The position numbers and the translations under genes were made by a program. Below are positions 1 through 64,000 of a stretch of DNA of 64,000 nt, piece after piece (within the stretch, counting starts at the first letter, position 1; every line of letters starts with the position of its first letter). The stretch is from Nostoc sp. NOS(2021) (lineage in GTDB: Bacteria > Cyanobacteriota > Cyanobacteriia > Cyanobacteriales > Nostocaceae). The stretch covers positions 1 through 64,000 of the forward strand of contig NZ_JABXKM010000344.1 of assembly GCF_017115025.1 (NCBI RefSeq). The letters are read 5' to 3'. The notes below the pieces were generated by a model. It ran no database searches. It had not been told where the DNA came from and saw only the letters and a program-made list of their open reading frames with translations.

Positions 1-46
1 GCTATATATCAATACTGCGTAGGTTTTGCCTAAAAAATAAAAATGT

Positions 47-202
47 GTAGGTTGGGTAACGCATTGCCTCAACCCAACCTACGAATATTCTTAACCGAGC
101 AGTATTGGGACTCATATTTGATTTTTGAAATAGACGTAGGGTGCGTTACGCTTGCTAACGCACCCTACATATACTTAGATTTTTTCAAAAATCAAATCGG
201 AT
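47..202. repeat. nested palindromic intergenic repeats
   Basis: Two strong inverted repeats lie upstream of the first gene. One (47-82) has arms GTAGGTTGGGT / ACCCAACCTAC. The second (136-168) has arms GTAGGGTGCGTTA / TAACGCACCCTAC and sits inside a wider pair of arms near 118-131 and 189-202 (TTTGATTTTTGAAA-like). Such palindromes are common between genes in Nostoc genomes. No gene was found in 1-318. Confidence 0.7.
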
Positions 203-318
203 TGCTATATTTAGTATCCCATTGCTGAAGACTGTCAGTTTGGTGCTGGAATTTTTGCCAGAACTGGGTAGTATAAATAACAAATATCTACTTATTTATT
301 AGTGCTTCGAGTGCCTTG

Positions 319-879
319 ATGATTGAAATCCTAGCCACACTTTCAGCCTCTGCCGCAGCAGGAATGAGAATAGGGATACCTTTGCTAATTATTGGACTAT
401 TGCAGGGTAGTAACTTGTGGTCACAAGTTCCAATTTTATCTCACATTTCTCCACCAATATTATTAGGCTGCCTCACCAGTTGGTCATTAATTGAGTTATT
501 CGGCTCAAAAAAGCTATGGGGGCAAAGATCGCTCCAACTAGTTCAGTTATTCATGTCTCCCATCGCGGGCGCAATTATGGGGTTAGCAGTAGCTAACGCA
601 ACAGCAACGCCAAACTGGTTGATTGCCTTAATTGGGGGTTTGTTAGCTTTGGTACTCCAGCTAGTCCAAGTTGGTTGGTTCTATCGATTACGTGGCTTAC
701 CATTGTGGGCAGTCTTTCTTCAAGATACCTTATGCGTTGCTCTAGTACTTTTTGCCTTTGGCGCTCCCTGGCAAGGAGGATTAATTGCTTTAATTCTGCT
801 CTGGTTTGCAGTTCGTAGCGCGAAGCAGTGGTATGACTGGTATTGGCAGAAAAGTAAGAAGTTAGGAGTGAGAAGTTAG
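319..879 (+). CDS. DUF4126 family membrane protein
   Basis: This encodes a hydrophobic protein of 186 residues with about five predicted membrane segments (residues about 3-30, 45-60, 75-125, 130-150 and 155-170). It resembles the DUF4126 family of cyanobacterial inner-membrane proteins, whose function is unknown. ATG at 319 is preferred; a TTG directly before it would add one residue. No clear Shine-Dalgarno sequence is seen. It converges with hemH, and a CTCCTAA heptamer repeat fills the gap between the two stop codons. The family assignment is from sequence character, not from an alignment. Confidence 0.7.
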   Translation: MIEILATLSASAAAGMRIGIPLLIIGLLQGSNLWSQVPILSHISPPILLGCLTSWSLIELFGSKKLWGQRSLQLVQLFMSPIAGAIMGLAVANATATPNWLIALIGGLLALVLQLVQVGWFYRLRGLPLWAVFLQDTLCVALVLFAFGAPWQGGLIALILLWFAVRSAKQWYDWYWQKSKKLGVRS

Positions 880-928
880 GAATGAAAATAGAAGTTAAGA
901 CTGAAGAGTTAGGGAGAAAAATTTAAAA

Positions 929-963
929 CTCCTAACTCCTAACTCCTAACTCCTAACTCCTAA
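929..963. repeat. CTCCTAA heptamer tandem repeat
   Basis: Five perfect tandem copies of CTCCTAA lie between the convergent 319-879 gene and hemH. This is the short tandemly repeated repetitive (STRR) type typical of heterocystous cyanobacteria. Related imperfect runs appear near 12560-12600, 14590-14640 and 30440-30475. Confidence 0.9.
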
Positions 964-973
964 CTCTTTTCAT

Positions 974-2140
974 TTACTGCAAAAGTCCAATCATATGTAG
1001 CAGACCGTGACCGGTAATCAGCTCGATGATTAAGGCAATGATCCCCAGCATGGCAATCCGACCATTCCATACTTCAGCGCTAGTAGTCAGACCCCATTCC
1101 CAACGCTCTTGGGGGTACATTTTCACCCTTTTTTTCATTTGGGCAGCTTGCGAAAGCTTGAAACTGGGGTTTTTCAGCGCATCAATCACTAGGTCTGCCA
1201 GTGCATTAATAAATACCGGATGGCTATTGGGAGCAGGAACGCGACGGAAGTTGTGAATTCCTGATTCTTCTGCTACTTCCCGATACTCAATATCAATTTC
1301 TTGTAGTGTCTCAATATGCTCTGAGACAAAACTAATAGGCACGACAACCAAATCTTTCACGCCTTCTGCACCTAGTTCTTTGAGGGCATCCTCAGTATAG
1401 GGTTGGAGCCATTCTACTGGGCCAACGCGACTTTGGTAAGCTAAGGTGTGGGCATTGGGCCGATTGAGGGTCTGCATAATCAAGGCAGTACATTCTTCAA
1501 TTTCTTGCTGATAGGGGTCGCCAGCCTCTTCAACATAGCTTTTGGGAACGCCGTGAGCGCTGAAGAATATATGAACCTCATCTGGATTAGGAAACTGTTC
1601 AAGTTCTTGGGCTACGAGTTCCGCCATTGCTTGAAGGTAGCCTGGTTGTTTGTACCAAGAAGGAATGACGGTGTAATCAATGGGTTGAAGTTTTGGATCT
1701 TCTTGCCAAAGCTTTTCTAAAAGCCGGAAGCTAGAACCACTGGTACTGATCGAAAACTGGGGATATAGTGGTAAGATTACCAGGTGTTCTATATTATCTT
1801 GGGTGATCTGTGCGATCGCCTCTTCTGTATACGGATGCCAATAACGCATTCCCACGTAAATTTTAGCTTCTTGTCCCAAATAGCCCAACTGTTTTTTTAA
1901 AGCTTCCCCTTGCGCTTCTGTGATCTGCCGCAGTGGGGAACCACCACCGATTTGCTTATAATTTGCTTGAGATGTTCTGGTTCGCCGCGTGGCAATAAAC
2001 CAGGCTAGGGGCTTTTGCAACCAGCGAAACGGTAGGCGAATAATTTCCGGATCGGAAAATAGGTTATACAAAAACGGCCCGACATCCTCTAGCTTATCGG
2101 GGCCACCGAGATTGAGTAATAAGACGCCTACACGACCCAT
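974..2140 (-). CDS. hemH: ferrochelatase with C-terminal Hlip-like helix
   Basis: Ferrochelatase inserts ferrous iron into protoporphyrin IX, the last step of haem synthesis. The N-terminal catalytic part (about residues 1-320) contains the family motifs, including [18 protein letters not shown] with the active-site His near residue 195, and [14 protein letters not shown] further on. After a charged linker, residues about 345-388 form a single membrane helix of the chlorophyll a/b-binding (Hlip) type, with [12 protein letters not shown]. This fusion is standard in cyanobacterial and plastid enzymes, where the helix binds pigment and links haem synthesis to chlorophyll status. At 388 residues it has the expected full length. 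It is divergent from the methyltransferase at 2234, with 93 bp between the starts. Confidence 0.95.
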
Positions 2141-2233
2141 AGCAGTTACTTTCCCCCAATCTTTTCAGATTTTTTACTAATGTTAACAATATATCTTTAT
2201 TAAATATAAAGCTTAATAGCAAGGAAATATGCA

Positions 2234-2857
2234 ATGGCAACAATTTTAAGGGATTGGAGTTACCGCTATCAGTGGCTGTATGATGGCATCTCTCGTTTAG
2301 CAGCCTTAAGTGTAGGTGGTGAAGCCCGTTTTCGGCAACTTGCTTTGCAAGACTTAACAATTGACTCAGATACTCAAGTCTTAGATTTGTGTTGTGGCAG
2401 TGGTCAAACAACGCAATTTTTGGTAAAATTTTCACAAAATGTAACAGGATTGGACGCTTCACCCAAGTCTTTGCAACGGGCGCGGCTAAATGTACCATTA
2501 GCTTCCTATGTGGAAGCTTTTGCCGAGGAGATGCCATTTGCAGATAATCTGTTTGATGTGGTGCATACCAGCGTCGCACTACACGAGATGCAGCCTCAGC
2601 AATTACGAAAAATTATTAATGAAGTTTATCGGGTGTTGAAGCCAGGAGGGGTATTTACGCTGGTGGATTTTCATGCTCCTACGAATCCGATATTTTGGCC
2701 TGGGGTATCACTGTTTTTGTTGTTGTTTGAGACGGAAACAGCTTGGCAATTGTTGAAAACTGATTTGGCTAAGTTGTTAACTGAGACTGGGTTTGAAGTG
2801 GGTGAGCCAACTTTATATGCTGGTGGTAGTCTGCAAGTGATACAGGCGAAGAAGTAA
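2234..2857 (+). CDS. class I SAM-dependent methyltransferase
   Basis: This is a 207-residue Rossmann-fold methyltransferase. Motif I (VLDLCCGSGQTTQFL, about residues 49-63) binds S-adenosylmethionine, an acidic residue in GLDAS follows, and VYRVLKPGGVFTLVDF is the usual post-motif region of the UbiE/Methyltransf_11 group. The substrate cannot be told from sequence; quinone, tocopherol and small-molecule methyltransferases all share this core. ATG at 2234 has AGGA upstream. It is divergent from hemH, so the two promoters must share the 93-bp gap. Confidence 0.8.
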   Translation: MATILRDWSYRYQWLYDGISRLAALSVGGEARFRQLALQDLTIDSDTQVLDLCCGSGQTTQFLVKFSQNVTGLDASPKSLQRARLNVPLASYVEAFAEEMPFADNLFDVVHTSVALHEMQPQQLRKIINEVYRVLKPGGVFTLVDFHAPTNPIFWPGVSLFLLLFETETAWQLLKTDLAKLLTETGFEVGEPTLYAGGSLQVIQAKK

Positions 2858-2960
2858 AAAATATTGCTTTATTAATGGCAGGTAAAATACTCTGCTATTA
2901 ATAAAGTATAGATGATTATTATATTGAAATAAGCATGATGAAATTTTGAGGTTAATAGAA

Positions 2961-3479
2961 ATGACACAGGAATTAATAGACCTCAGAACTTGTATCCAGG
3001 AGGGAAGATACGCAGATGCCTTGGCAATTGTAGATGAATTAGAGGGAATGAGTAAACAAGCTATTCTGCGGAATATCCAAGCTTATTTAAGGATTCTGCT
3101 GATTCATTTGATTAAGAACCAACTAGAGCAGCGATTAACAAATTCTTGGGTTGCTTCTATTCGTAATTCCCTTATAGAAATTAAGAAACTCAATCTCAAA
3201 GACAATAAAAAATCCTCTTATATCAATTTAACCGAATGGGATACCTATATTGAAGATGAAATAGAAGTAGCAGTGCGTGATGCCAGCGTGGAAGTTTTGA
3301 ATGGAATGTACAATGAATTTCAATTGGCTGAAATGGTGGATAAAAACCAGATAATTCAGACTGCTTTGAAGTTTTTGGCACTAACCTATTCTTATTCAGC
3401 TAAGGAGTTACCCGCAGTTGTAGCTGAAAATTTAATTCAGTTATCCGGTGGAGAAGATTGGAAAGCAGGTAGGCGGTGA
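2961..3479 (+). CDS. DUF29-like protein, tandem copy 1
   Basis: This is the first of three tandem paralogues. The 172-residue protein is mostly helical and begins MTQELIDLRTC. The core YADALAIVDELEGMSK, then a helix with RILLIHLIKNQLEQR and W-x2-SIR, matches the pattern of the DUF29 family, which is of unknown function and much expanded in cyanobacteria. ATG at 2961 is chosen because the other two copies start at the same residue. The stop is followed four bases later by the start of copy 2, so the three are very likely one transcript. Its central region diverges from copies 2 and 3, while its C-terminus is nearly identical to copy 2. Confidence 0.75.
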   Translation: MTQELIDLRTCIQEGRYADALAIVDELEGMSKQAILRNIQAYLRILLIHLIKNQLEQRLTNSWVASIRNSLIEIKKLNLKDNKKSSYINLTEWDTYIEDEIEVAVRDASVEVLNGMYNEFQLAEMVDKNQIIQTALKFLALTYSYSAKELPAVVAENLIQLSGGEDWKAGRR

Positions 3480-3483
3480 AAAA

Positions 3484-4005
3484 ATGACGCAAGAACTAAT
3501 AGACCTCAAAAACAGTATTTTGGAAGGACGTTATGCAGATGCCTTGGCAATTGTAGATGAATTAGAGGGAATGAGTAAAAAGGCTATTCTGCGTCAGATT
3601 AAATCGTTTTTAAGAATTTTACTGATTCATTTGATCAAGAATCAACTAGAACAGAGATTAACAAATTCTTGGGCTGCTTCTATTCGCAACGCTATCCGCG
3701 AAATTAAAGAAGTAAATCTTAAAGACAATGAAAAATCTTATTATGTCAATTTAAATGAATGGCAAAACTTCATAGAAGAGGAAGTTATTGAAGATGCGAT
3801 CGCAGATGCCAGCGATGAAGTAATGAATGGAGCATATAATCAATTTCAACTGACTGAAATGGTAGATAGAAAGCAGATAATTCAGACTGCTTTGAAGTTT
3901 TTGGCACTAACTTATTCTTATTCAGCTAAGGAGTTACCCGCAGTTATAGCTGAAACTTTAACTCAGTTATCCGGTGGAGAAGATTGGAAAGCAGGTAGGC
4001 GGTGA
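3484..4005 (+). CDS. DUF29-like protein, tandem copy 2
   Basis: This is the second tandem paralogue, 173 residues. ATG at 3484 follows an AGGCGG sequence that lies inside the end of copy 1, so translation is probably coupled. The first ~100 bases are almost base-identical to copy 3, and the last ~130 bases are almost identical to copy 1, so the gene is a mosaic of its neighbours. Its middle contains EEEVIEDAIADAS, shared with copy 3. The function is unknown; DUF29 assignment rests on the shared helical core. Confidence 0.75.
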   Translation: MTQELIDLKNSILEGRYADALAIVDELEGMSKKAILRQIKSFLRILLIHLIKNQLEQRLTNSWAASIRNAIREIKEVNLKDNEKSYYVNLNEWQNFIEEEVIEDAIADASDEVMNGAYNQFQLTEMVDRKQIIQTALKFLALTYSYSAKELPAVIAETLTQLSGGEDWKAGRR

Positions 4006-4009
4006 AAAA

Positions 4010-4531
4010 ATGACGCAAGAACTAATAGACCTCAAAAACAGTATTTTGGAAGGACGTTATGCAGATGCCTTGGCAATTGTAGATGAATTAGAAGGCATGA
4101 GTAAACAAGCTATTCTGCGTAGTATCCAAGCTTATTTAAGGATTCTGCTGATTCATTTGATTAAGAACCAAGTAGAACAGCGATTAACAAATTCTTGGGC
4201 GGCTTCTATTCGTAATTCAATCCGAGAAATTAAAAAACTGAATATCAAAGATAATAAAAAATCTTATTATATCAATTTGAATGAATGGGAAAACTTTATA
4301 GAAGAGGAAGTTATTGAAGATGCGATCGCAGATGCGAGTGAGGAAGTGATGAACGCCAAATTTACTCGCTCTCAATTGTCGGCGATGCTAGATAAAAAAC
4401 AGATTTTAACTATAGCCACTAGTTTACTGGCTTTAACATATACTTATTCGCCAAAGGAATTACCAGCGATTATGGATGATTATCTCATTCAGTTAGCTGG
4501 TGGTGAAGATTGGATAAATCGGGAAAAATAA
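4010..4531 (+). CDS. DUF29-like protein, tandem copy 3
   Basis: This is the third tandem paralogue, 173 residues, starting four bases after copy 2 ends with the same AGGCGG upstream. It keeps the N-terminal core of copies 1 and 2 but its last ~60 residues have diverged (LTIATSLLALTYTYSPKELP). That makes it the most distinct C-terminus of the set. The transcript probably ends soon after; no strong hairpin with a T-run was found. The function is unknown. Confidence 0.75.
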   Translation: MTQELIDLKNSILEGRYADALAIVDELEGMSKQAILRSIQAYLRILLIHLIKNQVEQRLTNSWAASIRNSIREIKKLNIKDNKKSYYINLNEWENFIEEEVIEDAIADASEEVMNAKFTRSQLSAMLDKKQILTIATSLLALTYTYSPKELPAIMDDYLIQLAGGEDWINREK

Positions 4532-4608
4532 GGCGATCGCTCTTTGTTCGGCAATGATACCAAGTGTTAAATTAAGATTAGCACCGTCAACTCTTGAAGG
4601 AAATACAA

Positions 4609-4632
4609 ATGACAATCAATGGGAGCATTTAA
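4609..4632 (+). pseudogene. possible truncated gene start
   Basis: A well-placed GAAGGA sequence precedes ATG at 4609, but the frame stops after seven codons (MTINGSI). A MITE-like element begins three bases after the stop. It may be the 5' end of a gene broken by that element, or chance. Confidence 0.2.
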
Positions 4633-4634
4633 AA

Positions 4635-4747
4635 TATAGCAATCCTATCTGAGTTGTGAAAATTAATTTGTTTAACGAACCGTAAAGGACACAAAGGGCG
4701 CGAAGTCGAGAAAGAAAAGATTTCATAAATGATTTAGGATTGCTATA
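4635..4747. mobile_element. MITE-like element, TATAGCAATCCTA termini
   Basis: This 113-bp sequence is bounded by perfect 13-bp inverted repeats, TATAGCAATCCTA at the left and its complement at the right. Inside is the module AACGAACCGTAAAGGACACA, which recurs at about 32427, 34789 and 52619 with other flanks. It has no coding capacity. A lone right-end copy of the same terminus occurs at about 18780. Confidence 0.6.
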
Positions 4748-4788
4748 TCAAGTTTAATCAACGGGAGTGAGAGCATTAAAAAATCAAG

Positions 4789-5622
4789 TTATTCGTTTTG
4801 TTCTAGCTCTAGCTCTTGCAGTTGATTTTGTTGCTCTAGAGGACTTAAATCAAGTAACGCCCAACCATTGCTAGGAGTAAAAGCTATATTTATTAAAAAG
4901 TACCCTGCGTTCTGATTGTTCACGATTGTACTAGCAGCAATTTGTGAAATATTGTTATAACTATAAGCACTATTGCCAGAGGCATTTGTACCGAAAATTA
5001 CCCACCCTCCATTTGGAGCGAACGCAACAGTGGTGATAGAATCGTTTTTTTGATATATAGTCTTTATTTCATTAACAACATCTTGTGGAAAATTGGTACT
5101 CCAATTAGCAGTATTACCACCGTTAGAGATAATTACCCACTCTCCATTAGGTGTAAAGGCAACAGTGTTGATAGTTGAGTTGTTTTGATTTAGAGTCCTG
5201 ATTTCATTAGCAGCATCTTGTGGAAAATTGGTACTCAAATAATAACCATTACCGTCATTGATAATTACCCACTCTCCACTAGGCGTAAAGGCAATAGTGT
5301 TGATAGTTAAGCTTTGTTGATTTAGAGTGGAAAGGTCGTTAATAAACTCTTGTGGAAGACCAGTTGAAGTATTATAACCATTGCTACCATTGAGAATTAC
5401 CCACCCTCCATTGGGAGCGAATGCAATAGTTCTAGGATTTATATCTTGATTAGCTAGAGTCTGAAGTTCGTTAGCTGCTTCGATGGGAATACCAATATAG
5501 TTACTATCAGCCAAAGCCCGTGAAGAACTAAAAATGATCGGAGATAAAATCCCTATTGATGCACCTACAACAAAGCTAGTGATAGCTTTGTTAAATTTCC
5601 CTGGTAAAAGAATATTAGACAT
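4789..5622 (-). CDS. secreted repeat protein, unknown function
   Basis: The 277-residue product starts with a signal-like segment (hydrophobic about residues 13-36, then SSSRALADS). The mature part has five or six repeats of about 45 residues, each carrying a version of AFTPNGEWVI with a preceding L-x-Q/D-x5-T-I. The spacing and W-V-I strands suggest a small beta-propeller or similar all-beta fold. The C-terminus is Gln/Glu-rich. I do not recognise a named family and no catalytic motif is visible. It is probably periplasmic or extracellular. The gene stands alone between repeat-rich gaps. Confidence 0.7.
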   Translation of the reverse strand: MSNILLPGKFNKAITSFVVGASIGILSPIIFSSSRALADSNYIGIPIEAANELQTLANQDINPRTIAFAPNGGWVILNGSNGYNTSTGLPQEFINDLSTLNQQSLTINTIAFTPSGEWVIINDGNGYYLSTNFPQDAANEIRTLNQNNSTINTVAFTPNGEWVIISNGGNTANWSTNFPQDVVNEIKTIYQKNDSITTVAFAPNGGWVIFGTNASGNSAYSYNNISQIAASTIVNNQNAGYFLINIAFTPSNGWALLDLSPLEQQNQLQELELEQNE

Positions 5623-6119
5623 AGTGAAAATTTCGATTTTGCTATTTTAAAAATACAATTTCACTTGAAGTTTGTCAATTACCTAAAATAAAATATTTAG
5701 ACAGGTTAACGAGAGATTAAATAATTCGTAATGACGCTCGCGGACTCGCTACCGCTACGCTAACGTAATTCGTAATTAAGTTTTGTAACGGGTATTTAGA
5801 CCTCAGGGGTATTTCATTTTCATCTAGCCCGCCTCAGAATGAATTATGAGTCTAATAGCGAAAGTCGTCTAAAGACGACTGAGAAAAGGTTAAAGTCCGT
5901 TAAAACTGACTTTAGTTATTATCCCGGAACTTCAGTTCTGGACGGTTTATGTCTAGAAGAAAATAGCCCTGTTTAAACCCCGCCACAAAACTTGCCACTT
6001 GTTAGTTGCAGGGGACTTCAAACCACGGAACTCGTTAACAAGTTGGTTACTTCAAGCATTCCCAGATTCTCTTTTATAATTTGATATCTAAAGAGGATGT
6101 TTGAAAAGTCTAATTTATT
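5623..6119. other. intergenic region with palindromes
   Basis: No gene is visible. It holds several short hairpins, including AGTCGTCTAAAGACGACT near 5863-5880 and CCGGAACTTCAGTTCTGG near 5925-5942, plus a GC-rich repeat (CGCTCGCGGACTCGCTACCG) near 5734-5753. These resemble repeats scattered through Nostoc intergenic DNA. Confidence 0.6.
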
Positions 6120-6212
6120 AGGACTTACGCAAAATTACACAGTGTAGGGGCAATTCATGAATTGCCCCTACCTGAAAATCACAGTTTCGGCTATTGTTTT
6201 GGTAAACCGTAG
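6120..6212. repeat. degenerate AGGACTTACGC-type element
   Basis: The left terminus AGGACTTACGCAAAA and an internal palindrome (GTAGGGGCAATTCATGAATT and its partner) match the intact element at 51177-51289. The right terminus is not recognisable here, so this is a decayed copy. Confidence 0.5.
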
Positions 6213-6275
6213 TATTCGCATTATCATTACTGTACGGTTAACCAACAATAAAACTTTCGCCAATTCGAGGTAGAG

Positions 6276-7109
6276 ATGATGCAAGAAGTAACTCGCCGCA
6301 AATTTATTGCAACAGCCACCCTAGCGACGGGTTTTGCCCTCGCAGTACAACCCATTTCTGCTGGAGTCATCACCACCGATGCTAAGGGGTTGGTAGCTGG
6401 TGCGGTGAAAATTCCTGTTAAAGATGGCGAAATTCCTGCCTATAGAGCAGCACCTGCGACTGGTGAAAATTTCCCCATCGTCCTGGTGATCCAAGAAATA
6501 TTTGGAGTACACGAGCATATTCAGGATATCACTCGGCGCTTTGCCCAGTTGGGGTATTTAGCGATCGCACCCGAATTATTCATCCGTCAAGGCGATGTCT
6601 CGAAATTAAGCAGCATGGACGAAATTCGCCCAATTGTCGCTAAAGTGCCAGATGCCCAAGTGCTATCCGATCTCGATGCTACGGTACACTGGGCGGTGAA
6701 ATCAGCTAAAGGTAATGCCGATAAATTGGCGATTACAGGTTTCTGCTGGGGCGGGCGCATTACCTGGTTATACGCAGCACATAATCCCAAGGTGAAGGCT
6801 GGTGTGGCTTGGTACGGGCGACTTGTGGGCGATGCTACCGAACTTCAGCCCCAGAATCCCATCAATATTGCATCAAAACTGACAGTCCCTATTCTCGGAC
6901 TCTACGGCGGCAAAGATACGGGTATTCCCCTCAATACAGTAGAGCAGATGCGCGATCGCCTCAAGGAAAGCAGCAGCAAATCTGAAATCATCGTCTATCC
7001 CGATGCACCCCACGCATTTTTTGCCGATTATCGTCCTTCCTACCGCGAGAAAGAAGCTAAGGAAGGTTGGAAACGTCTTTTGGTATGGTTTAAGGAGCAT
7101 GGCGTGTAA
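6276..7109 (+). CDS. exported dienelactone hydrolase family protein
   Basis: This is an alpha/beta hydrolase of the dienelactone hydrolase family, which cleaves ester or lactone bonds with a Cys-His-Asp triad. Residues 1-30 look like a twin-arginine export signal ([18 protein letters not shown]). The fold motifs are complete: [12 protein letters not shown], the nucleophile elbow GFCWGG (Cys near residue 157), the acid in [11 protein letters not shown], and the histidine in PHAFFADY near the C-terminus. The protein has the usual ~240-residue catalytic length plus signal. GAGGTAGAG lies just upstream of ATG at 6276, with a second ATG one codon later. The natural substrate is unknown. It converges on the 7177 gene. 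Confidence 0.88.
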
Positions 7110-7119
7110 ATCTGCGGAA

Positions 7120-7149
7120 CAAAAAAAAGCCTCCCATACCAGGAGGCTT
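7120..7149 (-). terminator. Rho-independent terminator
   Basis: The hairpin AAGCCTCC / GGAGGCTT is followed on the minus strand by eight T residues. It would end transcription of the 7177-10293 gene. The plus side has only a weak T/A run, so for the hydrolase gene it is at best a partial terminator. Confidence 0.85.
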
Positions 7150-7176
7150 AAAAGTTAGCGGAGAAAACTTGTTAAA

Positions 7177-10100
7177 CTACGGCCTTGCAGCGAGCGCTCC
7201 TCCTAATGCAGAGAAAACCGCAGAGACGGATGCTGTAGCAAACAGCCACCACGCGGCTGTAGCTGCGGCTTTGCGGGTTTCTTCTGCTTGCCGCTGTGCC
7301 TGATGTTTCACCTCTTCTAGGCGGCGTTGGGCTTCGCGCTGTATGCGTTCTGCACGTTGCAATACTGTGTTGCGTGCCCGTTCAATTTGGTCGATGATCC
7401 CGTTGGCATCTTCTTCGGAGATGTCCTCACGAGAACTCATAATTGCCACTAGGGTATCACGATCAAAAGAAGATAGGCGATCGCGCAGGGCATCAAACCC
7501 GGACTGGGGATCTTCAAAAAATGTGCGAACATCGCGCTTGATACTATCATAGTTAAGTTCCGGGCGATCCAAGGAGTTGAGATAGTTACGGATGCGGCCG
7601 AAAACCCCGTCAATTGCATCTTGAATCCCTCGTTGGATGTTCCGCACTTGTTCTACAAATTGATCCCTTACGGATACCATATTATCGGCAATCCGCGCCG
7701 CTTCTTCATCGGAAATATCTTCCCGAATTTTCAGCAGGGCGATGATCGTAGAACGGTCAAAATGGGAAAGGCGATCGCTAAAAGTTTCTACTCCAACTCG
7801 CGGATCGTGCAACAATAATTGCAAGTCGCGCTTGATACCTTCTGGGTTGAGTTCTTCTTTGCCGGTTTGCCGCAGATACTCTTCCAGATAACCTTTGAAT
7901 GTTTCCACTCTTTGCTGTGTGCGGCTAGCTAGGCGACGAGGCGCACGCACAAAGTTGCGAATCGAATTTTGCGTGGAATCAATGATTTCATTGACTTGTT
8001 CTTCACTCAAGTCTTGGCGTTGACTGAGCAACTTCACCAGTGTATCCCGGTCTACCTGCGATAACCGACGGCGCAGTGCTACGGCTCCCTCCTGGGGATT
8101 TTCAAACAATCTGGTCAAATCTCGCCCAATACCTTCGGGATTCAGTTCTTGTTTACCAGTATTCCGCAGATAATCTGCGATCGTGGTAGTAACGGAGTCG
8201 TATTGCTCTTTGGCTTTATCCACTACAGCTTGGGGTGTGTGGCGGATATTATGCCACGATTCCTCAGCAGCATTGATGATTTGATTAACTTGATCTTCAC
8301 TCAAATCTTGCCGTTGACTCAACAGCTGTACCAAGGTATCGCGGTCAAAGCGAGACAACCGCGCCCGAATTGAGGTAATTCCAGCTTGGGGATCTTCCAG
8401 TAGCTTTTTGAACTCGGCGCGGATGGCATCAGGATTCAGTTCTGCTTTCCCGGTATTACGCAGATATGATTCTACATTCAGCCACAGGGTTTCTGCTTGA
8501 TATTGTGCCTGTTCTGCTAGTCCTTTGGATTCTACCAAGACGCGATCGCGTTGTTTTTCCAACTCGTCGAGAATGCTGTCTACTTCATATAGCTGTACAT
8601 CATTACGTTGCAGCAATATCTGCCGCATCTCCTGACGTTCCAGGTGCGCCAGTCGCAATGTCAGGGTTTCATCATCTACCTCTGAGTCTTGCAACAGTGG
8701 TTTGAAATTGCCCTCAATGCCTTCGGCTGTCAAATCTGCTTTCGGGGTAACGAGCAGATAACTTTCCACTGCACGTTGCAAGTCTTGTACTATCTCTCTT
8801 TCTTCGATAGCTGTCACTGTCACTAGCACATCTTTGCGGACAGCTTCTAGCTGATCTGCAATGCGGTGAATTTGGGCTTGGGTAAGTAATCCTCGCTGTT
8901 GCAGAATATTGATGAAATCGTTGCGGGATAGTCGGTCTAGTTCCCTGCGGACTATTCCAGGGTCAGCTGCTGGGTCGTAGATGACATCACGAAATTCCTG
9001 AGCAATTTGTTCTGGACTCAGTTGCCAAGCATAAGTGTTGTACAGGTAGTTTTCGACATCAGCCCGAATTGGGTTATAGGGTTGTGATGGTGTTGGTAGC
9101 CCTAGCTTATCTGCTTGTTCTGTGACTTTATCTTTGGCAGTGCTCAGGCTACGCAAGATTTTTTCCACATCCAAATCAGACAAGTCTGTGCGTCCCAAAA
9201 CAATGCCGGTTAAGGCAGATAGTCCTTGCTGGAGTGTACTTTGAATTGGCCCACTACCTGCCTTTTGGTCAGATTCTTTGGAACCACGCTTTTCTGCTAC
9301 TAACCGATCCAGTTTGGCGTTGAGTTCATCTGTCTTGTTTTGTCCTGCTGGGAGTGATTTCAGATAATCCATTAACTCGCCCAGACGGTCTTCTGTGGGT
9401 GGTTGCTGACTTACCACTTGCTGCCAAACTTTATACAACGTATCAGCAATGCGGCTAACGTCTTTTTTGGAAAGGTCGGTGCGACTGCTGACTAACTCGA
9501 TAAACTTTTCGCGGTCGATGTTGCGGATATCTGAAGTCCCCGCGATCGCTTTTAATTGCGGGTCGTTGAGTAAATTTTCAAAGTCACTCCGAATTTTCGA
9601 CACATCTAGCTCTGGAGGACGTATCTTTTCTAAGTAATCCTCTATGTTCTCCCGGATACTCACCGGGTCGATGGCGCTCCCTAGTTCCCGACCGATAGCG
9701 GCGGCGGCGGCTTCAGCCGTCGCTACAACTTGGTTATTGATAGCTTTTGCGCCCAGTGCGGCGGTGGCTGTCCCCATAATCGCCTGAAACCCGGAGGTTG
9801 CTGTATTGACGACTGAGCCAATTAAGGAACCTACGGTGGTAGAACTTACCCAAACGAGGAGCAAAAAGTAAGCACCCCAAATCACCAAGCCGAGAATCGC
9901 TCCCAATGTTGGATCTAAGATTACAAGGCTCAATTTTACCGCGAGGAAAGAGGCGATTAAAAGAGCGATCGTCACAGTGACTAATGTCCAAATCCCCACT
10001 GCTGTGCCGATTTTGCGAATGCTGCCGCCCAAACTTCCGACTTCCCCACTATCTGAATTCGAGTCAGATGAGTGCCCCAGGTAGGAAATACCGGCTGCAA

Positions 10101-10293
10101 GGGAGAGATTAGTTAGAACTAATTGGAAAGCAAAGGCTAGAATCACGCCGGAGATTAAAGCCACAAAAAAGCGCGGCCCGGAAGTGAGAACCGATGCCTG
10201 TGCTGGCGTGACGTTTGAGGTATCTACTGGAACCTGTGCCATCCACAATAGTGGTTTGTAGAGTCCCACGATCATTTCCGTACTTTGGAACAT
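7177..10293 (-). CDS. large membrane protein with seven helical repeats
   Basis: The 1038-residue product has about four membrane segments in the first 160 residues, plus a small-residue-rich hydrophobic stretch to about 195, and one helix at the very end (AAWWLFATASVSAVFSALGG). Between them lie seven repeats of about 60 residues in units of roughly 90-100 residues. Each follows the pattern NP-x2-I-x2-F-x3-L-x-DP, then L-x3-DRDTLVQLLSQRQDLSE, then a helix with I-x3-I. They are strongly charged and predicted helical with coiled-coil character. Similar proteins are conserved in cyanobacteria, often mislabelled as transporters. Function is unknown; a structural role at the membrane is only an inference. 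Confidence 0.8.
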   Translation of the reverse strand: MFQSTEMIVGLYKPLLWMAQVPVDTSNVTPAQASVLTSGPRFFVALISGVILAFAFQLVLTNLSLAAGISYLGHSSDSNSDSGEVGSLGGSIRKIGTAVGIWTLVTVTIALLIASFLAVKLSLVILDPTLGAILGLVIWGAYFLLLVWVSSTTVGSLIGSVVNTATSGFQAIMGTATAALGAKAINNQVVATAEAAAAAIGRELGSAIDPVSIRENIEDYLEKIRPPELDVSKIRSDFENLLNDPQLKAIAGTSDIRNIDREKFIELVSSRTDLSKKDVSRIADTLYKVWQQVVSQQPPTEDRLGELMDYLKSLPAGQNKTDELNAKLDRLVAEKRGSKESDQKAGSGPIQSTLQQGLSALTGIVLGRTDLSDLDVEKILRSLSTAKDKVTEQADKLGLPTPSQPYNPIRADVENYLYNTYAWQLSPEQIAQEFRDVIYDPAADPGIVRRELDRLSRNDFINILQQRGLLTQAQIHRIADQLEAVRKDVLVTVTAIEEREIVQDLQRAVESYLLVTPKADLTAEGIEGNFKPLLQDSEVDDETLTLRLAHLERQEMRQILLQRNDVQLYEVDSILDELEKQRDRVLVESKGLAEQAQYQAETLWLNVESYLRNTGKAELNPDAIRAEFKKLLEDPQAGITSIRARLSRFDRDTLVQLLSQRQDLSEDQVNQIINAAEESWHNIRHTPQAVVDKAKEQYDSVTTTIADYLRNTGKQELNPEGIGRDLTRLFENPQEGAVALRRRLSQVDRDTLVKLLSQRQDLSEEQVNEIIDSTQNSIRNFVRAPRRLASRTQQRVETFKGYLEEYLRQTGKEELNPEGIKRDLQLLLHDPRVGVETFSDRLSHFDRSTIIALLKIREDISDEEAARIADNMVSVRDQFVEQVRNIQRGIQDAIDGVFGRIRNYLNSLDRPELNYDSIKRDVRTFFEDPQSGFDALRDRLSSFDRDTLVAIMSSREDISEEDANGIIDQIERARNTVLQRAERIQREAQRRLEEVKHQAQRQAEETRKAAATAAWWLFATASVSAVFSALGGALAARP

Positions 10294-10607
10294 TCGTATT
10301 TCCTTCTTCTAAGTTTAAATTTAGGGAATTAAGAATTTCTTGAGAAACAACTCTTAGTATGTATTTATGTCTGTACCTATGGCAATACCTAACTCTATTT
10401 AGCTCAGAATCCGGGAATTTAGCTGTTTAAAGCATCTCTCCAAAGATTGAAAAGTGTATCCAGCGGAAGATATAGCTTTTATTCCCTATCGGTGGAAATC
10501 TTAATCAAATTGCCACCTACTATTAATTATGTACAGCTAATTTTTAATTTTTAATTGCTTATTTTTAGCGATTTATTCTGTTTAAATTATAGTTTTCACC
10601 CAAATAC

Positions 10608-10625
10608 TTTACATTTATTTACATA
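10608..10625 (+). promoter_or_regulatory. HLR1 box (RpaB binding site)
   Basis: TTTACATT-TA-TTTACATA is a perfect match to the cyanobacterial HLR1 consensus (G/T)TTACA(T/A)(T/A)-nn-(G/T)TTACA(T/A)(T/A), bound by the response regulator RpaB at high-light genes. It lies 160 bp upstream of the hli array start at 10785, so it most likely belongs to that promoter. It could also serve the divergent gene at 10293. Confidence 0.75.
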
Positions 10626-10784
10626 TCTCTTTTTGCTAACCCTCTCAAGGTGGATTTGTCTAGAACAATACGTTTCTGATAATCGTCCAGAAGAAGTGCC
10701 TATAGTTTGTGCCCACAGGCAGAAAGCAATCTCGTTATAAAAAGCTACATTAAAGTTAACAAACGAATCGTTGAGGACAAGAAA

Positions 10785-10988
10785 ATGGCAACTCGTTCTT
10801 CCAAAGATTTGCCACTAATTGCAACAGAATACAATGGCAAAGCTCGCAATTAATTTCTGTTTGGCTCGACTCCTCAAGCCGAAATCTGGAACGGTCGTTT
10901 TGCAATGATTGCTTTCCTTGCGTATTTACTTTGGGATTTAGCTGGTTATAGTGTTCTACGTGACGTTTGACATCTGATTGGCTATTAG
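10785..10988 (+). pseudogene. hli copy 1, two nonsense codons
   Basis: This is a tandem copy of the high-light-inducible protein gene at 11030, aligned over its whole length. A start ATG with GAGGAC upstream is kept. In-frame TAA at 10851-10853 replaces the Ala codon of RNAFLFG, and TGA at 10968-10970 replaces the Leu codon of RDVLHLIGY. It is three codons shorter near the N-terminus than copy 2. The chlorophyll-binding core (AEIWNGRFAMIAFLAY) is otherwise intact, so decay is recent. Its promoter region, including the HLR1 box, is the one that would drive the downstream intact copy. Confidence 0.85.
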
Positions 10989-11029
10989 AAATTAAACACT
11001 TAAAATGCTACTGGATTTTGGAGAAAAAA

Positions 11030-11242
11030 ATGGGAACTAAAGAAACTCGTTCTTCTACTGATTTACCACCTGTTGCACTTGAATACAACGGTGTAGATCG
11101 CAATGCATTTTTGTTTGGTTGGACTCCTCAAGCCGAAATTTGGAATGGTCGCTTGGCAGCTATTGGCTTTCTTGCCTATCTGCTTTGGGATTTGGCTGGT
11201 TATAGTGTTCTGCGTGACGTTTTACATCTGATTGGCTACTAG
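11030..11242 (+). CDS. high-light-inducible protein (Hlip/Scp)
   Basis: This 70-residue one-helix chlorophyll a/b-binding-like protein carries the Hlip signature in AEIWNGRLAAIGFLAY (Glu, Asn and Arg ligand positions) followed by a membrane helix. Hlips bind chlorophyll and carotenoid in the thylakoid membrane and protect photosystem assembly intermediates and chlorophyll synthesis under light stress. ATG at 11030 is chosen because TTTTGGAG lies just upstream and the frame aligns with copy 1. It sits 41 bp after dead copy 1 and 41 bp before relic copy 3. The variant LAAIG replaces the more usual AMIG. Expression probably depends on the HLR1-containing promoter ahead of copy 1. Confidence 0.9.
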   Translation: MGTKETRSSTDLPPVALEYNGVDRNAFLFGWTPQAEIWNGRLAAIGFLAYLLWDLAGYSVLRDVLHLIGY

Positions 11243-11283
11243 AAATTAAACACCTAAAAAGCTACTGGGTTTTGGAGGGAAAA

Positions 11284-11325
11284 ATCGCAACTAGAGAAAC
11301 TCGCTCTACTAACAATTTATCGTAA
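11284..11325 (+). pseudogene. hli copy 3, truncated relic
   Basis: This is the 5' remnant of a third hli copy. The 41-base spacer before it matches the spacer between copies 1 and 2 (TTTTGGAGGGA). The start codon has become ATC. The next codons still read ATRETRSTNNLS, aligned to GTKETRSSTDLP of copy 2, then a TAA follows and homology ends. Confidence 0.75.
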
Positions 11326-11326
11326 A

Positions 11327-11604
11327 TCAAAGGGTTTAAGACCCCTAGCTCTACAGGTAGCGCGGAGTCGGAGCCACTCCGCCTCGGCGAAGTTTCAGTC
11401 GGGGTTTAAATCCCCGTCTGAAAATGTCTTTGATGCAAGAATTTTGAATTTTTAAAACTCCTAGCTAATCTCGGTTTTGGTAGGCGGAACCAAAATCGAG
11501 AACTTTTTCCTAGATAGGATCGCCAATAAATGTCATGATGCTGAGGATAGCTTCCCAGTTTTTTACACTCTACTTACCGAAGTTTAATTAGTTGCATAGT
11601 AGCG
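11327..11604. other. intergenic region with palindromic repeats
   Basis: No gene is visible. A GC-rich repeat at about 11355-11390 (GCGGAGTCGGAGCCACTCCG) is followed by GTCGGGGTTTAAATCCCCGT near 11398-11418, which is a strong hairpin. Confidence 0.5.
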
Positions 11605-11630
11605 AAAAAAGCCACCTAATTTTAGGTGAC
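11605..11630 (-). terminator. Rho-independent terminator of the stress protein gene
   Basis: GTCACCTAAAATTAGGTGGC followed by six T residues on the minus strand lies 50 bp downstream of the stop at 11680. Confidence 0.8.
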
Positions 11631-11679
11631 TTATCTATGATTAAAATTTGATAAAAATTACTGAAATTCTGAACAGCGA

Positions 11680-12300
11680 TTATTCATCAATACAACTAGG
11701 AATGCCCAAAACAGCACAGGGGAAATTAGAACCTAGAGCCTCAATCATCGGATGATTAACAGAGTTGCAACCCAGAAACAGAATATCGGCAGCTTCTGAT
11801 TCAACAACTTTCTTAAGTTCTGTGGAAATGCAGCCAAACCGCAAATGAGATTTGAACGAACCCTGCCATTCTTCAGCTAAACTTCTGGCTTGCCAAAGAA
11901 TTATATCTGCTTGTTGCAGAGGAGTTACCACTGTCTGCAATTTGGGTTGAGTTAATACCAGTGTGACAGACTTTGATACTTGACTGACTTGACATTCCAA
12001 TGAAGTCTGTTGTTCTGGAAAGTTCAAGACGTTTAGGTGCTGACTGCTTTGATTGTCTTCTACCACATAAACGGCTTGAACTGTGACTTGTGCATTAGTG
12101 GCTAAACGCGTTTGATGGGCAATCCAAAAGGCAATATCTAGTGCCGTATGACTGTTAGGAGATGCGTCATAGGCAACAATTAAGTTAACTGCTTTTGAGC
12201 TTTGAGGTTTTTTAGAAAAAGGTTTTTTTGGTTCTGGCAGCAGTACCATTTGTTCAATTAAGTCATTTCGACCTGTGGCACTTTGCAGACGTGCTAACAT
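11680..12300 (-). CDS. universal stress protein family (UspA-like)
   Basis: The product is 206 residues. After an N-terminal extension (MLARLQSATGRNDLIEQM) the Usp fold starts at VNLIVAYDASPNSHTALDIA, and ends with ADILFLGCNSVNHPMIEALG and a final strand. ATG at 12300 is preferred over the upstream TTG at 12366 because cyanobacterial relatives begin this way. The glycine-rich nucleotide motif of ATP-binding Usps (G-x2-G-x9-G-S/T) is not clear, so nucleotide binding is uncertain. A c-di-AMP riboswitch lies in its leader, which suggests control by osmotic or cell-wall state. A terminator follows at 11605. Confidence 0.85.
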   Translation of the reverse strand: MLARLQSATGRNDLIEQMVLLPEPKKPFSKKPQSSKAVNLIVAYDASPNSHTALDIAFWIAHQTRLATNAQVTVQAVYVVEDNQSSQHLNVLNFPEQQTSLECQVSQVSKSVTLVLTQPKLQTVVTPLQQADIILWQARSLAEEWQGSFKSHLRFGCISTELKKVVESEAADILFLGCNSVNHPMIEALGSNFPCAVLGIPSCIDE

Positions 12301-12464
12301 TGGCTTGATTTGCACAGCTTTACTTCTCCCAATGAAATGAATTAACAATGAGAAGCAGGGGGACAAATTTTAGATTTTAGATTTTGGATTTTAGATTGAG
12401 TGACGATAAGCAAAATCTCAAATCTGAAATAAGTCAAGGAAACCCCAATAATAACTGTATTACA

Positions 12465-12668
12465 GCCAAAGTCTTGGGGGTTCCTTCCATTGCCTACGGA
12501 GTTAGCTGACGGGCTAAGACTGGAAGGTGTCTCTCTCTTAAGAGTGCTGAGTTAAAGATTAATAATTCCTAACTCCTGACTCTTAACTCCTCACTTTCAA
12601 TGAGATACGCCCCACAAAATGGTTCCTCCGCTCCAAATTCAGCTTTCATGAATTTGAATTAGGCTACC
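12465..12668 (-). promoter_or_regulatory. c-di-AMP riboswitch (ydaO-yuaA), copy 1
   Basis: On the minus strand the hallmark blocks of the ydaO-yuaA class occur in order: TAGCCTAATTC, GGAGCGGAGGAACCA, TGGGGCGTATCTC, a variable AT-rich stem-loop, then CCCGTCAGCTAACTCCGTAG with a closing G-rich stem. The element lies between the ABC ATPase stop (12693) and the stress protein start (12300). Members of this class bind cyclic di-AMP and usually switch off osmolyte, ion transport or cell-wall genes. No typical terminator with a T-run was found in the 165-base gap to the gene, so the output mechanism is unclear. Confidence 0.85.
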
Positions 12669-12692
12669 CACTAAAAAAAATGATAATCTAAT

Positions 12693-13556
12693 TTACTCGT
12701 CTTGGGTAAAATATCGATCAAGGAAATTTAGGGCGTGGTTGCGGAGTTCAAAATATTCTTTTGAGTTTCGCATGGCGGCGCGAGCCTCTTTCAGAGGAGC
12801 TTCGCTAACGCGTGGACGCTCAAAAGGAATTTTTAATATCTCCCCGATACTAGCAGCCGGGCCATTGGTCATCAATACGATGCGATCGGACATATAAATT
12901 GCTTCATCTACATCGTGGGTAATCATCATCACTGCTTGCCGATTATTTTCCCAAATATCTAATACCTGCCGCTGCAATTTGCCACGAGTTAGTGCATCTA
13001 GTGCCCCAAAAGGTTCATCCATCAGCAACATTTTGGGACGAATTGCTAAGGCTCTGGCAATACCTACTCGTTGTTTCATACCTCCAGAAATTTCATCGGG
13101 ATATTTGTCAGCCGCCGCCGTCAAGTTTACCATTGCCAAGTGTTGATTTACAATGCTAATTTTCTCAGCCCTATTAGCATTTTTTAGCACTTCATCCACG
13201 GCTAAACGGATATTTTCTCGCACGGTTAACCAAGGTAACAGCGAATAGTTCTGAAATACCATCATCCTTTCGGCTCCTGGCTGACGAATTTCTTGTCCAT
13301 CTAGCCTGACTGAGCCGGAAGTTGCTTTTTCTAAACCAGCTACTATCTTTAGTAGAGTTGATTTACCACAACCGGAGTGACCGATTACAGAAATATATTC
13401 ATCTTCACCAATCGTCAGATTAACCCCATCTAAAACGACAAAATTATCTTTATCAGGTGTCGGATAAGACTTGACTAAATTTTCAATTTCTAAAAATCCA
13501 GGGCGGGGCAGAACTTCTGTCTGGGTATTAATAGGTAATGAGGTATATTCCATCAT
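12693..13556 (-). CDS. ABC transporter ATPase, NrtD/SsuB/TauB type
   Basis: This is a 287-residue ATP-binding subunit of the nitrate/sulfonate/bicarbonate importer family. All motifs are intact: Walker A GHSGCGKST, Q-loop VFQNYSLLPW, signature ISGGMKQRVGIARAL, Walker B MLLMDEPFGALD and the switch His in MITHDVDEA. Start: ATG at 13556 has CGGAG upstream; a TTG nine codons earlier is less likely. The permease and binding protein encoded just upstream are both internally deleted, so this ATPase has no intact local partner and may be orphaned. The substrate cannot be told; NrtD-like sequence alone does not prove nitrate. Confidence 0.9.
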   Translation of the reverse strand: MMEYTSLPINTQTEVLPRPGFLEIENLVKSYPTPDKDNFVVLDGVNLTIGEDEYISVIGHSGCGKSTLLKIVAGLEKATSGSVRLDGQEIRQPGAERMMVFQNYSLLPWLTVRENIRLAVDEVLKNANRAEKISIVNQHLAMVNLTAAADKYPDEISGGMKQRVGIARALAIRPKMLLMDEPFGALDALTRGKLQRQVLDIWENNRQAVMMITHDVDEAIYMSDRIVLMTNGPAASIGEILKIPFERPRVSEAPLKEARAAMRNSKEYFELRNHALNFLDRYFTQDE

Positions 13557-13769
13557 CAAAGGCTCCGAAAATAATTTATTCAATCAATTTTGGATTTTAG
13601 GTCGCACCTTTAGTGCGCTTCCAGCGCAACTTGGATTTTAGATTGACTCTGACCAAAAAGATGCTGGGTTGCTGAGGATTTTAGATTTATTCCACCCAAC
13701 AGGGGCAGGGCATAAACCAAAGAACCACAATCCAAAATCTCAAATCTAAAATCTAAAATTGGCAGGGAT

Positions 13770-14004
13770 TTAAGACATGAAAAACTTAGTGGGAGCGTTA
13801 GCCCTGATGGCAAAACTATTCAGATAGCCCACAGGATCACTGGGGGTCTTGGGATCTAATTACTGGTTGAACAGCTAAGGCTTCTTCAGTCAATCCTTTA
13901 GCTGATCTATCTCCCGAAATAGCACAGGAGGACAGCGCTATTCCCGTTGTGGTTGCTTCTATTCCTTTGATAAAGTCTCGTCGAGTCCAGTTATTATCAC
14001 CCAT
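13770..14004 (-). pseudogene. ABC substrate-binding protein, internally deleted
   Basis: The N-terminus is a twin-arginine lipoprotein-like signal (NWTRRDFIKGIEATTTGIAL, then SSCAIS) starting at ATG 14004 with GGAG upstream. After about 55 codons the frame stops at TGA. In another frame, immediately downstream, SDPVGYLNSFAIRANAPTKF and a stop at 13770 match the C-terminal end expected of an NrtA/SsuA-like binding protein. Several hundred residues between the two ends are missing. It lies between the permease remnant and the intact ATPase. Confidence 0.7.
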
Positions 14005-14103
14005 TCTTGTAGCTCCATTGGTGATTAATTTGGTTGTGAGATAGGCTAACGCCAAGGCGCAAATTTCAAGAGCGTCTTAGGGTCTTGATGCGAAAAAATT
14101 TAA

Positions 14104-14416
14104 TCAGTTAGAAGCTGTAGGGCGGCGAGTTACTAATTCTTGGATTTTGCCCACGCCGTAATCTAGGATTAACCCAGTTAAGCCAATTATCAACACAGCT
14201 AAAAAGACTGAACTCAGGTTTAAGCGACTCCATGCTATCCCCTTCTGGTGGGGTGGGCATCAATTCATGGTTGGCAAGTGCAACAATCCACCACAGCACA
14301 ATTATTTCCAAGAACCCTAATACAGGTAGAATGAAGACATCTCTAAGGATGGCAGGTTTTGCCTTTTGCCAAGCGGCTTGTGCTGCGATCGCAGCCAAAT
14401 TTAGTTGAAATATCAT
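14104..14416 (-). pseudogene. ABC permease, internally deleted
   Basis: ATG at 14416 has GAGGT upstream. The first ~57 codons encode a normal-looking permease N-terminus with one membrane helix (FILPVLGFLEIIVLWWIVAL) up to HELMPTPPE. In another frame directly after, KGIAWSRLNLSSVFLAVLII and GLTGLILDYGVGKIQELVT, ending at TGA 14104, form the conserved C-terminus of NrtB/SsuC-type permeases. The central membrane domain, including the ATPase-contact loop, is gone. It is the first gene after riboswitch copy 2. Confidence 0.75.
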
Positions 14417-14504
14417 TTACGACCTCAACAGATTTAAGTGCAGGTACAAAAATTTTGAGCAGTACCAGCCTTGGACACCGATGAGATCGAAACATTAGAA
14501 TAAT

Positions 14505-14712
14505 GCCGTCTCTTCAGTCTCCTCTCAATGCCTACGAAGTTAGCTGACGGGCTAGGGCTGAAAGATGCCCTTCTAAAGAAAGTTATGAGTTATGAGTTGA
14601 GTATTAATAACTTCTAACTCTCAACTTCTCACTTTCTCTGAGATACGCCCCACAATTTGGTTCCTCCGCTCCAACATCACGTACTGTGATGTGATGGATT
14701 AGGCTGACTTAC
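14505..14712 (-). promoter_or_regulatory. c-di-AMP riboswitch (ydaO-yuaA), copy 2
   Basis: The same conserved blocks as copy 1 are present on the minus strand: TAGCC at the 5' end, GGAGCGGAGGAACCA, TGTGGGGCGTATCTC, a variable stem, then CCCGTCAGCTAACTTCGTAG. The conserved parts are nearly identical to copy 1 while the stems differ. It precedes the ABC permease remnant by about 90 bases, so it once controlled the transporter operon. Confidence 0.85.
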
Positions 14713-15143
14713 TCTAATGGATACTAGTTATCAAGAATATAACATCAATGCTCAGTAAAAGCCAACTGTATTATGATAAATGTTGTTTATTTCAATACCA
14801 AAATCAAATGTATCTCCTTGCTTTTCGGTAATTAACAAAATTTATAATTTTTTTATAATTTTAGTTGTGTTGTGAGTGAACTCATTGCACAGATAGCTAA
14901 ACAACAATAGTTGAATCAATCATCAAGCTTTTTACCTGCTTGATTAACATTTTTTAATAAAAACTATATTATACTTTGCAAGTTTTATATACGGGTAGTT
15001 AATCCAGCAAACAAAAGAACATATAAAATCTATTTCTTTTGGTAGGTTAATTAAATCGCTAATTTTGGTAAAAAACCGCTGCACTCGCTAAACTATTTGC
15101 ATATGGAAGTTTACCCATCTATCTCCTAGCTGAATTTAACATA
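14713..15143. other. intergenic region, AT-rich
   Basis: This 430-bp gap holds the divergent upstream regions of the transporter operon and the kinase gene at 15144. It is AT-rich and I see no gene, repeat or clear promoter motif in it. Confidence 0.5.
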
Positions 15144-16334
15144 ATGGATTTTAGTCAAGTACTGGCTGAAAAAAAGGACACCATCCTTGATAAATGGATT
15201 GTAGCAGTTCGCAAGGATAGACGGATTGAAAGTGCTGATGACCTATCTTACACAGCGGTGAAAGATCATATCCCCGATGTTTTGAAAGCTATGGTGACAG
15301 TGCTTTCAAAATCCCAGGATAATGATATTCAGTCGATAGTTGTTGCCAGTTTCGAGCATGGAGCTATTCGAGCTGAACAAGGCTTTGATCCAGCAGAAAT
15401 TGCCAGAGAATATCATCTGCTGCGAACAGTAATATTTGATGCTCTACAAGCAGATTTATTGAGTGGAACCCCGGCAGAGATAATTCGTTCCATGCGTTTG
15501 ATAGACGCAATTGTAGATGAAGCGAACGCTCGGTGTTTCAAGAGTTATGTTGAGGAGCGGTTGCGAGAATTACAGCAGTTGCAGTCATCACTAACTCTCC
15601 ATAATGAAGAACTCACACGCTTAATTAATGCTAATCAAGAGTATATTTCCCAACTAGCCCACGAATTGAAACATCCTCTAACTTCTATTATTGGTTACTC
15701 GGATTTGTTTTTACGCCAACAACGACGAAAGACTGAGGTGAAAGACACTTCTGCCAATTTAGAACACATTGAGCGCGTGCTACGCAATGGTAGACAATTA
15801 CTGCACCTGATTAACAATGTATTAGAACTTTCGCGGTATGACGCAGGGCAAATAAAACTCCAACTAGCGCCTACCGATATGCGTGAATTAATTAATAATG
15901 TATGTGAAATGTTGGAACCTTTAGCAGCTGGGAAAAATTTAAAAATCGTAGTAGATTGCGATCGCGCTCCCAAAGAATTAATCACAGATTCTTTGAAATT
16001 CCAACAGATTGTCACAAATCTTATTAGTAATGCGATTCGCTATACAGAGTCGGGGACTATTATTATAATGTGTCAGATATTGGAGAACCAGAGATGGGCG
16101 ATCGCAGTTTCTGACACTGGAATTGGCATTGCACCAGAAAACCAAGCCCAGATATTTGAACCCTACTTTCGCGTGAGTTCTAGCGATCGTTCCTATCTTC
16201 CTGATAGTACTGGATTGGGGTTAGCGATCGTCTCGCGGTTAGTGAAACTACTACAAGGTCAAATTAACCTAATCTCTGAGGTCGGTGTTGGTTCTACTTT
16301 CACCGTAATTTTGCCTTTAGAAGTGAAGATTTGA
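15144..16334 (+). CDS. sensor histidine kinase with RsbRD-like N-terminus
   Basis: The protein of 396 residues has no membrane segment. Residues about 10-140 are helical and resemble the RsbRD N-terminal sensor domain (EHGAIRAEQGFDPAEIAREY). A short coiled coil leads to the HisKA domain with the phospho-accepting His in QLAHELKHPLTSIIGYSDLF (near residue 174). The HATPase_c domain follows, with N, G1 (SDTGIGIAPENQ), F (YFRVSS) and G2 (STGLGLAIV) boxes. It should autophosphorylate in the cytoplasm and pass phosphate to a response regulator, which is not encoded nearby. The signal is unknown. Confidence 0.9.
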   Translation: MDFSQVLAEKKDTILDKWIVAVRKDRRIESADDLSYTAVKDHIPDVLKAMVTVLSKSQDNDIQSIVVASFEHGAIRAEQGFDPAEIAREYHLLRTVIFDALQADLLSGTPAEIIRSMRLIDAIVDEANARCFKSYVEERLRELQQLQSSLTLHNEELTRLINANQEYISQLAHELKHPLTSIIGYSDLFLRQQRRKTEVKDTSANLEHIERVLRNGRQLLHLINNVLELSRYDAGQIKLQLAPTDMRELINNVCEMLEPLAAGKNLKIVVDCDRAPKELITDSLKFQQIVTNLISNAIRYTESGTIIIMCQILENQRWAIAVSDTGIGIAPENQAQIFEPYFRVSSSDRSYLPDSTGLGLAIVSRLVKLLQGQINLISEVGVGSTFTVILPLEVKI

Positions 16335-16365
16335 GAAAGTTTATAGTCTAGTATTATTTTAAAAT

Positions 16366-16701
16366 TCATGAAACAGCATATCCCGTATGTTGCCTGACAT
16401 TTTGCGGGTGAAATCCTAAGACAATTTTCTCTTTGGGAATTCCTGCTGCTACTAATTCGTAGGTAACACCATCTTCTGTGTCATCTCGTTGCACCCAGAT
16501 TTTACCATCAATAATGTCAATATGAACTAAGCAACCGTGAATTCGCTTGACACCATCCCAGCCTAAAGTTATCAGCAAATAGCTGTCATTTTCACTATCA
16601 AAGATTGTTTTACATTCAATAGCTGCGTAGGAATAAGGAATTTGTGTGTAGGGTAGTAATACCTCTTTGATCATGCGTTGATAATTATCTAAGGTATCCA
16701 T
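16366..16701 (-). CDS. xisI: XisI family protein
   Basis: This 111-residue protein matches the XisI family (element excision controlling factor), first described for the fdxN element of heterocystous Anabaena. Typical features are the N-terminal LDNYQRMIKEVLLPY, a central sheet with SYLLITLGWDGVKRIHGCLV and the C-terminal GIPKEKIVLGFHPQNVR. It overlaps the end of xisH by 13 bases, so the two are one translational unit. XisH/XisI pairs occur in many copies in cyanobacteria without any adjacent excision element, and here too no recombinase or nif gene is nearby. A role in excision should not be assumed. Confidence 0.92.
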   Translation of the reverse strand: MDTLDNYQRMIKEVLLPYTQIPYSYAAIECKTIFDSENDSYLLITLGWDGVKRIHGCLVHIDIIDGKIWVQRDDTEDGVTYELVAAGIPKEKIVLGFHPQNVRQHTGYAVS

Positions 16702-17105
16702 TGGATAATCTTCTCTGTTTCTGGATTAAAAACGACTAACTTTAGATTTTCAGTTTCTATTAAAAGTGTACCAATTGGTTCTTCAAATAAAGCTGTAAAT
16801 ACGCTGTCGCGCACTGCCAAATATAATGTTCTTTCTGGCTCCAAGCGATGGATAACAGCACGATACATGATAAATCCTCCAATGGCATCTTTGAGGTCTG
16901 CCATTTCTGAGGGACTCACAAAACTTTTGATTTCTACAGCTATTTTTTTAGCCCCTTGTTCTGCGGCTAAGAGTTGTTTAGCTCCTAAATCTACATACAT
17001 ATCTTTTTGACCCCACTTTAAATGTAGAGGGTCATCTGTAATTATCCAGCCTTCTTGAATTAAGGCATTTTTAACAGCATTATGATAAATATCTCTTGCA
17101 GGCAT
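16689..17105 (-). CDS. xisH: XisH family protein
   Basis: This 138-residue protein matches XisH. It starts MPARDIYHNAVKNALIQEGW and carries D-x-G-AKQLLAAEQG followed by IAVEIKSF, an E-x-K arrangement of the PD-(D/E)XK nuclease fold. A conserved tail (LVVFNPETEKIIQWIP) follows. The stop lies within the start of xisI. A nuclease activity, with XisI as its partner, is plausible from the fold, but the family role is not established. The pair is convergent with the histidine kinase. Confidence 0.92.
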   Translation of the reverse strand: MPARDIYHNAVKNALIQEGWIITDDPLHLKWGQKDMYVDLGAKQLLAAEQGAKKIAVEIKSFVSPSEMADLKDAIGGFIMYRAVIHRLEPERTLYLAVRDSVFTALFEEPIGTLLIETENLKLVVFNPETEKIIQWIP

Positions 17106-17189
17106 ATCAAAGTATATTCATTAAAACAAATCTCCTTGCACTAGTTCTGATTTGGTTTCTGCGCTAAGGCGTGAGATAAAAAATCATCT

Positions 17190-17885
17190 CTACAACAAAC
17201 CTTTCTTTTTCAACTTAGCTAGCGCATCTTCAGCAGCATCTTTTTCAGCCTCTTTTTTATTACGTCCCTGACCTTCGCCGTAAATTTTTTCATCTACCCA
17301 AACTTTTGCGATGAATTGTGGCGCGTGAGAAGGGCCACTTTGCTCTGTGACATATTTAGGGGGAGTTGGGGTAATGTTGCGTTGCACCCATTCCTGAAAG
17401 CGATTTTTTGAGTCTACATTAGAGCGAGACACAACAATATTCTCAGGTACAGAATTAAACAAAGGTTCTACAATTTTGCGAACTTCCTCAATATCTGACT
17501 TGTTATCATCTGACTTGTTATCCAGATAATAAGCACCAATCACAGCTTCAAATGTACTGCTAAGTAAATTAGGATTTTGGTAGCCTCCATCTCGTATTGC
17601 ACCTTGTCCTAGACGCATCCGAAAATCTAAACCTACTTCAATAGCAAATTTTGCTAATTGCTTCTCATCTACCAGCGCAGAACGCCGCCGAGTTAATTCA
17701 TCTTCTCCCTTTTCTGCGTGTTTTTCATAGAGATATTTACCACTTAAGAAATTTAGAATAGCATCACCAAGAAACTCTAGGCGTTCGTTATGTTCCCCTT
17801 CTCCAGGATGTTCGTTGACATAAGAACGGTGGGTAAGTGCTTGTCGTAAAAGTTTTTCATTTTTGAAAATCAAAATTTTGTGCAT
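17190..17885 (-). CDS. rnc: ribonuclease III
   Basis: RNase III cleaves double-stranded RNA in rRNA processing and regulation. The catalytic domain carries the signature HNERLEFLGDAILNFLSG and the second acidic site TFEAVIGAYYLD. A C-terminal double-stranded-RNA-binding domain follows (RFQEWVQRN to the GQGRNKKEAEKDAAEDAL motif). The length, 231 residues from ATG 17885, is normal; a TTG at 17900 is an alternative. A short duplicated segment encodes DNKSDDNKSD in the linker after the catalytic domain (direct repeat in DNA near 17496-17523). Nostoc genomes usually carry more than one RNase III-type gene. Confidence 0.93.
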   Translation of the reverse strand: MHKILIFKNEKLLRQALTHRSYVNEHPGEGEHNERLEFLGDAILNFLSGKYLYEKHAEKGEDELTRRRSALVDEKQLAKFAIEVGLDFRMRLGQGAIRDGGYQNPNLLSSTFEAVIGAYYLDNKSDDNKSDIEEVRKIVEPLFNSVPENIVVSRSNVDSKNRFQEWVQRNITPTPPKYVTEQSGPSHAPQFIAKVWVDEKIYGEGQGRNKKEAEKDAAEDALAKLKKKGLL

Positions 17886-17981
17886 TTTACTTTTTTCCAA
17901 TTTGTAATTTTAATGGGATGAAATGGGTGGGCATCCTTGCCCACACCACAAAAGGTAAGCCTAAAAAAACAAAAGTATTAT

Positions 17982-18218
17982 CTAGAAATAGTTAATACTT
18001 TTTGAACTAGGTGGATAAAGACTATTTCCACGAGAATTATTGCATGAAAAACAAGAAAATCGTAGGTTTTCTAACGAGTCAGATCCACCACGACTCTTTG
18101 GTAAAAGGTGATCAATTGTTAGATATTATGTTAGTAAATTCTGTCTACACCACCAACATTCAGAACCATATAAATCAAGAAGTTGTTGCTTTTTGTTGCG
18201 TTTCTGTCTAGTATTCAT
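17982..18218 (-). pseudogene. HNH endonuclease with one nonsense codon
   Basis: On the minus strand ATG at 18218 opens a 79-codon frame with one in-frame TAA at 18126-18128. The rest is a textbook small HNH nuclease: CWWC zinc half-site, then [20 protein letters not shown], then [11 protein letters not shown] as the second zinc half-site. The stop falls between CWWC and the catalytic His. It is either a freshly dead gene or a sequencing error. It lies 97 bp upstream of rnc on the same strand. Confidence 0.8.
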
Positions 18219-18812
18219 TTCCTCTAGTTTCCTTTTGCTTGTTATTTGTAACAGCATCGGAACATCAGGTATCTAGCATTAAGGTAGCGTTATGTAACAG
18301 AAATCCCAATTAGAAATCTCTACAATAACACCTACACTCAGTACAGTCCCCAACTCTACAAGCTGGTTGTACTAAATGTATGTTAGAAGTCGCACATCTG
18401 AAAGTTAATCAATTCTATCTGAGGGTGTAATAGAGTAGGGAGTAATTAATGAATTCAGTATTTAGCTAACAAACTAAACTTTGATTTAATTAGTTAACCA
18501 GATACTTAACTCATCAGTTACTCAACTGCTCTACTACAACCTCACTTAGAAGTTAACAACTACCACAAATGCGACCACCGACATTAGCTTTAGCTTTTTG
18601 GATGATGACTCTTTTGATCCATTGCACATAAATAAATCTAACAGATGATAGTAGTAATGTCAAGGGCATACTGGTTATTTTTTATTAAGTAACTTGAGAA
18701 GACTGACTTTTTTGGCAGAAATACTTTGCCACAGATCCCCGACTTCTCAAAGAAGTCGGGGATCTTGTTTCTCGTGAATGATTTAGGATTGCTATTATAG
18801 TTAATAAATAAT
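18219..18812. other. intergenic region with a strong palindrome
   Basis: No gene is supported in this 594-bp gap. At 18734-18764 it has a hairpin with arms GATCCCCGACTTCT / AGAAGTCGGGGATC, a repeat common in Nostoc intergenic DNA; it lacks a T-run on either side. GATTTAGGATTGCTAT near 18780 is a lone end of the element type seen intact at 4635-4747. Confidence 0.6.
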
Positions 18813-19421
18813 TTACAGTTTACTTTGCGCGATCGCACTATACAAAATACCTAAAATTTTCTTAATATCCTTAATATAATACTCACTCAAATCAATCGAA
18901 ACTACATTGCCTTCAAGTTTGAGAAATTGCCAAATCGTACCGATAGTAACAGTACCATATATAGCTTTGATTTGATTTCTACTTCTCTCGTTAAATAACT
19001 GAGCAGCTACCATTTCGGCAATACATTGCGCTAAACCAGACCTCAAATTTTCATTTTTACTTTCTACTAAGACAATCACCGGACTACGTACAAGCAACTG
19101 TTCGGAAGAAAGACTCAAAATAAAATCACAAAAGCCATTTAATCCTCGTTGGCTATCAACAGTAAAATCCACTCCCGAAAACAAACTTATTTCATAATTA
19201 AATTTGCGTCTAATTTCTAACAAAATTGGACTTATTATCATTTCACTACGAGCTTTTTCCGAACTTATCGCTACTGCTAAATCAACATTTTCCCTGAGAA
19301 TAGTAGATAATAAATCACTACAGTCTTGCTCCTGTATATTTGCAAATAGTCCTGATGACTCGTGGATAACTAACCCAAAAGAATCAATAACTTCAAGAAG
19401 TTTGAAATCACTATAAGCCAT
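18813..19421 (-). CDS. PD-(D/E)XK nuclease-like protein, paralogue A
   Basis: A 202-residue cytoplasmic protein of a conserved cyanobacterial family. It has the order expected of a restriction-endonuclease-like fold: a helix with SSEKARSEMII, an Asp in GLNGFCDFILSLS, then VIVLVESKNENL with an E-x-K, then a helix with Gln (GLAQCIAEMVAAQLF). A second copy is encoded at 34103-34714 with the same motifs. No partner methylase or helicase lies nearby. The fold assignment is an inference from motif order; biochemical role is unknown. Confidence 0.7.
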   Translation of the reverse strand: MAYSDFKLLEVIDSFGLVIHESSGLFANIQEQDCSDLLSTILRENVDLAVAISSEKARSEMIISPILLEIRRKFNYEISLFSGVDFTVDSQRGLNGFCDFILSLSSEQLLVRSPVIVLVESKNENLRSGLAQCIAEMVAAQLFNERSRNQIKAIYGTVTIGTIWQFLKLEGNVVSIDLSEYYIKDIKKILGILYSAIAQSKL

Positions 19422-19459
19422 AAAACTTACTCCTTAGTCTTAGAATATGTTTGAAAAAC

Positions 19460-19605
19460 CCTGGCGACTGGAAGTCACGGCTACACGAGACTTTACCCAC
19501 CTCCGTGGGTTAATAAACCGTAATTTTGTATTAGTCCACCTCCGTGGACTTCTCTGCGAGACGCACTCGCGTTCGTTTGTGTAGCTGCGAATTCCATTCG
19601 CCCAA
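19460..19605. repeat. compound palindromic repeat
   Basis: This is a diverged copy of the interior of the element at 55278-55450. Shared blocks include ACCCACCTCCGTGGGT, GTCCACCTCCGTGGAC and TTTGTGTAGCTGCGAATTCC. The outer terminal repeats seen in the other copy are not recognisable here. Confidence 0.6.
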
Positions 19606-19628
19606 TACTTTACTTTACAAACGTCTTC

Positions 19629-20210
19629 TTATGACTTTGAAGGAAACACCCTAACTAAATCAAGAGATAAATCAGGAGAATAGGGAAAAATTATTACCTG
19701 ATTTGACAAGAAAATTCGCTTATTTAAATAACCATATTTACCTTGACAATCCTGATATGGTTCACTATAACCTTCCAAATAGTTATCGAATAAATTGAAT
19801 ATCCAATAATCAGCAATACCTGCTTTAGCATAGAGAGGAATTTTCACATCTTGGTCATAATCCAAAGAAGAATCTGAAACCTCCATTACCAATAACACAT
19901 CAGCAGGTTGAGGATGACCAGAAAAATAATTATCATCTCGATTTTGAAGAATAGCAAAATCCGGTTCAGGTTCGCTATTCGGTGGCAAAGCAATCGGAGC
20001 TTGAGATTGCAAAGTTGCCCGTTCACCTACAAGTTTTGGAAGTTCCCGCAACAAGTTTCGCAAACAAGTTTCATGGGCTGTACCTTTGGATGCCATTTCA
20101 ATAATTTCCCCGTTGATTAATTCAATGTGGTCATCTTCATGGAAAAAGCCCAATTCAGTAAGCCTGTGGTATTCATCCAGTGTGAAGCGTTTAGTCTGAG
20201 CAATACTCAT
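19629..20210 (-). CDS. Uma2 family endonuclease-like protein
   Basis: The 193-residue protein belongs to the Uma2 (DUF820) family, hugely expanded in cyanobacteria, with a PD-(D/E)XK fold. Key motifs: FTLDEYHRLTELGFF, HIELINGEIIEM, EPEPDFAILQ, LLVMEVSDSSLDYD and KIPLYAKAGIADYWIFNL. ATG at 20210 is chosen because GGGAGGAAG lies just upstream; a much longer frame open to 20345 has no such site and would overlap the chlD start. The substrate is unknown. Confidence 0.9.
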   Translation of the reverse strand: MSIAQTKRFTLDEYHRLTELGFFHEDDHIELINGEIIEMASKGTAHETCLRNLLRELPKLVGERATLQSQAPIALPPNSEPEPDFAILQNRDDNYFSGHPQPADVLLVMEVSDSSLDYDQDVKIPLYAKAGIADYWIFNLFDNYLEGYSEPYQDCQGKYGYLNKRIFLSNQVIIFPYSPDLSLDLVRVFPSKS

Positions 20211-20313
20211 AAATCTTCCTCCCAAGGGAAATACGATCGCGTAACCGCCCCTATATTCTAAATGTGTCAGAAATTGGTATGCTAAAGGCCAAGACTCGCT
20301 ATGAAAGCAAACA

Positions 20314-22344
20314 ATGCCTGCGCCTACCATCAACTCCACGATCACTGCTTTTCCCTTGACAGCCGTAGTCGGTCAAGAAGCAATTAAATTAGCCTTGCTG
20401 TTAGCCGCAGTTGATCCTGGTTTGGGGGGAGTGGCGATCGCAGGTCGTCGCGGTACGGCAAAATCTGTGATGGCTCGTGCTATCCACGCTCTACTACCAC
20501 CGATTGAAGTTGTCAAAGGCTCAATCAGTAATTGTGACCCCAACCACCCAGAAGAATGGGATGATCAACTATTGGCGGAGTACGCAGATAAAGATATTCA
20601 AGATGTTCCCGTCGAAATTATCCCCGCGCCTTTTTTGCAAATTCCTCTAGGTATCACTGAAGACCGACTCCTCGGTTCTGTGGATGTTGAAAAGTCGGTA
20701 AAAGAAGGTGATACCATTTTTCAGCCCGGTTTACTCGCTACAGCTAACCGAGGTGTACTGTACGTAGATGAAATTAATTTATTAGATGACCAAATATCAA
20801 ATCAGCTTCTAACAGTATTATCTGACGGACGCAACCAGATTGAACGGGAAGGGATTAGTTTTCAGCATCCGTGTAAATCCCTATTTATTGCCACCTACAA
20901 TCCAGAAGAAGGCGGATTACGGGAGCATTTGCTAGATAGAATTGCGATCGCCCTCTCTGCTGATGGTGTACTCGGCTTAGATCAAAGAGTAGCAGCAGTT
21001 GAAGTTGCGATCGCCTATTCTAAATCTCCCCAAGACTTTCTCCAGCAGTACAACGAAGACTTAGACGCGCTCAAAACCCAAATCATCTTGGCGCGGGAAT
21101 GGTTGAAAGAAGTAATCATCACCCATGAACAAATTGCCTATTTAGTGGATGAGGCGATTCGCGGCGGAGTTCAGGGACATCGCGCCGAGTTATTCGCCAC
21201 GCGGGTTGCCAAGGCGGCGGCGGCTTTGGAGGGACGAACAACAGTCAATGCCGAAGATTTGCGCCGTGCTGTGGAATTGGTGATTGTACCACGCGCCACA
21301 ATTGTGCAGACACCACCACCAGAACAATCACCGCCACCGCCTCCACCCCCACCACAAAATCAAGAAGAACCCCAGGACGAATCAGAAGAGGAAGAACAAG
21401 AACAGGAAGAACAGGAAGAAAATCAAGAGCAAGAACCCCCCAGCATCCCGGAAGAATTCATTTTTGATCCAGAAGGGGTAATTCTTGATGACAGCGTGCT
21501 TTACTTTACTCAAATGGCGAAGCGGCAAGGTAAATCTGGTAGTCGCAGTATCATCTTTTCCGATGACAGGGGACGCTACATTAAGCCAATGTTGCCCAAG
21601 GGGAAAGCGCGACGCATTGCAGTAGATGCCACCTTGAGAGCAGCGGCTCCTTATCAAAAAGCCCGAAGAGAAAGACACCCAGACAGAAAAGTTATTGTCG
21701 AACAGGCTGATATTCGCTCGAAACGCCTGGTACGTAAAGCAGGGGCGTTGGTAGTATTTGTGGTAGATGCTTCTGGCTCAATGGCCCTGAACCGAATGCA
21801 ATCGGCTAAAGGTGCGGTGATGCAACTGTTGACAGAAGCTTATCAAAACCGCGACCAAATAGCATTAATTCCCTTCCGGGGAGAACGGGCAGAGGTACTA
21901 TTGCCTCCAACACGTTCTATTGCCTTGGCGCGTAACCGCTTGGAAAGGTTGCCCTGTGGTGGGGGTTCGCCCTTAGCGCATGGTTTAACCCAAGCTGTGC
22001 GCGTCGGCTTAAATGCCCAGATGAGCGGAGATATTGGGCAAGTTGTCCTTGTCGCAATCACCGATGGGCGGGGTAATATTCCCTTAGCGCGTTCTTTAGG
22101 TGAAGAACTAGAACCAGGAGAAAAGCCAGATATCAAAGGAGAACTATTAGAAATTGCTGCCAGAATCCGGGCTTTAGGGATGCAACTATTGGTAATTGAT
22201 ACGGAAAGTAAATTTGTGTCCACGGGTTTTGCTAAAGAATTATCGCAAACAGCAGGCGGTAAATATTATCATTTGCCGAAAGCGACAGATCAAGCTATTG
22301 CTGCTATGACCAAAGGTGCGATCGCTGATTTAAAATCTCGATAA
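20314..22344 (+). CDS. chlD: magnesium chelatase subunit D
   Basis: ChlD works with ChlI and ChlH to insert Mg2+ into protoporphyrin IX, the first committed step of chlorophyll synthesis. The N-terminal AAA+ domain (about 1-330) has GRRGTAKS as Walker A and [12 protein letters not shown] as Walker B. A linker (about residues 330-390) is rich in proline then in Glu/Gln. The C-terminal von Willebrand A domain carries the metal-binding site DASGSM near residue 485. At 676 residues the length is normal. It is divergent from the Uma2 gene, with 103 bp between starts. Confidence 0.96.
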
Positions 22345-22404
22345 TTAGTTATTAGTCATTTGTCAGTTTCTTTTCTACTAAGCACTGACCATTGACTAAT
22401 GACA

Positions 22405-23190
22405 TCAAGATCCAGTGGGCATTACCTGTGGTTGTAAATAGTAAATCAAATCTTGAATTCCCTTTTGCAGATACCGCGTTACCGTCATTGGACTAGTGCC
22501 AATATTTTTAGCAGCATCCTTGCGAGAAAGTTCCTTCAAAAATACCATTTCAACTGCCATACGGGGCTTGTCTTCTAACATATTTATTGCGCCTTGGAGT
22601 TGTTGGCGTTCTTCTTCTTGTTGCAGAAGAACATGAGAACGAGGACAAGGAAGTGCCTCACCCAAGGTTATTTGGCAATCAACATAGTTAACTGCGGTCG
22701 CATCTAAACTCAAAGGCATACGGTTTTGAGCAGCTAACTTGGTTTCTTGCCATTCTTGCAGAGATACCCGAAGTTGGTTAGCAATTTCAGCATCCTTGGG
22801 CGGCCTACCTAAAGACATTGATAAGTCCTTGCGAATCTTTTGTCCTTCATTGTACAGTTCTTGCCAACGACGGGGAATTTTTAATAGAGTACTGCGATCG
22901 CGCAAAAAGTGCAGCATCTCACCGCGAATATATGGCACAGCAAAGGAACTAAAAGCATATCCTTGGCTAGGGTCGAAGCGCTCAATTGCCCTAATTAAAC
23001 CAAAATAACCGATTTGTTCTAAATCTTCATAAGGTTCATTACATTGATGGCTGAATTTATGAGCCATTTTCCGCACTAAGCCAGTATGTAACTGTACAAG
23101 TTTATTACGAAGTTTAATGGAAGGATTCTGGTGGTACAAGTGTAATAATTCTATACCATCAATTCGTAAAGAGGACTCACTTGTTGCCAT
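22405..23190 (-). CDS. sigF: group 3 sigma factor, SigF/SigB-like
   Basis: This is an RNA polymerase sigma factor of 261 residues, of the SigF/SigB/SigJ alternative class. Region 2 is visible in LVRKMAHKF to DLEQIGYFGLIRAIERFD and FSSFAVPYIRGEMLHFLRD, region 3 in GRPPKDAEIANQL, and region 4 in FLKELSRKDAAKNIGTSPMT with its helix-turn-helix. It lacks the long N-terminus of group 1 and 2 factors. ATG at 23190 has AAGGA at good spacing; ATG 23196 is too close to it. In cyanobacteria SigF controls motility or envelope genes, and SigJ desiccation and polysaccharide genes; which one this is cannot be settled here. It converges with chlD. Confidence 0.85.
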   Translation of the reverse strand: MATSESSLRIDGIELLHLYHQNPSIKLRNKLVQLHTGLVRKMAHKFSHQCNEPYEDLEQIGYFGLIRAIERFDPSQGYAFSSFAVPYIRGEMLHFLRDRSTLLKIPRRWQELYNEGQKIRKDLSMSLGRPPKDAEIANQLRVSLQEWQETKLAAQNRMPLSLDATAVNYVDCQITLGEALPCPRSHVLLQQEEERQQLQGAINMLEDKPRMAVEMVFLKELSRKDAAKNIGTSPMTVTRYLQKGIQDLIYYLQPQVMPTGS

Positions 23191-23527
23191 ATACATTCCT
23201 TTGTTGTAACTCTTATTCCTGAGAAAATGGAGCTGCGTATATTTTCTTCTAAGCTGTCATTATTTTCCTTAGTCAAGCCAGAATAAGCCATCGTCGTTTC
23301 ACTGAACTTATGAGGGGTCGGACTCCACAATTCAGTATTTTTACGCATGATTTTGCTCACCTCTCTGTTGCAGGTTATTTTTGATTTTTAGATAAAAATT
23401 TCAACATTTGATCATCTTTTTTGTTTAGTTGTCTTCTAACTTGCGTAACCCTTTCCTGGTTTCTCGCCCTAAATCTTGGTAAGAATAGGAATAAGCAGAA
23501 CGTTTTCCTAAAAAACAGTTTTTCAAT

Positions 23528-24256
23528 ATGAGCAATACCAGTAATTTTCGTGAAGCTATCCGTGAGGCTAAATCTCACGCCCTCGTTGGCCCAAACGTGA
23601 TTGCCAACGCCCTCCCCTATGTTGGTGGCGGATTGGTGCTAACGGCATTAGGAACCTACGGCGGTTTGGGAGTTATCCGTACCAACCCCGGAATATTCTT
23701 TCCCACCTTCATTGGTGCGGTGATTTTGGAGTTAATTTTGTTCTTTGTTGCCCAAAATGTTGCCCAAAAAGGTAACAAGGGACTTGCACTACCCCTGTTG
23801 GCAACCTACAGCCTCTTGTCTGGATATACTCTCAGTGGCTTGATATTTGTCGCTTTGAGATCCCAAGGTGTTGGCATTCAAGGCATTGGGTTGGCTGCCC
23901 TTGGTTGTGGCGTTACCTTTATTTTCGCCCGTCAAATTGGTTCAAATCTCTCTGAACAAGACGGGATGGCTTTGACGAAAACCATTAATCTCGGCGTCAT
24001 TGCCTTGGTGGTTGTGTGTCTAGCCCAATTCGGGTTTGCCATGTTTGGTGTTTACACGCCAAATTGGTTAGAAATCGCTATCTCCGGTTTGGGGGTGTTT
24101 CTATTTGTTGGGGTTTCTGTTGTCGATTTCTACATCTTGCCCCGCACTTACAGCGATGACCAATATCTGCCTGCTGCTTTGTCGATGTACCTCACTTACA
24201 TCAACTTGTTCGTCTTTATCTTGCGGTTGCTAATTTCCATAAATGGCCGCAATTAA
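23528..24256 (+). CDS. Bax inhibitor-1 (UPF0005) family membrane protein
   Basis: The 242-residue protein has seven predicted membrane helices and the overall plan of the Bax inhibitor-1/YccA family, including the C-terminal GVSVVDFYILPRTYSDDQY and a final helix with YLTYINLFVFILRLL. These proteins are thought to be ion leak channels or membrane stress proteins; the bacterial role is not established. The N-terminal ~25 residues are cytoplasmic. A clear terminator follows at 24296, so the gene is probably transcribed alone. Confidence 0.85.
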   Translation: MSNTSNFREAIREAKSHALVGPNVIANALPYVGGGLVLTALGTYGGLGVIRTNPGIFFPTFIGAVILELILFFVAQNVAQKGNKGLALPLLATYSLLSGYTLSGLIFVALRSQGVGIQGIGLAALGCGVTFIFARQIGSNLSEQDGMALTKTINLGVIALVVVCLAQFGFAMFGVYTPNWLEIAISGLGVFLFVGVSVVDFYILPRTYSDDQYLPAALSMYLTYINLFVFILRLLISINGRN

Positions 24257-24295
24257 TTGTCTGTAGGTACTAAGAAAAGTAAAGTTTTATAAAGT

Positions 24296-24333
24296 AAAAA
24301 CCGTGGTTGAATTTTTAGCAACCACGGTTTTTT
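24296..24333 (+). terminator. Rho-independent terminator
   Basis: AAAAACCGTGGTTG and CAACCACGGTTTTTT form a 14-bp stem with a nine-base loop and a T-run, 40 bp after the 23528-24256 gene. Confidence 0.92.
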
Positions 24334-24387
24334 CATCGTTTTAATAGTAGAATGTGTAGATAAGTTCAGCCTCAAGTGAGCAAAACT

Positions 24388-25543
24388 ATGCTAGAACTCT
24401 TAAATATCAAGTGCGAAGTAGAAAGGTTGTCTAATATCTTGACCAAGGCTGAAGGCTGTCTTTGACCTCCGAGAACTGAGTGCAAGAATCGAGGACTTGA
24501 ATCAATTCATTTCTCAACCTACTTTCTGGCATAATTCTGTCATTTTCTATCAGAAACTTGAAGAAATTGAATCACTCAAGGCTCAAAAGAAACAATATCA
24601 GCGATCGCACTTCATTCTAGAAGATATCAAGGCTGCACTAGAGCTACTAGAATTATCTGCTGATCAGGAATTGTTGCAAGAGGCGCAAACCAATCTTATT
24701 CACCTCCAGCAAGAACTTGAAATAGTAGAAATACAACAATTACTGTCTGACCCCCACGACCAAAAGGGGGCATTCTTGACAATTACGGCTGAGGTTGGAA
24801 GTATAGATGCTCAGTCTTGGGCAGCTATGTTATTGCAGCTATACTATCGTTGGGCAGTAAATCATCATCATAAAGTATATCTAGTGCAAGAGTCAGCAGG
24901 TGATTTAGGAGGGTTCAAACATGCAATCCTAGAAATTACAGGGCGTTATGCTTATGGCTGACTCAAATCGGAACAAGGAACTCATGCAAGAATAGAGCGA
25001 ATTTCTTCTGTTCATGGCAATGGCAGGCGGCATACTTGCCTAGCTAGTGTAGAAGTCAGCCCGATTTTAGATGAGTCTGTTGATTTTGAGATTCCAAAGA
25101 AGGATTTAGAGATTACTTTGCCGCGCCCACAGAGGAATGTCAACCGCCCAGAAATATGGGTGCGGGTGTTTCACATTCCTACCGGGATTAGTGTATTTTG
25201 CGACCAACAGCGTAGTCAGATGCAAAACAAAGAGAAAGCCTTAGCTATTCTCAAGAGTAAACTGTTTGCGATGCCTACGGCTGGCTACGCCTACGCACTA
25301 GCCCAAGGTGTCCAACAAGTTGACGAAATTCAACCTCAGCAGATAAAATATCTATCTAAGAAGCTCATCCGTGAATATATCTTGCATCCTTACACCAAGG
25401 TGAAAGATTTACGTACCAATGTAGAAACAACTGTTGCGACAGAAGTATTAGACGGTAAGATTGATTTGTTTATCAAAGCCTATCTGCAACAGCTAAATCT
25501 TACTACTTCAGTGGGTAAAGAAACGCTTGATAATTTCAAGTAA
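24388..25543 (+). pseudogene. degenerate prfB (RF2) copy with frameshift site
   Basis: This is a full-length tandem relative of prfB (25660). ATG at 24388 leads to the frameshift site CTT-TGA-C with TGA at 24463-24465, at the same place as in the true gene. In the +1 frame it aligns with RF2 throughout, but an in-frame TGA at 24959-24961 replaces the Tyr codon of YAYGYL. The codon-recognition motif SPF is SSV. The GGQ motif that triggers peptide release is missing because of a four-residue deletion. A dispersed repeat adds about ten residues near 25268-25297. It cannot act as a release factor, though the second half stays open. Confidence 0.85.
25268..25297 (+). repeat. dispersed repeat inside the prfB copy
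   Basis: GCGATGCCTACGGCTGGCTA and the next ten bases match a ~30-bp repeat found at nine or more sites in the window. It keeps the reading frame open, encoding AMPTAGYAYA. Confidence 0.75.
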
Positions 25544-25659
25544 CTTTTGTAACTAGTGCAGAGAGAATTTGCCCAACTACAGCTAAAATCAAGAAACATA
25601 AGTAGAATAAAGAGCAATTTTCCAATCCAAAGCGCTCTATCTATCATTCAGCAAGCATT

Positions 25660-26782
25660 ATGGATGTCCTAGAACTTAAACGCGAAATCGAAACGTTGTC
25701 TGGCCGCCTGGGTAAAACCCAGGACTATCTTTGACGTACCTGCACTGACAGCCAAAATTCAAGACCTCGAAAAAATATCCGCTCAACCAGAATTTTGGGA
25801 TGACCAAACCCAAGCCCAAGAAACGCTACAAGAACTCAACGACCTGAAAGCCCACCTCCAGCAATACGATCGCTGGCACGCCAATCTCGAAGATACTAGG
25901 GCAGTTGTTGAGTTGTTGGAGTTAGAAACTGATGAGGCACTACTCCAAGAAGCCGAATCTACCATCACTAAACTGAATCGTGACCTGGATCAGTGGGAGT
26001 TACAACAGTTACTTTCTGGCCCCTATGATGCAGAAGGTGCTGTACTGACGATTAGTGCTGGTGCTGGTGGCACAGATGCTCAAGACTGGGCATTTATGCT
26101 GATGCGGATGTACACCCGTTGGGGCGAAGCTCACGGCTATAAGGTAACTTTAGCTGAAGAGTCGGAGGGTGATGAAGCCGGAATTAAATCGGCAACCTTA
26201 GAAATTACTGGTCGCTATGCCTATGGTTATTTGCGATCGGAGATGGGTACACATCGCTTAGTGCGGATTTCACCTTTTAATGCTAACGGCAAGCGACAAA
26301 CCAGTTTTGCCGGGGTGGAAGTGATGCCACAGATAGATAACTCTGTGAAGTTGGATATTCCAGATAAGGATTTGGAAATCACCACAACTCGCTCTGGTGG
26401 TAAAGGTGGGCAGAATGTCAACAAAGTAGAAACGGCGGTGCGGATTGTTCACCTTCCCACCGGTCTTGCCGTTCGTTGTACAGAAGAGCGATCGCAACTG
26501 CAAAATAAAGAAAAAGCCCTAAATCGCCTCAAAGCAAAGCTGTTGGTCATCGCCAAGGAGCAACGTGCCCAAGAAATTGCCGAAATTCGTGGCGATATGG
26601 TGGAAGCTTCCTGGGGAAACCAAATCCGTAACTATGTGTTTCACCCTTACCAGATGGTGAAAGATTTACGTACAAATACAGAAACAACGGCGATTGGCGA
26701 TGTGATGAACGGCGAATTTGATACATTCATCCAAGCTTATCTGCGTCAAGAAAATAAACTAGTAGAAAACACTCCGGCATAA
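25660..26782 (+). CDS. prfB: peptide chain release factor 2, programmed frameshift
   Basis: RF2 ends translation at UGA and UAA. The gene is read in two parts: 25660-25731, then 25733-26782 after a +1 shift at CTT-TGA-C (TGA at 25732-25734), the classical RF2 autoregulation in which low RF2 lets ribosomes shift. An AGGA lies six bases before the CTT, as the internal Shine-Dalgarno-like stimulator. The full product is about 373 residues. The recognition motif SPF occurs in [12 protein letters not shown], and the catalytic GGQ in [11 protein letters not shown]. All family features are intact. A degenerate copy with the same shift site lies 117 bp upstream. Confidence 0.95.
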
Positions 26783-26873
26783 TTGGGAATTAGCAATCGG
26801 TACTAGGTAATTTTTTTACTATTAGGGACTGACAACAAATAAATTATCCAATCTTGTAGGGTGGGCCGAAAAG

Positions 26874-27078
26874 CCATTGGTGTCAAGTTAAGCCAAAACC
26901 CTTTTAAAACCTCGTTTCCAGCCTCTGGCTGGAAATGCACCTCATCGCGGCTCTGCCGCAAGTCTTGAGGCGGAGCCTCGCATTAGGCATTCCCAGTCGG
27001 AGACTCTTAACGAGACAAACGAGACAATCTTTAAAAGCTTGTTCTAGACTGGCTTTCACCTTAACTTGACACCTATGG
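26874..27078. mobile_element. MITE-like element, CCATTGGTGTCAA termini, copy A
   Basis: This 205-bp non-coding element has 18-bp terminal inverted repeats (CCATTGGTGTCAAGTTAA, 17 of 18 matching at the other end). Its interior has several hairpins, such as TTTCCAGCCTCTGGCTGGAA. It is the inverted counterpart of 49323-49519. Homology with that copy also runs about 20 bp past one end (GGGCCGAAAAG). It lies between prfB and the DUF3285 gene. Confidence 0.75.
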
Positions 27079-27203
27079 CATCTTGCCCGCCTTTGGCTAC
27101 GGGCCCTGGTGTCGCCCACCCCACAATAAGTAGTTAAGTATTTTTTTATTTGTCAGTCCCTTATTTAGTACCTTTAATTTATTTTCTCGTATTTAAAATT
27201 AGG

Positions 27204-27233
27204 GCGTAGGCGTAGCCCGTCGTAGACATCGCA
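27204..27233 (-). repeat. dispersed ~30-bp repeat
   Basis: GCGTAGGCGTAGCCCGTCGT plus GAGACATCGC-like end (read AGACATCGCA) is an intergenic copy, inverted relative to 25268. Further intergenic copies are at 28794-28825, 34911-34945, 48015-48046 and 61700-61729. Confidence 0.7.
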
Positions 27234-27341
27234 TAGCACCCCAGTGCCTTTTCAAAGAAATCCCTTAGCAATATACAGGCGATCGCAATTCTATCCCAGA
27301 CCAACTGTTACAGTTATAAAAGAGTCTGTGGACAAATAACT

Positions 27342-27497
27342 ATGAGCAACTCTCCTTCAACAGAACCTCAACCTAGCTACGTAAAACTTGCCATGCGAAA
27401 CATGGTGCGGAAGGGTGGAACTTCCCTGAAACATTTTGCGTTGACTGCCGTAGGGCTTTTAGCTCTCCTTGTTGGTCTTGCTTACCTAACTCACTAA
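27342..27497 (+). CDS. DUF3285 family small membrane protein
   Basis: This 51-residue product starts MSNSPSTEPQPSYVKLAMRN, continues MVRKGGTSLKHF and ends with one membrane helix (ALTAVGLLALLVGLAYLTH). It fits the short cyanobacterial DUF3285 family, whose role is unknown. The positive cluster before the helix suggests a cytoplasmic N-terminus. It is 33 bp upstream of ybeY, an order often seen in cyanobacteria, so the two are probably co-transcribed. Confidence 0.8.
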   Translation: MSNSPSTEPQPSYVKLAMRNMVRKGGTSLKHFALTAVGLLALLVGLAYLTH

Positions 27498-27530
27498 CGA
27501 CAAACCGTAAACCTCAGACTAGGAGACTAT

Positions 27531-28064
27531 GTGCCCCTGAGAGTTGAACTATATGTGGAGGAGTATTTTTACGAGTTGTCCACGACAACATCTGTAAAGA
27601 TTGGGGACACTCATGCCCGAATTACTCCTGAAACTTGGGAAAATTGGTTTAATCGCTGGTTGGAAATACTTCACCCTCATATTCCGCCAGCGCCAAGTTA
27701 TGAAATCGGGCTGCGTTTGACAGATGACTCGCAAATTCAAGAACTGAATGCCCAGTATCGTGAACAAAATAAGCCCACAGACGTTTTAGCCTTTGCTGCT
27801 TTAGAGGTGGATTTTCCTCAAAGCGAAGAAATGCTTGCCTCTATACCATTATATTTAGGTGATATTATTGTGTCTGTAGATACAGCACAGCGTCAAGCTC
27901 AACAGCAGGAACATAGCTTACCAACTGAGCTAGCCTGGTTAGCTGCTCACGGTTTATTGCACCTGTTGGGCTGGGATCATCCTGATGAAGAAAGTTTGGG
28001 GCGAATGTTAGAACAGCAAGTGAAATTGCTGAACGCAATAGGTATTGCTATTGACATGGAATAG
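27531..28064 (+). CDS. ybeY: endoribonuclease YbeY
   Basis: YbeY is a zinc endoribonuclease needed for 16S rRNA 3'-end maturation and ribosome quality control. The three zinc-binding histidines are present in HGLLHLLGWDH, near residues 145-155, and the upstream fold motif NAQYREQNKPTDVLAF is typical. The start is GTG at 27531, supported by AGGAG five bases upstream; no nearby ATG fits. Length 177 is normal for cyanobacterial YbeY with its N-terminal extension. dgkA follows 150 bp later, an association common across bacteria. Confidence 0.93.
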   Translation: MPLRVELYVEEYFYELSTTTSVKIGDTHARITPETWENWFNRWLEILHPHIPPAPSYEIGLRLTDDSQIQELNAQYREQNKPTDVLAFAALEVDFPQSEEMLASIPLYLGDIIVSVDTAQRQAQQQEHSLPTELAWLAAHGLLHLLGWDHPDEESLGRMLEQQVKLLNAIGIAIDME

Positions 28065-28217
28065 TAGTAGTTCATGTATCCCTTAGTGTTAATTTTGGCT
28101 AATACTTTTATAATACTTCTGTGGAAAATTGCCTAAAGATTGCCTCAAAGTTAATTCCGCCATTAAGATCGGCGAATATTCCCACTGTAGCAACTCTGTT
28201 CTTGTGTTTTTAAGTCT

Positions 28218-28673
28218 ATGTCCCAAAAAATTTCTCCATCACCAACGCCCACCTCGTTACAAACACTGGTGACCAACGAACGGGAATTCTCCTGGAAGGT
28301 TGCTTCTAATTTATTTGTTAGTTTTAAATATGCCTGGGCTGGAATCAGCTATAGTTTTCAAACTCAACGGAATTTTCGCATCCACGTAAGTGTTTGCGCT
28401 TTAGCGATCGCTTTAAGCGTTTTTTTGCATCTGCAAGCGGTGGAAATAGCGGTAATTGGCATAACTAGTGGTTTAGTTTTGGCACTAGAGCTACTAAATA
28501 CCGCGATCGAGTCCCTTGTGGACTTAACCGTTAAGCAGACATACCATGATTTGGCAAAAATTGCTAAAGATTGTGCGGCTGGTGCAGTCCTAGTCTCTGC
28601 TTTGGTAGCGGTGCTGGTAGCTGGTACGCTATTGCTCCCTCCTCTGGTAAGGTTAATTATATCGGCTTTGTAG
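28218..28673 (+). CDS. dgkA: diacylglycerol (undecaprenol) kinase
   Basis: A small integral-membrane kinase of 151 residues. It phosphorylates diacylglycerol or undecaprenol at the membrane, feeding lipid carrier recycling. The family pattern is present: SFKYAWAGISYSFQTQRNFR at the surface helix, then three membrane helices, with the catalytic motif ELLNTAIESLVDLT and the tail KIAKDCAAGAVLV. An N-terminal extension of about 35 polar residues precedes the core, as in other cyanobacteria. It lies downstream of ybeY on the same strand. Confidence 0.92.
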   Translation: MSQKISPSPTPTSLQTLVTNEREFSWKVASNLFVSFKYAWAGISYSFQTQRNFRIHVSVCALAIALSVFLHLQAVEIAVIGITSGLVLALELLNTAIESLVDLTVKQTYHDLAKIAKDCAAGAVLVSALVAVLVAGTLLLPPLVRLIISAL

Positions 28674-29045
28674 ATGTGATTTGCGTCACCGAACAGCCCA
28701 ACCCAGGCATCGCCAAGTGACTCGGTAAGAGGATCACACTCTGTCCGATCCCTTTTGGAGAACACATTATTAGCAATTCCAAATTTAAGTAATGCGATGT
28801 CTACGACGGGCGTAGCTGCGGTGCCAAGCATCCTGGCTAAAGGGTTACAGTTATTAGAGCAGAAAGCCCACTCCTTCTAAGTGTGGGGACTTGATAATAT
28901 TTAGGAAGTGGCTGGTCGTAGAGTAGCCGCTTTATATCTACGCATCCACGTTAGCGTTATTTTTATACCTAGCGAACAAATAGCATCAGATATTTGTCTA
29001 TGCTTTTTGCAGATGATGAGTGGTAAAAACCAGGAGTGATGAGCT
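28674..29045. other. intergenic region
   Basis: No gene is supported in this 372-bp gap. It contains one copy of the dispersed ~30-bp repeat at 28794-28825 and a GC-rich palindromic stretch near 28700-28760. An AGGAG at 29032 serves the next gene. Confidence 0.5.
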
Positions 29046-29645
29046 TTGATTATAGTTATCGACAATTACGACAGTTTTACATATAATTTAGTGCAATATC
29101 TGGGAGAATTAGCAGCAGAATTCCCAGTGGCAGATGATATTAAAGTTTTTCGTAACGACAAGATATCCATAGATGAGATTCGGGCATTAAAGCCGGAAGC
29201 CGTGGTTATTTCTCCTGGGCCTGGTCGCCCGGAAGATGCTGGCATTTCTTTAGAATTGATTGAACAGCTAGGCCAAGAGTTACCAATCTTGGGTGTCTGT
29301 TTGGGACATCAAAGCATTGGTCAAGTGTTCGGTGGTAAAATAATTCCTGCTCCAGAGTTGATGCATGGCAAAACCTCTCAGGTGTCTCACAGTGGGGTGG
29401 GGGTGTTCCGGGGATTAGAAAATCCTCTAACCGCCACCAGATATCATAGTTTGGTGATCGAACGTGAGACTTGCCCAGATGTGTTAGAAATCACCGCTTG
29501 GGTTGAAGATAACACCATTATGGGAGTCCGACACCGGAACTATCCTCACATTCAGGGCGTCCAGTTTCACCCAGAGAGTGTCCTGACATCTTCAGGAAAA
29601 CAGTTATTGCGAAATTTTCTGGAACAGTTACAGTCGAGAGCATAA
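29046..29645 (+). CDS. trpG: anthranilate/aminodeoxychorismate synthase glutamine amidotransferase
   Basis: This class I glutamine amidotransferase subunit (199 residues) releases ammonia from glutamine for anthranilate (tryptophan) or aminodeoxychorismate (folate) synthesis. The Cys nucleophile lies in [12 protein letters not shown] and the His-Glu pair in [16 protein letters not shown] is the typical N-terminus. The start is TTG at 29046, with AGGAG nine bases upstream; no ATG fits. One subunit often serves both pathways in bacteria, so trpG and pabA cannot be told apart. The next gene begins four bases after the stop. Confidence 0.9.
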
Positions 29646-29648
29646 TTA

Positions 29649-30416
29649 ATGAAACGACGACAGTTGATGGGCTATGCTGGGGCGGGGTTGGTAACAGCTT
29701 TAGTTACTAACTTGGGTTCTGAATCTCAAGCTGACGCACAATCTAGCGGTTTATCAGTTCAGTGGTTGGGTCATACTTGCTTTCTTTTCACTGGTGGCGG
29801 TGCGAAAATTCTCGTCAATCCATTTCGGGCGATCGGCTGTACTGCTGGGTATCGTCCACCAAAAGTTGCAGCAGATTTAGTACTGATTAGCAGCCAACTG
29901 CTGGATGAAGGTGCTGTGGACGTACTACCGGGAAATCCAAAACTCATCTATGAACCCGGAGTTTATGAGTTCAAAGGCATTAAGTTCCAAGGAATTGCCA
30001 TAGACCACGATCGCAAAGGTGGTAGGCAGTTTGGCTCAAATACCGCTTGGAGTTGGAAGCAAGGCGGAATTAATATCCTACATTTAGGGGGAGCTGCTGC
30101 ACCCATTTCCATTGAGCAAAAAATCCTGATGGGACGTCCCGATGTGGCATTTATTCCTGTAGGAGGCAGTTCAAAAGCCTACAATGCTGAGGAAGCAAAG
30201 CAGGCGGTTCAAGTGTTAAATCCCAAGTTGGTGATTCCGACCCATTACCGGACACAGGCGGCTGATGCTGCTAAGTGCGATCTTTCGCCACTGGATGATT
30301 TTCTGACCTTGATGAAAGGTACGACAGTGCGGCGTAGCAATGGAGATAGTATTTCCATTAGCCCTAAAGATTTGCCGGAAAATAGTGTGATTCAGGTTTT
30401 GAGTTACAAGTTTTGA
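29649..30416 (+). CDS. exported metallo-beta-lactamase-fold protein, altered metal site
   Basis: The 255-residue protein starts with a signal (MKRRQLMGYAGAGLVTALVT) of possible twin-arginine type. The rest has the UlaG-like metallo-beta-lactamase fold: VQWLGHTCFLFTGGGAKILV, then DLVLISSQLLDE, GIAIDHDRKGG, NILHLGGAAAP and VIPTHYRTQ. The canonical H-x-H-x-D-H motif is replaced by SSQLLDE, so at least three metal ligands are missing. It may be a non-hydrolytic relative. It starts four bases after trpG and is probably co-transcribed with it. Confidence 0.8.
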   Translation: MKRRQLMGYAGAGLVTALVTNLGSESQADAQSSGLSVQWLGHTCFLFTGGGAKILVNPFRAIGCTAGYRPPKVAADLVLISSQLLDEGAVDVLPGNPKLIYEPGVYEFKGIKFQGIAIDHDRKGGRQFGSNTAWSWKQGGINILHLGGAAAPISIEQKILMGRPDVAFIPVGGSSKAYNAEEAKQAVQVLNPKLVIPTHYRTQAADAAKCDLSPLDDFLTLMKGTTVRRSNGDSISISPKDLPENSVIQVLSYKF

Positions 30417-30477
30417 AGAGCAGGGGGAGCAGGGGAAGAATTCCTAACTCTTGACTCCTGACTTCTGAATTCTGATT

Positions 30478-31719
30478 TTAGAACGTATACCACTCTGGGG
30501 TAAGCTTATCGGCATCGCTGATCGGATTCGGAGTGGCTGTTGTCCCATCTATAGTCCAAATGGTGTCTGCACCTCCTGTCTGATCGCGCCAGTAGATGTC
30601 GGTCTTACCGTCGCCGTTGAAGTCGCCAAGGGATGGTGTCAAAGCTGCGTTATTAGTGGGTAGGAAAGCTTGAGTAGCAACTGTTGTACCATCCATCAAC
30701 CAAGCGGTGTTCTCGCCAGTGGTGCTATTGTGCCAGAAGATGTCGGTCTTACCATCGCCGTTGAAATCGCCAATTTTAGAAGTCCAGGCTGGGTCAAGCG
30801 TCCCTAGAGCGCCCTCTGTGACTAAGATACCATTCATCGTCCAAACTTTGTTTTCACCTGTTTGAGCGTTTCTCCAGAGAATGTCAGTCTTATAGTCGCC
30901 GTTGAAATCACCAAAGGTAGGAGTCCAGGCAGCATCCTGTGATTGCAGCGCCAATTCAGTCTTTTGTGTGCCATCCATAAACCAGGCGGTGTCAGCACCG
31001 GTTGTCGGATTGCGCCAGAAAATGTCGCTCTTACCATTACCGTCAAAATCAACAATGCTAGGAGTTAGCGCTGGGTCTGTTTTATCTAAAACAGTTGCAC
31101 TGAGAACTGTAGTGCCATCCATCTCCCAAATAGCGTTCTCACCAGTTGTAGCATTATGCCAGAAGATATCAGTTTTGCGATCGCCATTGAAATCGCCAAT
31201 CTCAGGAGTCCAAGCTGGGTCAACGCTGGTTAAAGATGCCATACTAGCAACTTTTGTGCCATCCATTAGTACAATGCTATTGGCACCGGTTGTTTTATTG
31301 CGTAATAAGAAGTCGGTTTTGCCATCACCATTGAAGTCAGCAATTTTGTAATCATAGGCAGTTAGGTCGAATTTACCTAGAGAACCCTGTTCCAAAACTT
31401 TTGCTCCATCCATTAACCGAATGATAATCTCACCGGTTGTAGAATCGACCCAAACTTTATCCGTTTTGCCATCACCGTTAAAGTCAGGAGTAATCGCCGC
31501 ACTAGTTATATAAGGATTAGGATTGGGATTTGCTGACGTTTTGATAGGCTGAGTCAACGGTTGGCTTTCTAGTGCTTGGGAGGAACTCTTATTCAAAAAC
31601 CCCGAATCAAAATTTAAATTCTCAAAAGAAGATGTCAAGATTTGTGATTTTGCAAAAGAGTCTGATGCCCATCCAGATGTATTCAAAGTTAAGGGTGAGG
31701 AATTTGTATTTACAGACAT
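30478..31719 (-). CDS. FG-GAP/VCBS-like repeat protein
   Basis: The 413-residue product is built of about seven repeats of ~46 residues. Each contains DFNGDGKTDIFWHN and then ENAIWEMDGT. The D-x-N-x-D-x-K-x-D spacing is the calcium-binding signature of FG-GAP/VCBS blades, and seven blades would close a beta-propeller. The N-terminal 60 residues are Ser/Asn-rich and hold no clear signal peptide, so export may use another route. Such proteins are usually extracellular and bind surfaces or sugars; no catalytic domain is fused. Confidence 0.85.
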   Translation of the reverse strand: MSVNTNSSPLTLNTSGWASDSFAKSQILTSSFENLNFDSGFLNKSSSQALESQPLTQPIKTSANPNPNPYITSAAITPDFNGDGKTDKVWVDSTTGEIIIRLMDGAKVLEQGSLGKFDLTAYDYKIADFNGDGKTDFLLRNKTTGANSIVLMDGTKVASMASLTSVDPAWTPEIGDFNGDRKTDIFWHNATTGENAIWEMDGTTVLSATVLDKTDPALTPSIVDFDGNGKSDIFWRNPTTGADTAWFMDGTQKTELALQSQDAAWTPTFGDFNGDYKTDILWRNAQTGENKVWTMNGILVTEGALGTLDPAWTSKIGDFNGDGKTDIFWHNSTTGENTAWLMDGTTVATQAFLPTNNAALTPSLGDFNGDGKTDIYWRDQTGGADTIWTIDGTTATPNPISDADKLTPEWYTF

Positions 31720-31933
31720 GGGGTATTTTTATGATTGGTTGTCATATTTTTTTAACTTTTTTTGATAGTCTCTTTCTGTAACTAAATAACATTTACCAGG
31801 GTTTCAAGATTTCTTTATAACTATTTTTTATTTATTAATGTCATTCTTTAAAGATAAACATCTGTTTGTTTTAAACGATTACTATGAAATTTTCAAGTTC
31901 TATACAAGCAATTACAAAATATTTTGCTGTATT

Positions 31934-32365
31934 CTAGATTATTTTTATCTTGTGAACAAGCTTAGATAAAAAATAACCTTGACCACCAGCTAGACCTAAA
32001 TCTGAGCCATCCAACCTAACCCAATAAAAATCAAAAGCTATAGAGTTTTTGCTAGTACTTGAATGCATTTCCCAATACCGCCAAGTAGATGGTGTAGGCT
32101 CAGTCAATTCGAGGTGATAAACGTAACGTTCTTGAATTTCGTCACGATAGGGAGCCATGTTGTATTCATAAATACCCAATAATTCAACACCAGATTCTTC
32201 ATAAATTTCTCGCAGTACAGCTTCAGATGGCTCCTCACTTTCTTCAACTGTACCAGCAGGTACTTGCACGCCGGCTTCAGGAAACTCAGTATGTGTAAAC
32301 ACCATTAATTCATCTTTATTGGTCACGTAGGCTATCACTTTTTTTGTTGTGGTTTGAGTGGACAT
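31934..32365 (-). CDS. Nudix hydrolase
   Basis: This 143-residue protein carries one Nudix box, G-x5-E-x7-REIYEESG, seen as GTVEESEEPSEAVLREIYEE then SG. Nudix enzymes hydrolyse nucleoside diphosphates linked to another group; the substrate cannot be predicted. The strand before the box (KVIAYVTNKDELMVFTH) and the later VYHLELTEPTPSTW fit the fold. It is a lone gene between repeat-bearing gaps. Confidence 0.88.
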   Translation of the reverse strand: MSTQTTTKKVIAYVTNKDELMVFTHTEFPEAGVQVPAGTVEESEEPSEAVLREIYEESGVELLGIYEYNMAPYRDEIQERYVYHLELTEPTPSTWRYWEMHSSTSKNSIAFDFYWVRLDGSDLGLAGGQGYFLSKLVHKIKII

Positions 32366-32402
32366 ATTTTTTCCGGTGTATTGTTGAATTTCTGAACTAA
32401 TC

Positions 32403-32493
32403 AGGACTTACGCAAAATAATGAAAAAACGAACCGCAAAGGACGCAAAGGACACAAAGGAATAAGAGTTTCAGACAGTTATTGCGTAAGTCCT
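32403..32493. mobile_element. MITE-like element, AGGACTTACGCAA termini
   Basis: A 91-bp sequence with perfect 13-bp terminal inverted repeats AGGACTTACGCAA / TTGCGTAAGTCCT. Its interior is the AACGAACCGCAAAGGACGCA module also seen inside other repeat types. No coding capacity. Flanks share CTAAT on both sides, which may be a target duplication. Confidence 0.65.
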
Positions 32494-32761
32494 ACTAATA
32501 AAACTTATCAATGTTTAAAAACTTATTTCATTTCATAAATATCCTAAATCATTCGAGAAGAGCAAGATTTCCGAGTTATTTAAAAAGTAGGGAATCTGAG
32601 CCTTTCGAGATAATTGATTATTCTCCAAGGATTTATAGCTTGAGTTGAAACAAATATTGGTTAGAATAATTTAGATTAGCAACTATTAAGAGGCATGATC
32701 TGTGCATCCTCTAGTTGTAAAAAGTGTAAAATAACACAATATTTTCATAAATACATCAGCT

Positions 32762-34072
32762 ATGCAAGCAGAATATCGGCAGCGTCGCGATCAGTTAATG
32801 GCAAAAATTGGTGATGGCACAGCCATTTTTCGCAGTGCGCCAATGGCAGTGATGCACAACGATGTCGAGTATGTTTATCGCCAAGACAGTGATTTTTTCT
32901 ACCTGACTGGTTTTAACGAACCACAGGCAGTAGCAGTGTTAGCGCCGCATCATTCAGAACATCGGTTTGTGCTGTTTGTCCAACCGAAGGATCGCGAAAA
33001 GGAAGTATGGACTGGTTATCTCTCTGGGGTAGATGCAGCCAAGGAAATTTATGGTGCTGATGAAGCATACCCGATTAGCGAGTTAGATGAAAAGTTACCG
33101 CAGTATTTGGAGAAAGCCAGCCGCATTTACTATCACTTAGGACGCGATCGCGCTTTTAATGACCAAATCTTGGGACATTACCAAAGTTTGCTGCGGACTT
33201 ATCCTAAGCGCGGTACAGGGCCGATCGCTATTGAAGATACTGGGACTGTCCTCAACAGCATGAGACTAATTAAAAGTGAAGCTGAATTGGAATTAATGCG
33301 TCAAGCAGTTGCGATCGCAACTGAAGCACACAATTACGCGCAAGAAATCGCTGCGCCCGGACGTTATGAGTATGAAATACAAGCGGAGATGGAACGCATC
33401 TTTCGAGTGCGAGGTGGGTTAGGCCCCGCTTATCCTTCGATTGTGGCTTCCGGTGTGAATGCTTGCGTACTGCACTACATTGAGAATAATCGTCAAATGC
33501 AGGATGGAGAATTACTGCTAATTGATGCCGGTTGTGCTTACGGTTATTACAACTCGGATATTACCCGGACATTTCCTGTTGGGGGTAAATTTACGCCAGA
33601 ACAAAAGACGCTGTATGAGATTGTTTTGGAGGCACAAAAACAAGCGATCGCTCAAGTAAAACCAGGTAATCCCTTCAAATTAGTTCATGATACAGCAGTG
33701 CGCGTCCTCACGGAGGGTTTAGTCGAACTTGGCATTCTCAAAGGTGAAATTGATAAGTTAATTGAAGAAGAAAAATACAAACCATATTATATGCACCGCA
33801 CCAGTCATTGGTTAGGTTTGGATGTCCATGATGTGGGAGTTTACCAGCACGGTGAAGATAAACCGCAGATTTTGCAACCAGGTCAAATTTTGACAGTGGA
33901 ACCGGGACTATATATTGTGCCAGATACTAAACTAGCAGAAGACCAACCAGAGACTGATCCTCGATGGATTGGCATTGGTATTCGGATTGAGGATGATGTG
34001 TTAGTTACACCTGGGGGAAATGAGGTGTTAACTGCGGGAGTTCCCAAAGCAGTGGATGAACTGGAACGATAA
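32762..34072 (+). CDS. pepP: Xaa-Pro aminopeptidase
   Basis: Aminopeptidase P removes the N-terminal residue from peptides with proline in second place. The 436-residue protein has the N-terminal creatinase-like domain (YRQRRDQLMAKIGDGTAIF, with QDSDFFYLTGFNEP) and the C-terminal pita-bread domain. The metal ligands are all visible: two Asp in DAGCAYGYYNSDITRTF, His in RTSHWLGLDVHD, Glu in TVEPGLY and Glu in IRIEDDV. Length and order match the PepP family. It is probably cytoplasmic and monocistronic. Confidence 0.94.
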   Translation: MQAEYRQRRDQLMAKIGDGTAIFRSAPMAVMHNDVEYVYRQDSDFFYLTGFNEPQAVAVLAPHHSEHRFVLFVQPKDREKEVWTGYLSGVDAAKEIYGADEAYPISELDEKLPQYLEKASRIYYHLGRDRAFNDQILGHYQSLLRTYPKRGTGPIAIEDTGTVLNSMRLIKSEAELELMRQAVAIATEAHNYAQEIAAPGRYEYEIQAEMERIFRVRGGLGPAYPSIVASGVNACVLHYIENNRQMQDGELLLIDAGCAYGYYNSDITRTFPVGGKFTPEQKTLYEIVLEAQKQAIAQVKPGNPFKLVHDTAVRVLTEGLVELGILKGEIDKLIEEEKYKPYYMHRTSHWLGLDVHDVGVYQHGEDKPQILQPGQILTVEPGLYIVPDTKLAEDQPETDPRWIGIGIRIEDDVLVTPGGNEVLTAGVPKAVDELER

Positions 34073-34100
34073 AAAATGGGGATGGTACACACCATCCCCA
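34073..34100 (-). terminator. Rho-independent terminator
   Basis: TGGGGATGG and CCATCCCCA form a hairpin in the 30-bp gap between convergent genes. The minus strand continues with six T residues, so it mainly serves the 34103-34714 gene; the plus side may weakly serve pepP. Confidence 0.85.
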
Positions 34101-34102
34101 AA

Positions 34103-34714
34103 CTAAAATTGTGGACATGCCATCAAAGTCATTGCCAGAATTCCTAAGATTTTATCTATTTCTTTAATAAAGTAATCATTCTTATCGATAAAGATGGTAT
34201 TGTCACAAAGTTTGAGAAATTTCCAATCTGTTCCTGTTGTGACTACACCATAAATTTCATTGATAATATTTCCTTGTTGTTGGTTAAACAATTGAGATGC
34301 AATCATTGTCGCAATGCATTGTCCTAAACCAGATTTGATACTTTCATTTTTAGCTTCTACAATAATCACCACAGGGCTAGTAATATCATATTGTTCTGGT
34401 GAACAACTGAGAAGAAAATCACAGCGTCCTTCTAAGCCTTTAGAAGCATCTACATTAAATTCTGAACCAGAAAATATACTAATTTGGTATTTAAAGAAGC
34501 GTTTAACTTCAATTAAAACAGGCATAATAATTAGTTCGGAACGAGCTTTTTCTGTATTTATTGCTGTCACCAAAGGTAGATGCTCAGAGAAAATCAAATT
34601 TAGATATTCACTAGGAGAAACTGCCTGTACATCCCCAAATAAATCTTGATTTTCAACAAAGATTAATTTAAAGTCGGTTTTTACTTTGCTAAGATTAAAG
34701 GCGCTGTACGGCAT
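34103..34714 (-). CDS. PD-(D/E)XK nuclease-like protein, paralogue B
   Basis: The 203-residue product is a clear paralogue of 18813-19421, similar over its whole length. Shared motifs are NTEKARSELIIMPVLIEVKR, an Asp in GLEGRCDFLLSCS, VVIIVEAKNESI with E-x-K, and the Gln helix GLGQCIATMIASQLFNQ. The motif order fits a restriction-endonuclease-like fold. No obvious partner lies nearby. The function is unknown; it is convergent with pepP and ends at a terminator. Confidence 0.7.
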   Translation of the reverse strand: MPYSAFNLSKVKTDFKLIFVENQDLFGDVQAVSPSEYLNLIFSEHLPLVTAINTEKARSELIIMPVLIEVKRFFKYQISIFSGSEFNVDASKGLEGRCDFLLSCSPEQYDITSPVVIIVEAKNESIKSGLGQCIATMIASQLFNQQQGNIINEIYGVVTTGTDWKFLKLCDNTIFIDKNDYFIKEIDKILGILAMTLMACPQF

Positions 34715-34739
34715 TGTATCATCTTGGGAGTAAAGTGCA

Positions 34740-34908
34740 ATCCGATTCAGTTAAGGCTTAACTCTTTGTCAAAGTCAATTTTTTTAACGAACCGCAAAGG
34801 ACGCAAAGAACGCAAAGGAAGAGAAGGAAGAGAAGGAAGAGAAGGAAGAGAAGGAAGAGAAGGAAGAGAAGGAAGAAATGCTTAACTGAACTGTACTGGA
34901 GTAAAATG
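34740..34908. repeat. dispersed repeat with 9-bp tandem tract
   Basis: The region holds TTTTTTTAACGAACCGCAAA and then six tandem copies of GGAAGAGAA (34817-34870), then TGCTTAACTGAACTGTACTG. The same flanks occur at 52580-52700 with about two units, so the tract is a variable-number repeat within a dispersed element. Confidence 0.8.
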
Positions 34909-34978
34909 CAGCGATGCCTACGACGGCAAGCTACGCAAGTTGCGGAAGCTCAGGAAATGAGTCTGATGATATTTCAGA

Positions 34979-35524
34979 TCAAGAACAGCCCTCAACAAAT
35001 TCAACTTCCGGCAATTTACCTGACCGAAACTGAGTAACACGTTTACCGTCAGTCTCGAATACCACACGATAGTTCTGGTTAGTACGGTCTTTCGGGATAA
35101 ATGTCAAGTAGTGTCCGCCTTGGACGTATTTATGAGGTGTAACTTGAATTTGTCCTGGGTAGAGAGACTTGATTTGCGCTTCGGTGTCGCCAATTTTTGC
35201 ACCTTTGAGGGTAGTAATCTGGGTATTCTGCCGCACATCTACTCTAGAAATGCGACCTTTTGTAACCATAAACAAAAGATTTTTGGGTTCGTTTTCTGGC
35301 TTAAGGTAGTAGCAACTGTTATTCGGCGAATCGCCAATTAGCTTAGTACCAGCAGCTTTTGCCGCTTGGGAAACAGTCATCCCAACTCTTACTTGTCCGA
35401 TACCATTGATGAACAATTTCGATTGATTTGTCAGTTTTGCCTGTGCTACAACTGCGCCGACAGTTAGAGAAGAAACTGCCAAAGTTAAGGAAGCAAGAGT
35501 CAATAATTTAGCTTTACTATTCAT
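34979..35524 (-). CDS. secreted protein of unknown function
   Basis: This 181-residue protein begins with a clear signal peptide (LTLASLTLAVSSLTVGAVVA, cleavage near AQA). The mature part has a short motif GIGQVRVGMTVSQAAKAAGT that resembles the repeat of small periplasmic lipoprotein-like domains, and a two-cysteine arrangement (NNSCYYL and the C-terminal EGCS) that could form a disulfide. No enzyme motif is seen. It is likely periplasmic and conserved in cyanobacteria, but I do not recognise a named family. Confidence 0.7.
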   Translation of the reverse strand: MNSKAKLLTLASLTLAVSSLTVGAVVAQAKLTNQSKLFINGIGQVRVGMTVSQAAKAAGTKLIGDSPNNSCYYLKPENEPKNLLFMVTKGRISRVDVRQNTQITTLKGAKIGDTEAQIKSLYPGQIQVTPHKYVQGGHYLTFIPKDRTNQNYRVVFETDGKRVTQFRSGKLPEVEFVEGCS

Positions 35525-35588
35525 AAATTGTGCGAATAAATGTGGCTAGATTATTCTATACAGTACCTGTGTTGTCAATTTCGGATTT

Positions 35589-36848
35589 TCAAGTTGTTGA
35601 TTGGCGAAATTCTGATATTACTTCGATCAAACCAACGATATTGCGGTTGAACTCAGGTAAATCTTCCGCAGGTATCCAATATTCCTGATGTATAGAACCG
35701 CCTACAGTTTTTACGGAGTAGCGACTTAAAAACTCTGCACGCACCTGAAAACGTGTCACATAGCCGATGTATCCTGTGTCAGTACTTGCCGCATTCCAGT
35801 TACGGGCAATTTCTGCGGCGTATTCTTCGTTAAGTACTGGGTAAAAAATAGGCTGTTCAGGTAGTCGAGGAGGAAATTCGCGATCGCCACTTTCCTTAAT
35901 CAAAGCCAGTTCTTTTGGCCCAGTGGGACGGAAGAGGGTGATTGTTTCTCTATCACCCTTGGGCAAAGGTTCTCGTGCTTGCAGCCATGCCGTGGGAATA
36001 CCTGACACACCTGTAGATATTGCCACAATACCACCCGCGATCGCACATGTAGTATCTCTATCTCCCAAGCCACTTACAGTTAACCACAGTGCTTCTTCGT
36101 AGTTATCGAGGTGCTGGGCAGCACACCAAAGTGCAAAGGGGACTGTATCTTGTGCTGAGATATGAGTGCCATTTCCCAGTAGAGTAGCTGCTGATTGCAC
36201 TGGTGTACTCTCCGACAAATCATAAGCAAGGCGGATTTTTGAACTTACCTCACTTTCTGGAACATAAGGTAAGACAAGGTTAAGAAACTCTTGCTTACTG
36301 GGTATATAACCTTGTAATCTCGCCGCCCAAGCAGCAGCAACTGCTACGGCAATTGCACCGGCGATCGCTTCTGGATGGGTGTGAGTGACTTCGGCACTAG
36401 AACGAGCTTGACTGACAACTAAATCCAGATCCTCAGCGAAGAACGCCCCAATGGGTGCAACCCGCATCGCCGCTCCATTACCATAGGAACCCTGTCCGCC
36501 AAACAGACTATTCGCCACCTGCTGCCAGGGTTCGCCATCCCGTATTCGCGTTAGCAGCCCGTGCATTGCTGCACCATAACCCCGTTCGCGATCGTATTTT
36601 TTGGCAAAGCTTTGTGCCAGATAATCTTGGTTAATTTCCCCATATTCTTGAAGAATTGTCACAATCGAAAGCGCCATTTGGGTGTCGTCGGTATAATTTC
36701 AAGGTGATGCTGGGATGGCACGCGCGACAATCAGATTTTCTGCCACATCTGGATGGAGAAAAAATCGCTCTCCAAAAGCATCGCCCACCGATAAACCCTC
36801 AAGGGAGTGTTGAGCGCGAATTAGGCGAAGATCGTTAGTTGTTGACAT
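35589..36848 (-). pseudogene. ADP-ribosylglycohydrolase family gene, one nonsense codon
   Basis: The whole frame from ATG 36848 would encode about 419 residues of the ADP-ribosylglycohydrolase (DraG-like) family, which removes ADP-ribose from proteins or small molecules. The N-terminal helix GLSVGDAFGERF is present, then a TGA at 36699-36701 stands where relatives have Trp, just before the metal-binding NYTDDTQMALS. The later metal site GLGDRDTTCAIAGGI is intact. Translation could restart at ATG 36677, but that would lose the first metal-binding Asp pair. A sequencing error is also possible because a single base (TGG to TGA) explains it. Confidence 0.8.
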
Positions 36849-36919
36849 AAGTTATTAATAAATAATGCCTAATACCCCATTTCTATTTGTAATATCAAAG
36901 TCTGTTGTGTTGGTTTTTA

Positions 36920-39262
36920 TCAACTATTTTCTTGCTCATCCATAGCTTTAAAAAGAGTATTTCCAGTTTGTTCATCTGCGTAGGTGTAGCCCGTCGTAGA
37001 CATCGCTCCTTGATTATCTCCCAAATGACGACGAATTTGGCTACGCAATATATATGCTTCTGCTTCTTTAGGATTTAGCTGAATTACATAGTTAGCATCT
37101 GCGTAGGCGTAGCCCGTCGTAGACATCGCACCTTTGTAATCTTGGAGTTTTTGACGAGTATATCCACGAGAGATATAAGCGTAGGTATCTTTGGCATTCA
37201 ATTTAATAATTTCGTTGTAATCAGCGATCGCTCCTTTATAGTCTTCCAGATGATTAAGAACTTGCGCTCGCTGGTAATAGACACCACTGACATTTTTGGG
37301 GTTAAGGCGCAAAATCTCGTTATAATCTTGAATCGCGCCTTTATAATCTTTTAATCTATTACGAAAGTTGGCACGAGTCATAAGAGATTCAAAATCGTGA
37401 GGTTTTAAGCGCACAATTTGGTCATAATCTGCTAGTGCGCCTTTATAGTCATGCAGTCCCAAACGCGCCCGCGATCGCTTGATATAAGCATTAACATCAT
37501 TGGGATTTGTACGTAAAGCAGCAGTTGTAAGCTCAATTTGTTGTTGTCTATTTTTTCTGATCTGCTCAAGTCTTTGCTGAGGATTTTTAGAATAGTTAGT
37601 TAATAAACTTACCCAACTAGGAGTAATAGCTTGCAGAGTGCCTACCATTCCACCTAACAAGGTTACACAGTATATAACTAATAGAAAAACTCTAGTTTTC
37701 CATTTACTACGGGATTCGTACTGCTGTTGAATCAATCCCTTTACTAAGGCGTATCTTTTACTGAAAGGCAAGTTTCCATATCCGAATTGCTTCAGATACT
37801 TGAATATGAAATGCAGAAGATTATCCTGATCTATGGGTGGATTTAGTCGCAGTTCTTTTTGAAATTTCTGATTAATTTTAGCGGTGCGAAAGCTATTAGG
37901 GATGCCCATAGCTATCAACATCGCAAATAACAACATCATTGGTCTATCTTTTCCTAGAAATCCTAAGATAATCACACCAAAGACTTTAAATAAAACACCA
38001 ATGTAAGGGAAACGAGAAAACAGCAGTAAATCAGCAATTTGTCCTCCATCTAGAGGATAAATCGGGAGGAGATTGAACAAATTTAGAAATATCAGCGTCC
38101 AACTTGTTTCTCGTACCCAATCACGATAAGCACTGCCGAAAGGTGCAAGGATCGCCAACCCAATCCCCAGAATTAACCCTGGTAATGGTCCTGCTAAAGA
38201 TATCCAAAACTTTTGGGTGAGTGTGGCGTCATCTTTACGGGCAGTTGCTAAAGCGCCTAAAAACGGTACGAATAAAACAGAGGTGTCACGATAGCCAAAC
38301 AGTTTCATCGCCAATAAATGTCCGCCTTCATGGAAAAATAGTACAGCGATGAAAATCACCACACTTTGTGGAGTAAGAAAGCTTGTATAACTGGCGATAA
38401 ACAACCCTAGACTACCCAACAAAAGCCAAGTGCGAAATTTTTTACCCACCAGACCAGTTTGGGTATACTGCATTTGTTTAAATCCCTCTACTTCCAGTTC
38501 TATAGGGATTTCTTGTAAAATGCTGGAATCAGTTTTGGCTTGTTGTCTGCGTTGTTTGATGATATTTGCTGCTTTCTTGCTACCCTGCATCATCGGGTTA
38601 AGCGATCGCAGGACTGTTAACCAATGTATCTGAAATAACTCTGTTCCCTTGATTGGTGATATTTTCCCCGTCTTGGCTAAGTTACTAACATAGCCACTCA
38701 TCTGTATCTGTAGTGCTTGAGTAAAAGACTCTGGTGATAAACCACAAGGTATTTTGCTGGTAGTTAATTGTTTGAGATGATCTTGATGAGTCTGCCATTG
38801 TACTGATACTTCGCTGGTATAAACATCCTGAACAATAGTGTTGGGAAACTCACCTATAAGTCCATGCTGTTTACCGTTGACAGTCAGCAATAAAGTTTTA
38901 TCCTTAAAAAAGGTATAAAACTCTATATCGAATAAATTGACAGGTTCGACTAAACGACGAGTAACTACTGTGGCATAGCTTTTGAGTGCTTTGTTATATA
39001 AAAGAAGTTCCCAATTTGTTTGCTCATAGGCTTTGGTGATTGGTTGATATTGCAAATAGCTGCATGGAAGAAAGCCGAATTGCTCTAGTTCTTTAATGGG
39101 AGTTTGAAATAAATCTTTTAAATAGACAGGAACTGTATCAGCCTTTGTAATCTGGTACTTGGGATATTGAATCTGAGATTTACAAAGTAGTAAAAAGAGA
39201 ATGAGATAGCGAATAACAATCACTAGAACGTAAATTGCGATCGGGTAGATTAGGTATTGCAT
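36920..39262 (-). CDS. M50 site-2 protease-like membrane protein with TPRs
   Basis: The 780-residue protein joins an intramembrane metalloprotease to TPRs. An N-terminal cytoplasmic region (about 25-270) precedes the protease core, which has the zinc motif FHEGGHLLAMK near residue 310 and the second motif NLFNLLPIYPLDGGQI, within about six membrane segments. After a further membrane helix near 560 come about five TPR units of 34 residues (ADYDQIVRLKPHDFESLMTR type). Site-2 proteases cut membrane-bound regulators; the target is unknown. Two copies of a ~30-bp dispersed repeat lie in frame in the last TPRs and add MSTTGYAYA-type peptides. Confidence 0.85.
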   Translation of the reverse strand: MQYLIYPIAIYVLVIVIRYLILFLLLCKSQIQYPKYQITKADTVPVYLKDLFQTPIKELEQFGFLPCSYLQYQPITKAYEQTNWELLLYNKALKSYATVVTRRLVEPVNLFDIEFYTFFKDKTLLLTVNGKQHGLIGEFPNTIVQDVYTSEVSVQWQTHQDHLKQLTTSKIPCGLSPESFTQALQIQMSGYVSNLAKTGKISPIKGTELFQIHWLTVLRSLNPMMQGSKKAANIIKQRRQQAKTDSSILQEIPIELEVEGFKQMQYTQTGLVGKKFRTWLLLGSLGLFIASYTSFLTPQSVVIFIAVLFFHEGGHLLAMKLFGYRDTSVLFVPFLGALATARKDDATLTQKFWISLAGPLPGLILGIGLAILAPFGSAYRDWVRETSWTLIFLNLFNLLPIYPLDGGQIADLLLFSRFPYIGVLFKVFGVIILGFLGKDRPMMLLFAMLIAMGIPNSFRTAKINQKFQKELRLNPPIDQDNLLHFIFKYLKQFGYGNLPFSKRYALVKGLIQQQYESRSKWKTRVFLLVIYCVTLLGGMVGTLQAITPSWVSLLTNYSKNPQQRLEQIRKNRQQQIELTTAALRTNPNDVNAYIKRSRARLGLHDYKGALADYDQIVRLKPHDFESLMTRANFRNRLKDYKGAIQDYNEILRLNPKNVSGVYYQRAQVLNHLEDYKGAIADYNEIIKLNAKDTYAYISRGYTRQKLQDYKGAMSTTGYAYADANYVIQLNPKEAEAYILRSQIRRHLGDNQGAMSTTGYTYADEQTGNTLFKAMDEQENS
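36978..37006 (-). repeat. dispersed repeat in the TPR region, copy 1
   Basis: GCGTAGGTGTAGCCCGTCGT and the following AGACATCGC match the dispersed repeat. On the coding strand it reads AMSTTGYTYA, in frame, near the C-terminus of the protease. Confidence 0.85.
37101..37130 (-). repeat. dispersed repeat in the TPR region, copy 2
   Basis: The repeat GCGTAGGCGTAGCCCGTCGT with AGACATCGCA is nearly identical to copy 1. It encodes AMSTTGYAYA in frame and makes this TPR unit about seven residues longer than its neighbours. Confidence 0.85.
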
Positions 39263-39341
39263 AGCAATATCAAATTTTTAACTATGCTTAGTATTCCCTG
39301 AAACTAAATAAAATAGCTTAGTATTGCAAAATACCTAAAAT

Positions 39342-39373
39342 AAATGGGTATAGCCTTTTGACCATACCCATTT
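39342..39373 (-). terminator. probable terminator of ftsH
   Basis: AAATGGGTAT and ATACCCATTT form a hairpin with a short inner stem, 20 bp after the ftsH stop. The T-run is short (ATTTTA), so it is less certain than others here. Confidence 0.65.
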
Positions 39374-39393
39374 CAGTAATTTTAGAACAGTGG

Positions 39394-41280
39394 TTACAGC
39401 TGCGGTACGTACTGCTGCTTCTCAGGAACTTCAGCGTACTCAGCCAGAATCTGGCGGAATTCTTCGCCGTCAATGGTTTCTTTTTCGATGAGCAGATCGA
39501 CTAAGCGATCGGTGACAGTGCGATGATCGCGGATAAGCTTCTTAGCAGTGTCGTAGCACTGTTCAACAATTTCCCTAACTTGTCCATCAATGCGCGAGGC
39601 AATGGATTCGGAATACTCAGATCGGGTTGTCCAGTCACGACCCAAAAAGACTTCTCCCTGTTGGCTTTCTAAGGAAAGTGGGCCTAAGTTTGACATCCCG
39701 AACCGCGTCACCATTTGGCGTGCCATTCCCGACAACTGTTGTAAGTCTCCACCTGCACCAGTGGTAACTTCCGCAGCCCCAAAAATCACTTCTTCGGCAG
39801 CGCGACCACCCAAAGCACCAGTAATTCGAGCTTTTAACTGAGAACGAGAAATTAATCCCTGTTCTTCGTTGGGTGTAAACCAAGTCAAACCCTGTGCTTG
39901 TCCTCTTGGGATCAGCGTAACTTTCTGCACTGGGTCATGGTCTTTTAACAAAGTCCCAACTAAGGCGTGTCCAATTTCGTGGTAGGCAATTAAGCGCTTG
40001 CTCTTACTATCCACCAAAGGAGTACCTTCCATCCCTGCAACTACCCGATCCACCGCATCATCAATTTCGCGGAGGGTGATCGCTTCTTTGCGTCTTCTAG
40101 CAGTGAGAATTGCCGCTTCGTTGAGTAAGTTGGCTAAATCAGCACCAGTGAATCCGGGAGTGCGGCGAGCGATCGCATCCAAAGATACGCTAGTGTCTAG
40201 TTTCTTATTCCGCGCATGGACTTGCAAGATTTCCAAGCGCCCTTTGATATCGGGTGGATCGACTGTTACTTGTCGGTCAAAGCGACCCGGACGCAACAAG
40301 GCTGAGTCTAGTACGTCGGGACGGTTGGTAGCAGCAATAATAATGATGCCTGTATTACCTTCAAACCCGTCCATTTCGGTGAGCAATTGGTTGAGGGTTT
40401 GCTCTCTCTCATCATTACCGCCACCGATACCAGCACCCCGTTGGCGTCCTACAGCGTCGATTTCATCAATGAAGATGATACAAGGGGCGTTGTCTTTAGC
40501 TTTCTTGAACAAATCGCGGACGCGGGATGCACCCACACCAACGAACATTTCCACGAATTCCGAACCAGAAATACTGAAGAAAGGTACGCCTGCTTCCCCA
40601 GCGATCGCTTTTGCTAGTAAAGTTTTACCAGTTCCAGGAGGCCCAACTAACAGCACTCCCTTGGGAATCCGTGCGCCTACTGCGGTAAATCTTTCTGGCT
40701 GCTTGAGGAAGGTAACAACTTCTTGCAATTCTTCCTTAGCTTCTTCGATTCCGGCTACGTCGTCAAATTTCACCCCAGTTTTTGCCTCCATTTGGAAGCG
40801 GGCGCGGGATTTGCCGAAGTTCATCGCTTGACCTGGCCCGCCGGGGAGGTTGCTAGAACGCCGGAACAAAAAGAACAGCCCGGTAATCAATAAAACTGGA
40901 AAGACGAGATTGCCCAACAATCCCCAAATTGCGCCATCATTCCGCACGGGGTGAGCATCAAAACTAATGGCTTTTTCTTTGAGCTTGGTGATTACCTCAG
41001 GAGCGTTAACAGGCAAATCCACCCGCCATCTTTGGACACGATTTTCGATGTCTGGATCGCGGGCTTCTATAATTGCAGTCCTACCGCCTTCGTACAGATC
41101 CACGCTGGTGACGCGATCGCCGTCCAAGTATTCTAGAAAGCGACCATAGTTCATGCGGGTATTGGCTGTATTCTTACTCATGTCGGCAGGAGCGCCTGCA
41201 AAGGCCCCTTGCCAGAAGAAAAAGCCAATTACCAAAGCCGGCAATGTCCAGAGTACTAGGACTTTCCAGGAGAATTTCAT
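39394..41280 (-). CDS. ftsH: ATP-dependent zinc metalloprotease FtsH
   Basis: FtsH is a hexameric AAA+ protease of the membrane that degrades damaged photosystem II D1 and other proteins. Residues 1-135 contain two membrane helices around a lumenal domain. The AAA+ module has Walker A GPPGTGKT near residue 213, Walker [14 protein letters not shown] and the second region of homology [19 protein letters not shown]. The protease domain has the zinc site HEIGH near 434. The N-terminal [20 protein letters not shown] resembles Synechocystis FtsH2 (slr0228). Length 628 is normal. It is monocistronic. Confidence 0.95.
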
Positions 41281-41645
41281 GTTAATTTGCCTCTAGATGC
41301 CTATACAACTCATCAGCTTTAGCAACCGAATGTTGATCACTCTGTCACTTTCAGCTGTGAAACGGATGTTTATAAATCCATTTTGTTTAATTTGATCTCT
41401 TATATGCACTCCCATAGAGCGATCGGCGCATTATGGCGATGCCAACAAGAATCTTAATCAAAGTTAACTTAATTTTAATACAATATCGCACGAGAAAAGG
41501 GAGCGCAACGGGATGCAAAGACACGGAGAATTTCTCCAGAATGCTCCTCGTGTCCTTCAAGCCCTTCTCAATCATCATTCTGAGGGAGTGGGGGAGATGA
41601 GGGAGCAGGGGAAGCAAGCGGAGATAAGGGAGAAGAACCAATACA
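41281..41645. other. intergenic region, upstream of ftsH
   Basis: This gap holds the ftsH upstream region and simple repeats (GAGGGAGTGGGGGAGATGAG type near 41581-41600). No gene is supported. Its boundary with the next feature is a long heptamer tract. Confidence 0.5.
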
Positions 41646-41736
41646 CCATGCCCCATGCCCCATGCTCCATGCTCCATGCCCCATGCCCAATGCCCAATGC
41701 TCAATGCCCAATGCCCAATGCCCCATGCCCCATGCC
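41646..41736. repeat. CCCCATG/CCCAATG heptamer array
   Basis: About thirteen tandem seven-base units of the forms CCCCATG, CTCCATG, CCCAATG and CTCAATG run up to the stop codon of the 41737-42231 gene. This is the classic Nostoc STRR type. The array ends one base before the stop codon and could fold into no stable hairpin. Confidence 0.92.
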
Positions 41737-42231
41737 CTATTTAACTTCTGTAATTTGTAGAGTGTAAGGAAGATACTTGCCTTTTTCGTAGGAACCAACC
41801 CAAATTTGGTAACTTCCAGCCAGCCATTCACCAACAATGCCGGCATTTTTGCCATCAAAATCGTCATTGCACCAAGTACCACCGGGCCCCTTGATAATCA
41901 TCGTGGTGTCTTCAGGACTTTGCACTTGCAACTTCAAATAATCAAATTTACTTGTTAATGCTAATGTGTGGTCTGGTGTTTCATCAACAAATCCAGTACA
42001 AGGCCCAGTGGCTGTTTCGCTCCTTCCGGCTACTTGGCTCCCAGATATTGAACCACCACTCATCCCGCGAACTGTTAGGGGGTCTGGCGAAAACCGGGGG
42101 TCAATGGTGACATCTCCAAATATCGTTGGCGCTTCCTGAGCATCAGTCACAGCATTAACTGTCGATATGATGAACAGCGTAACTATCATGAACGATAATC
42201 TCATCCCTCTATTGAGCGCTTTTTTCGGCAT
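41737..42231 (-). CDS. secreted pre-peptidase-like domain protein
   Basis: A 164-residue exported protein. The signal peptide covers about residues 1-32 (LSFMIVTLFIISTVNA). The mature part reads like a small jelly-roll: TLALTSKFDYLKLQVQSPED, TTMIIKGPGGTWCNDDFDGK and AGSYQIWVGSYEKGKYLPYT. These features resemble pre-peptidase C-terminal domains that fold on secreted proteins, and the D-D-F-D-G-K loop may bind calcium. Function is unknown. Its stop codon directly abuts a heptamer repeat array. Confidence 0.7.
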   Translation of the reverse strand: MPKKALNRGMRLSFMIVTLFIISTVNAVTDAQEAPTIFGDVTIDPRFSPDPLTVRGMSGGSISGSQVAGRSETATGPCTGFVDETPDHTLALTSKFDYLKLQVQSPEDTTMIIKGPGGTWCNDDFDGKNAGIVGEWLAGSYQIWVGSYEKGKYLPYTLQITEVK

Positions 42232-42634
42232 TGTAATTACGTTCGCTTCTAAGTGTTTTTGAAGACATGAATTTTACACACCAAGTTCCCAACGTGAGGA
42301 GAATTGACTACCTATTTTAGATTTGAAATTGGGGATAATTCATTAGTAATTAGTGAATGATTTCTTGTTGCTATAGTTGCTCTACCTTATGGATAGGGGC
42401 GCACATTTGTGCGCCCCTAAAATCTAAAATATTTCTAAAATCTGGAATTTACTTCTCCCACTGCTAAAAGCAGATGGGATTCTTGAGACCTAGAACGGTG
42501 TGGGCTGAGTCAAACAGCCTCTACCCACTTGTACTAAAGTACTCGTGCTTACTTGAAAACAATGCTGTTAAGTGTTTTATCAACGTGGCATTTGACTATT
42601 AGATATAGTCTTGTTTTCTTAATTATGGTAATCG
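42232..42634. other. intergenic region with a GC-rich hairpin
   Basis: No gene is visible. A hairpin at about 42392-42420 has arms TAGGGGCGCACA / TGTGCGCCCCTA but no T-run, so it is a repeat rather than a terminator. The rest is AT-rich. Confidence 0.6.
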
Positions 42635-44080
42635 CTAATTAGCTTCTGTTAATGCCCGACTCAAGCGCGACTTATCTAAACCAATCTGATTTAGTAGTAA
42701 CCAAGATTGGATCAGGTCGGGGCCATGAACATCTCCAGTTAAAGCTGCTCTGAGCGATCGCATTACTAAGCCTTTTTTGACTTTTTGCTCTTTCACCACT
42801 TGTTTAATAATTTCCTGGGCGATGGCTTCGGACAGTTGCGGCTGATTTTCCAAAGCTGTGACAATCCCCTCAAGGACAGCAGCAGAACCTTCTTGCTTAA
42901 GTTGTGTACTGGCTTCCTCGCTAAATTCAACTGTGTCGCTAAAAAACAGTTGGCTTTGAGCTACTGCATCTACCAGGCGAGTCAAACTCTGGCTAATTAA
43001 AGTTACTAGCTGTTCTAACCAGGGGCGTTCTCTTCCACCATCAAATTTATACCCAGCCCCTTGCCAATAGGGTATGACTAAATCTGTGAGTTTATCTACT
43101 GGCGTATTGTGGATATACTGACTGTTCAACCAATCCAGCTTCTTCCAGTCAAATTTTGCACCTGCTTTATTTACACGCTCAAAACCAAATTCTTTCGCTG
43201 CTGTTTCTAAGGTAAATATTTCTTGCGTCGAGTCTGGTGGCGACCAACCCAGCAATGTCATGTAATTCACCAAGCCTTCAGCAGTAAAGCCCATTTTATG
43301 AAAGTCAGAAATGGAAGTGACACCATCTCGCTTTGAAAGCTTGCGTCCTTCCATGTTCAAAATCAGCGGTGTGTGGGAAAACTCTGGGATTTTTGCACCC
43401 ATTGCTTCATACAGTAAAATTTGCTTGGCGGTGTTGGCGATGTGGTCTTCTCCCCGAATGACATGGGTGATTTGCATATCGATGTCATCCACCACAACGA
43501 CAAAGTTGTATAAAGGTTGACCGCTACCCTCTTCTGAAGCGCGGGCGATGACCATATCACCACCTAAATCGCTACCTTGCCAAGACATCTTTCCCCTTAC
43601 TAAGTCATTCCAGACAATTTCCCGCCCATCTTCGATTTGGAAGCGAATCACAGAGGAGCGACCTTCGGCTTCAAATGCGGCGCGTTGTTCTGGCGTGAGG
43701 TGACGGTGACGGTTGTCATACCGAGGTGCTTCGCCTCTAGCTTTTTGGGCTTCTCGGAGCGCCTCAAGTTCTTCGGAAGTGGTGTAACAGCGATAGGCTA
43801 ATCCTTGATCTAGCAGTTTTTGTACTGCATCTTTATAAAGATCCAGGCGTTGGGATTGAAAAAATGGCCCTTCATCCCAATTCAGTCCTAGCCAGCGCAG
43901 TCCTTCAAGAATATTGTCAGTGTATTCGGGACGCGATCGCTCTAAGTCTGTGTCTTCTATTCGCAGTATAAATTTCCCGCCGTGGTGGCGGGCAAATAAC
44001 CAGTTAAATACAGCCGTTCTAGCTGTACCAATATGTAAATTTCCGGTTGGACTCGGCGCAATTCGGACTCTGACAGTCAC
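42635..44080 (-). CDS. gltX: glutamyl-tRNA synthetase
   Basis: GltX charges tRNA-Glu, which feeds both translation and tetrapyrrole synthesis in cyanobacteria. The class I signatures are [20 protein letters not shown] and [20 protein letters not shown] is also typical. The C-terminal anticodon-binding region follows. GTG at 44080 (reading [13 protein letters not shown]) is preferred as start because it matches the usual N-terminus; a TTG at 44101 is possible. Length is 481. A tRNA gene lies just upstream on the same strand. Confidence 0.95.
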
Positions 44081-44308
44081 AGTTAATTCTCTCTTTCGCA
44101 AAGCTTGATAAATGTAGCTTATATTTAAACCCTGAATCCTGAGTCAAAGAAATGGAGACTGAGAAGCCGCCTCATAACCAATGCCCAATTTCTATATTAC
44201 TCAGGACTCAGCAATAAGTTGGAAAGGCAGTTTCCGCCGTTAGCGTCACGCAAAGCGAGTCTGCGAGCGTCTCTGAACGACTGGGACTCACTACTCATAA
44301 ATTTAGAA

Positions 44309-44382
44309 CGGGACTGACGGGGCTCGAACCCGCAACTTCCGCCGTGACAGGGCGGTGCTCTAACCAATTGAACTACAGTCCC
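44309..44382 (-). tRNA. tRNA-Asp (GTC)
   Basis: The 74-base cloverleaf has acceptor arms GGGACTG / CAGTCCC with discriminator G, a D-arm with TAGTTCAATTGGTTAGAGC, an anticodon stem CCGCC / GGCGG around CTGTCAC (anticodon GTC), and the T-arm GCGGGTTCGAGCCCCG. No CCA is encoded. It lies between gltX and the kinase genes, on the minus strand. Confidence 0.97.
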
Positions 44383-44483
44383 TTGTTTGGCAACTTTGCT
44401 ATTATCACTATTTATTTTCTACTTGTCAAGTGTTTTGGAGTTGGGAATTATTTTACCCGTCTCCCTAGCGTGAGAATTTTTCG

Positions 44484-46019
44484 TTAAATAGAGCCTGATA
44501 ATACAACCAGTGGCTCTGATTCCAGATGCTGCAATATCCGGGATTGCATTTGTTTATACTGCTGCTTTAATAGCTGCTTGCTCAACTGGGGTTGAGAAGC
44601 AGGTGGTAGACTCTGACTCTGTTGCACCCAGGTTTTCAACATTTGCCGCTGAGTTGGCTCGATGCGGCTGCTGAGAACGTTGGTGCAAGAATGTGGTGTT
44701 TCCAGAGTAAAGAGAATCAAAGGATAGCGTTCATTTTCAGCCAGGAAACTTACCATCCTAAGATTTTGGGGATTTTGCATATCTAAGTAGCACGGTAGCC
44801 ACTTAGGAGCCAATTGTCGATTGTAGAGTACAGTCACCCACAACAGCATTGGGTGAGGGGATGTCATGAAGATAAACTGGTTGTAACGAGTAGAAAGGGC
44901 ATAGTTTTTGATTTCTTGTTTAGGCAACATCAACCATAGCGCTGTCATAGATCCTTGTGCGGTGTCTAGAAGCTGGGGAAAAACAATTTCTTGAATTGGT
45001 TTATTTTGAGGCCATAAAACTTGCCGACAGCTTTGTTCTACTATGATTGGTAATCCAGAATACAAGGGAGGGCTAAGGATGGAACTAGGAGCTAAAATTG
45101 TCGGTAAACTGGCAGCATGGCACTGTTCCAAACTGTTTAATACTTGCAAAATTTGAGCGATATTTTGTGGGCGATCGCTTGCTTTTTTAGCCAGACAAGC
45201 CATGATTAAATTATTTAGCTTCTGAGGTAATTTAAGAGTGGGTTTAACATCTGCGATCGCTTTTGGTTGTTCAAAGTGATGTGCTTTATACCAAGCACCA
45301 AAATAATCAGTTTCTGGTTGCCAAGGTTTTTTGCCTGTGAGCATCTCAAACATCATCACACCCAGGCTATAAATATCAGAGCGACTATCTAATTTTTCCC
45401 CATCTAGCTGTTCTGGAGAACAATAGGGTAAAGTGCCATTAAATCCCCTACTTGTACTAGCTGTTGATACATAATTTAAAAACCTAGCAATACCAAAATC
45501 GAGAATTTTAACTAACTGGCCCAATATCGGATCGGGAATAACTAATATATTGGCAGGCTTGATATCTCTATGAACCAACGGACAAATTTTGCCATCAATG
45601 TTAATACCTTGATGGGCGCACTGTAAGCCCAAACAAATTTGGCGAGAGAGAGTCAAAAACATGGGCAGGGGCAACGGAATTAAATCCTTTAAACTCTTGC
45701 CGCTTAGATATTCCATAACGTAGTATGGTTTTCCTTTCTCATTTACACCATAATCATACGCCCGCACTATATGTACGCTCTTTTGACTCAAAGCTGCACT
45801 CATTAAAGCTTCACGAGCAAAGTCTTGTTGCATCTTGGTATCGACAACAGTCTGAGTCAAAAACTTGATAGCAACTGGTATACCTCCTAACAAAATATCA
45901 TTTGCTAAAAAAACTTCACCCATGCCACCGCTGCCAATTAATTGCTTGAGTTGATAACGATTGGCAAGCAAGCCCGTACTACTTAGAGATGTAAATGGGC
46001 TTTGATTCACTTTGATCAC
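44484..46019 (-). CDS. serine/threonine protein kinase, copy 1
   Basis: The 511-residue protein has an N-terminal Hanks-type kinase (about 18-285) with IGSGGMGEVFLANDIL, the catalytic loop VHRDIKPANILV, the DFGIA motif and the activation segment GTLPYCSPEQLDG. No membrane helix is present. The C-terminal ~200 residues (from about 310) are shared with the neighbouring kinase and hold WPQNKPIQEIVFPQLLDT and LPKQEIKNYA; they look like a private regulatory domain. Start is GTG at 46019. The gap to the upstream kinase gene is 92 bp, so the two may be co-transcribed. Substrates are unknown. Confidence 0.92.
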   Translation of the reverse strand: MIKVNQSPFTSLSSTGLLANRYQLKQLIGSGGMGEVFLANDILLGGIPVAIKFLTQTVVDTKMQQDFAREALMSAALSQKSVHIVRAYDYGVNEKGKPYYVMEYLSGKSLKDLIPLPLPMFLTLSRQICLGLQCAHQGINIDGKICPLVHRDIKPANILVIPDPILGQLVKILDFGIARFLNYVSTASTSRGFNGTLPYCSPEQLDGEKLDSRSDIYSLGVMMFEMLTGKKPWQPETDYFGAWYKAHHFEQPKAIADVKPTLKLPQKLNNLIMACLAKKASDRPQNIAQILQVLNSLEQCHAASLPTILAPSSILSPPLYSGLPIIVEQSCRQVLWPQNKPIQEIVFPQLLDTAQGSMTALWLMLPKQEIKNYALSTRYNQFIFMTSPHPMLLWVTVLYNRQLAPKWLPCYLDMQNPQNLRMVSFLAENERYPLILFTLETPHSCTNVLSSRIEPTQRQMLKTWVQQSQSLPPASQPQLSKQLLKQQYKQMQSRILQHLESEPLVVLSGSI

Positions 46020-46111
46020 CTTTGCTGCTGAGTCTATTTAAAGTTAGCAATACACACATAAGAATATTATTAGGTAATGGCGGCAAGGATTTTGATTTTG
46101 ATGGCGGACTT

Positions 46112-47743
46112 TCAATGACGTGATAAAAGTTTAAAAAAAATCTCCAAAAATTTAGCCATCCAAATTTTTAAACCTTCTTTATCAGTTTTTTGATCTGCGG
46201 CTAACTTTCCTAATATGTCTAATTTAAGTTTTTCATACTCTGTTTTTAGAATGTTTTTGGCTTGATTAGGCAAAGTTATTTCATTTGACTGTTGACTCAT
46301 ATCTAAGTAGTCTACAAGTTGCTGGCGCTGGTTAGCCGTGAGGCTTAAAGTCGTTACATAAGAGCAACGGCTTGGATCTTCTAGGGCAAAAAGTAGTAGA
46401 TGATAGTAGCCTACTTCTGCTAAACTACGCACTATCTTCTGCCCTTTATTATCTTTTAAATCCAAAAAATAAGGTAGCCACTTCGTCAGGGAAGGCTGGG
46501 CATTGTATAGGATTGTAACCCATAATAGCATCGGGTATACATTCATTTGACTAATAAATTCAGTGCCATGTATTTTGCCCAAAAAGTTTGTAATCTCTTG
46601 TTTGGGCAACATTGCCCAAAAAGTTGGTATGGGTCTTTGGGTAGTATGTAGTAAATGGGGAAAACCAATTCGCGCAATTGGTTTATTTTTAGGCCAATGT
46701 TTCTGCCAACACTCTTGTTCTGATAATAATGTTGCAGGTACTAATTGGATGGGGATTGAGAGGTGAATAATTTCACTGCTATTGGTAGAACTAACTTTAT
46801 TAACCTGAATATTAACCTTTTCTAAATCTTCTAATATTTGGTTGATATTTTGAGGGCGATCGCTTACTTCTTTAGCTAAACAACTCATCAACATTTTTTC
46901 TAATATCTGTGGTATTTTGACTTGCGGATTCACTTGCTCAACTGTAGGTGGCATTTGAAAGCGATGCGCTTGATACCAAGTACCAAAGGAGTTACTTTTT
47001 GTCTGAAATGGATGCTTTCCTGACAGCATCTCAAACATTAGTACTCCCAAACTATAAATGTCAGAGCGGATATCTAGCAATTTGCGCCCTTCCATATGTT
47101 CTGGAGAACAGTAAGGCAAACTGCCAATAAAAGAATCTGTCAGGGTCATCCCACTTCGCTCTGTTAGAAATTTGGCAATACCAAAATCTAGGATTTTAAC
47201 AATTTCTCCTTGTTTACTATCTTCACTAATGAATATATTTTCTGGTTTAATATCCCGATGAACAATGGGATAAATCTCTCCTTTGAGGCTGATACCTTGG
47301 TGGGCACATTGTAAGCCTAAACAAATTTGATTACAAATCTCCAAAAACTTCGATATTGTTAAGGGCTGAATTTTGAGAATTTGTTTGAGATTTTTTCCTT
47401 GGAGGTATTCCATTACATAAAAGGGAGTTTTATCTTCAGTAACTCCGTAACTTAAAATGCGAACAATATGTTTACTTTTGCGACCCAATTGAGCGCCAAT
47501 AAAAATCTCTCTGGCAAAGCGTTGGGACATTTGCTGGTTTGCCAAACTGAGTGATAAGATTTTAATTGCGATCAGCATACCACCCTTAGCAGTATCTTCT
47601 GCTAAATAAACTCTACCCATCCCCCCTTTGCCAATCAAATCTCTGATTAAATAGCGATTGTTTAAAAATTGCCCAATGTAATCGTCTAACTCTGCTTTTT
47701 GCCCTACCATATTCTCAATTTTATTTTTTGGCATAAAAATCAT
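46112..47743 (-). CDS. serine/threonine protein kinase, copy 2
   Basis: This 543-residue paralogue of the 44484-46019 kinase has IGKGGMGRVYLAEDTAK, HRDIKPENIFIS, DFGIAKF and GSLPYCSPEHMEG, so the kinase domain is complete. The same C-terminal domain follows (WPKNKPIARIGFPHLLHTTQ and AMLPKQEITNFLG). ATG at 47743 or 47734 could start it. Tandem duplication is the simplest origin, and the C-terminal domain duplicated with the kinase. No transmembrane segment is seen, so both kinases are probably cytoplasmic. Confidence 0.92.
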   Translation of the reverse strand: MIFMPKNKIENMVGQKAELDDYIGQFLNNRYLIRDLIGKGGMGRVYLAEDTAKGGMLIAIKILSLSLANQQMSQRFAREIFIGAQLGRKSKHIVRILSYGVTEDKTPFYVMEYLQGKNLKQILKIQPLTISKFLEICNQICLGLQCAHQGISLKGEIYPIVHRDIKPENIFISEDSKQGEIVKILDFGIAKFLTERSGMTLTDSFIGSLPYCSPEHMEGRKLLDIRSDIYSLGVLMFEMLSGKHPFQTKSNSFGTWYQAHRFQMPPTVEQVNPQVKIPQILEKMLMSCLAKEVSDRPQNINQILEDLEKVNIQVNKVSSTNSSEIIHLSIPIQLVPATLLSEQECWQKHWPKNKPIARIGFPHLLHTTQRPIPTFWAMLPKQEITNFLGKIHGTEFISQMNVYPMLLWVTILYNAQPSLTKWLPYFLDLKDNKGQKIVRSLAEVGYYHLLLFALEDPSRCSYVTTLSLTANQRQQLVDYLDMSQQSNEITLPNQAKNILKTEYEKLKLDILGKLAADQKTDKEGLKIWMAKFLEIFFKLLSRH

Positions 47744-48061
47744 TTATCAAAAATATTGTTGGCAAAATACTTTAATAAGTCTAGCTAATTATTAAATTTA
47801 AATCTAAAAGATATCATAGTGTTGGAGAAAATTAATTATATGTTGTAATCATAGTTAATCTATCTAGAAAATTTCCTAAACATTCTATAACATATTTATT
47901 AAAGAATACGGTTGAGAAATTACACGTAAACTACAAATAGGCTAGAAAAAGTTGCCTAGTAGATTCCGTGAATACACAGGAATAAGCTTCAAACAAGTAA
48001 ATAGCAGTAAAGGCGCGATGTCTACGACGGGCGTAGCTGCGGCACCTTGATCTCTGTACAG
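47744..48061. other. intergenic region, AT-rich
   Basis: This 318-bp gap is AT-rich and holds the upstream region of the kinase pair. A dispersed ~30-bp repeat (GCGATGTCTACGACGGGCGT) lies at 48015-48046. No gene is supported. Confidence 0.5.
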
Positions 48062-49318
48062 CTAATGGTTGAGATTCGGGATTAAACTGCGTAATAATCT
48101 GATTAGTGTTGTTTCAATTTTAATTTTAAAGGCTAATATCTGGGTGCGTTGCAGGGAGTTGAAATTGTTGTCACTGATGAGAATTAATGATTGCTGTCCA
48201 TCGGGTAGTTTAGGGCCAAGAGTTAAGCCTTCAATGTTGTCTAGCAGTACATCTAGGGTTCTCAAATCTAACAGCAGTTTTTTCTGAACTGGTTTAATAT
48301 TCTGGGAGTCAACTGCTAAAAGGCTATCTATCTTATGAATATCATCAGCCCCTTCTAAAGAAACCTGAAACAGGGAAATAGCAAATCCTAAACCAGTAAA
48401 AGACCGTTCTAAACTTAGGAAGTGTCCTTGATTATCGAGAGCAAGTAAATCAGGTAATCCACTAGCGAATTTGCCAATAAGATCCAAAAATGGTTTAACT
48501 GGTTCAGTTTGGTAAATAAATTCCTTTTCTGGCTGGTTGTTGAGCAAGTTGGATTGCAAAATCCGACAAGGACTACCGATGTTAGGTTTAGCTGCGACAC
48601 CATCTTGAATTAGAGCATTTTCAGTGGCTGTGAATATATGCTTTTTATCGGGTGTGATGGTGAGGCTTTCAAAAGCCAAATTGTTACGGATACCTTTTTG
48701 ACTACTTTTATCTGGCAAAAATTTGTTTGGTATGGGAAGCGTTGCAATTTCTCTGCCAGAAGATAGCGAGAACTCTTTAATAAAAGGATTAATTAATTTT
48801 CCAGCATCGCCTTCAGAAGAAATAAATACAGTTGCTTTATTAGTTAAGGCAATACCTTCTGTATCAGTTTCACCAGGGCGAAATGTTTGACCATTTTCAT
48901 TTAATAATGTGGTAACACTGACAGGAATAACTCCACCTTTTTGTAGGGAACCTTTGCTCAAGTCTATTTTCAGGGTGTAGAAACGGGCGGCAGCTTTTTG
49001 TCCACGGTCATCGGAAATAGCATAATAAAGGTTGCTTTTTGGATCATAGGTAATTCCAGACAAACCTCCAACTTCAGTTTTTTTAAAGATTAAACCTTTC
49101 GGTAAAGTGGCTTCACCAATAAACTCTATGCTACTGATTTCAATAGCATTTGACAGTAAGTTTGTGAATAATAAAATGATGATTATAATCGGGATAAATA
49201 AGTAAATAATTTGCGGGAATGCGAAGATTTTTTTAATTAGCTGCATAGATTTTTTTGTTAAATCAACACGCGATGGGGAGGCACAACTATATTTAACTTG
49301 CATAATTAAGGCGCTCAT
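48062..49318 (-). CDS. exported phytase-like esterase family protein
   Basis: The 418-residue protein is of the esterase-like-activity-of-phytase family, predicted to be a beta-propeller. Family features are VGGLSGITYDPKSNLYYAIS with DDRG, then PGETDTEGIAL, NLAFESLTITPDKKHIF and DNIEGLTLGP. A hydrophobic segment at about residues 34-52 (YLFIPIIIIILLFTNLL) is the membrane or signal helix. Starts at ATG 49318, 49303 or 49246 are all possible; the last gives a normal signal peptide. A MITE-like element ends five bases upstream of the first ATG, so the native promoter may have been displaced. Confidence 0.82.
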   Translation of the reverse strand: MSALIMQVKYSCASPSRVDLTKKSMQLIKKIFAFPQIIYLFIPIIIIILLFTNLLSNAIEISSIEFIGEATLPKGLIFKKTEVGGLSGITYDPKSNLYYAISDDRGQKAAARFYTLKIDLSKGSLQKGGVIPVSVTTLLNENGQTFRPGETDTEGIALTNKATVFISSEGDAGKLINPFIKEFSLSSGREIATLPIPNKFLPDKSSQKGIRNNLAFESLTITPDKKHIFTATENALIQDGVAAKPNIGSPCRILQSNLLNNQPEKEFIYQTEPVKPFLDLIGKFASGLPDLLALDNQGHFLSLERSFTGLGFAISLFQVSLEGADDIHKIDSLLAVDSQNIKPVQKKLLLDLRTLDVLLDNIEGLTLGPKLPDGQQSLILISDNNFNSLQRTQILAFKIKIETTLIRLLRSLIPNLNH

Positions 49319-49322
49319 GTTG

Positions 49323-49519
49323 CCATTGGTGTCAACTTAACGTGAAAGCCAGTCTAGAACAAGTTTTTAGAGATTGTCTCGTTCCCAGTCAGAGACTGGG
49401 AATGCCTAATCTGAGGCTCCGCCTCTCGACTTGCGGCAGAGCCGCAATGAGCAAGCATTTCCAGCCTCTGGCTGGAAACGAGGTTTGAAAAGGGTTTTGG
49501 CTTAAGTTGACACCAATGG
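49323..49519. mobile_element. MITE-like element, CCATTGGTGTCAA termini, copy B
   Basis: This 197-bp element has perfect 18-bp terminal inverted repeats (CCATTGGTGTCAACTTAA) and interior hairpins such as TTCCCAGTCAGAGACTGGGA. It is inverted relative to copy A at 26874-27078. It carries no gene, so it would need a transposase supplied elsewhere. It sits directly before the 48062-49318 gene. Confidence 0.8.
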
Positions 49520-49661
49520 CTTTTCGGCCCAACCCACAAGAGTTTAATTTAATTCGATTATGCAATTTAGATTTTTTTCAGCTTCCAAGCCTGAAAACTC
49601 TTATGAAATCAGGTTTTCTTAATTTTGAATTGTTAAAAACTTTTAGAAAATGTGAAATGAC

Positions 49662-51122
49662 TTAAGCTAGTCGCAAACCATATTCGTCCTGAAAAAAGTT
49701 TACAAGCCAGTCTTTGACTCTGCGGGTAGCGCGGCAATCATCTTCGTTGTAGCTTTGGATAATTTCTAGTAAGGTGCGATCGCCTGTTTCTAGCCACTGA
49801 TCATACCAGTAAATACACTTGGCACCACTAGCTTCTTTTTCCCGCCACTCAAATCCTAACCAACGAGCGATCGCTTTGAGGGCATAGCTTTCTACAGGCA
49901 ATGCTACACTTTGGGTTAATTGTTCATACACATCCACAAATCGACTCAGTACAGGACGTACTGAGGCGTAGGGAGTGTTGTAAAGCTTTGCCAACCGTTT
50001 GACTGTATCAAACTCGTAGACACAAAAATGGTAAATTGGCGCTTCGGGATATTGCCAAACCAAATCCAAAAATTGCTGCCAAACTAATTCTTCGCCTTCT
50101 GGTTTATCTGCTAAAAATGAATAAAACTGTTCTGTATTGGCAAGTCTATCAACGACCAAAACTCCCAAAAGATAATTTAAATTTAAGTCTGGTTGTGCCT
50201 CAATATCAAAGTAAAGCTCTATGGGTGCTGTGAATGTAATATCTTTTATTGGTAGTGGATAGGGTAAAATAAGCGGTCGTTTTTCCAGTGCAGATTGAGC
50301 TTGCACTACTAGCTTGGGCGCTACTTCACTGTCAAAACCAAGTAGGTTTTCTAAGGTGCTGGGACTGGTGTTAGCGAGAGATTCCAGTGTGGTGATGGCT
50401 AAGGCTTGCAGTTCAGTGTAGCGAATGGGTGTTACACCTGGTAACAATGAGAGATGTTTTTCAGATTGAGCGATCGCATAACATTGACTATACCAATGGC
50501 AAAGATTGCACTTTTGCCGAGCAATAAACACCTCTGGCGGATTCGGTAACTCTAAAACTTGAATAAACTCCTCCAGAATCTGCTGCATCCGTGGTATCCA
50601 TTTGAACAGATCCACCGCATAATTTGTATTTTTGGTTCGTAATATCAGCGAAGCTGTTTCAGGCGGAACTCCCTGTACTATTGCCAATACTTGGACATGA
50701 AATGCAGCGACAACTTGATATTCTTGCTTAGGGCGCTTACCCAATTCGATACTAGCCGGGACATAGATCCAATCTCCAAAATGGGATTGTCCTGGCCGTT
50801 TCACAAGTAAATCTGGACGACTCAGTAGGGTGTATGCTTCAGAATAAGGTGCTGACAGTACTCCTTTATATATGTACTCAACCCCACGCTGCATCAATTC
50901 TAAAGTTGCCTTCTCTCCCCTTTCCCAGTTTCCGTATGAATAATCTGGTTGGTGATAAGTCACCTGTGCCAAAGCACTCAGCTGATGAGCGATTTTGTCC
51001 TGTTGCAGTTTTCGTAGCAACTCATTGGGAGCATCGCGCTGACTTTTGTCACCGTGGATATCTAGAAAAGGCCGGCGTTTACAGCGTTGGTATTGCAGTA
51101 GGGATTCAGCATTAATTAGCAT
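49662..51122 (-). CDS. TM0106-family RecB-like nuclease
   Basis: The 486-residue protein resembles the TM0106 family: an N-terminal RecB/PD-(D/E)XK-like nuclease region and a C-terminal RNase H-like domain. The start MLINAESLLQYQRCKRRPFL holds a conserved Cys; the cluster CNLCHWYSQC (near 208-217) would complete an iron-sulfur or zinc site with it. The second domain has ELYFDIEAQPDLN, YHFCVYEFDT and a final SYNEDDCRATRRVKDWL typical of DEDD-type exonucleases. It is probably a DNA repair or processing enzyme; no biochemical role is known to me. Confidence 0.85.
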   Translation of the reverse strand: MLINAESLLQYQRCKRRPFLDIHGDKSQRDAPNELLRKLQQDKIAHQLSALAQVTYHQPDYSYGNWERGEKATLELMQRGVEYIYKGVLSAPYSEAYTLLSRPDLLVKRPGQSHFGDWIYVPASIELGKRPKQEYQVVAAFHVQVLAIVQGVPPETASLILRTKNTNYAVDLFKWIPRMQQILEEFIQVLELPNPPEVFIARQKCNLCHWYSQCYAIAQSEKHLSLLPGVTPIRYTELQALAITTLESLANTSPSTLENLLGFDSEVAPKLVVQAQSALEKRPLILPYPLPIKDITFTAPIELYFDIEAQPDLNLNYLLGVLVVDRLANTEQFYSFLADKPEGEELVWQQFLDLVWQYPEAPIYHFCVYEFDTVKRLAKLYNTPYASVRPVLSRFVDVYEQLTQSVALPVESYALKAIARWLGFEWREKEASGAKCIYWYDQWLETGDRTLLEIIQSYNEDDCRATRRVKDWLVNFFQDEYGLRLA

Positions 51123-51176
51123 CCTTTTAAGTTAACAAGAATTAGCACACTCTGGGAGTAACTTAGACAATTAATT

Positions 51177-51289
51177 AGGACTTACGCAAAACTACACATG
51201 GTAGGGGCAATTCATGTAGACGCAGGCTTCCCGCAGGGTATTGCCCCTAAGAAGAAAATCAGGTTTCGGCTATTGTTTGCGTAAGTCCT
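51177..51289. mobile_element. MITE-like element, AGGACTTACGCAAA termini
   Basis: This 113-bp element has perfect 14-bp terminal inverted repeats (AGGACTTACGCAAA and its complement). The interior includes GTAGGGGCAATTCATG paired with TATTGCCCCTA, and a second short repeat (GACGCAGGCTTCCCGCAGGG) placed in the loop. It is the intact version of the copy at 6120. Confidence 0.75.
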
Positions 51290-51369
51290 GTTAATAATGG
51301 AGTCAGAGAGGGGGAGATGAGGGAGATGAGAAACTAATGCTAATCTAAAATCTAAAATCTAAAATTGTT

Positions 51370-52560
51370 ATGACCAGTACTTCTGTTGCACAAACCAGGT
51401 TACATAGCCATCGAGAGCAATTTCCCGCTTTAGCAAATAAGGCTTATTTCAATTATGGGGGACAAGGGCCGATGCCCCAAAGGGCAATGGATGCTATCAC
51501 CCAAACTCAAGCTCATGTTCAGCACATAGGCCCCTTTGGCTATGAGGCGTATCGCTGGATAGCGCCCCAGACTCAAGCTGTAAGAGAAGCGATCGCTTCA
51601 GAGTTACATACACCAGCTGAAACAATTTCCCTGACAGATAATGTCACAGTTGGCTGTAATATCGCCATGTGGGGCATTGAGTGGCAAGCTGGCGACCATA
51701 TGCTGCTCTCAGACTGCGAACACCCAGGCGTGATTGCCACAGCCCAGGAAATCGCGCGGAGATTCGCTGTAGAAGTTACTACCTGTCCTCTCAAGGCGAC
51801 TTTAAATGAGGGCGACCCCGTAAAAGTTATTGTCCAGCACTTGCGCCCTAATACCCGCCTAGTGATATTGAGTCATGTTTTCTGGAATACTGGTCAAGTT
51901 TTACCTCTTGATAAAATTGCCGAAGTATGCAGAAATAATCATTCTTTACTATTGATAGATGCTGCCCAATCTGCTGGTTTGTTGCCTTTAAATTTAACTG
52001 AATTGGGAGTAGATTTTTATGCTTTCACTGGTCACAAATGGTTATGTGGCCCTGCGGGTGCTGGTGGTTTGTATGTTCGACCAGAAGCACGAGAAAACCT
52101 GAAACCTACGTTTATTGGCTTCAATGGCATTGTTGTAAATAGTCAATCTCAGCCTGTGGGTTGGCTTCCAGATGGGCGACGATACGAAGTGTCTACATTA
52201 GCTTATCCTTTGTATGTTGGGTTAAAGGAGGCGATCGCAATTCATCAGCAATGGGGAACGTCACAGGAACGTTACGAGCAAATTTGCCAGAATAGTGAGT
52301 ACCTCTGGCGACAATTGACGGCGTTATCCGATATTAAATGTCTACGAACTTCCCCACCCGAAAGCGGTTTAGTCTCCTTCCAACTTGCAAATAATCAGCC
52401 CCAAGCTCATTTGAAGTTGGTGCAATTTTTAGAGTCACAAAGGATATTAACTCGGACAATTGCCGATCCTAGCTGTATACGTGCCAGCATCCATTACTTT
52501 ACTTTAGAATCGGAAATCGACCAATTGGTTGAGGCGATTCAAAGTTTTTGCAAAATGTAG
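51370..52560 (+). CDS. class V aminotransferase, cysteine desulfurase-like
   Basis: A pyridoxal-phosphate enzyme of 396 residues. The PLP-lysine lies in FYAFTGHKWLCGPAGAGGLY, and the PLP-contact Asp and His are in LLIDAAQSAG and DCEHPG. The N-terminal YFNYGGQGPMPQRAM is typical of the cyanobacterial class V group that resembles cystine lyases and cysteine desulfurases. No iron-sulfur genes are adjacent, so the substrate stays open. ATG at 51370 lies only ten bases after an AT-rich heptad-like repeat. Confidence 0.88.
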   Translation: MTSTSVAQTRLHSHREQFPALANKAYFNYGGQGPMPQRAMDAITQTQAHVQHIGPFGYEAYRWIAPQTQAVREAIASELHTPAETISLTDNVTVGCNIAMWGIEWQAGDHMLLSDCEHPGVIATAQEIARRFAVEVTTCPLKATLNEGDPVKVIVQHLRPNTRLVILSHVFWNTGQVLPLDKIAEVCRNNHSLLLIDAAQSAGLLPLNLTELGVDFYAFTGHKWLCGPAGAGGLYVRPEARENLKPTFIGFNGIVVNSQSQPVGWLPDGRRYEVSTLAYPLYVGLKEAIAIHQQWGTSQERYEQICQNSEYLWRQLTALSDIKCLRTSPPESGLVSFQLANNQPQAHLKLVQFLESQRILTRTIADPSCIRASIHYFTLESEIDQLVEAIQSFCKM

Positions 52561-52579
52561 GATAAGTAGCAATACGCTT

Positions 52580-52700
52580 GGGTTAAGGCTAAAACTCTTT
52601 GTAAAAGTCATTTTTTTTAACGAACCGCAAAGGGCGCAAAGGACGCAAAGAAGAGAAGGAAGAGAAGGAAGAAATGCTTAACTGAACTGTATTGGGATAA
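52580..52700. repeat. dispersed repeat with short 9-bp tract
   Basis: This is a second copy of the element at 34740-34908, with the same AACGAACCGCAAAG module and the TGCTTAACTGAACTGTA end but only about two GGAAGAGAA-type units instead of six. Confidence 0.75.
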
Positions 52701-52724
52701 GTAGGAAGGCACAATTAAATATAA

Positions 52725-52800
52725 GATAAAACCTCACCCTCAATCCCTCTCCTTGGTAAGGAGAGGGAAGCCGGAGGCAGAGTGAGGTTTTATATTTAAT
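52725..52800. repeat. palindromic repeat
   Basis: Outer arms TAAAACCTCACCCTC / GAGTGAGGTTTTA surround an inner hairpin CTCTCCTTGGTAAGGAGAG. It could act as a terminator for the aminotransferase gene, but similar sequences are dispersed in cyanobacterial genomes. Confidence 0.65.
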
Positions 52801-52853
52801 TTGACCCACTTACTTAACTGCGAATTCTATTCGCCAAGGCTAGTAAATTAGAC

Positions 52854-52878
52854 TTTACTTTACTTTACTTTACTTTAC
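52854..52878. repeat. TTTAC pentamer repeat
   Basis: Five perfect TTTAC units end eight bases before the kinase gene start at 52887. The tract lies where the promoter or leader of that gene should be. Confidence 0.8.
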
Positions 52879-52886
52879 TGAACTAA

Positions 52887-53411
52887 ATGAAAACCCTTTA
52901 TTTACTTTGTGGCTTGGCATTTTCCGGTAAAAGTACCTTAGCTAAAGCAATAGTCAATTATCTAAACTGTGCATTTATAAGTTTGGATGATATCAATAAA
53001 GAGCGAGGGCTTGGTTTTGGTGGAGATGGTATTCCTGTTGAAGAGTGGGAAAATACTCACCAGATCGCAATTGGTATTTTGGACAATTTAATGCAGCTAC
53101 AACAAGATATTATTCTTGATGATACAAACTGTTTTCATTGGTTGCGTGACAGATTTAGAGAGGTCGCCAAACGACATAATTATGAAACCAAAGTAATTTA
53201 CCTCGATGTTCCGCTAGAGGAAATTTACATAAGAATGGAAATGAATGAACAAACTAAAAAACGTCAAGGAATCAAGAAGGAGATTTTTGCAGAACTAATA
53301 CAAAATTTTCAGCCTCCTGAAATAGATGAAAATATTTTGCTATTCAAGAATGAATACACCATCAAAGACTGGCTAGAAACTCAATTACATTCTACATTTA
53401 ATAATTTATAA
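52887..53411 (+). CDS. P-loop kinase of the COG0645 type
   Basis: The 174-residue protein begins with a P-loop (LLCGLAFSGKSTLAKAI) and has IILDDTN as a Walker B-like segment and a lid with RMEMNEQTKKRQGI. It fits small predicted ATP-dependent kinases related to the zeta-toxin and polynucleotide kinase groups. The substrate is unknown. It starts 14 bp before the next gene's ATG minus its own stop, so the glycosyltransferase at 53426 is likely in the same transcript. No antitoxin-like partner is present, which argues against a toxin role. Confidence 0.8.
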   Translation: MKTLYLLCGLAFSGKSTLAKAIVNYLNCAFISLDDINKERGLGFGGDGIPVEEWENTHQIAIGILDNLMQLQQDIILDDTNCFHWLRDRFREVAKRHNYETKVIYLDVPLEEIYIRMEMNEQTKKRQGIKKEIFAELIQNFQPPEIDENILLFKNEYTIKDWLETQLHSTFNNL

Positions 53412-53425
53412 TTTTTAACTTCAAA

Positions 53426-54508
53426 ATGGAACGCCCAATCTTATACTTAGCCATAACTAACCACGGCTTTGGTCATGCTACCCGCACGGCTTCTGTAGCT
53501 GCGACAATTCAAAAATTATGTCCAGAAGTTCTGCTAATTCTAGCGACTACTGCCCCACGCTGGTTGCTAGAGTGCTATATAGAAGGCGATTTTATCTATC
53601 GTCCGCGTCCATTTGATTTGGGTGTGGTGCAAACGGATAGTTTGACAATGGATAAAGTTGCGACTTTAGAAAAGTTGCTCGATATTAAGAAGCATCAAAA
53701 TTCGCTGATTGCTTCAGAAGTCAATTTTATTCGCCAAAATCGCGTTAATCTCATCTTGGCAGATATTCCCTTCCTCGCTCCTGGGTTTGCCAAAGCTGCA
53801 AACATTCCCTGCTGGATGATGAGTAACTTTGGCTGGGACTTTATCTACCGAAATTGGGGAGGCGAATTTACCACAATTGCTGATTGGATTAGTGATTGGT
53901 ACTCAAAGTGCGATCGCCTGTTTCGTCTCCCCTTCCACGAACCAATGCAAGATTTTAACAATATCACAGATGTCGGCTTAACAGGCGGTTCTCCCCGTTA
54001 CTCTGCTGATAATTTACGCTCTCTTTGGGGAATAACTGCACCAATGGAAAAAACTATTTTGTTGACCTTTGGCGGCTTAGGTTTGCAGCAAATCCCCTAT
54101 GAAAACCTCCGGCGATTTCCAGATTGGCAATTTATCGTCTTTGATCAATCTGCGCCTGATTTACCTAATTTAGTGAAAATTAATGACCATAAATACCGCC
54201 CTGTAGATTTTATGCCTATTTGTGGGCGAGTCGTTTCTAAACCCGGTTACAGTACTTTTGCTGAAGCCACAATACTAGGAGTACCTATTGTTACCATACC
54301 GCGTGATGATTTTGCTGAAGCAACTTTTATAATAGAAGGCATAACTAATTATAACCAGCATCAAATCATCACCCCATCTGAGTTTTTTCAAGGGACTTGG
54401 GATTTTCTTTATGAGTTACCCCAACCACCAAAGCAATCTCAACCAATTGCTAAGGATGGTAATGAAGCGATCGCTCATGCCGTTATTAACTATTTCCAGT
54501 CAAATTAA
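53426..54508 (+). CDS. glycosyltransferase family 28-like protein
   Basis: The 360-residue protein has a two-domain GT-B plan. The N-terminal ITNHGFGHATRTASVAATIQ matches the glycine-rich start of MurG-like enzymes. The C-terminal domain has LLTFGGLGLQQIPYENL and the donor-site segment VDFMPICGRVVSKPGYSTFA with GVPIVTIPRDDF. The closest general match is glycosyltransferase family 28 (MurG/UDP-glycosyltransferase), though it is not MurG itself. The acceptor is unknown. It follows the P-loop kinase gene by 14 bp, which suggests shared function. Confidence 0.82.
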   Translation: MERPILYLAITNHGFGHATRTASVAATIQKLCPEVLLILATTAPRWLLECYIEGDFIYRPRPFDLGVVQTDSLTMDKVATLEKLLDIKKHQNSLIASEVNFIRQNRVNLILADIPFLAPGFAKAANIPCWMMSNFGWDFIYRNWGGEFTTIADWISDWYSKCDRLFRLPFHEPMQDFNNITDVGLTGGSPRYSADNLRSLWGITAPMEKTILLTFGGLGLQQIPYENLRRFPDWQFIVFDQSAPDLPNLVKINDHKYRPVDFMPICGRVVSKPGYSTFAEATILGVPIVTIPRDDFAEATFIIEGITNYNQHQIITPSEFFQGTWDFLYELPQPPKQSQPIAKDGNEAIAHAVINYFQSN

Positions 54509-54565
54509 AGTTATTCCAAACAACATAAATTAATAATGGAAAATCCAACAATAGATAAATAAACG

Positions 54566-55054
54566 TTGGAATTAGCCGCTCAAGATGTGCGTCGAGTGAT
54601 TGAAAGACAAAAGGAAGAACGGCAAATTTTAATCACCCAGATGAATATCCTATTTGTCACAAACACTGCGCTGCTAAGTTTTCTAACAATATCCAGACTG
54701 ATTCCTATATTTAGTATCTTCAGTGCGTTAGAAATATTGTTATTTTTCATCAACTTTCTGTTACTCATCTGGGCTTTGTTACCACGTAAGTTTTTTATCA
54801 GCCCCAATCTAGAAGAAAACGAAGAAAAGAAAGAAAAGCTAGAATTTCCAGAGGATTATTTAACGTTTTCGGCTCAAGAATACCATTTACAGATGTTAGC
54901 TGACTTGAGAGAGACTTATAATAAGAACCAGAAGCAAGTAGATGATATTTCCCTAGCCTTGAAATATGCTACTGGTGTTACGGCTGGAATTACTGTGATT
55001 GCCTTGTTACATCAAGTAACAGTTTATTTCATTCCTGAATTACAAAAACTATGA
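54566..55054 (+). CDS. three-helix membrane protein, possibly 5'-disrupted
   Basis: The 162-residue protein has two close membrane helices (about 30-50 and 52-72), a charged cytoplasmic stretch with many Glu and Lys, and a third helix near 130-155. This plan is reminiscent of small SLATT or Pycsar-type effectors, but no nucleotide cyclase lies nearby, so that is speculation. Only a TTG at 54566 starts the open frame. A better start, ATG at 54536 (MENPTIDK), is followed by an in-frame TAA at 54560, so the gene may carry a nonsense codon. Its end overlaps the next gene by four bases (ATGA). Confidence 0.6.
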   Translation: MELAAQDVRRVIERQKEERQILITQMNILFVTNTALLSFLTISRLIPIFSIFSALEILLFFINFLLLIWALLPRKFFISPNLEENEEKKEKLEFPEDYLTFSAQEYHLQMLADLRETYNKNQKQVDDISLALKYATGVTAGITVIALLHQVTVYFIPELQKL

Positions 55055-55275
55055 ATACCAACCAAAACGATACAACATATTCTAAAAAGAGTTTGGAACT
55101 GCCAGAGCCGAACCTAGATAACATTACAGCTTTGTCTCACAATCTGCCTAACACACCGATCATCCCTGATATCCTAAAAAATTCTGTAAATGCGGTGTTA
55201 AGCCTATTTAGGAGAAGACATACTCAGTCTAGCGATCAACCAACGGCAGAACAACAACCAAATCAAGCAGATTGA
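55051..55275 (+). CDS. small hypothetical protein, coupled to upstream gene
   Basis: This 74-residue, mostly polar protein has a central amphipathic stretch (IIPDILKNSVNAVLSLF) followed by RRRH and an acidic, Gln-rich tail. Its start codon overlaps the stop of the 54566 gene (ATGA), so translation is coupled and the two products probably act together. No known domain is seen. A MITE-like element is inserted right at its stop codon. Confidence 0.6.
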   Translation: MNTNQNDTTYSKKSLELPEPNLDNITALSHNLPNTPIIPDILKNSVNAVLSLFRRRHTQSSDQPTAEQQPNQAD

Positions 55276-55277
55276 AC

Positions 55278-55450
55278 GGGAGCATCTCACTTTTGTAAAA
55301 ACACACCTGCCCTGGCGAATGGAATTCGCGGCTATACAGACAAAACCCACCTGCGTGGGTTTCAAATTCTTTGAGTCCGCGTAGGCGGACTTCGTTTGTG
55401 TAGCCGCGATTTCTAATCGCCTAGTATATTTGCAAAGGTGAGATGCTCCC
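55278..55450. mobile_element. MITE-like element with 8-bp target duplication
   Basis: This 173-bp sequence has 22-bp terminal inverted repeats (GGGAGCATCTCACTTTTGTA start; 20 of 22 match) and is flanked on both sides by GATTGAAC, an 8-bp direct repeat and so a probable target-site duplication. Its interior contains ACCCACCTGCGTGGGT, GTCCGCGTAGGCGGAC and TTTGTGTAGCCGCGA, the same blocks as 19460-19605. A single terminus of the family lies at 61844-61865. No coding capacity. Confidence 0.85.
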
Positions 55451-55500
55451 GATTGAACTGCTAATATAGCTTTTACTGTCATCAATAATTACTGTTTTAA

Positions 55501-55914
55501 ATGAGTCACTACCAAAAGTTACTAAAAATTTCCACCACGGGCAAATCTTTTTACAACATCACTGCGAAAATTGAAGCGGCAGTTGCAGAGTCGGGAGTTG
55601 AAACTGGTCTTTGTACTCTATTTTTGCGCCACACTTCAGCCAGTTTAGTCATCCAAGAAAATGCTGATCCCGATGTTCTTGTGGATTTAGCTAACTTTAT
55701 GACGAAACTCGTGCCAGAATCGGAAAAATACATCCACGATGCAGAAGGCCCTGATGATATGCCGGCACACATTCGTACCGCACTCACCCACACTTCTGAA
55801 CATATCCCCATTAATCGTGGTCATCTGGTACTGGGAACTTGGCAGGGAATTTATATTTGGGAACATCGCCAGCGCAGTCATGTAAGAGAATTAGTTGTTC
55901 ACGTTTCTGGATAG
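55501..55914 (+). CDS. YjbQ family (UPF0047) protein
   Basis: The 137-residue protein matches the YjbQ/UPF0047 family, some members of which have thiamine-phosphate synthase activity. Conserved blocks are LFLRHTSASLVIQENADPDV, HDAEGPDDMPAHIRTALTHT and GHLVLGTWQGIYIWEHRQ; the histidines cluster as expected for a metal site. The physiological role is not settled. It stands alone, 50 bp after a MITE-like element. Confidence 0.9.
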   Translation: MSHYQKLLKISTTGKSFYNITAKIEAAVAESGVETGLCTLFLRHTSASLVIQENADPDVLVDLANFMTKLVPESEKYIHDAEGPDDMPAHIRTALTHTSEHIPINRGHLVLGTWQGIYIWEHRQRSHVRELVVHVSG

Positions 55915-56210
55915 AGATTTCTCAGGTTTCATTTATTCAAAGTGTAGCTTTGTAGAGTTTAAATACTCTGTTTATATTGCGTATTCTTTGGGTATAATAT
56001 TGTAAACTGCGCGGTGATATGCATTAAATAAATTTCGCCGTGATCACTTGATAATGAAAATTATTGAGGCAAAATTAACCAGAGACACACTAAATAATTC
56101 GTGTCAAATTGTAAATTTAAAAGTTAAGTTTATTTGTGATTATTTAATCATCTATTTGTTCCGATATAAACTAATATTTAGTGTAAGCTGCCTGGGCTAT
56201 TTCAATTACT

Positions 56211-56960
56211 ATGAAGCAAAAACTGACACCAACTCATACTTTCCAATTTATTGATGAAATATTTGCCCAGCAGTCTGTAAACTTATTGTCACTTAATCCC
56301 CACAAGACATTAATTACCAGTTTTGCAGAATTGGGAAATTTGATTGTTGAACAAAACACCGATATTAAACTCCTCACAACCCTTCAGGAAACTATCGAAT
56401 CCATAGTGTATACTCAGTTGCAAAATTTTCCAGAAAATATATTCTGGGATTTTGATTTTCTGGTAAGTAGTATGCTTAGGCAAGCTTTAATCGCAGATGA
56501 GGGCGCTATTACTTTTTTAAAAGTTTTTGGCGAAAAGATGGTTTCTCTGACAGAGATGTTCGGAAATAAAACAGAAATGCGCTTCCGTTACGTTCACGAT
56601 TTTATGTATGGATTTGAGTGGGCAAGATGGGTACAAAAAGAGCCACAAAAACGCGCACATATAGAGCCTTTTAGTCTGGTTTTTTTGGATTATTTGCTCG
56701 TCAAAGGGAAGGAACTTTTACAACGTATTAGTCATGGTCAGATCACATCTTATAAACTATGTGATACCGGTTACCGCAATCCCTTCACATTTTCTCGTGA
56801 ACCAGAAGATGAATACCGTCTGCTAACTTGTCTTGCTGAAGAACAACTTATCCCAGTGGCAGTGTGGAACTGGAATGCTAGCCCTGTATGGAACAAACCT
56901 TTCCAAGAAATGCGCCAGCAATTAGCATTAAAATTAAATATTCAACCACAGAGACACTGA
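56211..56960 (+). CDS. conserved hypothetical protein
   Basis: The 249-residue cytoplasmic protein has no motif I can name. It is predicted mainly helical, with an aromatic-rich middle (MRFRYVHDFMYGFEWARWVQ) and EPFSLVFLDYLLVKGKELLQ. Its C-terminal YRNPFTFSREPEDEYRLL and PVAVWNWNASPVWNKPF are Trp-rich. Codon use is like its neighbours. The frame is complete and of normal gene-like composition, so it is very likely real. Confidence 0.75.
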   Translation: MKQKLTPTHTFQFIDEIFAQQSVNLLSLNPHKTLITSFAELGNLIVEQNTDIKLLTTLQETIESIVYTQLQNFPENIFWDFDFLVSSMLRQALIADEGAITFLKVFGEKMVSLTEMFGNKTEMRFRYVHDFMYGFEWARWVQKEPQKRAHIEPFSLVFLDYLLVKGKELLQRISHGQITSYKLCDTGYRNPFTFSREPEDEYRLLTCLAEEQLIPVAVWNWNASPVWNKPFQEMRQQLALKLNIQPQRH

Positions 56961-57049
56961 TAATAAATTCTAAACTCAAAAATGGAACCCTTTAAAAGGC
57001 AAGTATTGAGCTACTTGCTGCATACAAAATAATTGCCTGGAAATATAGT

Positions 57050-57859
57050 ATGAAAATTGCTGATTTAATTACTTGGTTTGAAGCATGGGCAAATCCCGCT
57101 TGGTGTGAAAGCTGGGATAATTGTGGCTGGCAGATTGAACCAGGAGTTTTGCAGGAAAAAGCACGGGTTTTGGTGTGTTTGACACCGACTTTGGCAGTAA
57201 TGCAAGAAGCGATCGCTCTTAATGCTAATCTGATATTTGCCCATCATCCCTTAATTTTTAATCCTCTCAAATCTTTACGCACTGGTGAAGCGATCGCCGA
57301 AATGGTACGGTTAGCCTTTACCCACAATATTGGTATTTATACTGCCCACACGAATTTCGACCAAGTGCAGGATGGTACTGCTGACGTTTTGGCTCAGATT
57401 TTAGAACTCAAAGAAGTTACTCCCATAGTACCTACACAAGCAGGATTAGGATATGGTCGTGTTGGTTTGCTAGAGCCGTTTCTGACATTACAGGAATTAC
57501 TCGCGACAATTCAAACCCGACTTGCTACCCCTAATTTGATTTTTTCCCCAACTGCTGATTTACAACAAACAATTTCACGAGTTGCTGTTTTGGGTGGTTC
57601 GGGGGCTAGTTACATTTCAGCTGTCGCCAAAACTGGTGCGACAGCTTATCTGACTTCTGATTGTAAATTCCATCAGTTTCAAGAAAGCCGCGATGCCTAC
57701 GGCGGGCTGGGCCTACGCAGTCTCATTTTAATCGATGCCGGACATTACGCTACCGAACGTCCAGCTTGCGATCGCTTGGTGCAAAAATTCCAGTCCTTAA
57801 ACCTAGACTGGGTGCAATTAAGTCAAAAAGATGAAGATTTCCGCCAGTTTTTTGCTTGA
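57050..57859 (+). CDS. NIF3-like dinuclear metal-centre protein
   Basis: The 269-residue protein belongs to the NIF3/DUF34 family, which forms toroid hexamers with a dinuclear metal site; members have been linked to GTP cyclohydrolase 1 type 2 activity but the role is unsettled. Metal ligands are visible in FAHHPLIF, IYTAHTNFDQ and LIDAGHYATE; the N-terminal WCESWDNCGWQI is typical. A dispersed repeat at 57690-57718 adds a DAYGGLGLRS-type segment between the conserved KFHQFQESR and LIDAG without breaking the frame. The insertion is close to the metal site, so its effect on function is open. Confidence 0.9.
   Translation: MKIADLITWFEAWANPAWCESWDNCGWQIEPGVLQEKARVLVCLTPTLAVMQEAIALNANLIFAHHPLIFNPLKSLRTGEAIAEMVRLAFTHNIGIYTAHTNFDQVQDGTADVLAQILELKEVTPIVPTQAGLGYGRVGLLEPFLTLQELLATIQTRLATPNLIFSPTADLQQTISRVAVLGGSGASYISAVAKTGATAYLTSDCKFHQFQESRDAYGGLGLRSLILIDAGHYATERPACDRLVQKFQSLNLDWVQLSQKDEDFRQFFA
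57690..57718 (+). repeat. dispersed repeat inside the NIF3 gene
   Basis: GCGATGCCTACGGCGGGCTG followed by GGCCTACGC is a copy of the ~30-bp repeat. It stays in frame and reads RDAYGGLGLR. Confidence 0.75.
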
Positions 57860-58162
57860 TTGCTGATGTTTCACTATATTTTTTGGATACTTGCCTAAAA
57901 GTTTCTCTATGTTTTAATATTGTTAAATCATGTGCCTTTTCAATATCAGTGCTAAAAAGTTTGGCAACCATCTATCTGCGTATATTAATAGATAGACGTA
58001 CCTAGAGCTAATATTGTGACCCCTTATTGTGATGCTATTGTGATGCAAATCACTAATTACGTGTAATGATAATCACATGATATTCATGTTCCATATCAAT
58101 TAGTAGCAGAGGAAAATGTTCCACACTTGAGGTAACAAATTGTTTACTCTGCCCTAATTAAG
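57860..58162. other. intergenic region, AT-rich
   Basis: This 303-bp gap shows no gene. Repeats of the TGTGATG type (58013-58045) sit before the next gene and may be regulatory, but I cannot assign a factor. Confidence 0.4.
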
Positions 58163-58381
58163 ATGATTCGCACACTCGTTGAATCTGCCTTCCAAACTGG
58201 ATATCTTAGTGTTGAATCTGAGGGTTTACTCCATCAAGTGCTAGCCACTAAATGCTGGAAGGAAGAGGATTTGTCAGCCCTGGCAGCCCTATACAATGCA
58301 GTTCGCGCCGGCCAAATTAAACGAGAAGCGTCCTCGTCGAATGTGCTTATGGAATTTCCCCTACCCTATAAATCTTGCTGA
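58163..58381 (+). CDS. small conserved cyanobacterial protein
   Basis: The 72-residue product begins MIRTLVESAFQTGYLSVESE and continues GLLHQVLATKCW. Small proteins with this start are conserved in cyanobacteria but have no assigned role. The residues are mostly helical and charged at the end (AGQIKREASSSN). The end departs from the helical pattern (MEFPLPYKSC), so the C-terminus may be altered. No partner gene is nearby. Confidence 0.65.
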   Translation: MIRTLVESAFQTGYLSVESEGLLHQVLATKCWKEEDLSALAALYNAVRAGQIKREASSSNVLMEFPLPYKSC

Positions 58382-58984
58382 TACTCCCACAGAAGATGGG
58401 GGACAGGGGCAATTTTCTCTCTTCTTTGCCTCTTTTGCCTCTTCCCCCGACTCCGTTGCCTTTTTCTTAGTCATAAACAGGCAAAAACCTTAAAAACTCA
58501 AAACTCTTTGGGTGTTGTTGTTGAAAACCATCAAGGTCAGCAAGAGAATGAGTTAAGATCAGATACACATGGGTAAAAGTAAAGCCAAGTCCCCGGACTT
58601 CCCAGTAATGCCAATGAGTAAAAGTAGGCAAGTTAAACAACCGCAATCAACGATTTTTTTGGAGTATTCTTTATTACATAATGGTAAGAATGACTCACCA
58701 ACAAATATAAACCTGGTTAGGACAGGTACCGAATTGTTTGACTTCTATGAAGCAGACATTCCCTAGAATGAGCCGGAGGGAGATTGAGTTCATTGGTACA
58801 GCAACCATTGATTTATGACCCAACATTTCCCGATATTTTGACAACTAAAGCAAATGTTAGGATTGGGTCATGAAGCGTACTTGTTCTGAACCGTGAAATT
58901 AACCTCTTAAAGGTGTAATGTAAAGGGGTAGAACCCAGATTTTGACAGGTTTAACTACGTTGTTTAAAAAGGCAGAAACAGTAC
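58382..58984. other. intergenic region
   Basis: No gene is firmly supported in 603 bp. A short frame at 58569-58766 lacks a ribosome binding site and any recognisable feature. The region just before 58985 should hold the promoter of the next gene. Confidence 0.4.
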
Positions 58985-59296
58985 ATGCTACACCGCAAGA
59001 TTTATCAACTGTGTTGCGATGGGCGCGAGGTATGTGTTTTCTTGCGGGACCAGCAACGCTGGATTGAACGCGCCCGCATCATCGACATAGAGGGAGATTT
59101 AGTGACCCTACGCTATGAAACAGAAGAAGAGGACGAAGTTTGTTCTTGGGAAGAAATGGTTCGCCTCGAGAGCATTGGTGCTGTAACGCAAAAATTGGCT
59201 TCAGTACCACGCGGTAATGTGGAACCTTTGATGACTGAAGATTGTCCCGAAGCTGAACGCATCCACAACCGTTACACTGACTCGAATCCAGAATAA
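58985..59296 (+). CDS. conserved cyanobacterial protein, DUF6679-like
   Basis: This 103-residue acidic protein starts MLHRKIYQLCCDGREVCVFL and has RWIERARIIDIEGDLVTLRY then EEMVRLESIGAVTQKLAS. It appears to be a small SH3-like or Sm-like barrel followed by a helix. It is well conserved in cyanobacteria, and I believe it corresponds to the DUF6679 family, though that name is from memory. Function is unknown. It faces the convergent beta-CASP gene at 59416. Confidence 0.75.
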   Translation: MLHRKIYQLCCDGREVCVFLRDQQRWIERARIIDIEGDLVTLRYETEEEDEVCSWEEMVRLESIGAVTQKLASVPRGNVEPLMTEDCPEAERIHNRYTDSNPE

Positions 59297-59415
59297 TCAG
59301 TCATTAGTCATTAGTGAGCCAGCGCGGTCTTGGGGGTTTCCCCCATGAGCGACTGGCGAACCGGTAAGGGTCATTAGTCATTAGTTAAAAATGACAAAGG
59401 GCACCGGACTAATGA

Positions 59416-61083
59416 CTATTGGCTATCATTCAAACCTTCAAAAGCAGGACAGTAACCTTCTAGAGTTACCTTAAAGTTATACAACGGGGAAGCTGGATTC
59501 CAACACCGCTGCCCCCTTTGATGTCGGCAAGTACCACAACAGTCTACATCCGTCCATGTATAGCGATCGCTATTTTGGTTGAGCAGTTCTCGTTGAGACA
59601 ATCCCCTTAATACTAGTTCTTCCCCTTGCCAACGAGCTTCGATTAAACCAGTATCGGCAAATTGCCGCCAACGCGGATCAGCAGTAATCACATCGGGTAG
59701 GGTGATTGTGATTACTGTTCCCAACTCTGTCAGTTCGCCTTCGTAGTTAGTTTCTGGCGCTGCCGGTTGTAAAAATGTATCGCCGATGGGCAGTTCTACT
59801 AAGGTGTCAGCCGCCGGGGAATGTACATGGTAGCGGTTTTGCAACTCCTCTAAGCTAGTCAGGTCTGCCAAGTAGGCAGGAGAACCGTGGACAAAAATCA
59901 CGTGCTGGGGTCGCAAATTATGAATTAGCTGCGTAGTACCAGGGCCATCACTATGTTGAGCCAGGAGATAGGTTTCGATAGTGGTGGGTGCTAAATATTC
60001 TTTGTTAACTTTTATATCAATTTTTTCTGGTACGAGGATCAGCCAAGGGCCTGTGTCTAGTTGGCAGTGTTCACCTAAATCAGATGTAGAGTCGGTAAGG
60101 ACTATACAAGGTGACTTGCCCACAATGGGACGATGTTCTGGTTGTAAACGACGCACGCGGGGACGCACCCGTTCATCCCAAAACAAGGGTTGATGGCGGG
60201 CGAAGTTCTGCACGGATGGGGGAAGGTGGGGTAGCAGTTCTAGGTACGCATCACACCCAGTGGCGACAGCACCATCTACCCAAATATCCAAATCTCGTCC
60301 GGTGAAGTGGTGATGAGACCGTAAGAGCATTAATAATTCTTGACCCAGCCCTAAAGCTGGGGTGGGAAGAATTACAGAACAATGGTCGGCGATCGCCCGA
60401 TTAATTCGCTCTGCTAGTTGATTTTCTTGGTTGCGGCGGTGAGGATGACGGGATGTGCCATAACTGCCTTCAATGATCAGCACATCCAAGTCTAATCCTC
60501 GCAATTCCTCTAAACGCAAACCTTCTACCAATCGGGAGTTTGACAGGAAAAAGTCACCTGTATACAGTAGCTTGTAAGTACGCTGCTGCGTGGTGTAGGT
60601 AAGTAGAATTGCCACTGCCCCTGGTAGATGCCCTGCGGGAAATAATTCTGCTACCAGACCCTCTTGGAATTCCACAGGCGATCGCAATGGCAAGGCATGA
60701 CAAAATTGGGAAATTTCCTCACGGTCTTGGTCTAGCCAATTCAGCGGCAGTAACTTGCTGGTTACTTCGCTGCCATAAATAGGTAACTTTGGAAAAGCTT
60801 TATGCAGTGCCAGTAAGCCTCTGGCGTGATCTGGGTGGGCGTGACTAATCAAAACTAAATCTGCTGGTAGGGGCGAACTCGCTCCACGTACCGACTTCGT
60901 AAGCCCTTTCGCCAGTGATGAAATATCCTCCAAACCACAATCCAACAAGATGCGGTGTGGGCCCATCTTCACCAATAAACACACGCCCTCATTGTCATGC
61001 TGGACACTATAGGGCAAACATTCTAATTCACTACCCGCTTCCGCAGCATCTACGCGAGAGGATGCCGACAGATTATCCCTCAT
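59416..61083 (-). CDS. beta-CASP metallo-beta-lactamase-fold nuclease
   Basis: The 555-residue protein has the metallo-beta-lactamase fold with a complete ligand set: VLISHAHPDHARG (near residue 80), PAGHLPGAVAILL and YTGDFFLSNSRL. The beta-CASP insert follows, with the nucleic-acid site IIEGSYGTSRHPHR and later IVLTDSTSD and FVHGSPAYLADL. A cysteine-rich tail (CCGTCRHQRGQRC) near residue 520-535 may bind zinc. It belongs to the RNA-processing exonuclease/CPSF-like group that includes RNase J and KH-less relatives. ATG at 61083 has GGGGAGGAAG upstream. Confidence 0.88.
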   Translation of the reverse strand: MRDNLSASSRVDAAEAGSELECLPYSVQHDNEGVCLLVKMGPHRILLDCGLEDISSLAKGLTKSVRGASSPLPADLVLISHAHPDHARGLLALHKAFPKLPIYGSEVTSKLLPLNWLDQDREEISQFCHALPLRSPVEFQEGLVAELFPAGHLPGAVAILLTYTTQQRTYKLLYTGDFFLSNSRLVEGLRLEELRGLDLDVLIIEGSYGTSRHPHRRNQENQLAERINRAIADHCSVILPTPALGLGQELLMLLRSHHHFTGRDLDIWVDGAVATGCDAYLELLPHLPPSVQNFARHQPLFWDERVRPRVRRLQPEHRPIVGKSPCIVLTDSTSDLGEHCQLDTGPWLILVPEKIDIKVNKEYLAPTTIETYLLAQHSDGPGTTQLIHNLRPQHVIFVHGSPAYLADLTSLEELQNRYHVHSPAADTLVELPIGDTFLQPAAPETNYEGELTELGTVITITLPDVITADPRWRQFADTGLIEARWQGEELVLRGLSQRELLNQNSDRYTWTDVDCCGTCRHQRGQRCWNPASPLYNFKVTLEGYCPAFEGLNDSQ

Positions 61084-61384
61084 GCTTCCTCCCCTCAAAC
61101 CTCATCATCATCGACATATCCCAAAAGCCAAAAGTTACACAGATTTTGGTTTTGTGACTTAGGGGTAAGTTTTATCGTGCGCCCCTACACCCTGAGAATA
61201 CGGATTTTTGATTGGGGAGGACGCCTCCACCGAACCCGCACTGGTTCGGAAAGGTGGGCTAACGAGAAGCCATCAAACTAGGAGCTAAAGGAGTTTGGCT
61301 CTTGTTTATTTTCCCTTTGCAAGTTCTGAGCTATCTTAGCCAACTCACCCTACGGGAAGTCGCCCAAGTGTCTACAGACCTCTT
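61084..61384. other. intergenic region
   Basis: This 301-bp gap contains a GC-rich repeat (ACCGAACCCGCACTGGTTCG near 61218-61237) and no gene on either strand that I can support. Confidence 0.4.
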
Positions 61385-61507
61385 TCAATGTGCGGAGCCA
61401 TTGCCGTGATAGTTATCTGAATCATAGAATCCATTTTTCGTGCCAAAAAATAAGCACGAAAGCGTAAATATAACTGTTAATCCAGCTAGAATCAGCTTTA
61501 CATCCAT
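61385..61507 (-). CDS. 40-residue single-helix membrane protein
   Basis: ATG at 61507 opens a 40-codon frame ending at TGA 61385. The product has one membrane helix at the N-terminus (MDVKLILAGLTVIFTLSCLF) and a polar tail ending YDSDNYHGNGSAH. AAGGGA lies about ten bases upstream. The balance of a clean helix and a short conserved-looking tail is like the small subunits of thylakoid complexes. I cannot name it. It is too short for common gene finders. Confidence 0.55.
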   Translation of the reverse strand: MDVKLILAGLTVIFTLSCLFFGTKNGFYDSDNYHGNGSAH

Positions 61508-61570
61508 TAGTTTGCTGTCCCTTAACTCAAAGACTTTCCTATATTAATTTAGTGCTTCTGCAATCAAACG

Positions 61571-61693
61571 CAATCACTAGAAAATCTTTACTATGCTTAT
61601 GTGGATTGGGCAATAGGTAAATTTACCGCAATCAGTCAGATTGTAGAACCTTTCGGTCAACCTGTCTATCCATCTAGACGTAAACCAATATGA
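61571..61693 (+). pseudogene. possible C-terminal gene relic
   Basis: A 40-codon stretch reads QSLENLYYAYVDWAIGKFTA, then ISQIVEPFGQPVYPSRRKPI and a stop at 61691-61693. It has the composition of a real protein C-terminus but no start or upstream frame. It may be the end of a lost gene. A dispersed repeat follows at 61700. Confidence 0.35.
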
Positions 61694-61699
61694 ATGAGT

Positions 61700-61729
61700 G
61701 CGATGTCTACGACGGGCTACGCCTACGCA
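61700..61729 (+). repeat. dispersed ~30-bp repeat
   Basis: GCGATGTCTACGACGGGCTA and the following CGCCTACGCA form another copy of the dispersed repeat. It lies seven bases after the stop of the relic. Confidence 0.7.
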
Positions 61730-61843
61730 ATCCTCTACAGCCCGTACAAATCTTCATCTAGAATCTGCTGAATCGAAAAAGGACGCTGCGCGAAGGGAGA
61801 AGCAACTGGCTAGCGAATTCCATTCGCTAGCTCTAGGGATATT

Positions 61844-61865
61844 TTTACAAAAGTGAGATGCACCC
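61844..61865. repeat. single terminus of the 55278-type element
   Basis: The complement of this sequence starts GGGTGCATCTCACTTTTGTA, a near match to the termini of the MITE-like element at 55278-55450. No second terminus was found close by, so it is a fragment. It ends one base before the rpiA stop. Confidence 0.6.
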
Positions 61866-61866
61866 T

Positions 61867-62577
61867 TTACAGTCGCCGCACTAATGGCTGACCATCTTTG
61901 ACTTCACCAATCAAAACTAAATCGACACAGTTAACGAAAATACCATTTTCCAGAACGCCGGGAATATTATTCAATGTCTTTTCTAGGCTGATTGGATCTT
62001 CAATAGAGTCAAATCTGACATCTAAGACAAAGTTACCTTGGTCAGTGATCACTGGGCCAGCCTTTCTTACACCCATACGAAGTTCTGGTTTGCCACCGAG
62101 TTTTTTGATGGCATTGGTTACAGGAGTAATTGCCATTGGAATCACTTCCACAGGCACAGGGAAACTAGAACCCAAGCGGTCTACTAACTTACCACTATCT
62201 ACCACGACGATGAACTGTTCTGCTAGGTAATCTACGACTTTTTCGCGGGTATGTGCTGCACCACCGCCTTTAATCAAATTCTTCTGCGGATCGACTTCAT
62301 CAGCCCCATCAATGGCAATATCGATGTGGTCGATAGCGTCTAAGGTGGCGAGAGGGACACCGTACTGCTTCGCCAGCACTTCTGACTGAAACGAGGTGGG
62401 TATCCCAATGATATCTTTGAGTTCACCAGACTTGAGGCGATCGCCTAAAAACTGAATCGTATATGCTGTAGTTGACCCCGTACCCAACCCCACAATCGAA
62501 CCCGACTTTACCAGGGCTGCGGCGGCTTTGCCAACTTCTTGCTTCATCAACTTTACGGGATCTGCTGCTGCGGTCAT
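61867..62577 (-). CDS. rpiA: ribose-5-phosphate isomerase A
   Basis: RpiA interconverts ribose-5-phosphate and ribulose-5-phosphate in the Calvin cycle and pentose phosphate pathway. Motifs are [38 protein letters not shown] with GGAAHTREK as the active-site loop, and FILDVRF-like [17 protein letters not shown] at 62577 has AGGAG eight bases upstream; the longer frame to 62688 has no such site. At 236 residues the length is normal. It is divergent from the 62849 gene. Confidence 0.95.
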
Positions 62578-62848
62578 TGCCAAAACTCCTGAAAAACTGA
62601 CTATAGTCCATAGTAATGGGCAGATAACGCTAAAAGATGAAAGGTAAAAAATATAGAAGTAAGCGGTGAAGCTACTTGTGGAGAACAAGGATTTAAATTA
62701 GTTGAACAGACCAAGCTTGATGTTGTCTTAGCAGATTTATTACTACTCAAAGACGTATTGACAAAATCGCGTTGCTCCCCTACATAACTAGCAACTTGAG
62801 TTACTAACAGAAATGCTACGAATGTATGATTAACTGTACTAAGTAATT

Positions 62849-63889
62849 ATGGTTGTTTTAGCTAACAAAATTATGAGATTTTTCAATTTTTGTCAGATCA
62901 GCCTGCCACTGATCAGCTTTGCATTGCTAGGGTGCATCGCCCCAAAAGCTAATGCAGCACTTTTAGCGGGGAGTTATTATAATAACTCCGTTCTGGGCTA
63001 CGACGAAAAAACGGGAGAATTCATTGATGACTTCGTTCCTTCAGGTAGTGGCGGACTACAGGGACCAACTGGTTTAACTATTGGACCCGATAAAAATCTG
63101 TATGTTAGTAGTATTTTGAGCGGTAGCGTCCAACGTTACGACGGGAAAACAGGGAATTTCATTAGTACTTTTGTTCCTTCAGGTAGTGGTGGACTAGATA
63201 CACCTGAAGACTTGGTTTTTGGGCCTGACAGCAACCTCTACGTTACCAGTATTAACAGCCGCACTAGTAATAGTGTTCTACGCTACAACGGGCAAACCGG
63301 AGCATTTATCAATGCCTTTGTCCCCTCAGGTAGGGGCGGACTCAGTGCGCCTTTTGGTTTGAGCTTTGGTTCAGATGGGAACCTCTACGTCAGTAGTACT
63401 CTTACTGATAGTATTTTAAGGTACAACGGGCAAACCGGAGCTTTTATCGACACTTTTGCAACAGAGAAAAAAGGGTCAGGACCTGGTGGCTTAACCTTTG
63501 GACCAGACGGCAATCTCTACGTCGCTAACTTTGAGACTAGCAATATTTCTCGCTTTAACGGTAAGACAGGAGCCTTTATCGACACTTTTATCCCAGCTGG
63601 CACTGGCGGACTCAATGATCCTGTCAAGCCAATCTTCGGTCCCGACGGAAACCTTTATGTTAGTGGTTTAATTAGTAACAACGTGTTGCGTTACGACGGC
63701 AAGACAGGAGCTTTTATTGACAACTTTATCCCTAACGGTCGAGGTGGGTTGAAGGGGGCTGGCTTTTTGGCTTTCACTGAAGACAGCACTCTTATTCCTG
63801 AACCTAGAATGGGGCTAGCTGTGTTGGCACTTGGTGCTGCGCTAGGAGCAAGCAAGCTACTTAGGCGTAAGCAGAAAGCCACATCATAA
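62849..63889 (+). CDS. secreted beta-propeller protein with PEP-CTERM-like tail
   Basis: The 346-residue product begins with a signal peptide (LPLISFALLGCIAPKANA). Six repeats of about 47 residues follow, each with YNGQTGAFIDTFVPSG, then GGL and FGPDGNLYVSS; this is an NHL-like or SMP-30-like beta-propeller. The C-terminus is IPEPRMGLAVLALGAALGAS then KLLRRKQ: a PEP motif, one membrane helix and a basic end. That is the PEP-CTERM exosortase sorting signal. It is therefore likely sorted by exosortase and surface-bound or released. Starts at 62849 or 62873 are both possible. Confidence 0.85.
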   Translation: MVVLANKIMRFFNFCQISLPLISFALLGCIAPKANAALLAGSYYNNSVLGYDEKTGEFIDDFVPSGSGGLQGPTGLTIGPDKNLYVSSILSGSVQRYDGKTGNFISTFVPSGSGGLDTPEDLVFGPDSNLYVTSINSRTSNSVLRYNGQTGAFINAFVPSGRGGLSAPFGLSFGSDGNLYVSSTLTDSILRYNGQTGAFIDTFATEKKGSGPGGLTFGPDGNLYVANFETSNISRFNGKTGAFIDTFIPAGTGGLNDPVKPIFGPDGNLYVSGLISNNVLRYDGKTGAFIDNFIPNGRGGLKGAGFLAFTEDSTLIPEPRMGLAVLALGAALGASKLLRRKQKATS

Positions 63890-64000
63890 AAATCCAGCAA
63901 TTACTAGAGCTTGAGTAGGAATTCCAGGCAATTTGAGCATTTTGATTCCAAACACTCAAAAATTTGAATCTAAATTGAATCTACTACAATTTGGGGGAGT
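63890..64000. other. window end, no feature
   Basis: Nothing gene-like is visible in the last 111 bases; the sequence is AT-rich with no strong hairpin. Confidence 0.5.

Follow-up and report, generated by a model that had tools for sequence, protein, structure and literature searches.

The +1 frameshift in prfB is a textbook self-regulation circuit, which sets the level of the release factor RF2. As this circuit is described in PMC5009743, frameshifting increases as RF2 drops; in the account given by PMC4530459, the stop codon is recognised by domains 2 and 4 of RF2. The counts given for a survey of more than 12,000 genomes hold no UAG at the prfB frameshift position among 8,164 motif-bearing genomes (PMC12421855). 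Land plants have a chloroplast protein, PrfB3, which is described as RF2-related, as having lost both SPF and GGQ, and as stabilising or protecting petB mRNA (PMC5897788).

Here we describe prfB2, which, taken as a family, is very probably a conserved, non-catalytic RF2 paralogue. No cyanobacterial RF2 paralogue was described in the literature that we searched, most of which lay outside the subscription journals.

The prfB2 locus and its family

The window (the whole stretch of 64,000 nucleotides of Nostoc sp. NOS(2021) that was analysed) carries prfB2 at 24388-25543 on the + strand, directly 5′ of an intact prfB (Table 1). The +1 frame of prfB2 runs from 24464 to 25543 with a single internal stop, the TGA at 24959-24961. 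The sequences on the two sides of this stop score above the Pfam cut-offs for PCRF and RF-1, and both halves are RF2-derived, with Pfam matches well above chance. The initial annotation of this DNA had proposed such a relative just upstream of the true prfB, with SPF changed to SSV, GGQ lost by a small deletion, a second TGA interrupting the frame and UGA as the codon of both internal stops; all of this is borne out by our analysis, and the last point is informative as well as correct. It had also put CTT-TGA-C at the same codon in the two genes: the sites are indeed homologous, but the numbering was off by one, as the TGA is codon 26 in prfB2 and codon 25 in prfB. Since the window prfB2 is only 51% identical to the adjoining prfB, it is not a recent duplicate.

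Table 1. Features of the prfB2-prfB region, in window positions
Feature	Position	Strand	Remarks
Putative terminator of the upstream gene	24300..24335	+	Inverted repeat ACCGTGGTT...AACCACGGT, then T-run; read from sequence
prfB2 zero-frame leader ORF	24388..24465	+	25 codons; codon 26 is the TGA
prfB2 +1 frameshift site CTT TGA C	24460..24466	+	CTT at 24460-24462
prfB2 body 3′ of the shift: domain 1 plus the beginning of domain 2	24464..24958	+	Pfam PCRF, E 1.1e-31
prfB2 second in-frame stop TGA, then C	24959..24961	+	Common to 14/51 copies; TGG in nested copy L007
prfB2 body 3′ of the second TGA: remainder of domain 2, GGQ-less domain 3, domain 4	24962..25543	+	Pfam RF-1, E 1.3e-18
Recognition tripeptide position, SSV replacing SPF	25004..25012	+	Alignment
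GGQ loop region of prfB2	25118..25144	+	4 codons fewer than prfB; gap at ~25135/25136
In-frame short dispersed repeat, part of MPTAGYAYA insertion	25278..25296	+	Repeat search
True prfB (RF2), intact	25660..26782	+	Own CTTTGAC at 25729-25735; NCBIfam TIGR00020 477.6 bits (cut-off 370)

By eye, the putative terminator of the upstream gene recurs 5′ of most prfB2 copies; a scan did not have the 24300..24335 repeat among its predictions. The MPTAGYAYA insertion is present in some prfB2 copies and missing from others, and the dispersed repeat within it has six matches in the window, itself included, at three mismatches or fewer, and none in shuffles.

Our searches covered 148 relatives, then 217 genomes of the family and later 291 of the order, chosen from a larger group; the query at the order level was a distant prfB2 copy. 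prfB2 lies directly 5′ of prfB in many genomes of the Nostocaceae (at least 7 of 56 genera), and among the matches listed in the order-level search it occurs in at least one further family, in two genomes (G119 and G373), while one genome from a third family, G142, has a broken relic 5′ of prfB. Full-length prfB2, in some cases carrying in-frame stops, was found in 29 of 53 genomes of the same genus; the other 24 comprise two with near-complete copies, two with frameshift-broken ones, ten with fragments, nine with nothing 5′ of prfB and one with no detected prfB; by our own tally, then, 22 of the 53 have a broken gene, fragments of it or none that we could find. A prfB2 piece of ~97-99 bases is also present at 88348-88446 of plasmid NZ_AP023443.1 of Nostoc sp. 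MS1, which was typed as conjugative. A phage origin of prfB2 was considered and rejected, as no match was found in viral contigs.

We aligned 51 full or near-full prfB2 copies; the fragment loci were omitted, as were L038, L039, L122 and L124. In a tree of 49 prfB2 proteins (two truncated copies being left aside) and 14 prfB proteins, one branch with a support of 100 (SH-aLRT) splits the two groups: prfB2 is a monophyletic, ancient tandem paralogue of prfB.

As controls we took prfB genes of at least 330 residues at 75% identity; of the 78 loci used, five yielded none (two of them, L115 and L122, with a split prfB match), and the 73 genes obtained all keep CTTTGA, GGQ and SPF and have no stop. 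GGQ is missing from 50 of the 51 prfB2 copies, that of the window included. The one copy that has it (L016, in G001) has a loop unlike that of prfB, so its GGQ was probably not copied from there, and GQ follows a different residue in a further four (L040, L112, L114 and L116). SPF is retained in 23/51; in a second class, of which the window copy is a member, an additional residue precedes the tripeptide and SPF is gone. Against TIGR00020, three stop-free prfB2 relatives reach 311.4, 345.1 and 342.4 bits and the two window halves 122.6 and 153.7, all below the cut-off of 370. A stop-bearing CTTTxx site is nevertheless kept in 50/51 copies, as CTTTGAC in 47, CTTTAAC in two and CTTTAGC in one, the N-terminus being replaced in the last; and a matching leader ATG, 24-26 codons before the site, is likewise found in 50 of the 51.

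In the true prfB we also noted, just 5′ of its frameshift site, a hairpin, CTGGG TAAAA CCCAG (window 25707-25723), which is predicted in all 73 extracted genes and includes a Shine-Dalgarno-like AGG in 67; its bases are nearly invariant, which leaves no room for a covariation test. The same hairpin was sought by eye in prfB2 leaders and was not seen there.

Constraint along prfB2

Omega was estimated with our own codon-model implementation on FastTree trees, with a break at codon column 167. Over 49 prfB2 copies it is 0.38 before that column and 0.32 after it (2dlnL 340 and 507 against omega = 1), over the 29 stop-free copies it is 0.32 (2dlnL 721), and for prfB it is 0.05 (13 and 30 genomes). 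prfB2 is thus constrained, moderately, and far less than prfB.

These values bear directly on the idea that the entire family consists of common pseudogene remnants left by an old duplication. prfB2 fragments and losses in many genomes would agree with it, but pseudogenes should have dN/dS of ~1 and accumulating stops, and we find omega of 0.32-0.38 and no internal stop in 30 of the 51 copies; at the family level a simple pseudogene is rejected by omega together with the stop-free orthologues, and, barring an effect of recombination or an error of the model on omega, we find the idea scarcely credible. Stops besides the shared TGA are seen in 9/51 copies (and additionally in L025, near its C-terminus), and individual copies carry stops or frameshifts, as in G018 and G019. 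The initial annotation had offered a decaying tandem duplicate as one reading and proposed a search for intact forms lacking GGQ; that search succeeded, with stop-free orthologues found, and decay, which does describe some individual copies, fails for a family that forms one constrained clade. The outcome which it had named for a simple pseudogene, dN/dS near 1 and no orthologue, was not obtained, omega being 0.57 and 0.38 on the two sides of the 24959 stop.

Strong conservation of nucleotides around the ATG and frameshift site, and a spacing between the end of prfB2 and prfB that at most loci does not exceed a few hundred bases, might instead suggest that prfB2 works not as a protein but as a DNA or RNA leader controlling prfB transcription or translation. 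However, constraint at the amino-acid level spans the whole length of the gene, and prfB2 and prfB are ~4.3 kb apart in G055 and G159; a leader function is very improbable.

The second UGA

The second TGA is common to 14 Nostoc prfB2 copies, one genome per species. Among these, omega is 0.57 before the TGA (2dlnL 26.1) and 0.38 after it (2dlnL 89.1), the latter becoming 0.358 (2dlnL 93.3) in the final alignment. The 14 copies look more relaxed 5′ of the TGA position than do 18 non-TGA copies, in which omega there is 0.35. These comparisons speak to the possibility that the functional protein of TGA alleles is a truncated product of ~189 residues, with domain 1 and a portion of domain 2. Retention of the TGA throughout a clade, and continued constraint 5′ of it, would agree with this, but the downstream part is constrained no less, and we hold such a product to be very improbable. 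For the same reason we do not favour the earlier proposal that prfB2 acts as a sensor through its N-terminal domain and frameshift site. Nor is a separate downstream protein likely, as the window copy has no ATG, GTG or TTG in the prfB2 frame between the TGA and 25118.

None of the 14 TGA copies has a later stop in the aligned part 3′ of the TGA, whereas neutral simulation on the same tree (2000 runs) gave later stops in 13.0 of 14 copies on average and in 8 of 14 at minimum. On tip branches of the 14, omega 3′ of the TGA is 0.334 (2dlnL 181.6), and on the window copy's own branch it is 0.386 (2dlnL 14.6); both values differ from 1. Six copies with sporadic stops have a likewise low tip omega of 0.383, so this measure is slow to respond, and a low tip omega alone is no proof of a copy still being used.

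On a tree of codons 130-230 from which the TGA codon was omitted (a quick tree, with some forks weakly supported), the TGA state needs two changes, which we read as a single gain in a 15-copy clade and a single loss in L007, where the codon is TGG (Trp). Outside the TGA clade the codon at column 167 is TAC, TGC, TGT, TTT, TTC or CTN. L007 (in G049) is also the sole copy of its clade to combine TGG at column 167 with TAG at the frameshift site. Trees of other prfB2 regions need three to six changes of the TGA state, synonymous divergence varies strongly along the gene, and the differing regional trees point to recombination among prfB2 alleles. With two to six changes needed, depending on the region, exchange with intact alleles could give a false appearance of selection.

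The window allele class has lost GGQ and SPF and still bears the marks of purifying selection, although there are also signs of recombination, which blurs these tests. Its TGA allele might be null, that is, a segregating pseudogene refreshed by recombination within a family that is functional elsewhere. Sporadic stops in other copies, repeated loss of prfB2, disagreement between regional trees, the SSV (rather than SPV) of the window copy, and the low tip omega even of the six sporadic-stop copies would all accord with this. Set against it are the age of the TGA on the local tree and its presence in 14 genomes, one per species, the lack of a later stop in 14/14 TGA copies, and constraint on the allele-specific stretch, where omega is 0.341 for columns 168-240 in 12 TGA copies (2dlnL 26.1) and 0.275 on the tip branches of the 14 for columns 168-216 (2dlnL 48.8). 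We regard a null allele as possible, though doubtful.

Other properties of the second stop say less. Its codon should have changed 3.2 to 5.5 times and changed once (P 0.03-0.17), so that the persistence of these three bases is weak evidence and could be chance; the UGA-C context, which recurs in 13/14 copies as at the frameshift stop, may merely reflect that the next codon is Leu. Synonymous divergence among 12 TGA copies dips to 0.07-0.12 in columns 144-192 against 0.14-0.37 elsewhere, through either the recent spread of a block or constraint on the RNA. Predicted RNA folds 3′ of the internal TGA have negative z-scores in all 14 copies (-0.3 to -2.7), and four non-TGA copies gave -3.1, 0.7, -0.9 and 1.1; as one non-TGA copy reaches -3.1, we claim no stimulatory RNA structure after this stop.

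A changed genetic code is unsupported: a working prfB adjoins prfB2, and no tRNA with a UCA anticodon was seen by ARAGORN on 30 of 67 tRNA loci and their neighbours, a few genes there having unclear anticodons. In the window's own genome, at least 25 tRNA genes are packed closely together (G000:C298, ~13.9-16.7 kb), and the anticodons of a few are unclear. The sole tRNA-Trp seen has an ordinary anticodon stem of five pairs and, by eye, an A at position 24. An A at this position of tRNA-Trp is probably common in bacteria. We also set aside a special tRNA-Trp, given the ordinary stem; A24, described as the classical UGA-suppressor change (PMC13092985), would be at most permissive.

A proposed role for PrfB2 and its relation to known systems

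The fold of PrfB2 was predicted from a 33-sequence alignment (pLDDT 80.9, replacing a poor 16-sequence model with pLDDT 44.5), and its best PDB match is E. coli RF2 (1gqe, E 3.9e-30), partly by construction as the alignment contained RF2s; it includes domains 2 and 4. On balance we lean towards PrfB2 being a non-catalytic RF2-like protein that is made when RF2 is scarce, occasional readthrough of the second UGA acting as an additional gate. Deletion in the GGQ loop would have removed peptide release while the RF2 fold and the frameshift switch were kept, and full-length PrfB2 would be made, via the +1 frameshift, chiefly when too little RF2 is available at UGA. Because a non-catalytic paralogue should not restore RF2, the switch most likely serves to make PrfB2 respond to RF2 activity. 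The predicted RF2-like fold, with its domains 2 and 4, makes binding to the ribosome or to RNA without release the most natural role, and PrfB2 most likely regulates termination, or a transcript, in this way.

In the window allele class, occasional near-cognate decoding of the second UGA, probably as Trp, would give the full-length protein, and this UGA would then be a second RF2-sensitive gate. Trp is the residue expected from near-cognate decoding of UGA. Low-level readthrough is favoured by the constrained frame 3′ of the UGA and by the fact that its sole loss is to Trp. Tentatively, and with less confidence than in the general reading, we suggest that PrfB2 of one Nostoc clade could be a two-step gauge of RF2, in which frameshift and readthrough together make output fall steeply as RF2 rises, and whose product acts on termination or on mRNAs. 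UAG is a stop for RF1 only, and L007, with TGG at the one position and UAG at the other, looks as if it had been released from RF2 control. A UAG at the frameshift site is in itself unusual, given its absence from the reported counts of the prfB survey (PMC12421855).

We put forward RF2 gating, frameshifting and readthrough of prfB2 as hypotheses read from sequence. The switch of prfB has seemingly been reused on a protein that, judged by its motifs, cannot be RF2, so that another product responds to RF2 activity; and if the second UGA is truly read through, prfB2 would offer a natural example, rare among bacteria, of a gene gated by two stop codons.

With RF2, as described in PMC5009743 and PMC12421855, prfB2 shares the PCRF and RF-1 layout, CTT-TGA-C near codon 25 and an adjacent locus. 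It differs in that GGQ is gone, SPF is lost in the window copy and others, scores fall under the NCBIfam prfB cut-off and one clade has a second UGA; the autoregulatory loop would be broken, its product being probably no working RF2. PrfH resembles prfB2 as a divergent relative of class-I release factors, and its profile matches the downstream half of the window prfB2 weakly, at 34.7 bits against a cut-off of 166.65; PrfH, however, retains GGQ and is without domain 1. Dom34/Pelota, described as a non-catalytic release-factor relative that acts on the ribosome, belongs to an unrelated archaeal/eukaryotic release-factor superfamily and offers an analogy of role only (PMC6514570).

The closest analogue of prfB2 is chloroplast PrfB3, although this is a land-plant protein acting in chloroplasts, and is likened to prfB2 by motif loss rather than orthology. 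To our knowledge PrfB3 has no frameshift site. Both are RF2 relatives without SPF and GGQ (SPF in the case of the window class), and PrfB3 is described as having been recruited to another role (PMC5897788). If our reading of prfB2 is true, it would be the cyanobacterial counterpart to PrfB3, a release factor turned regulator.
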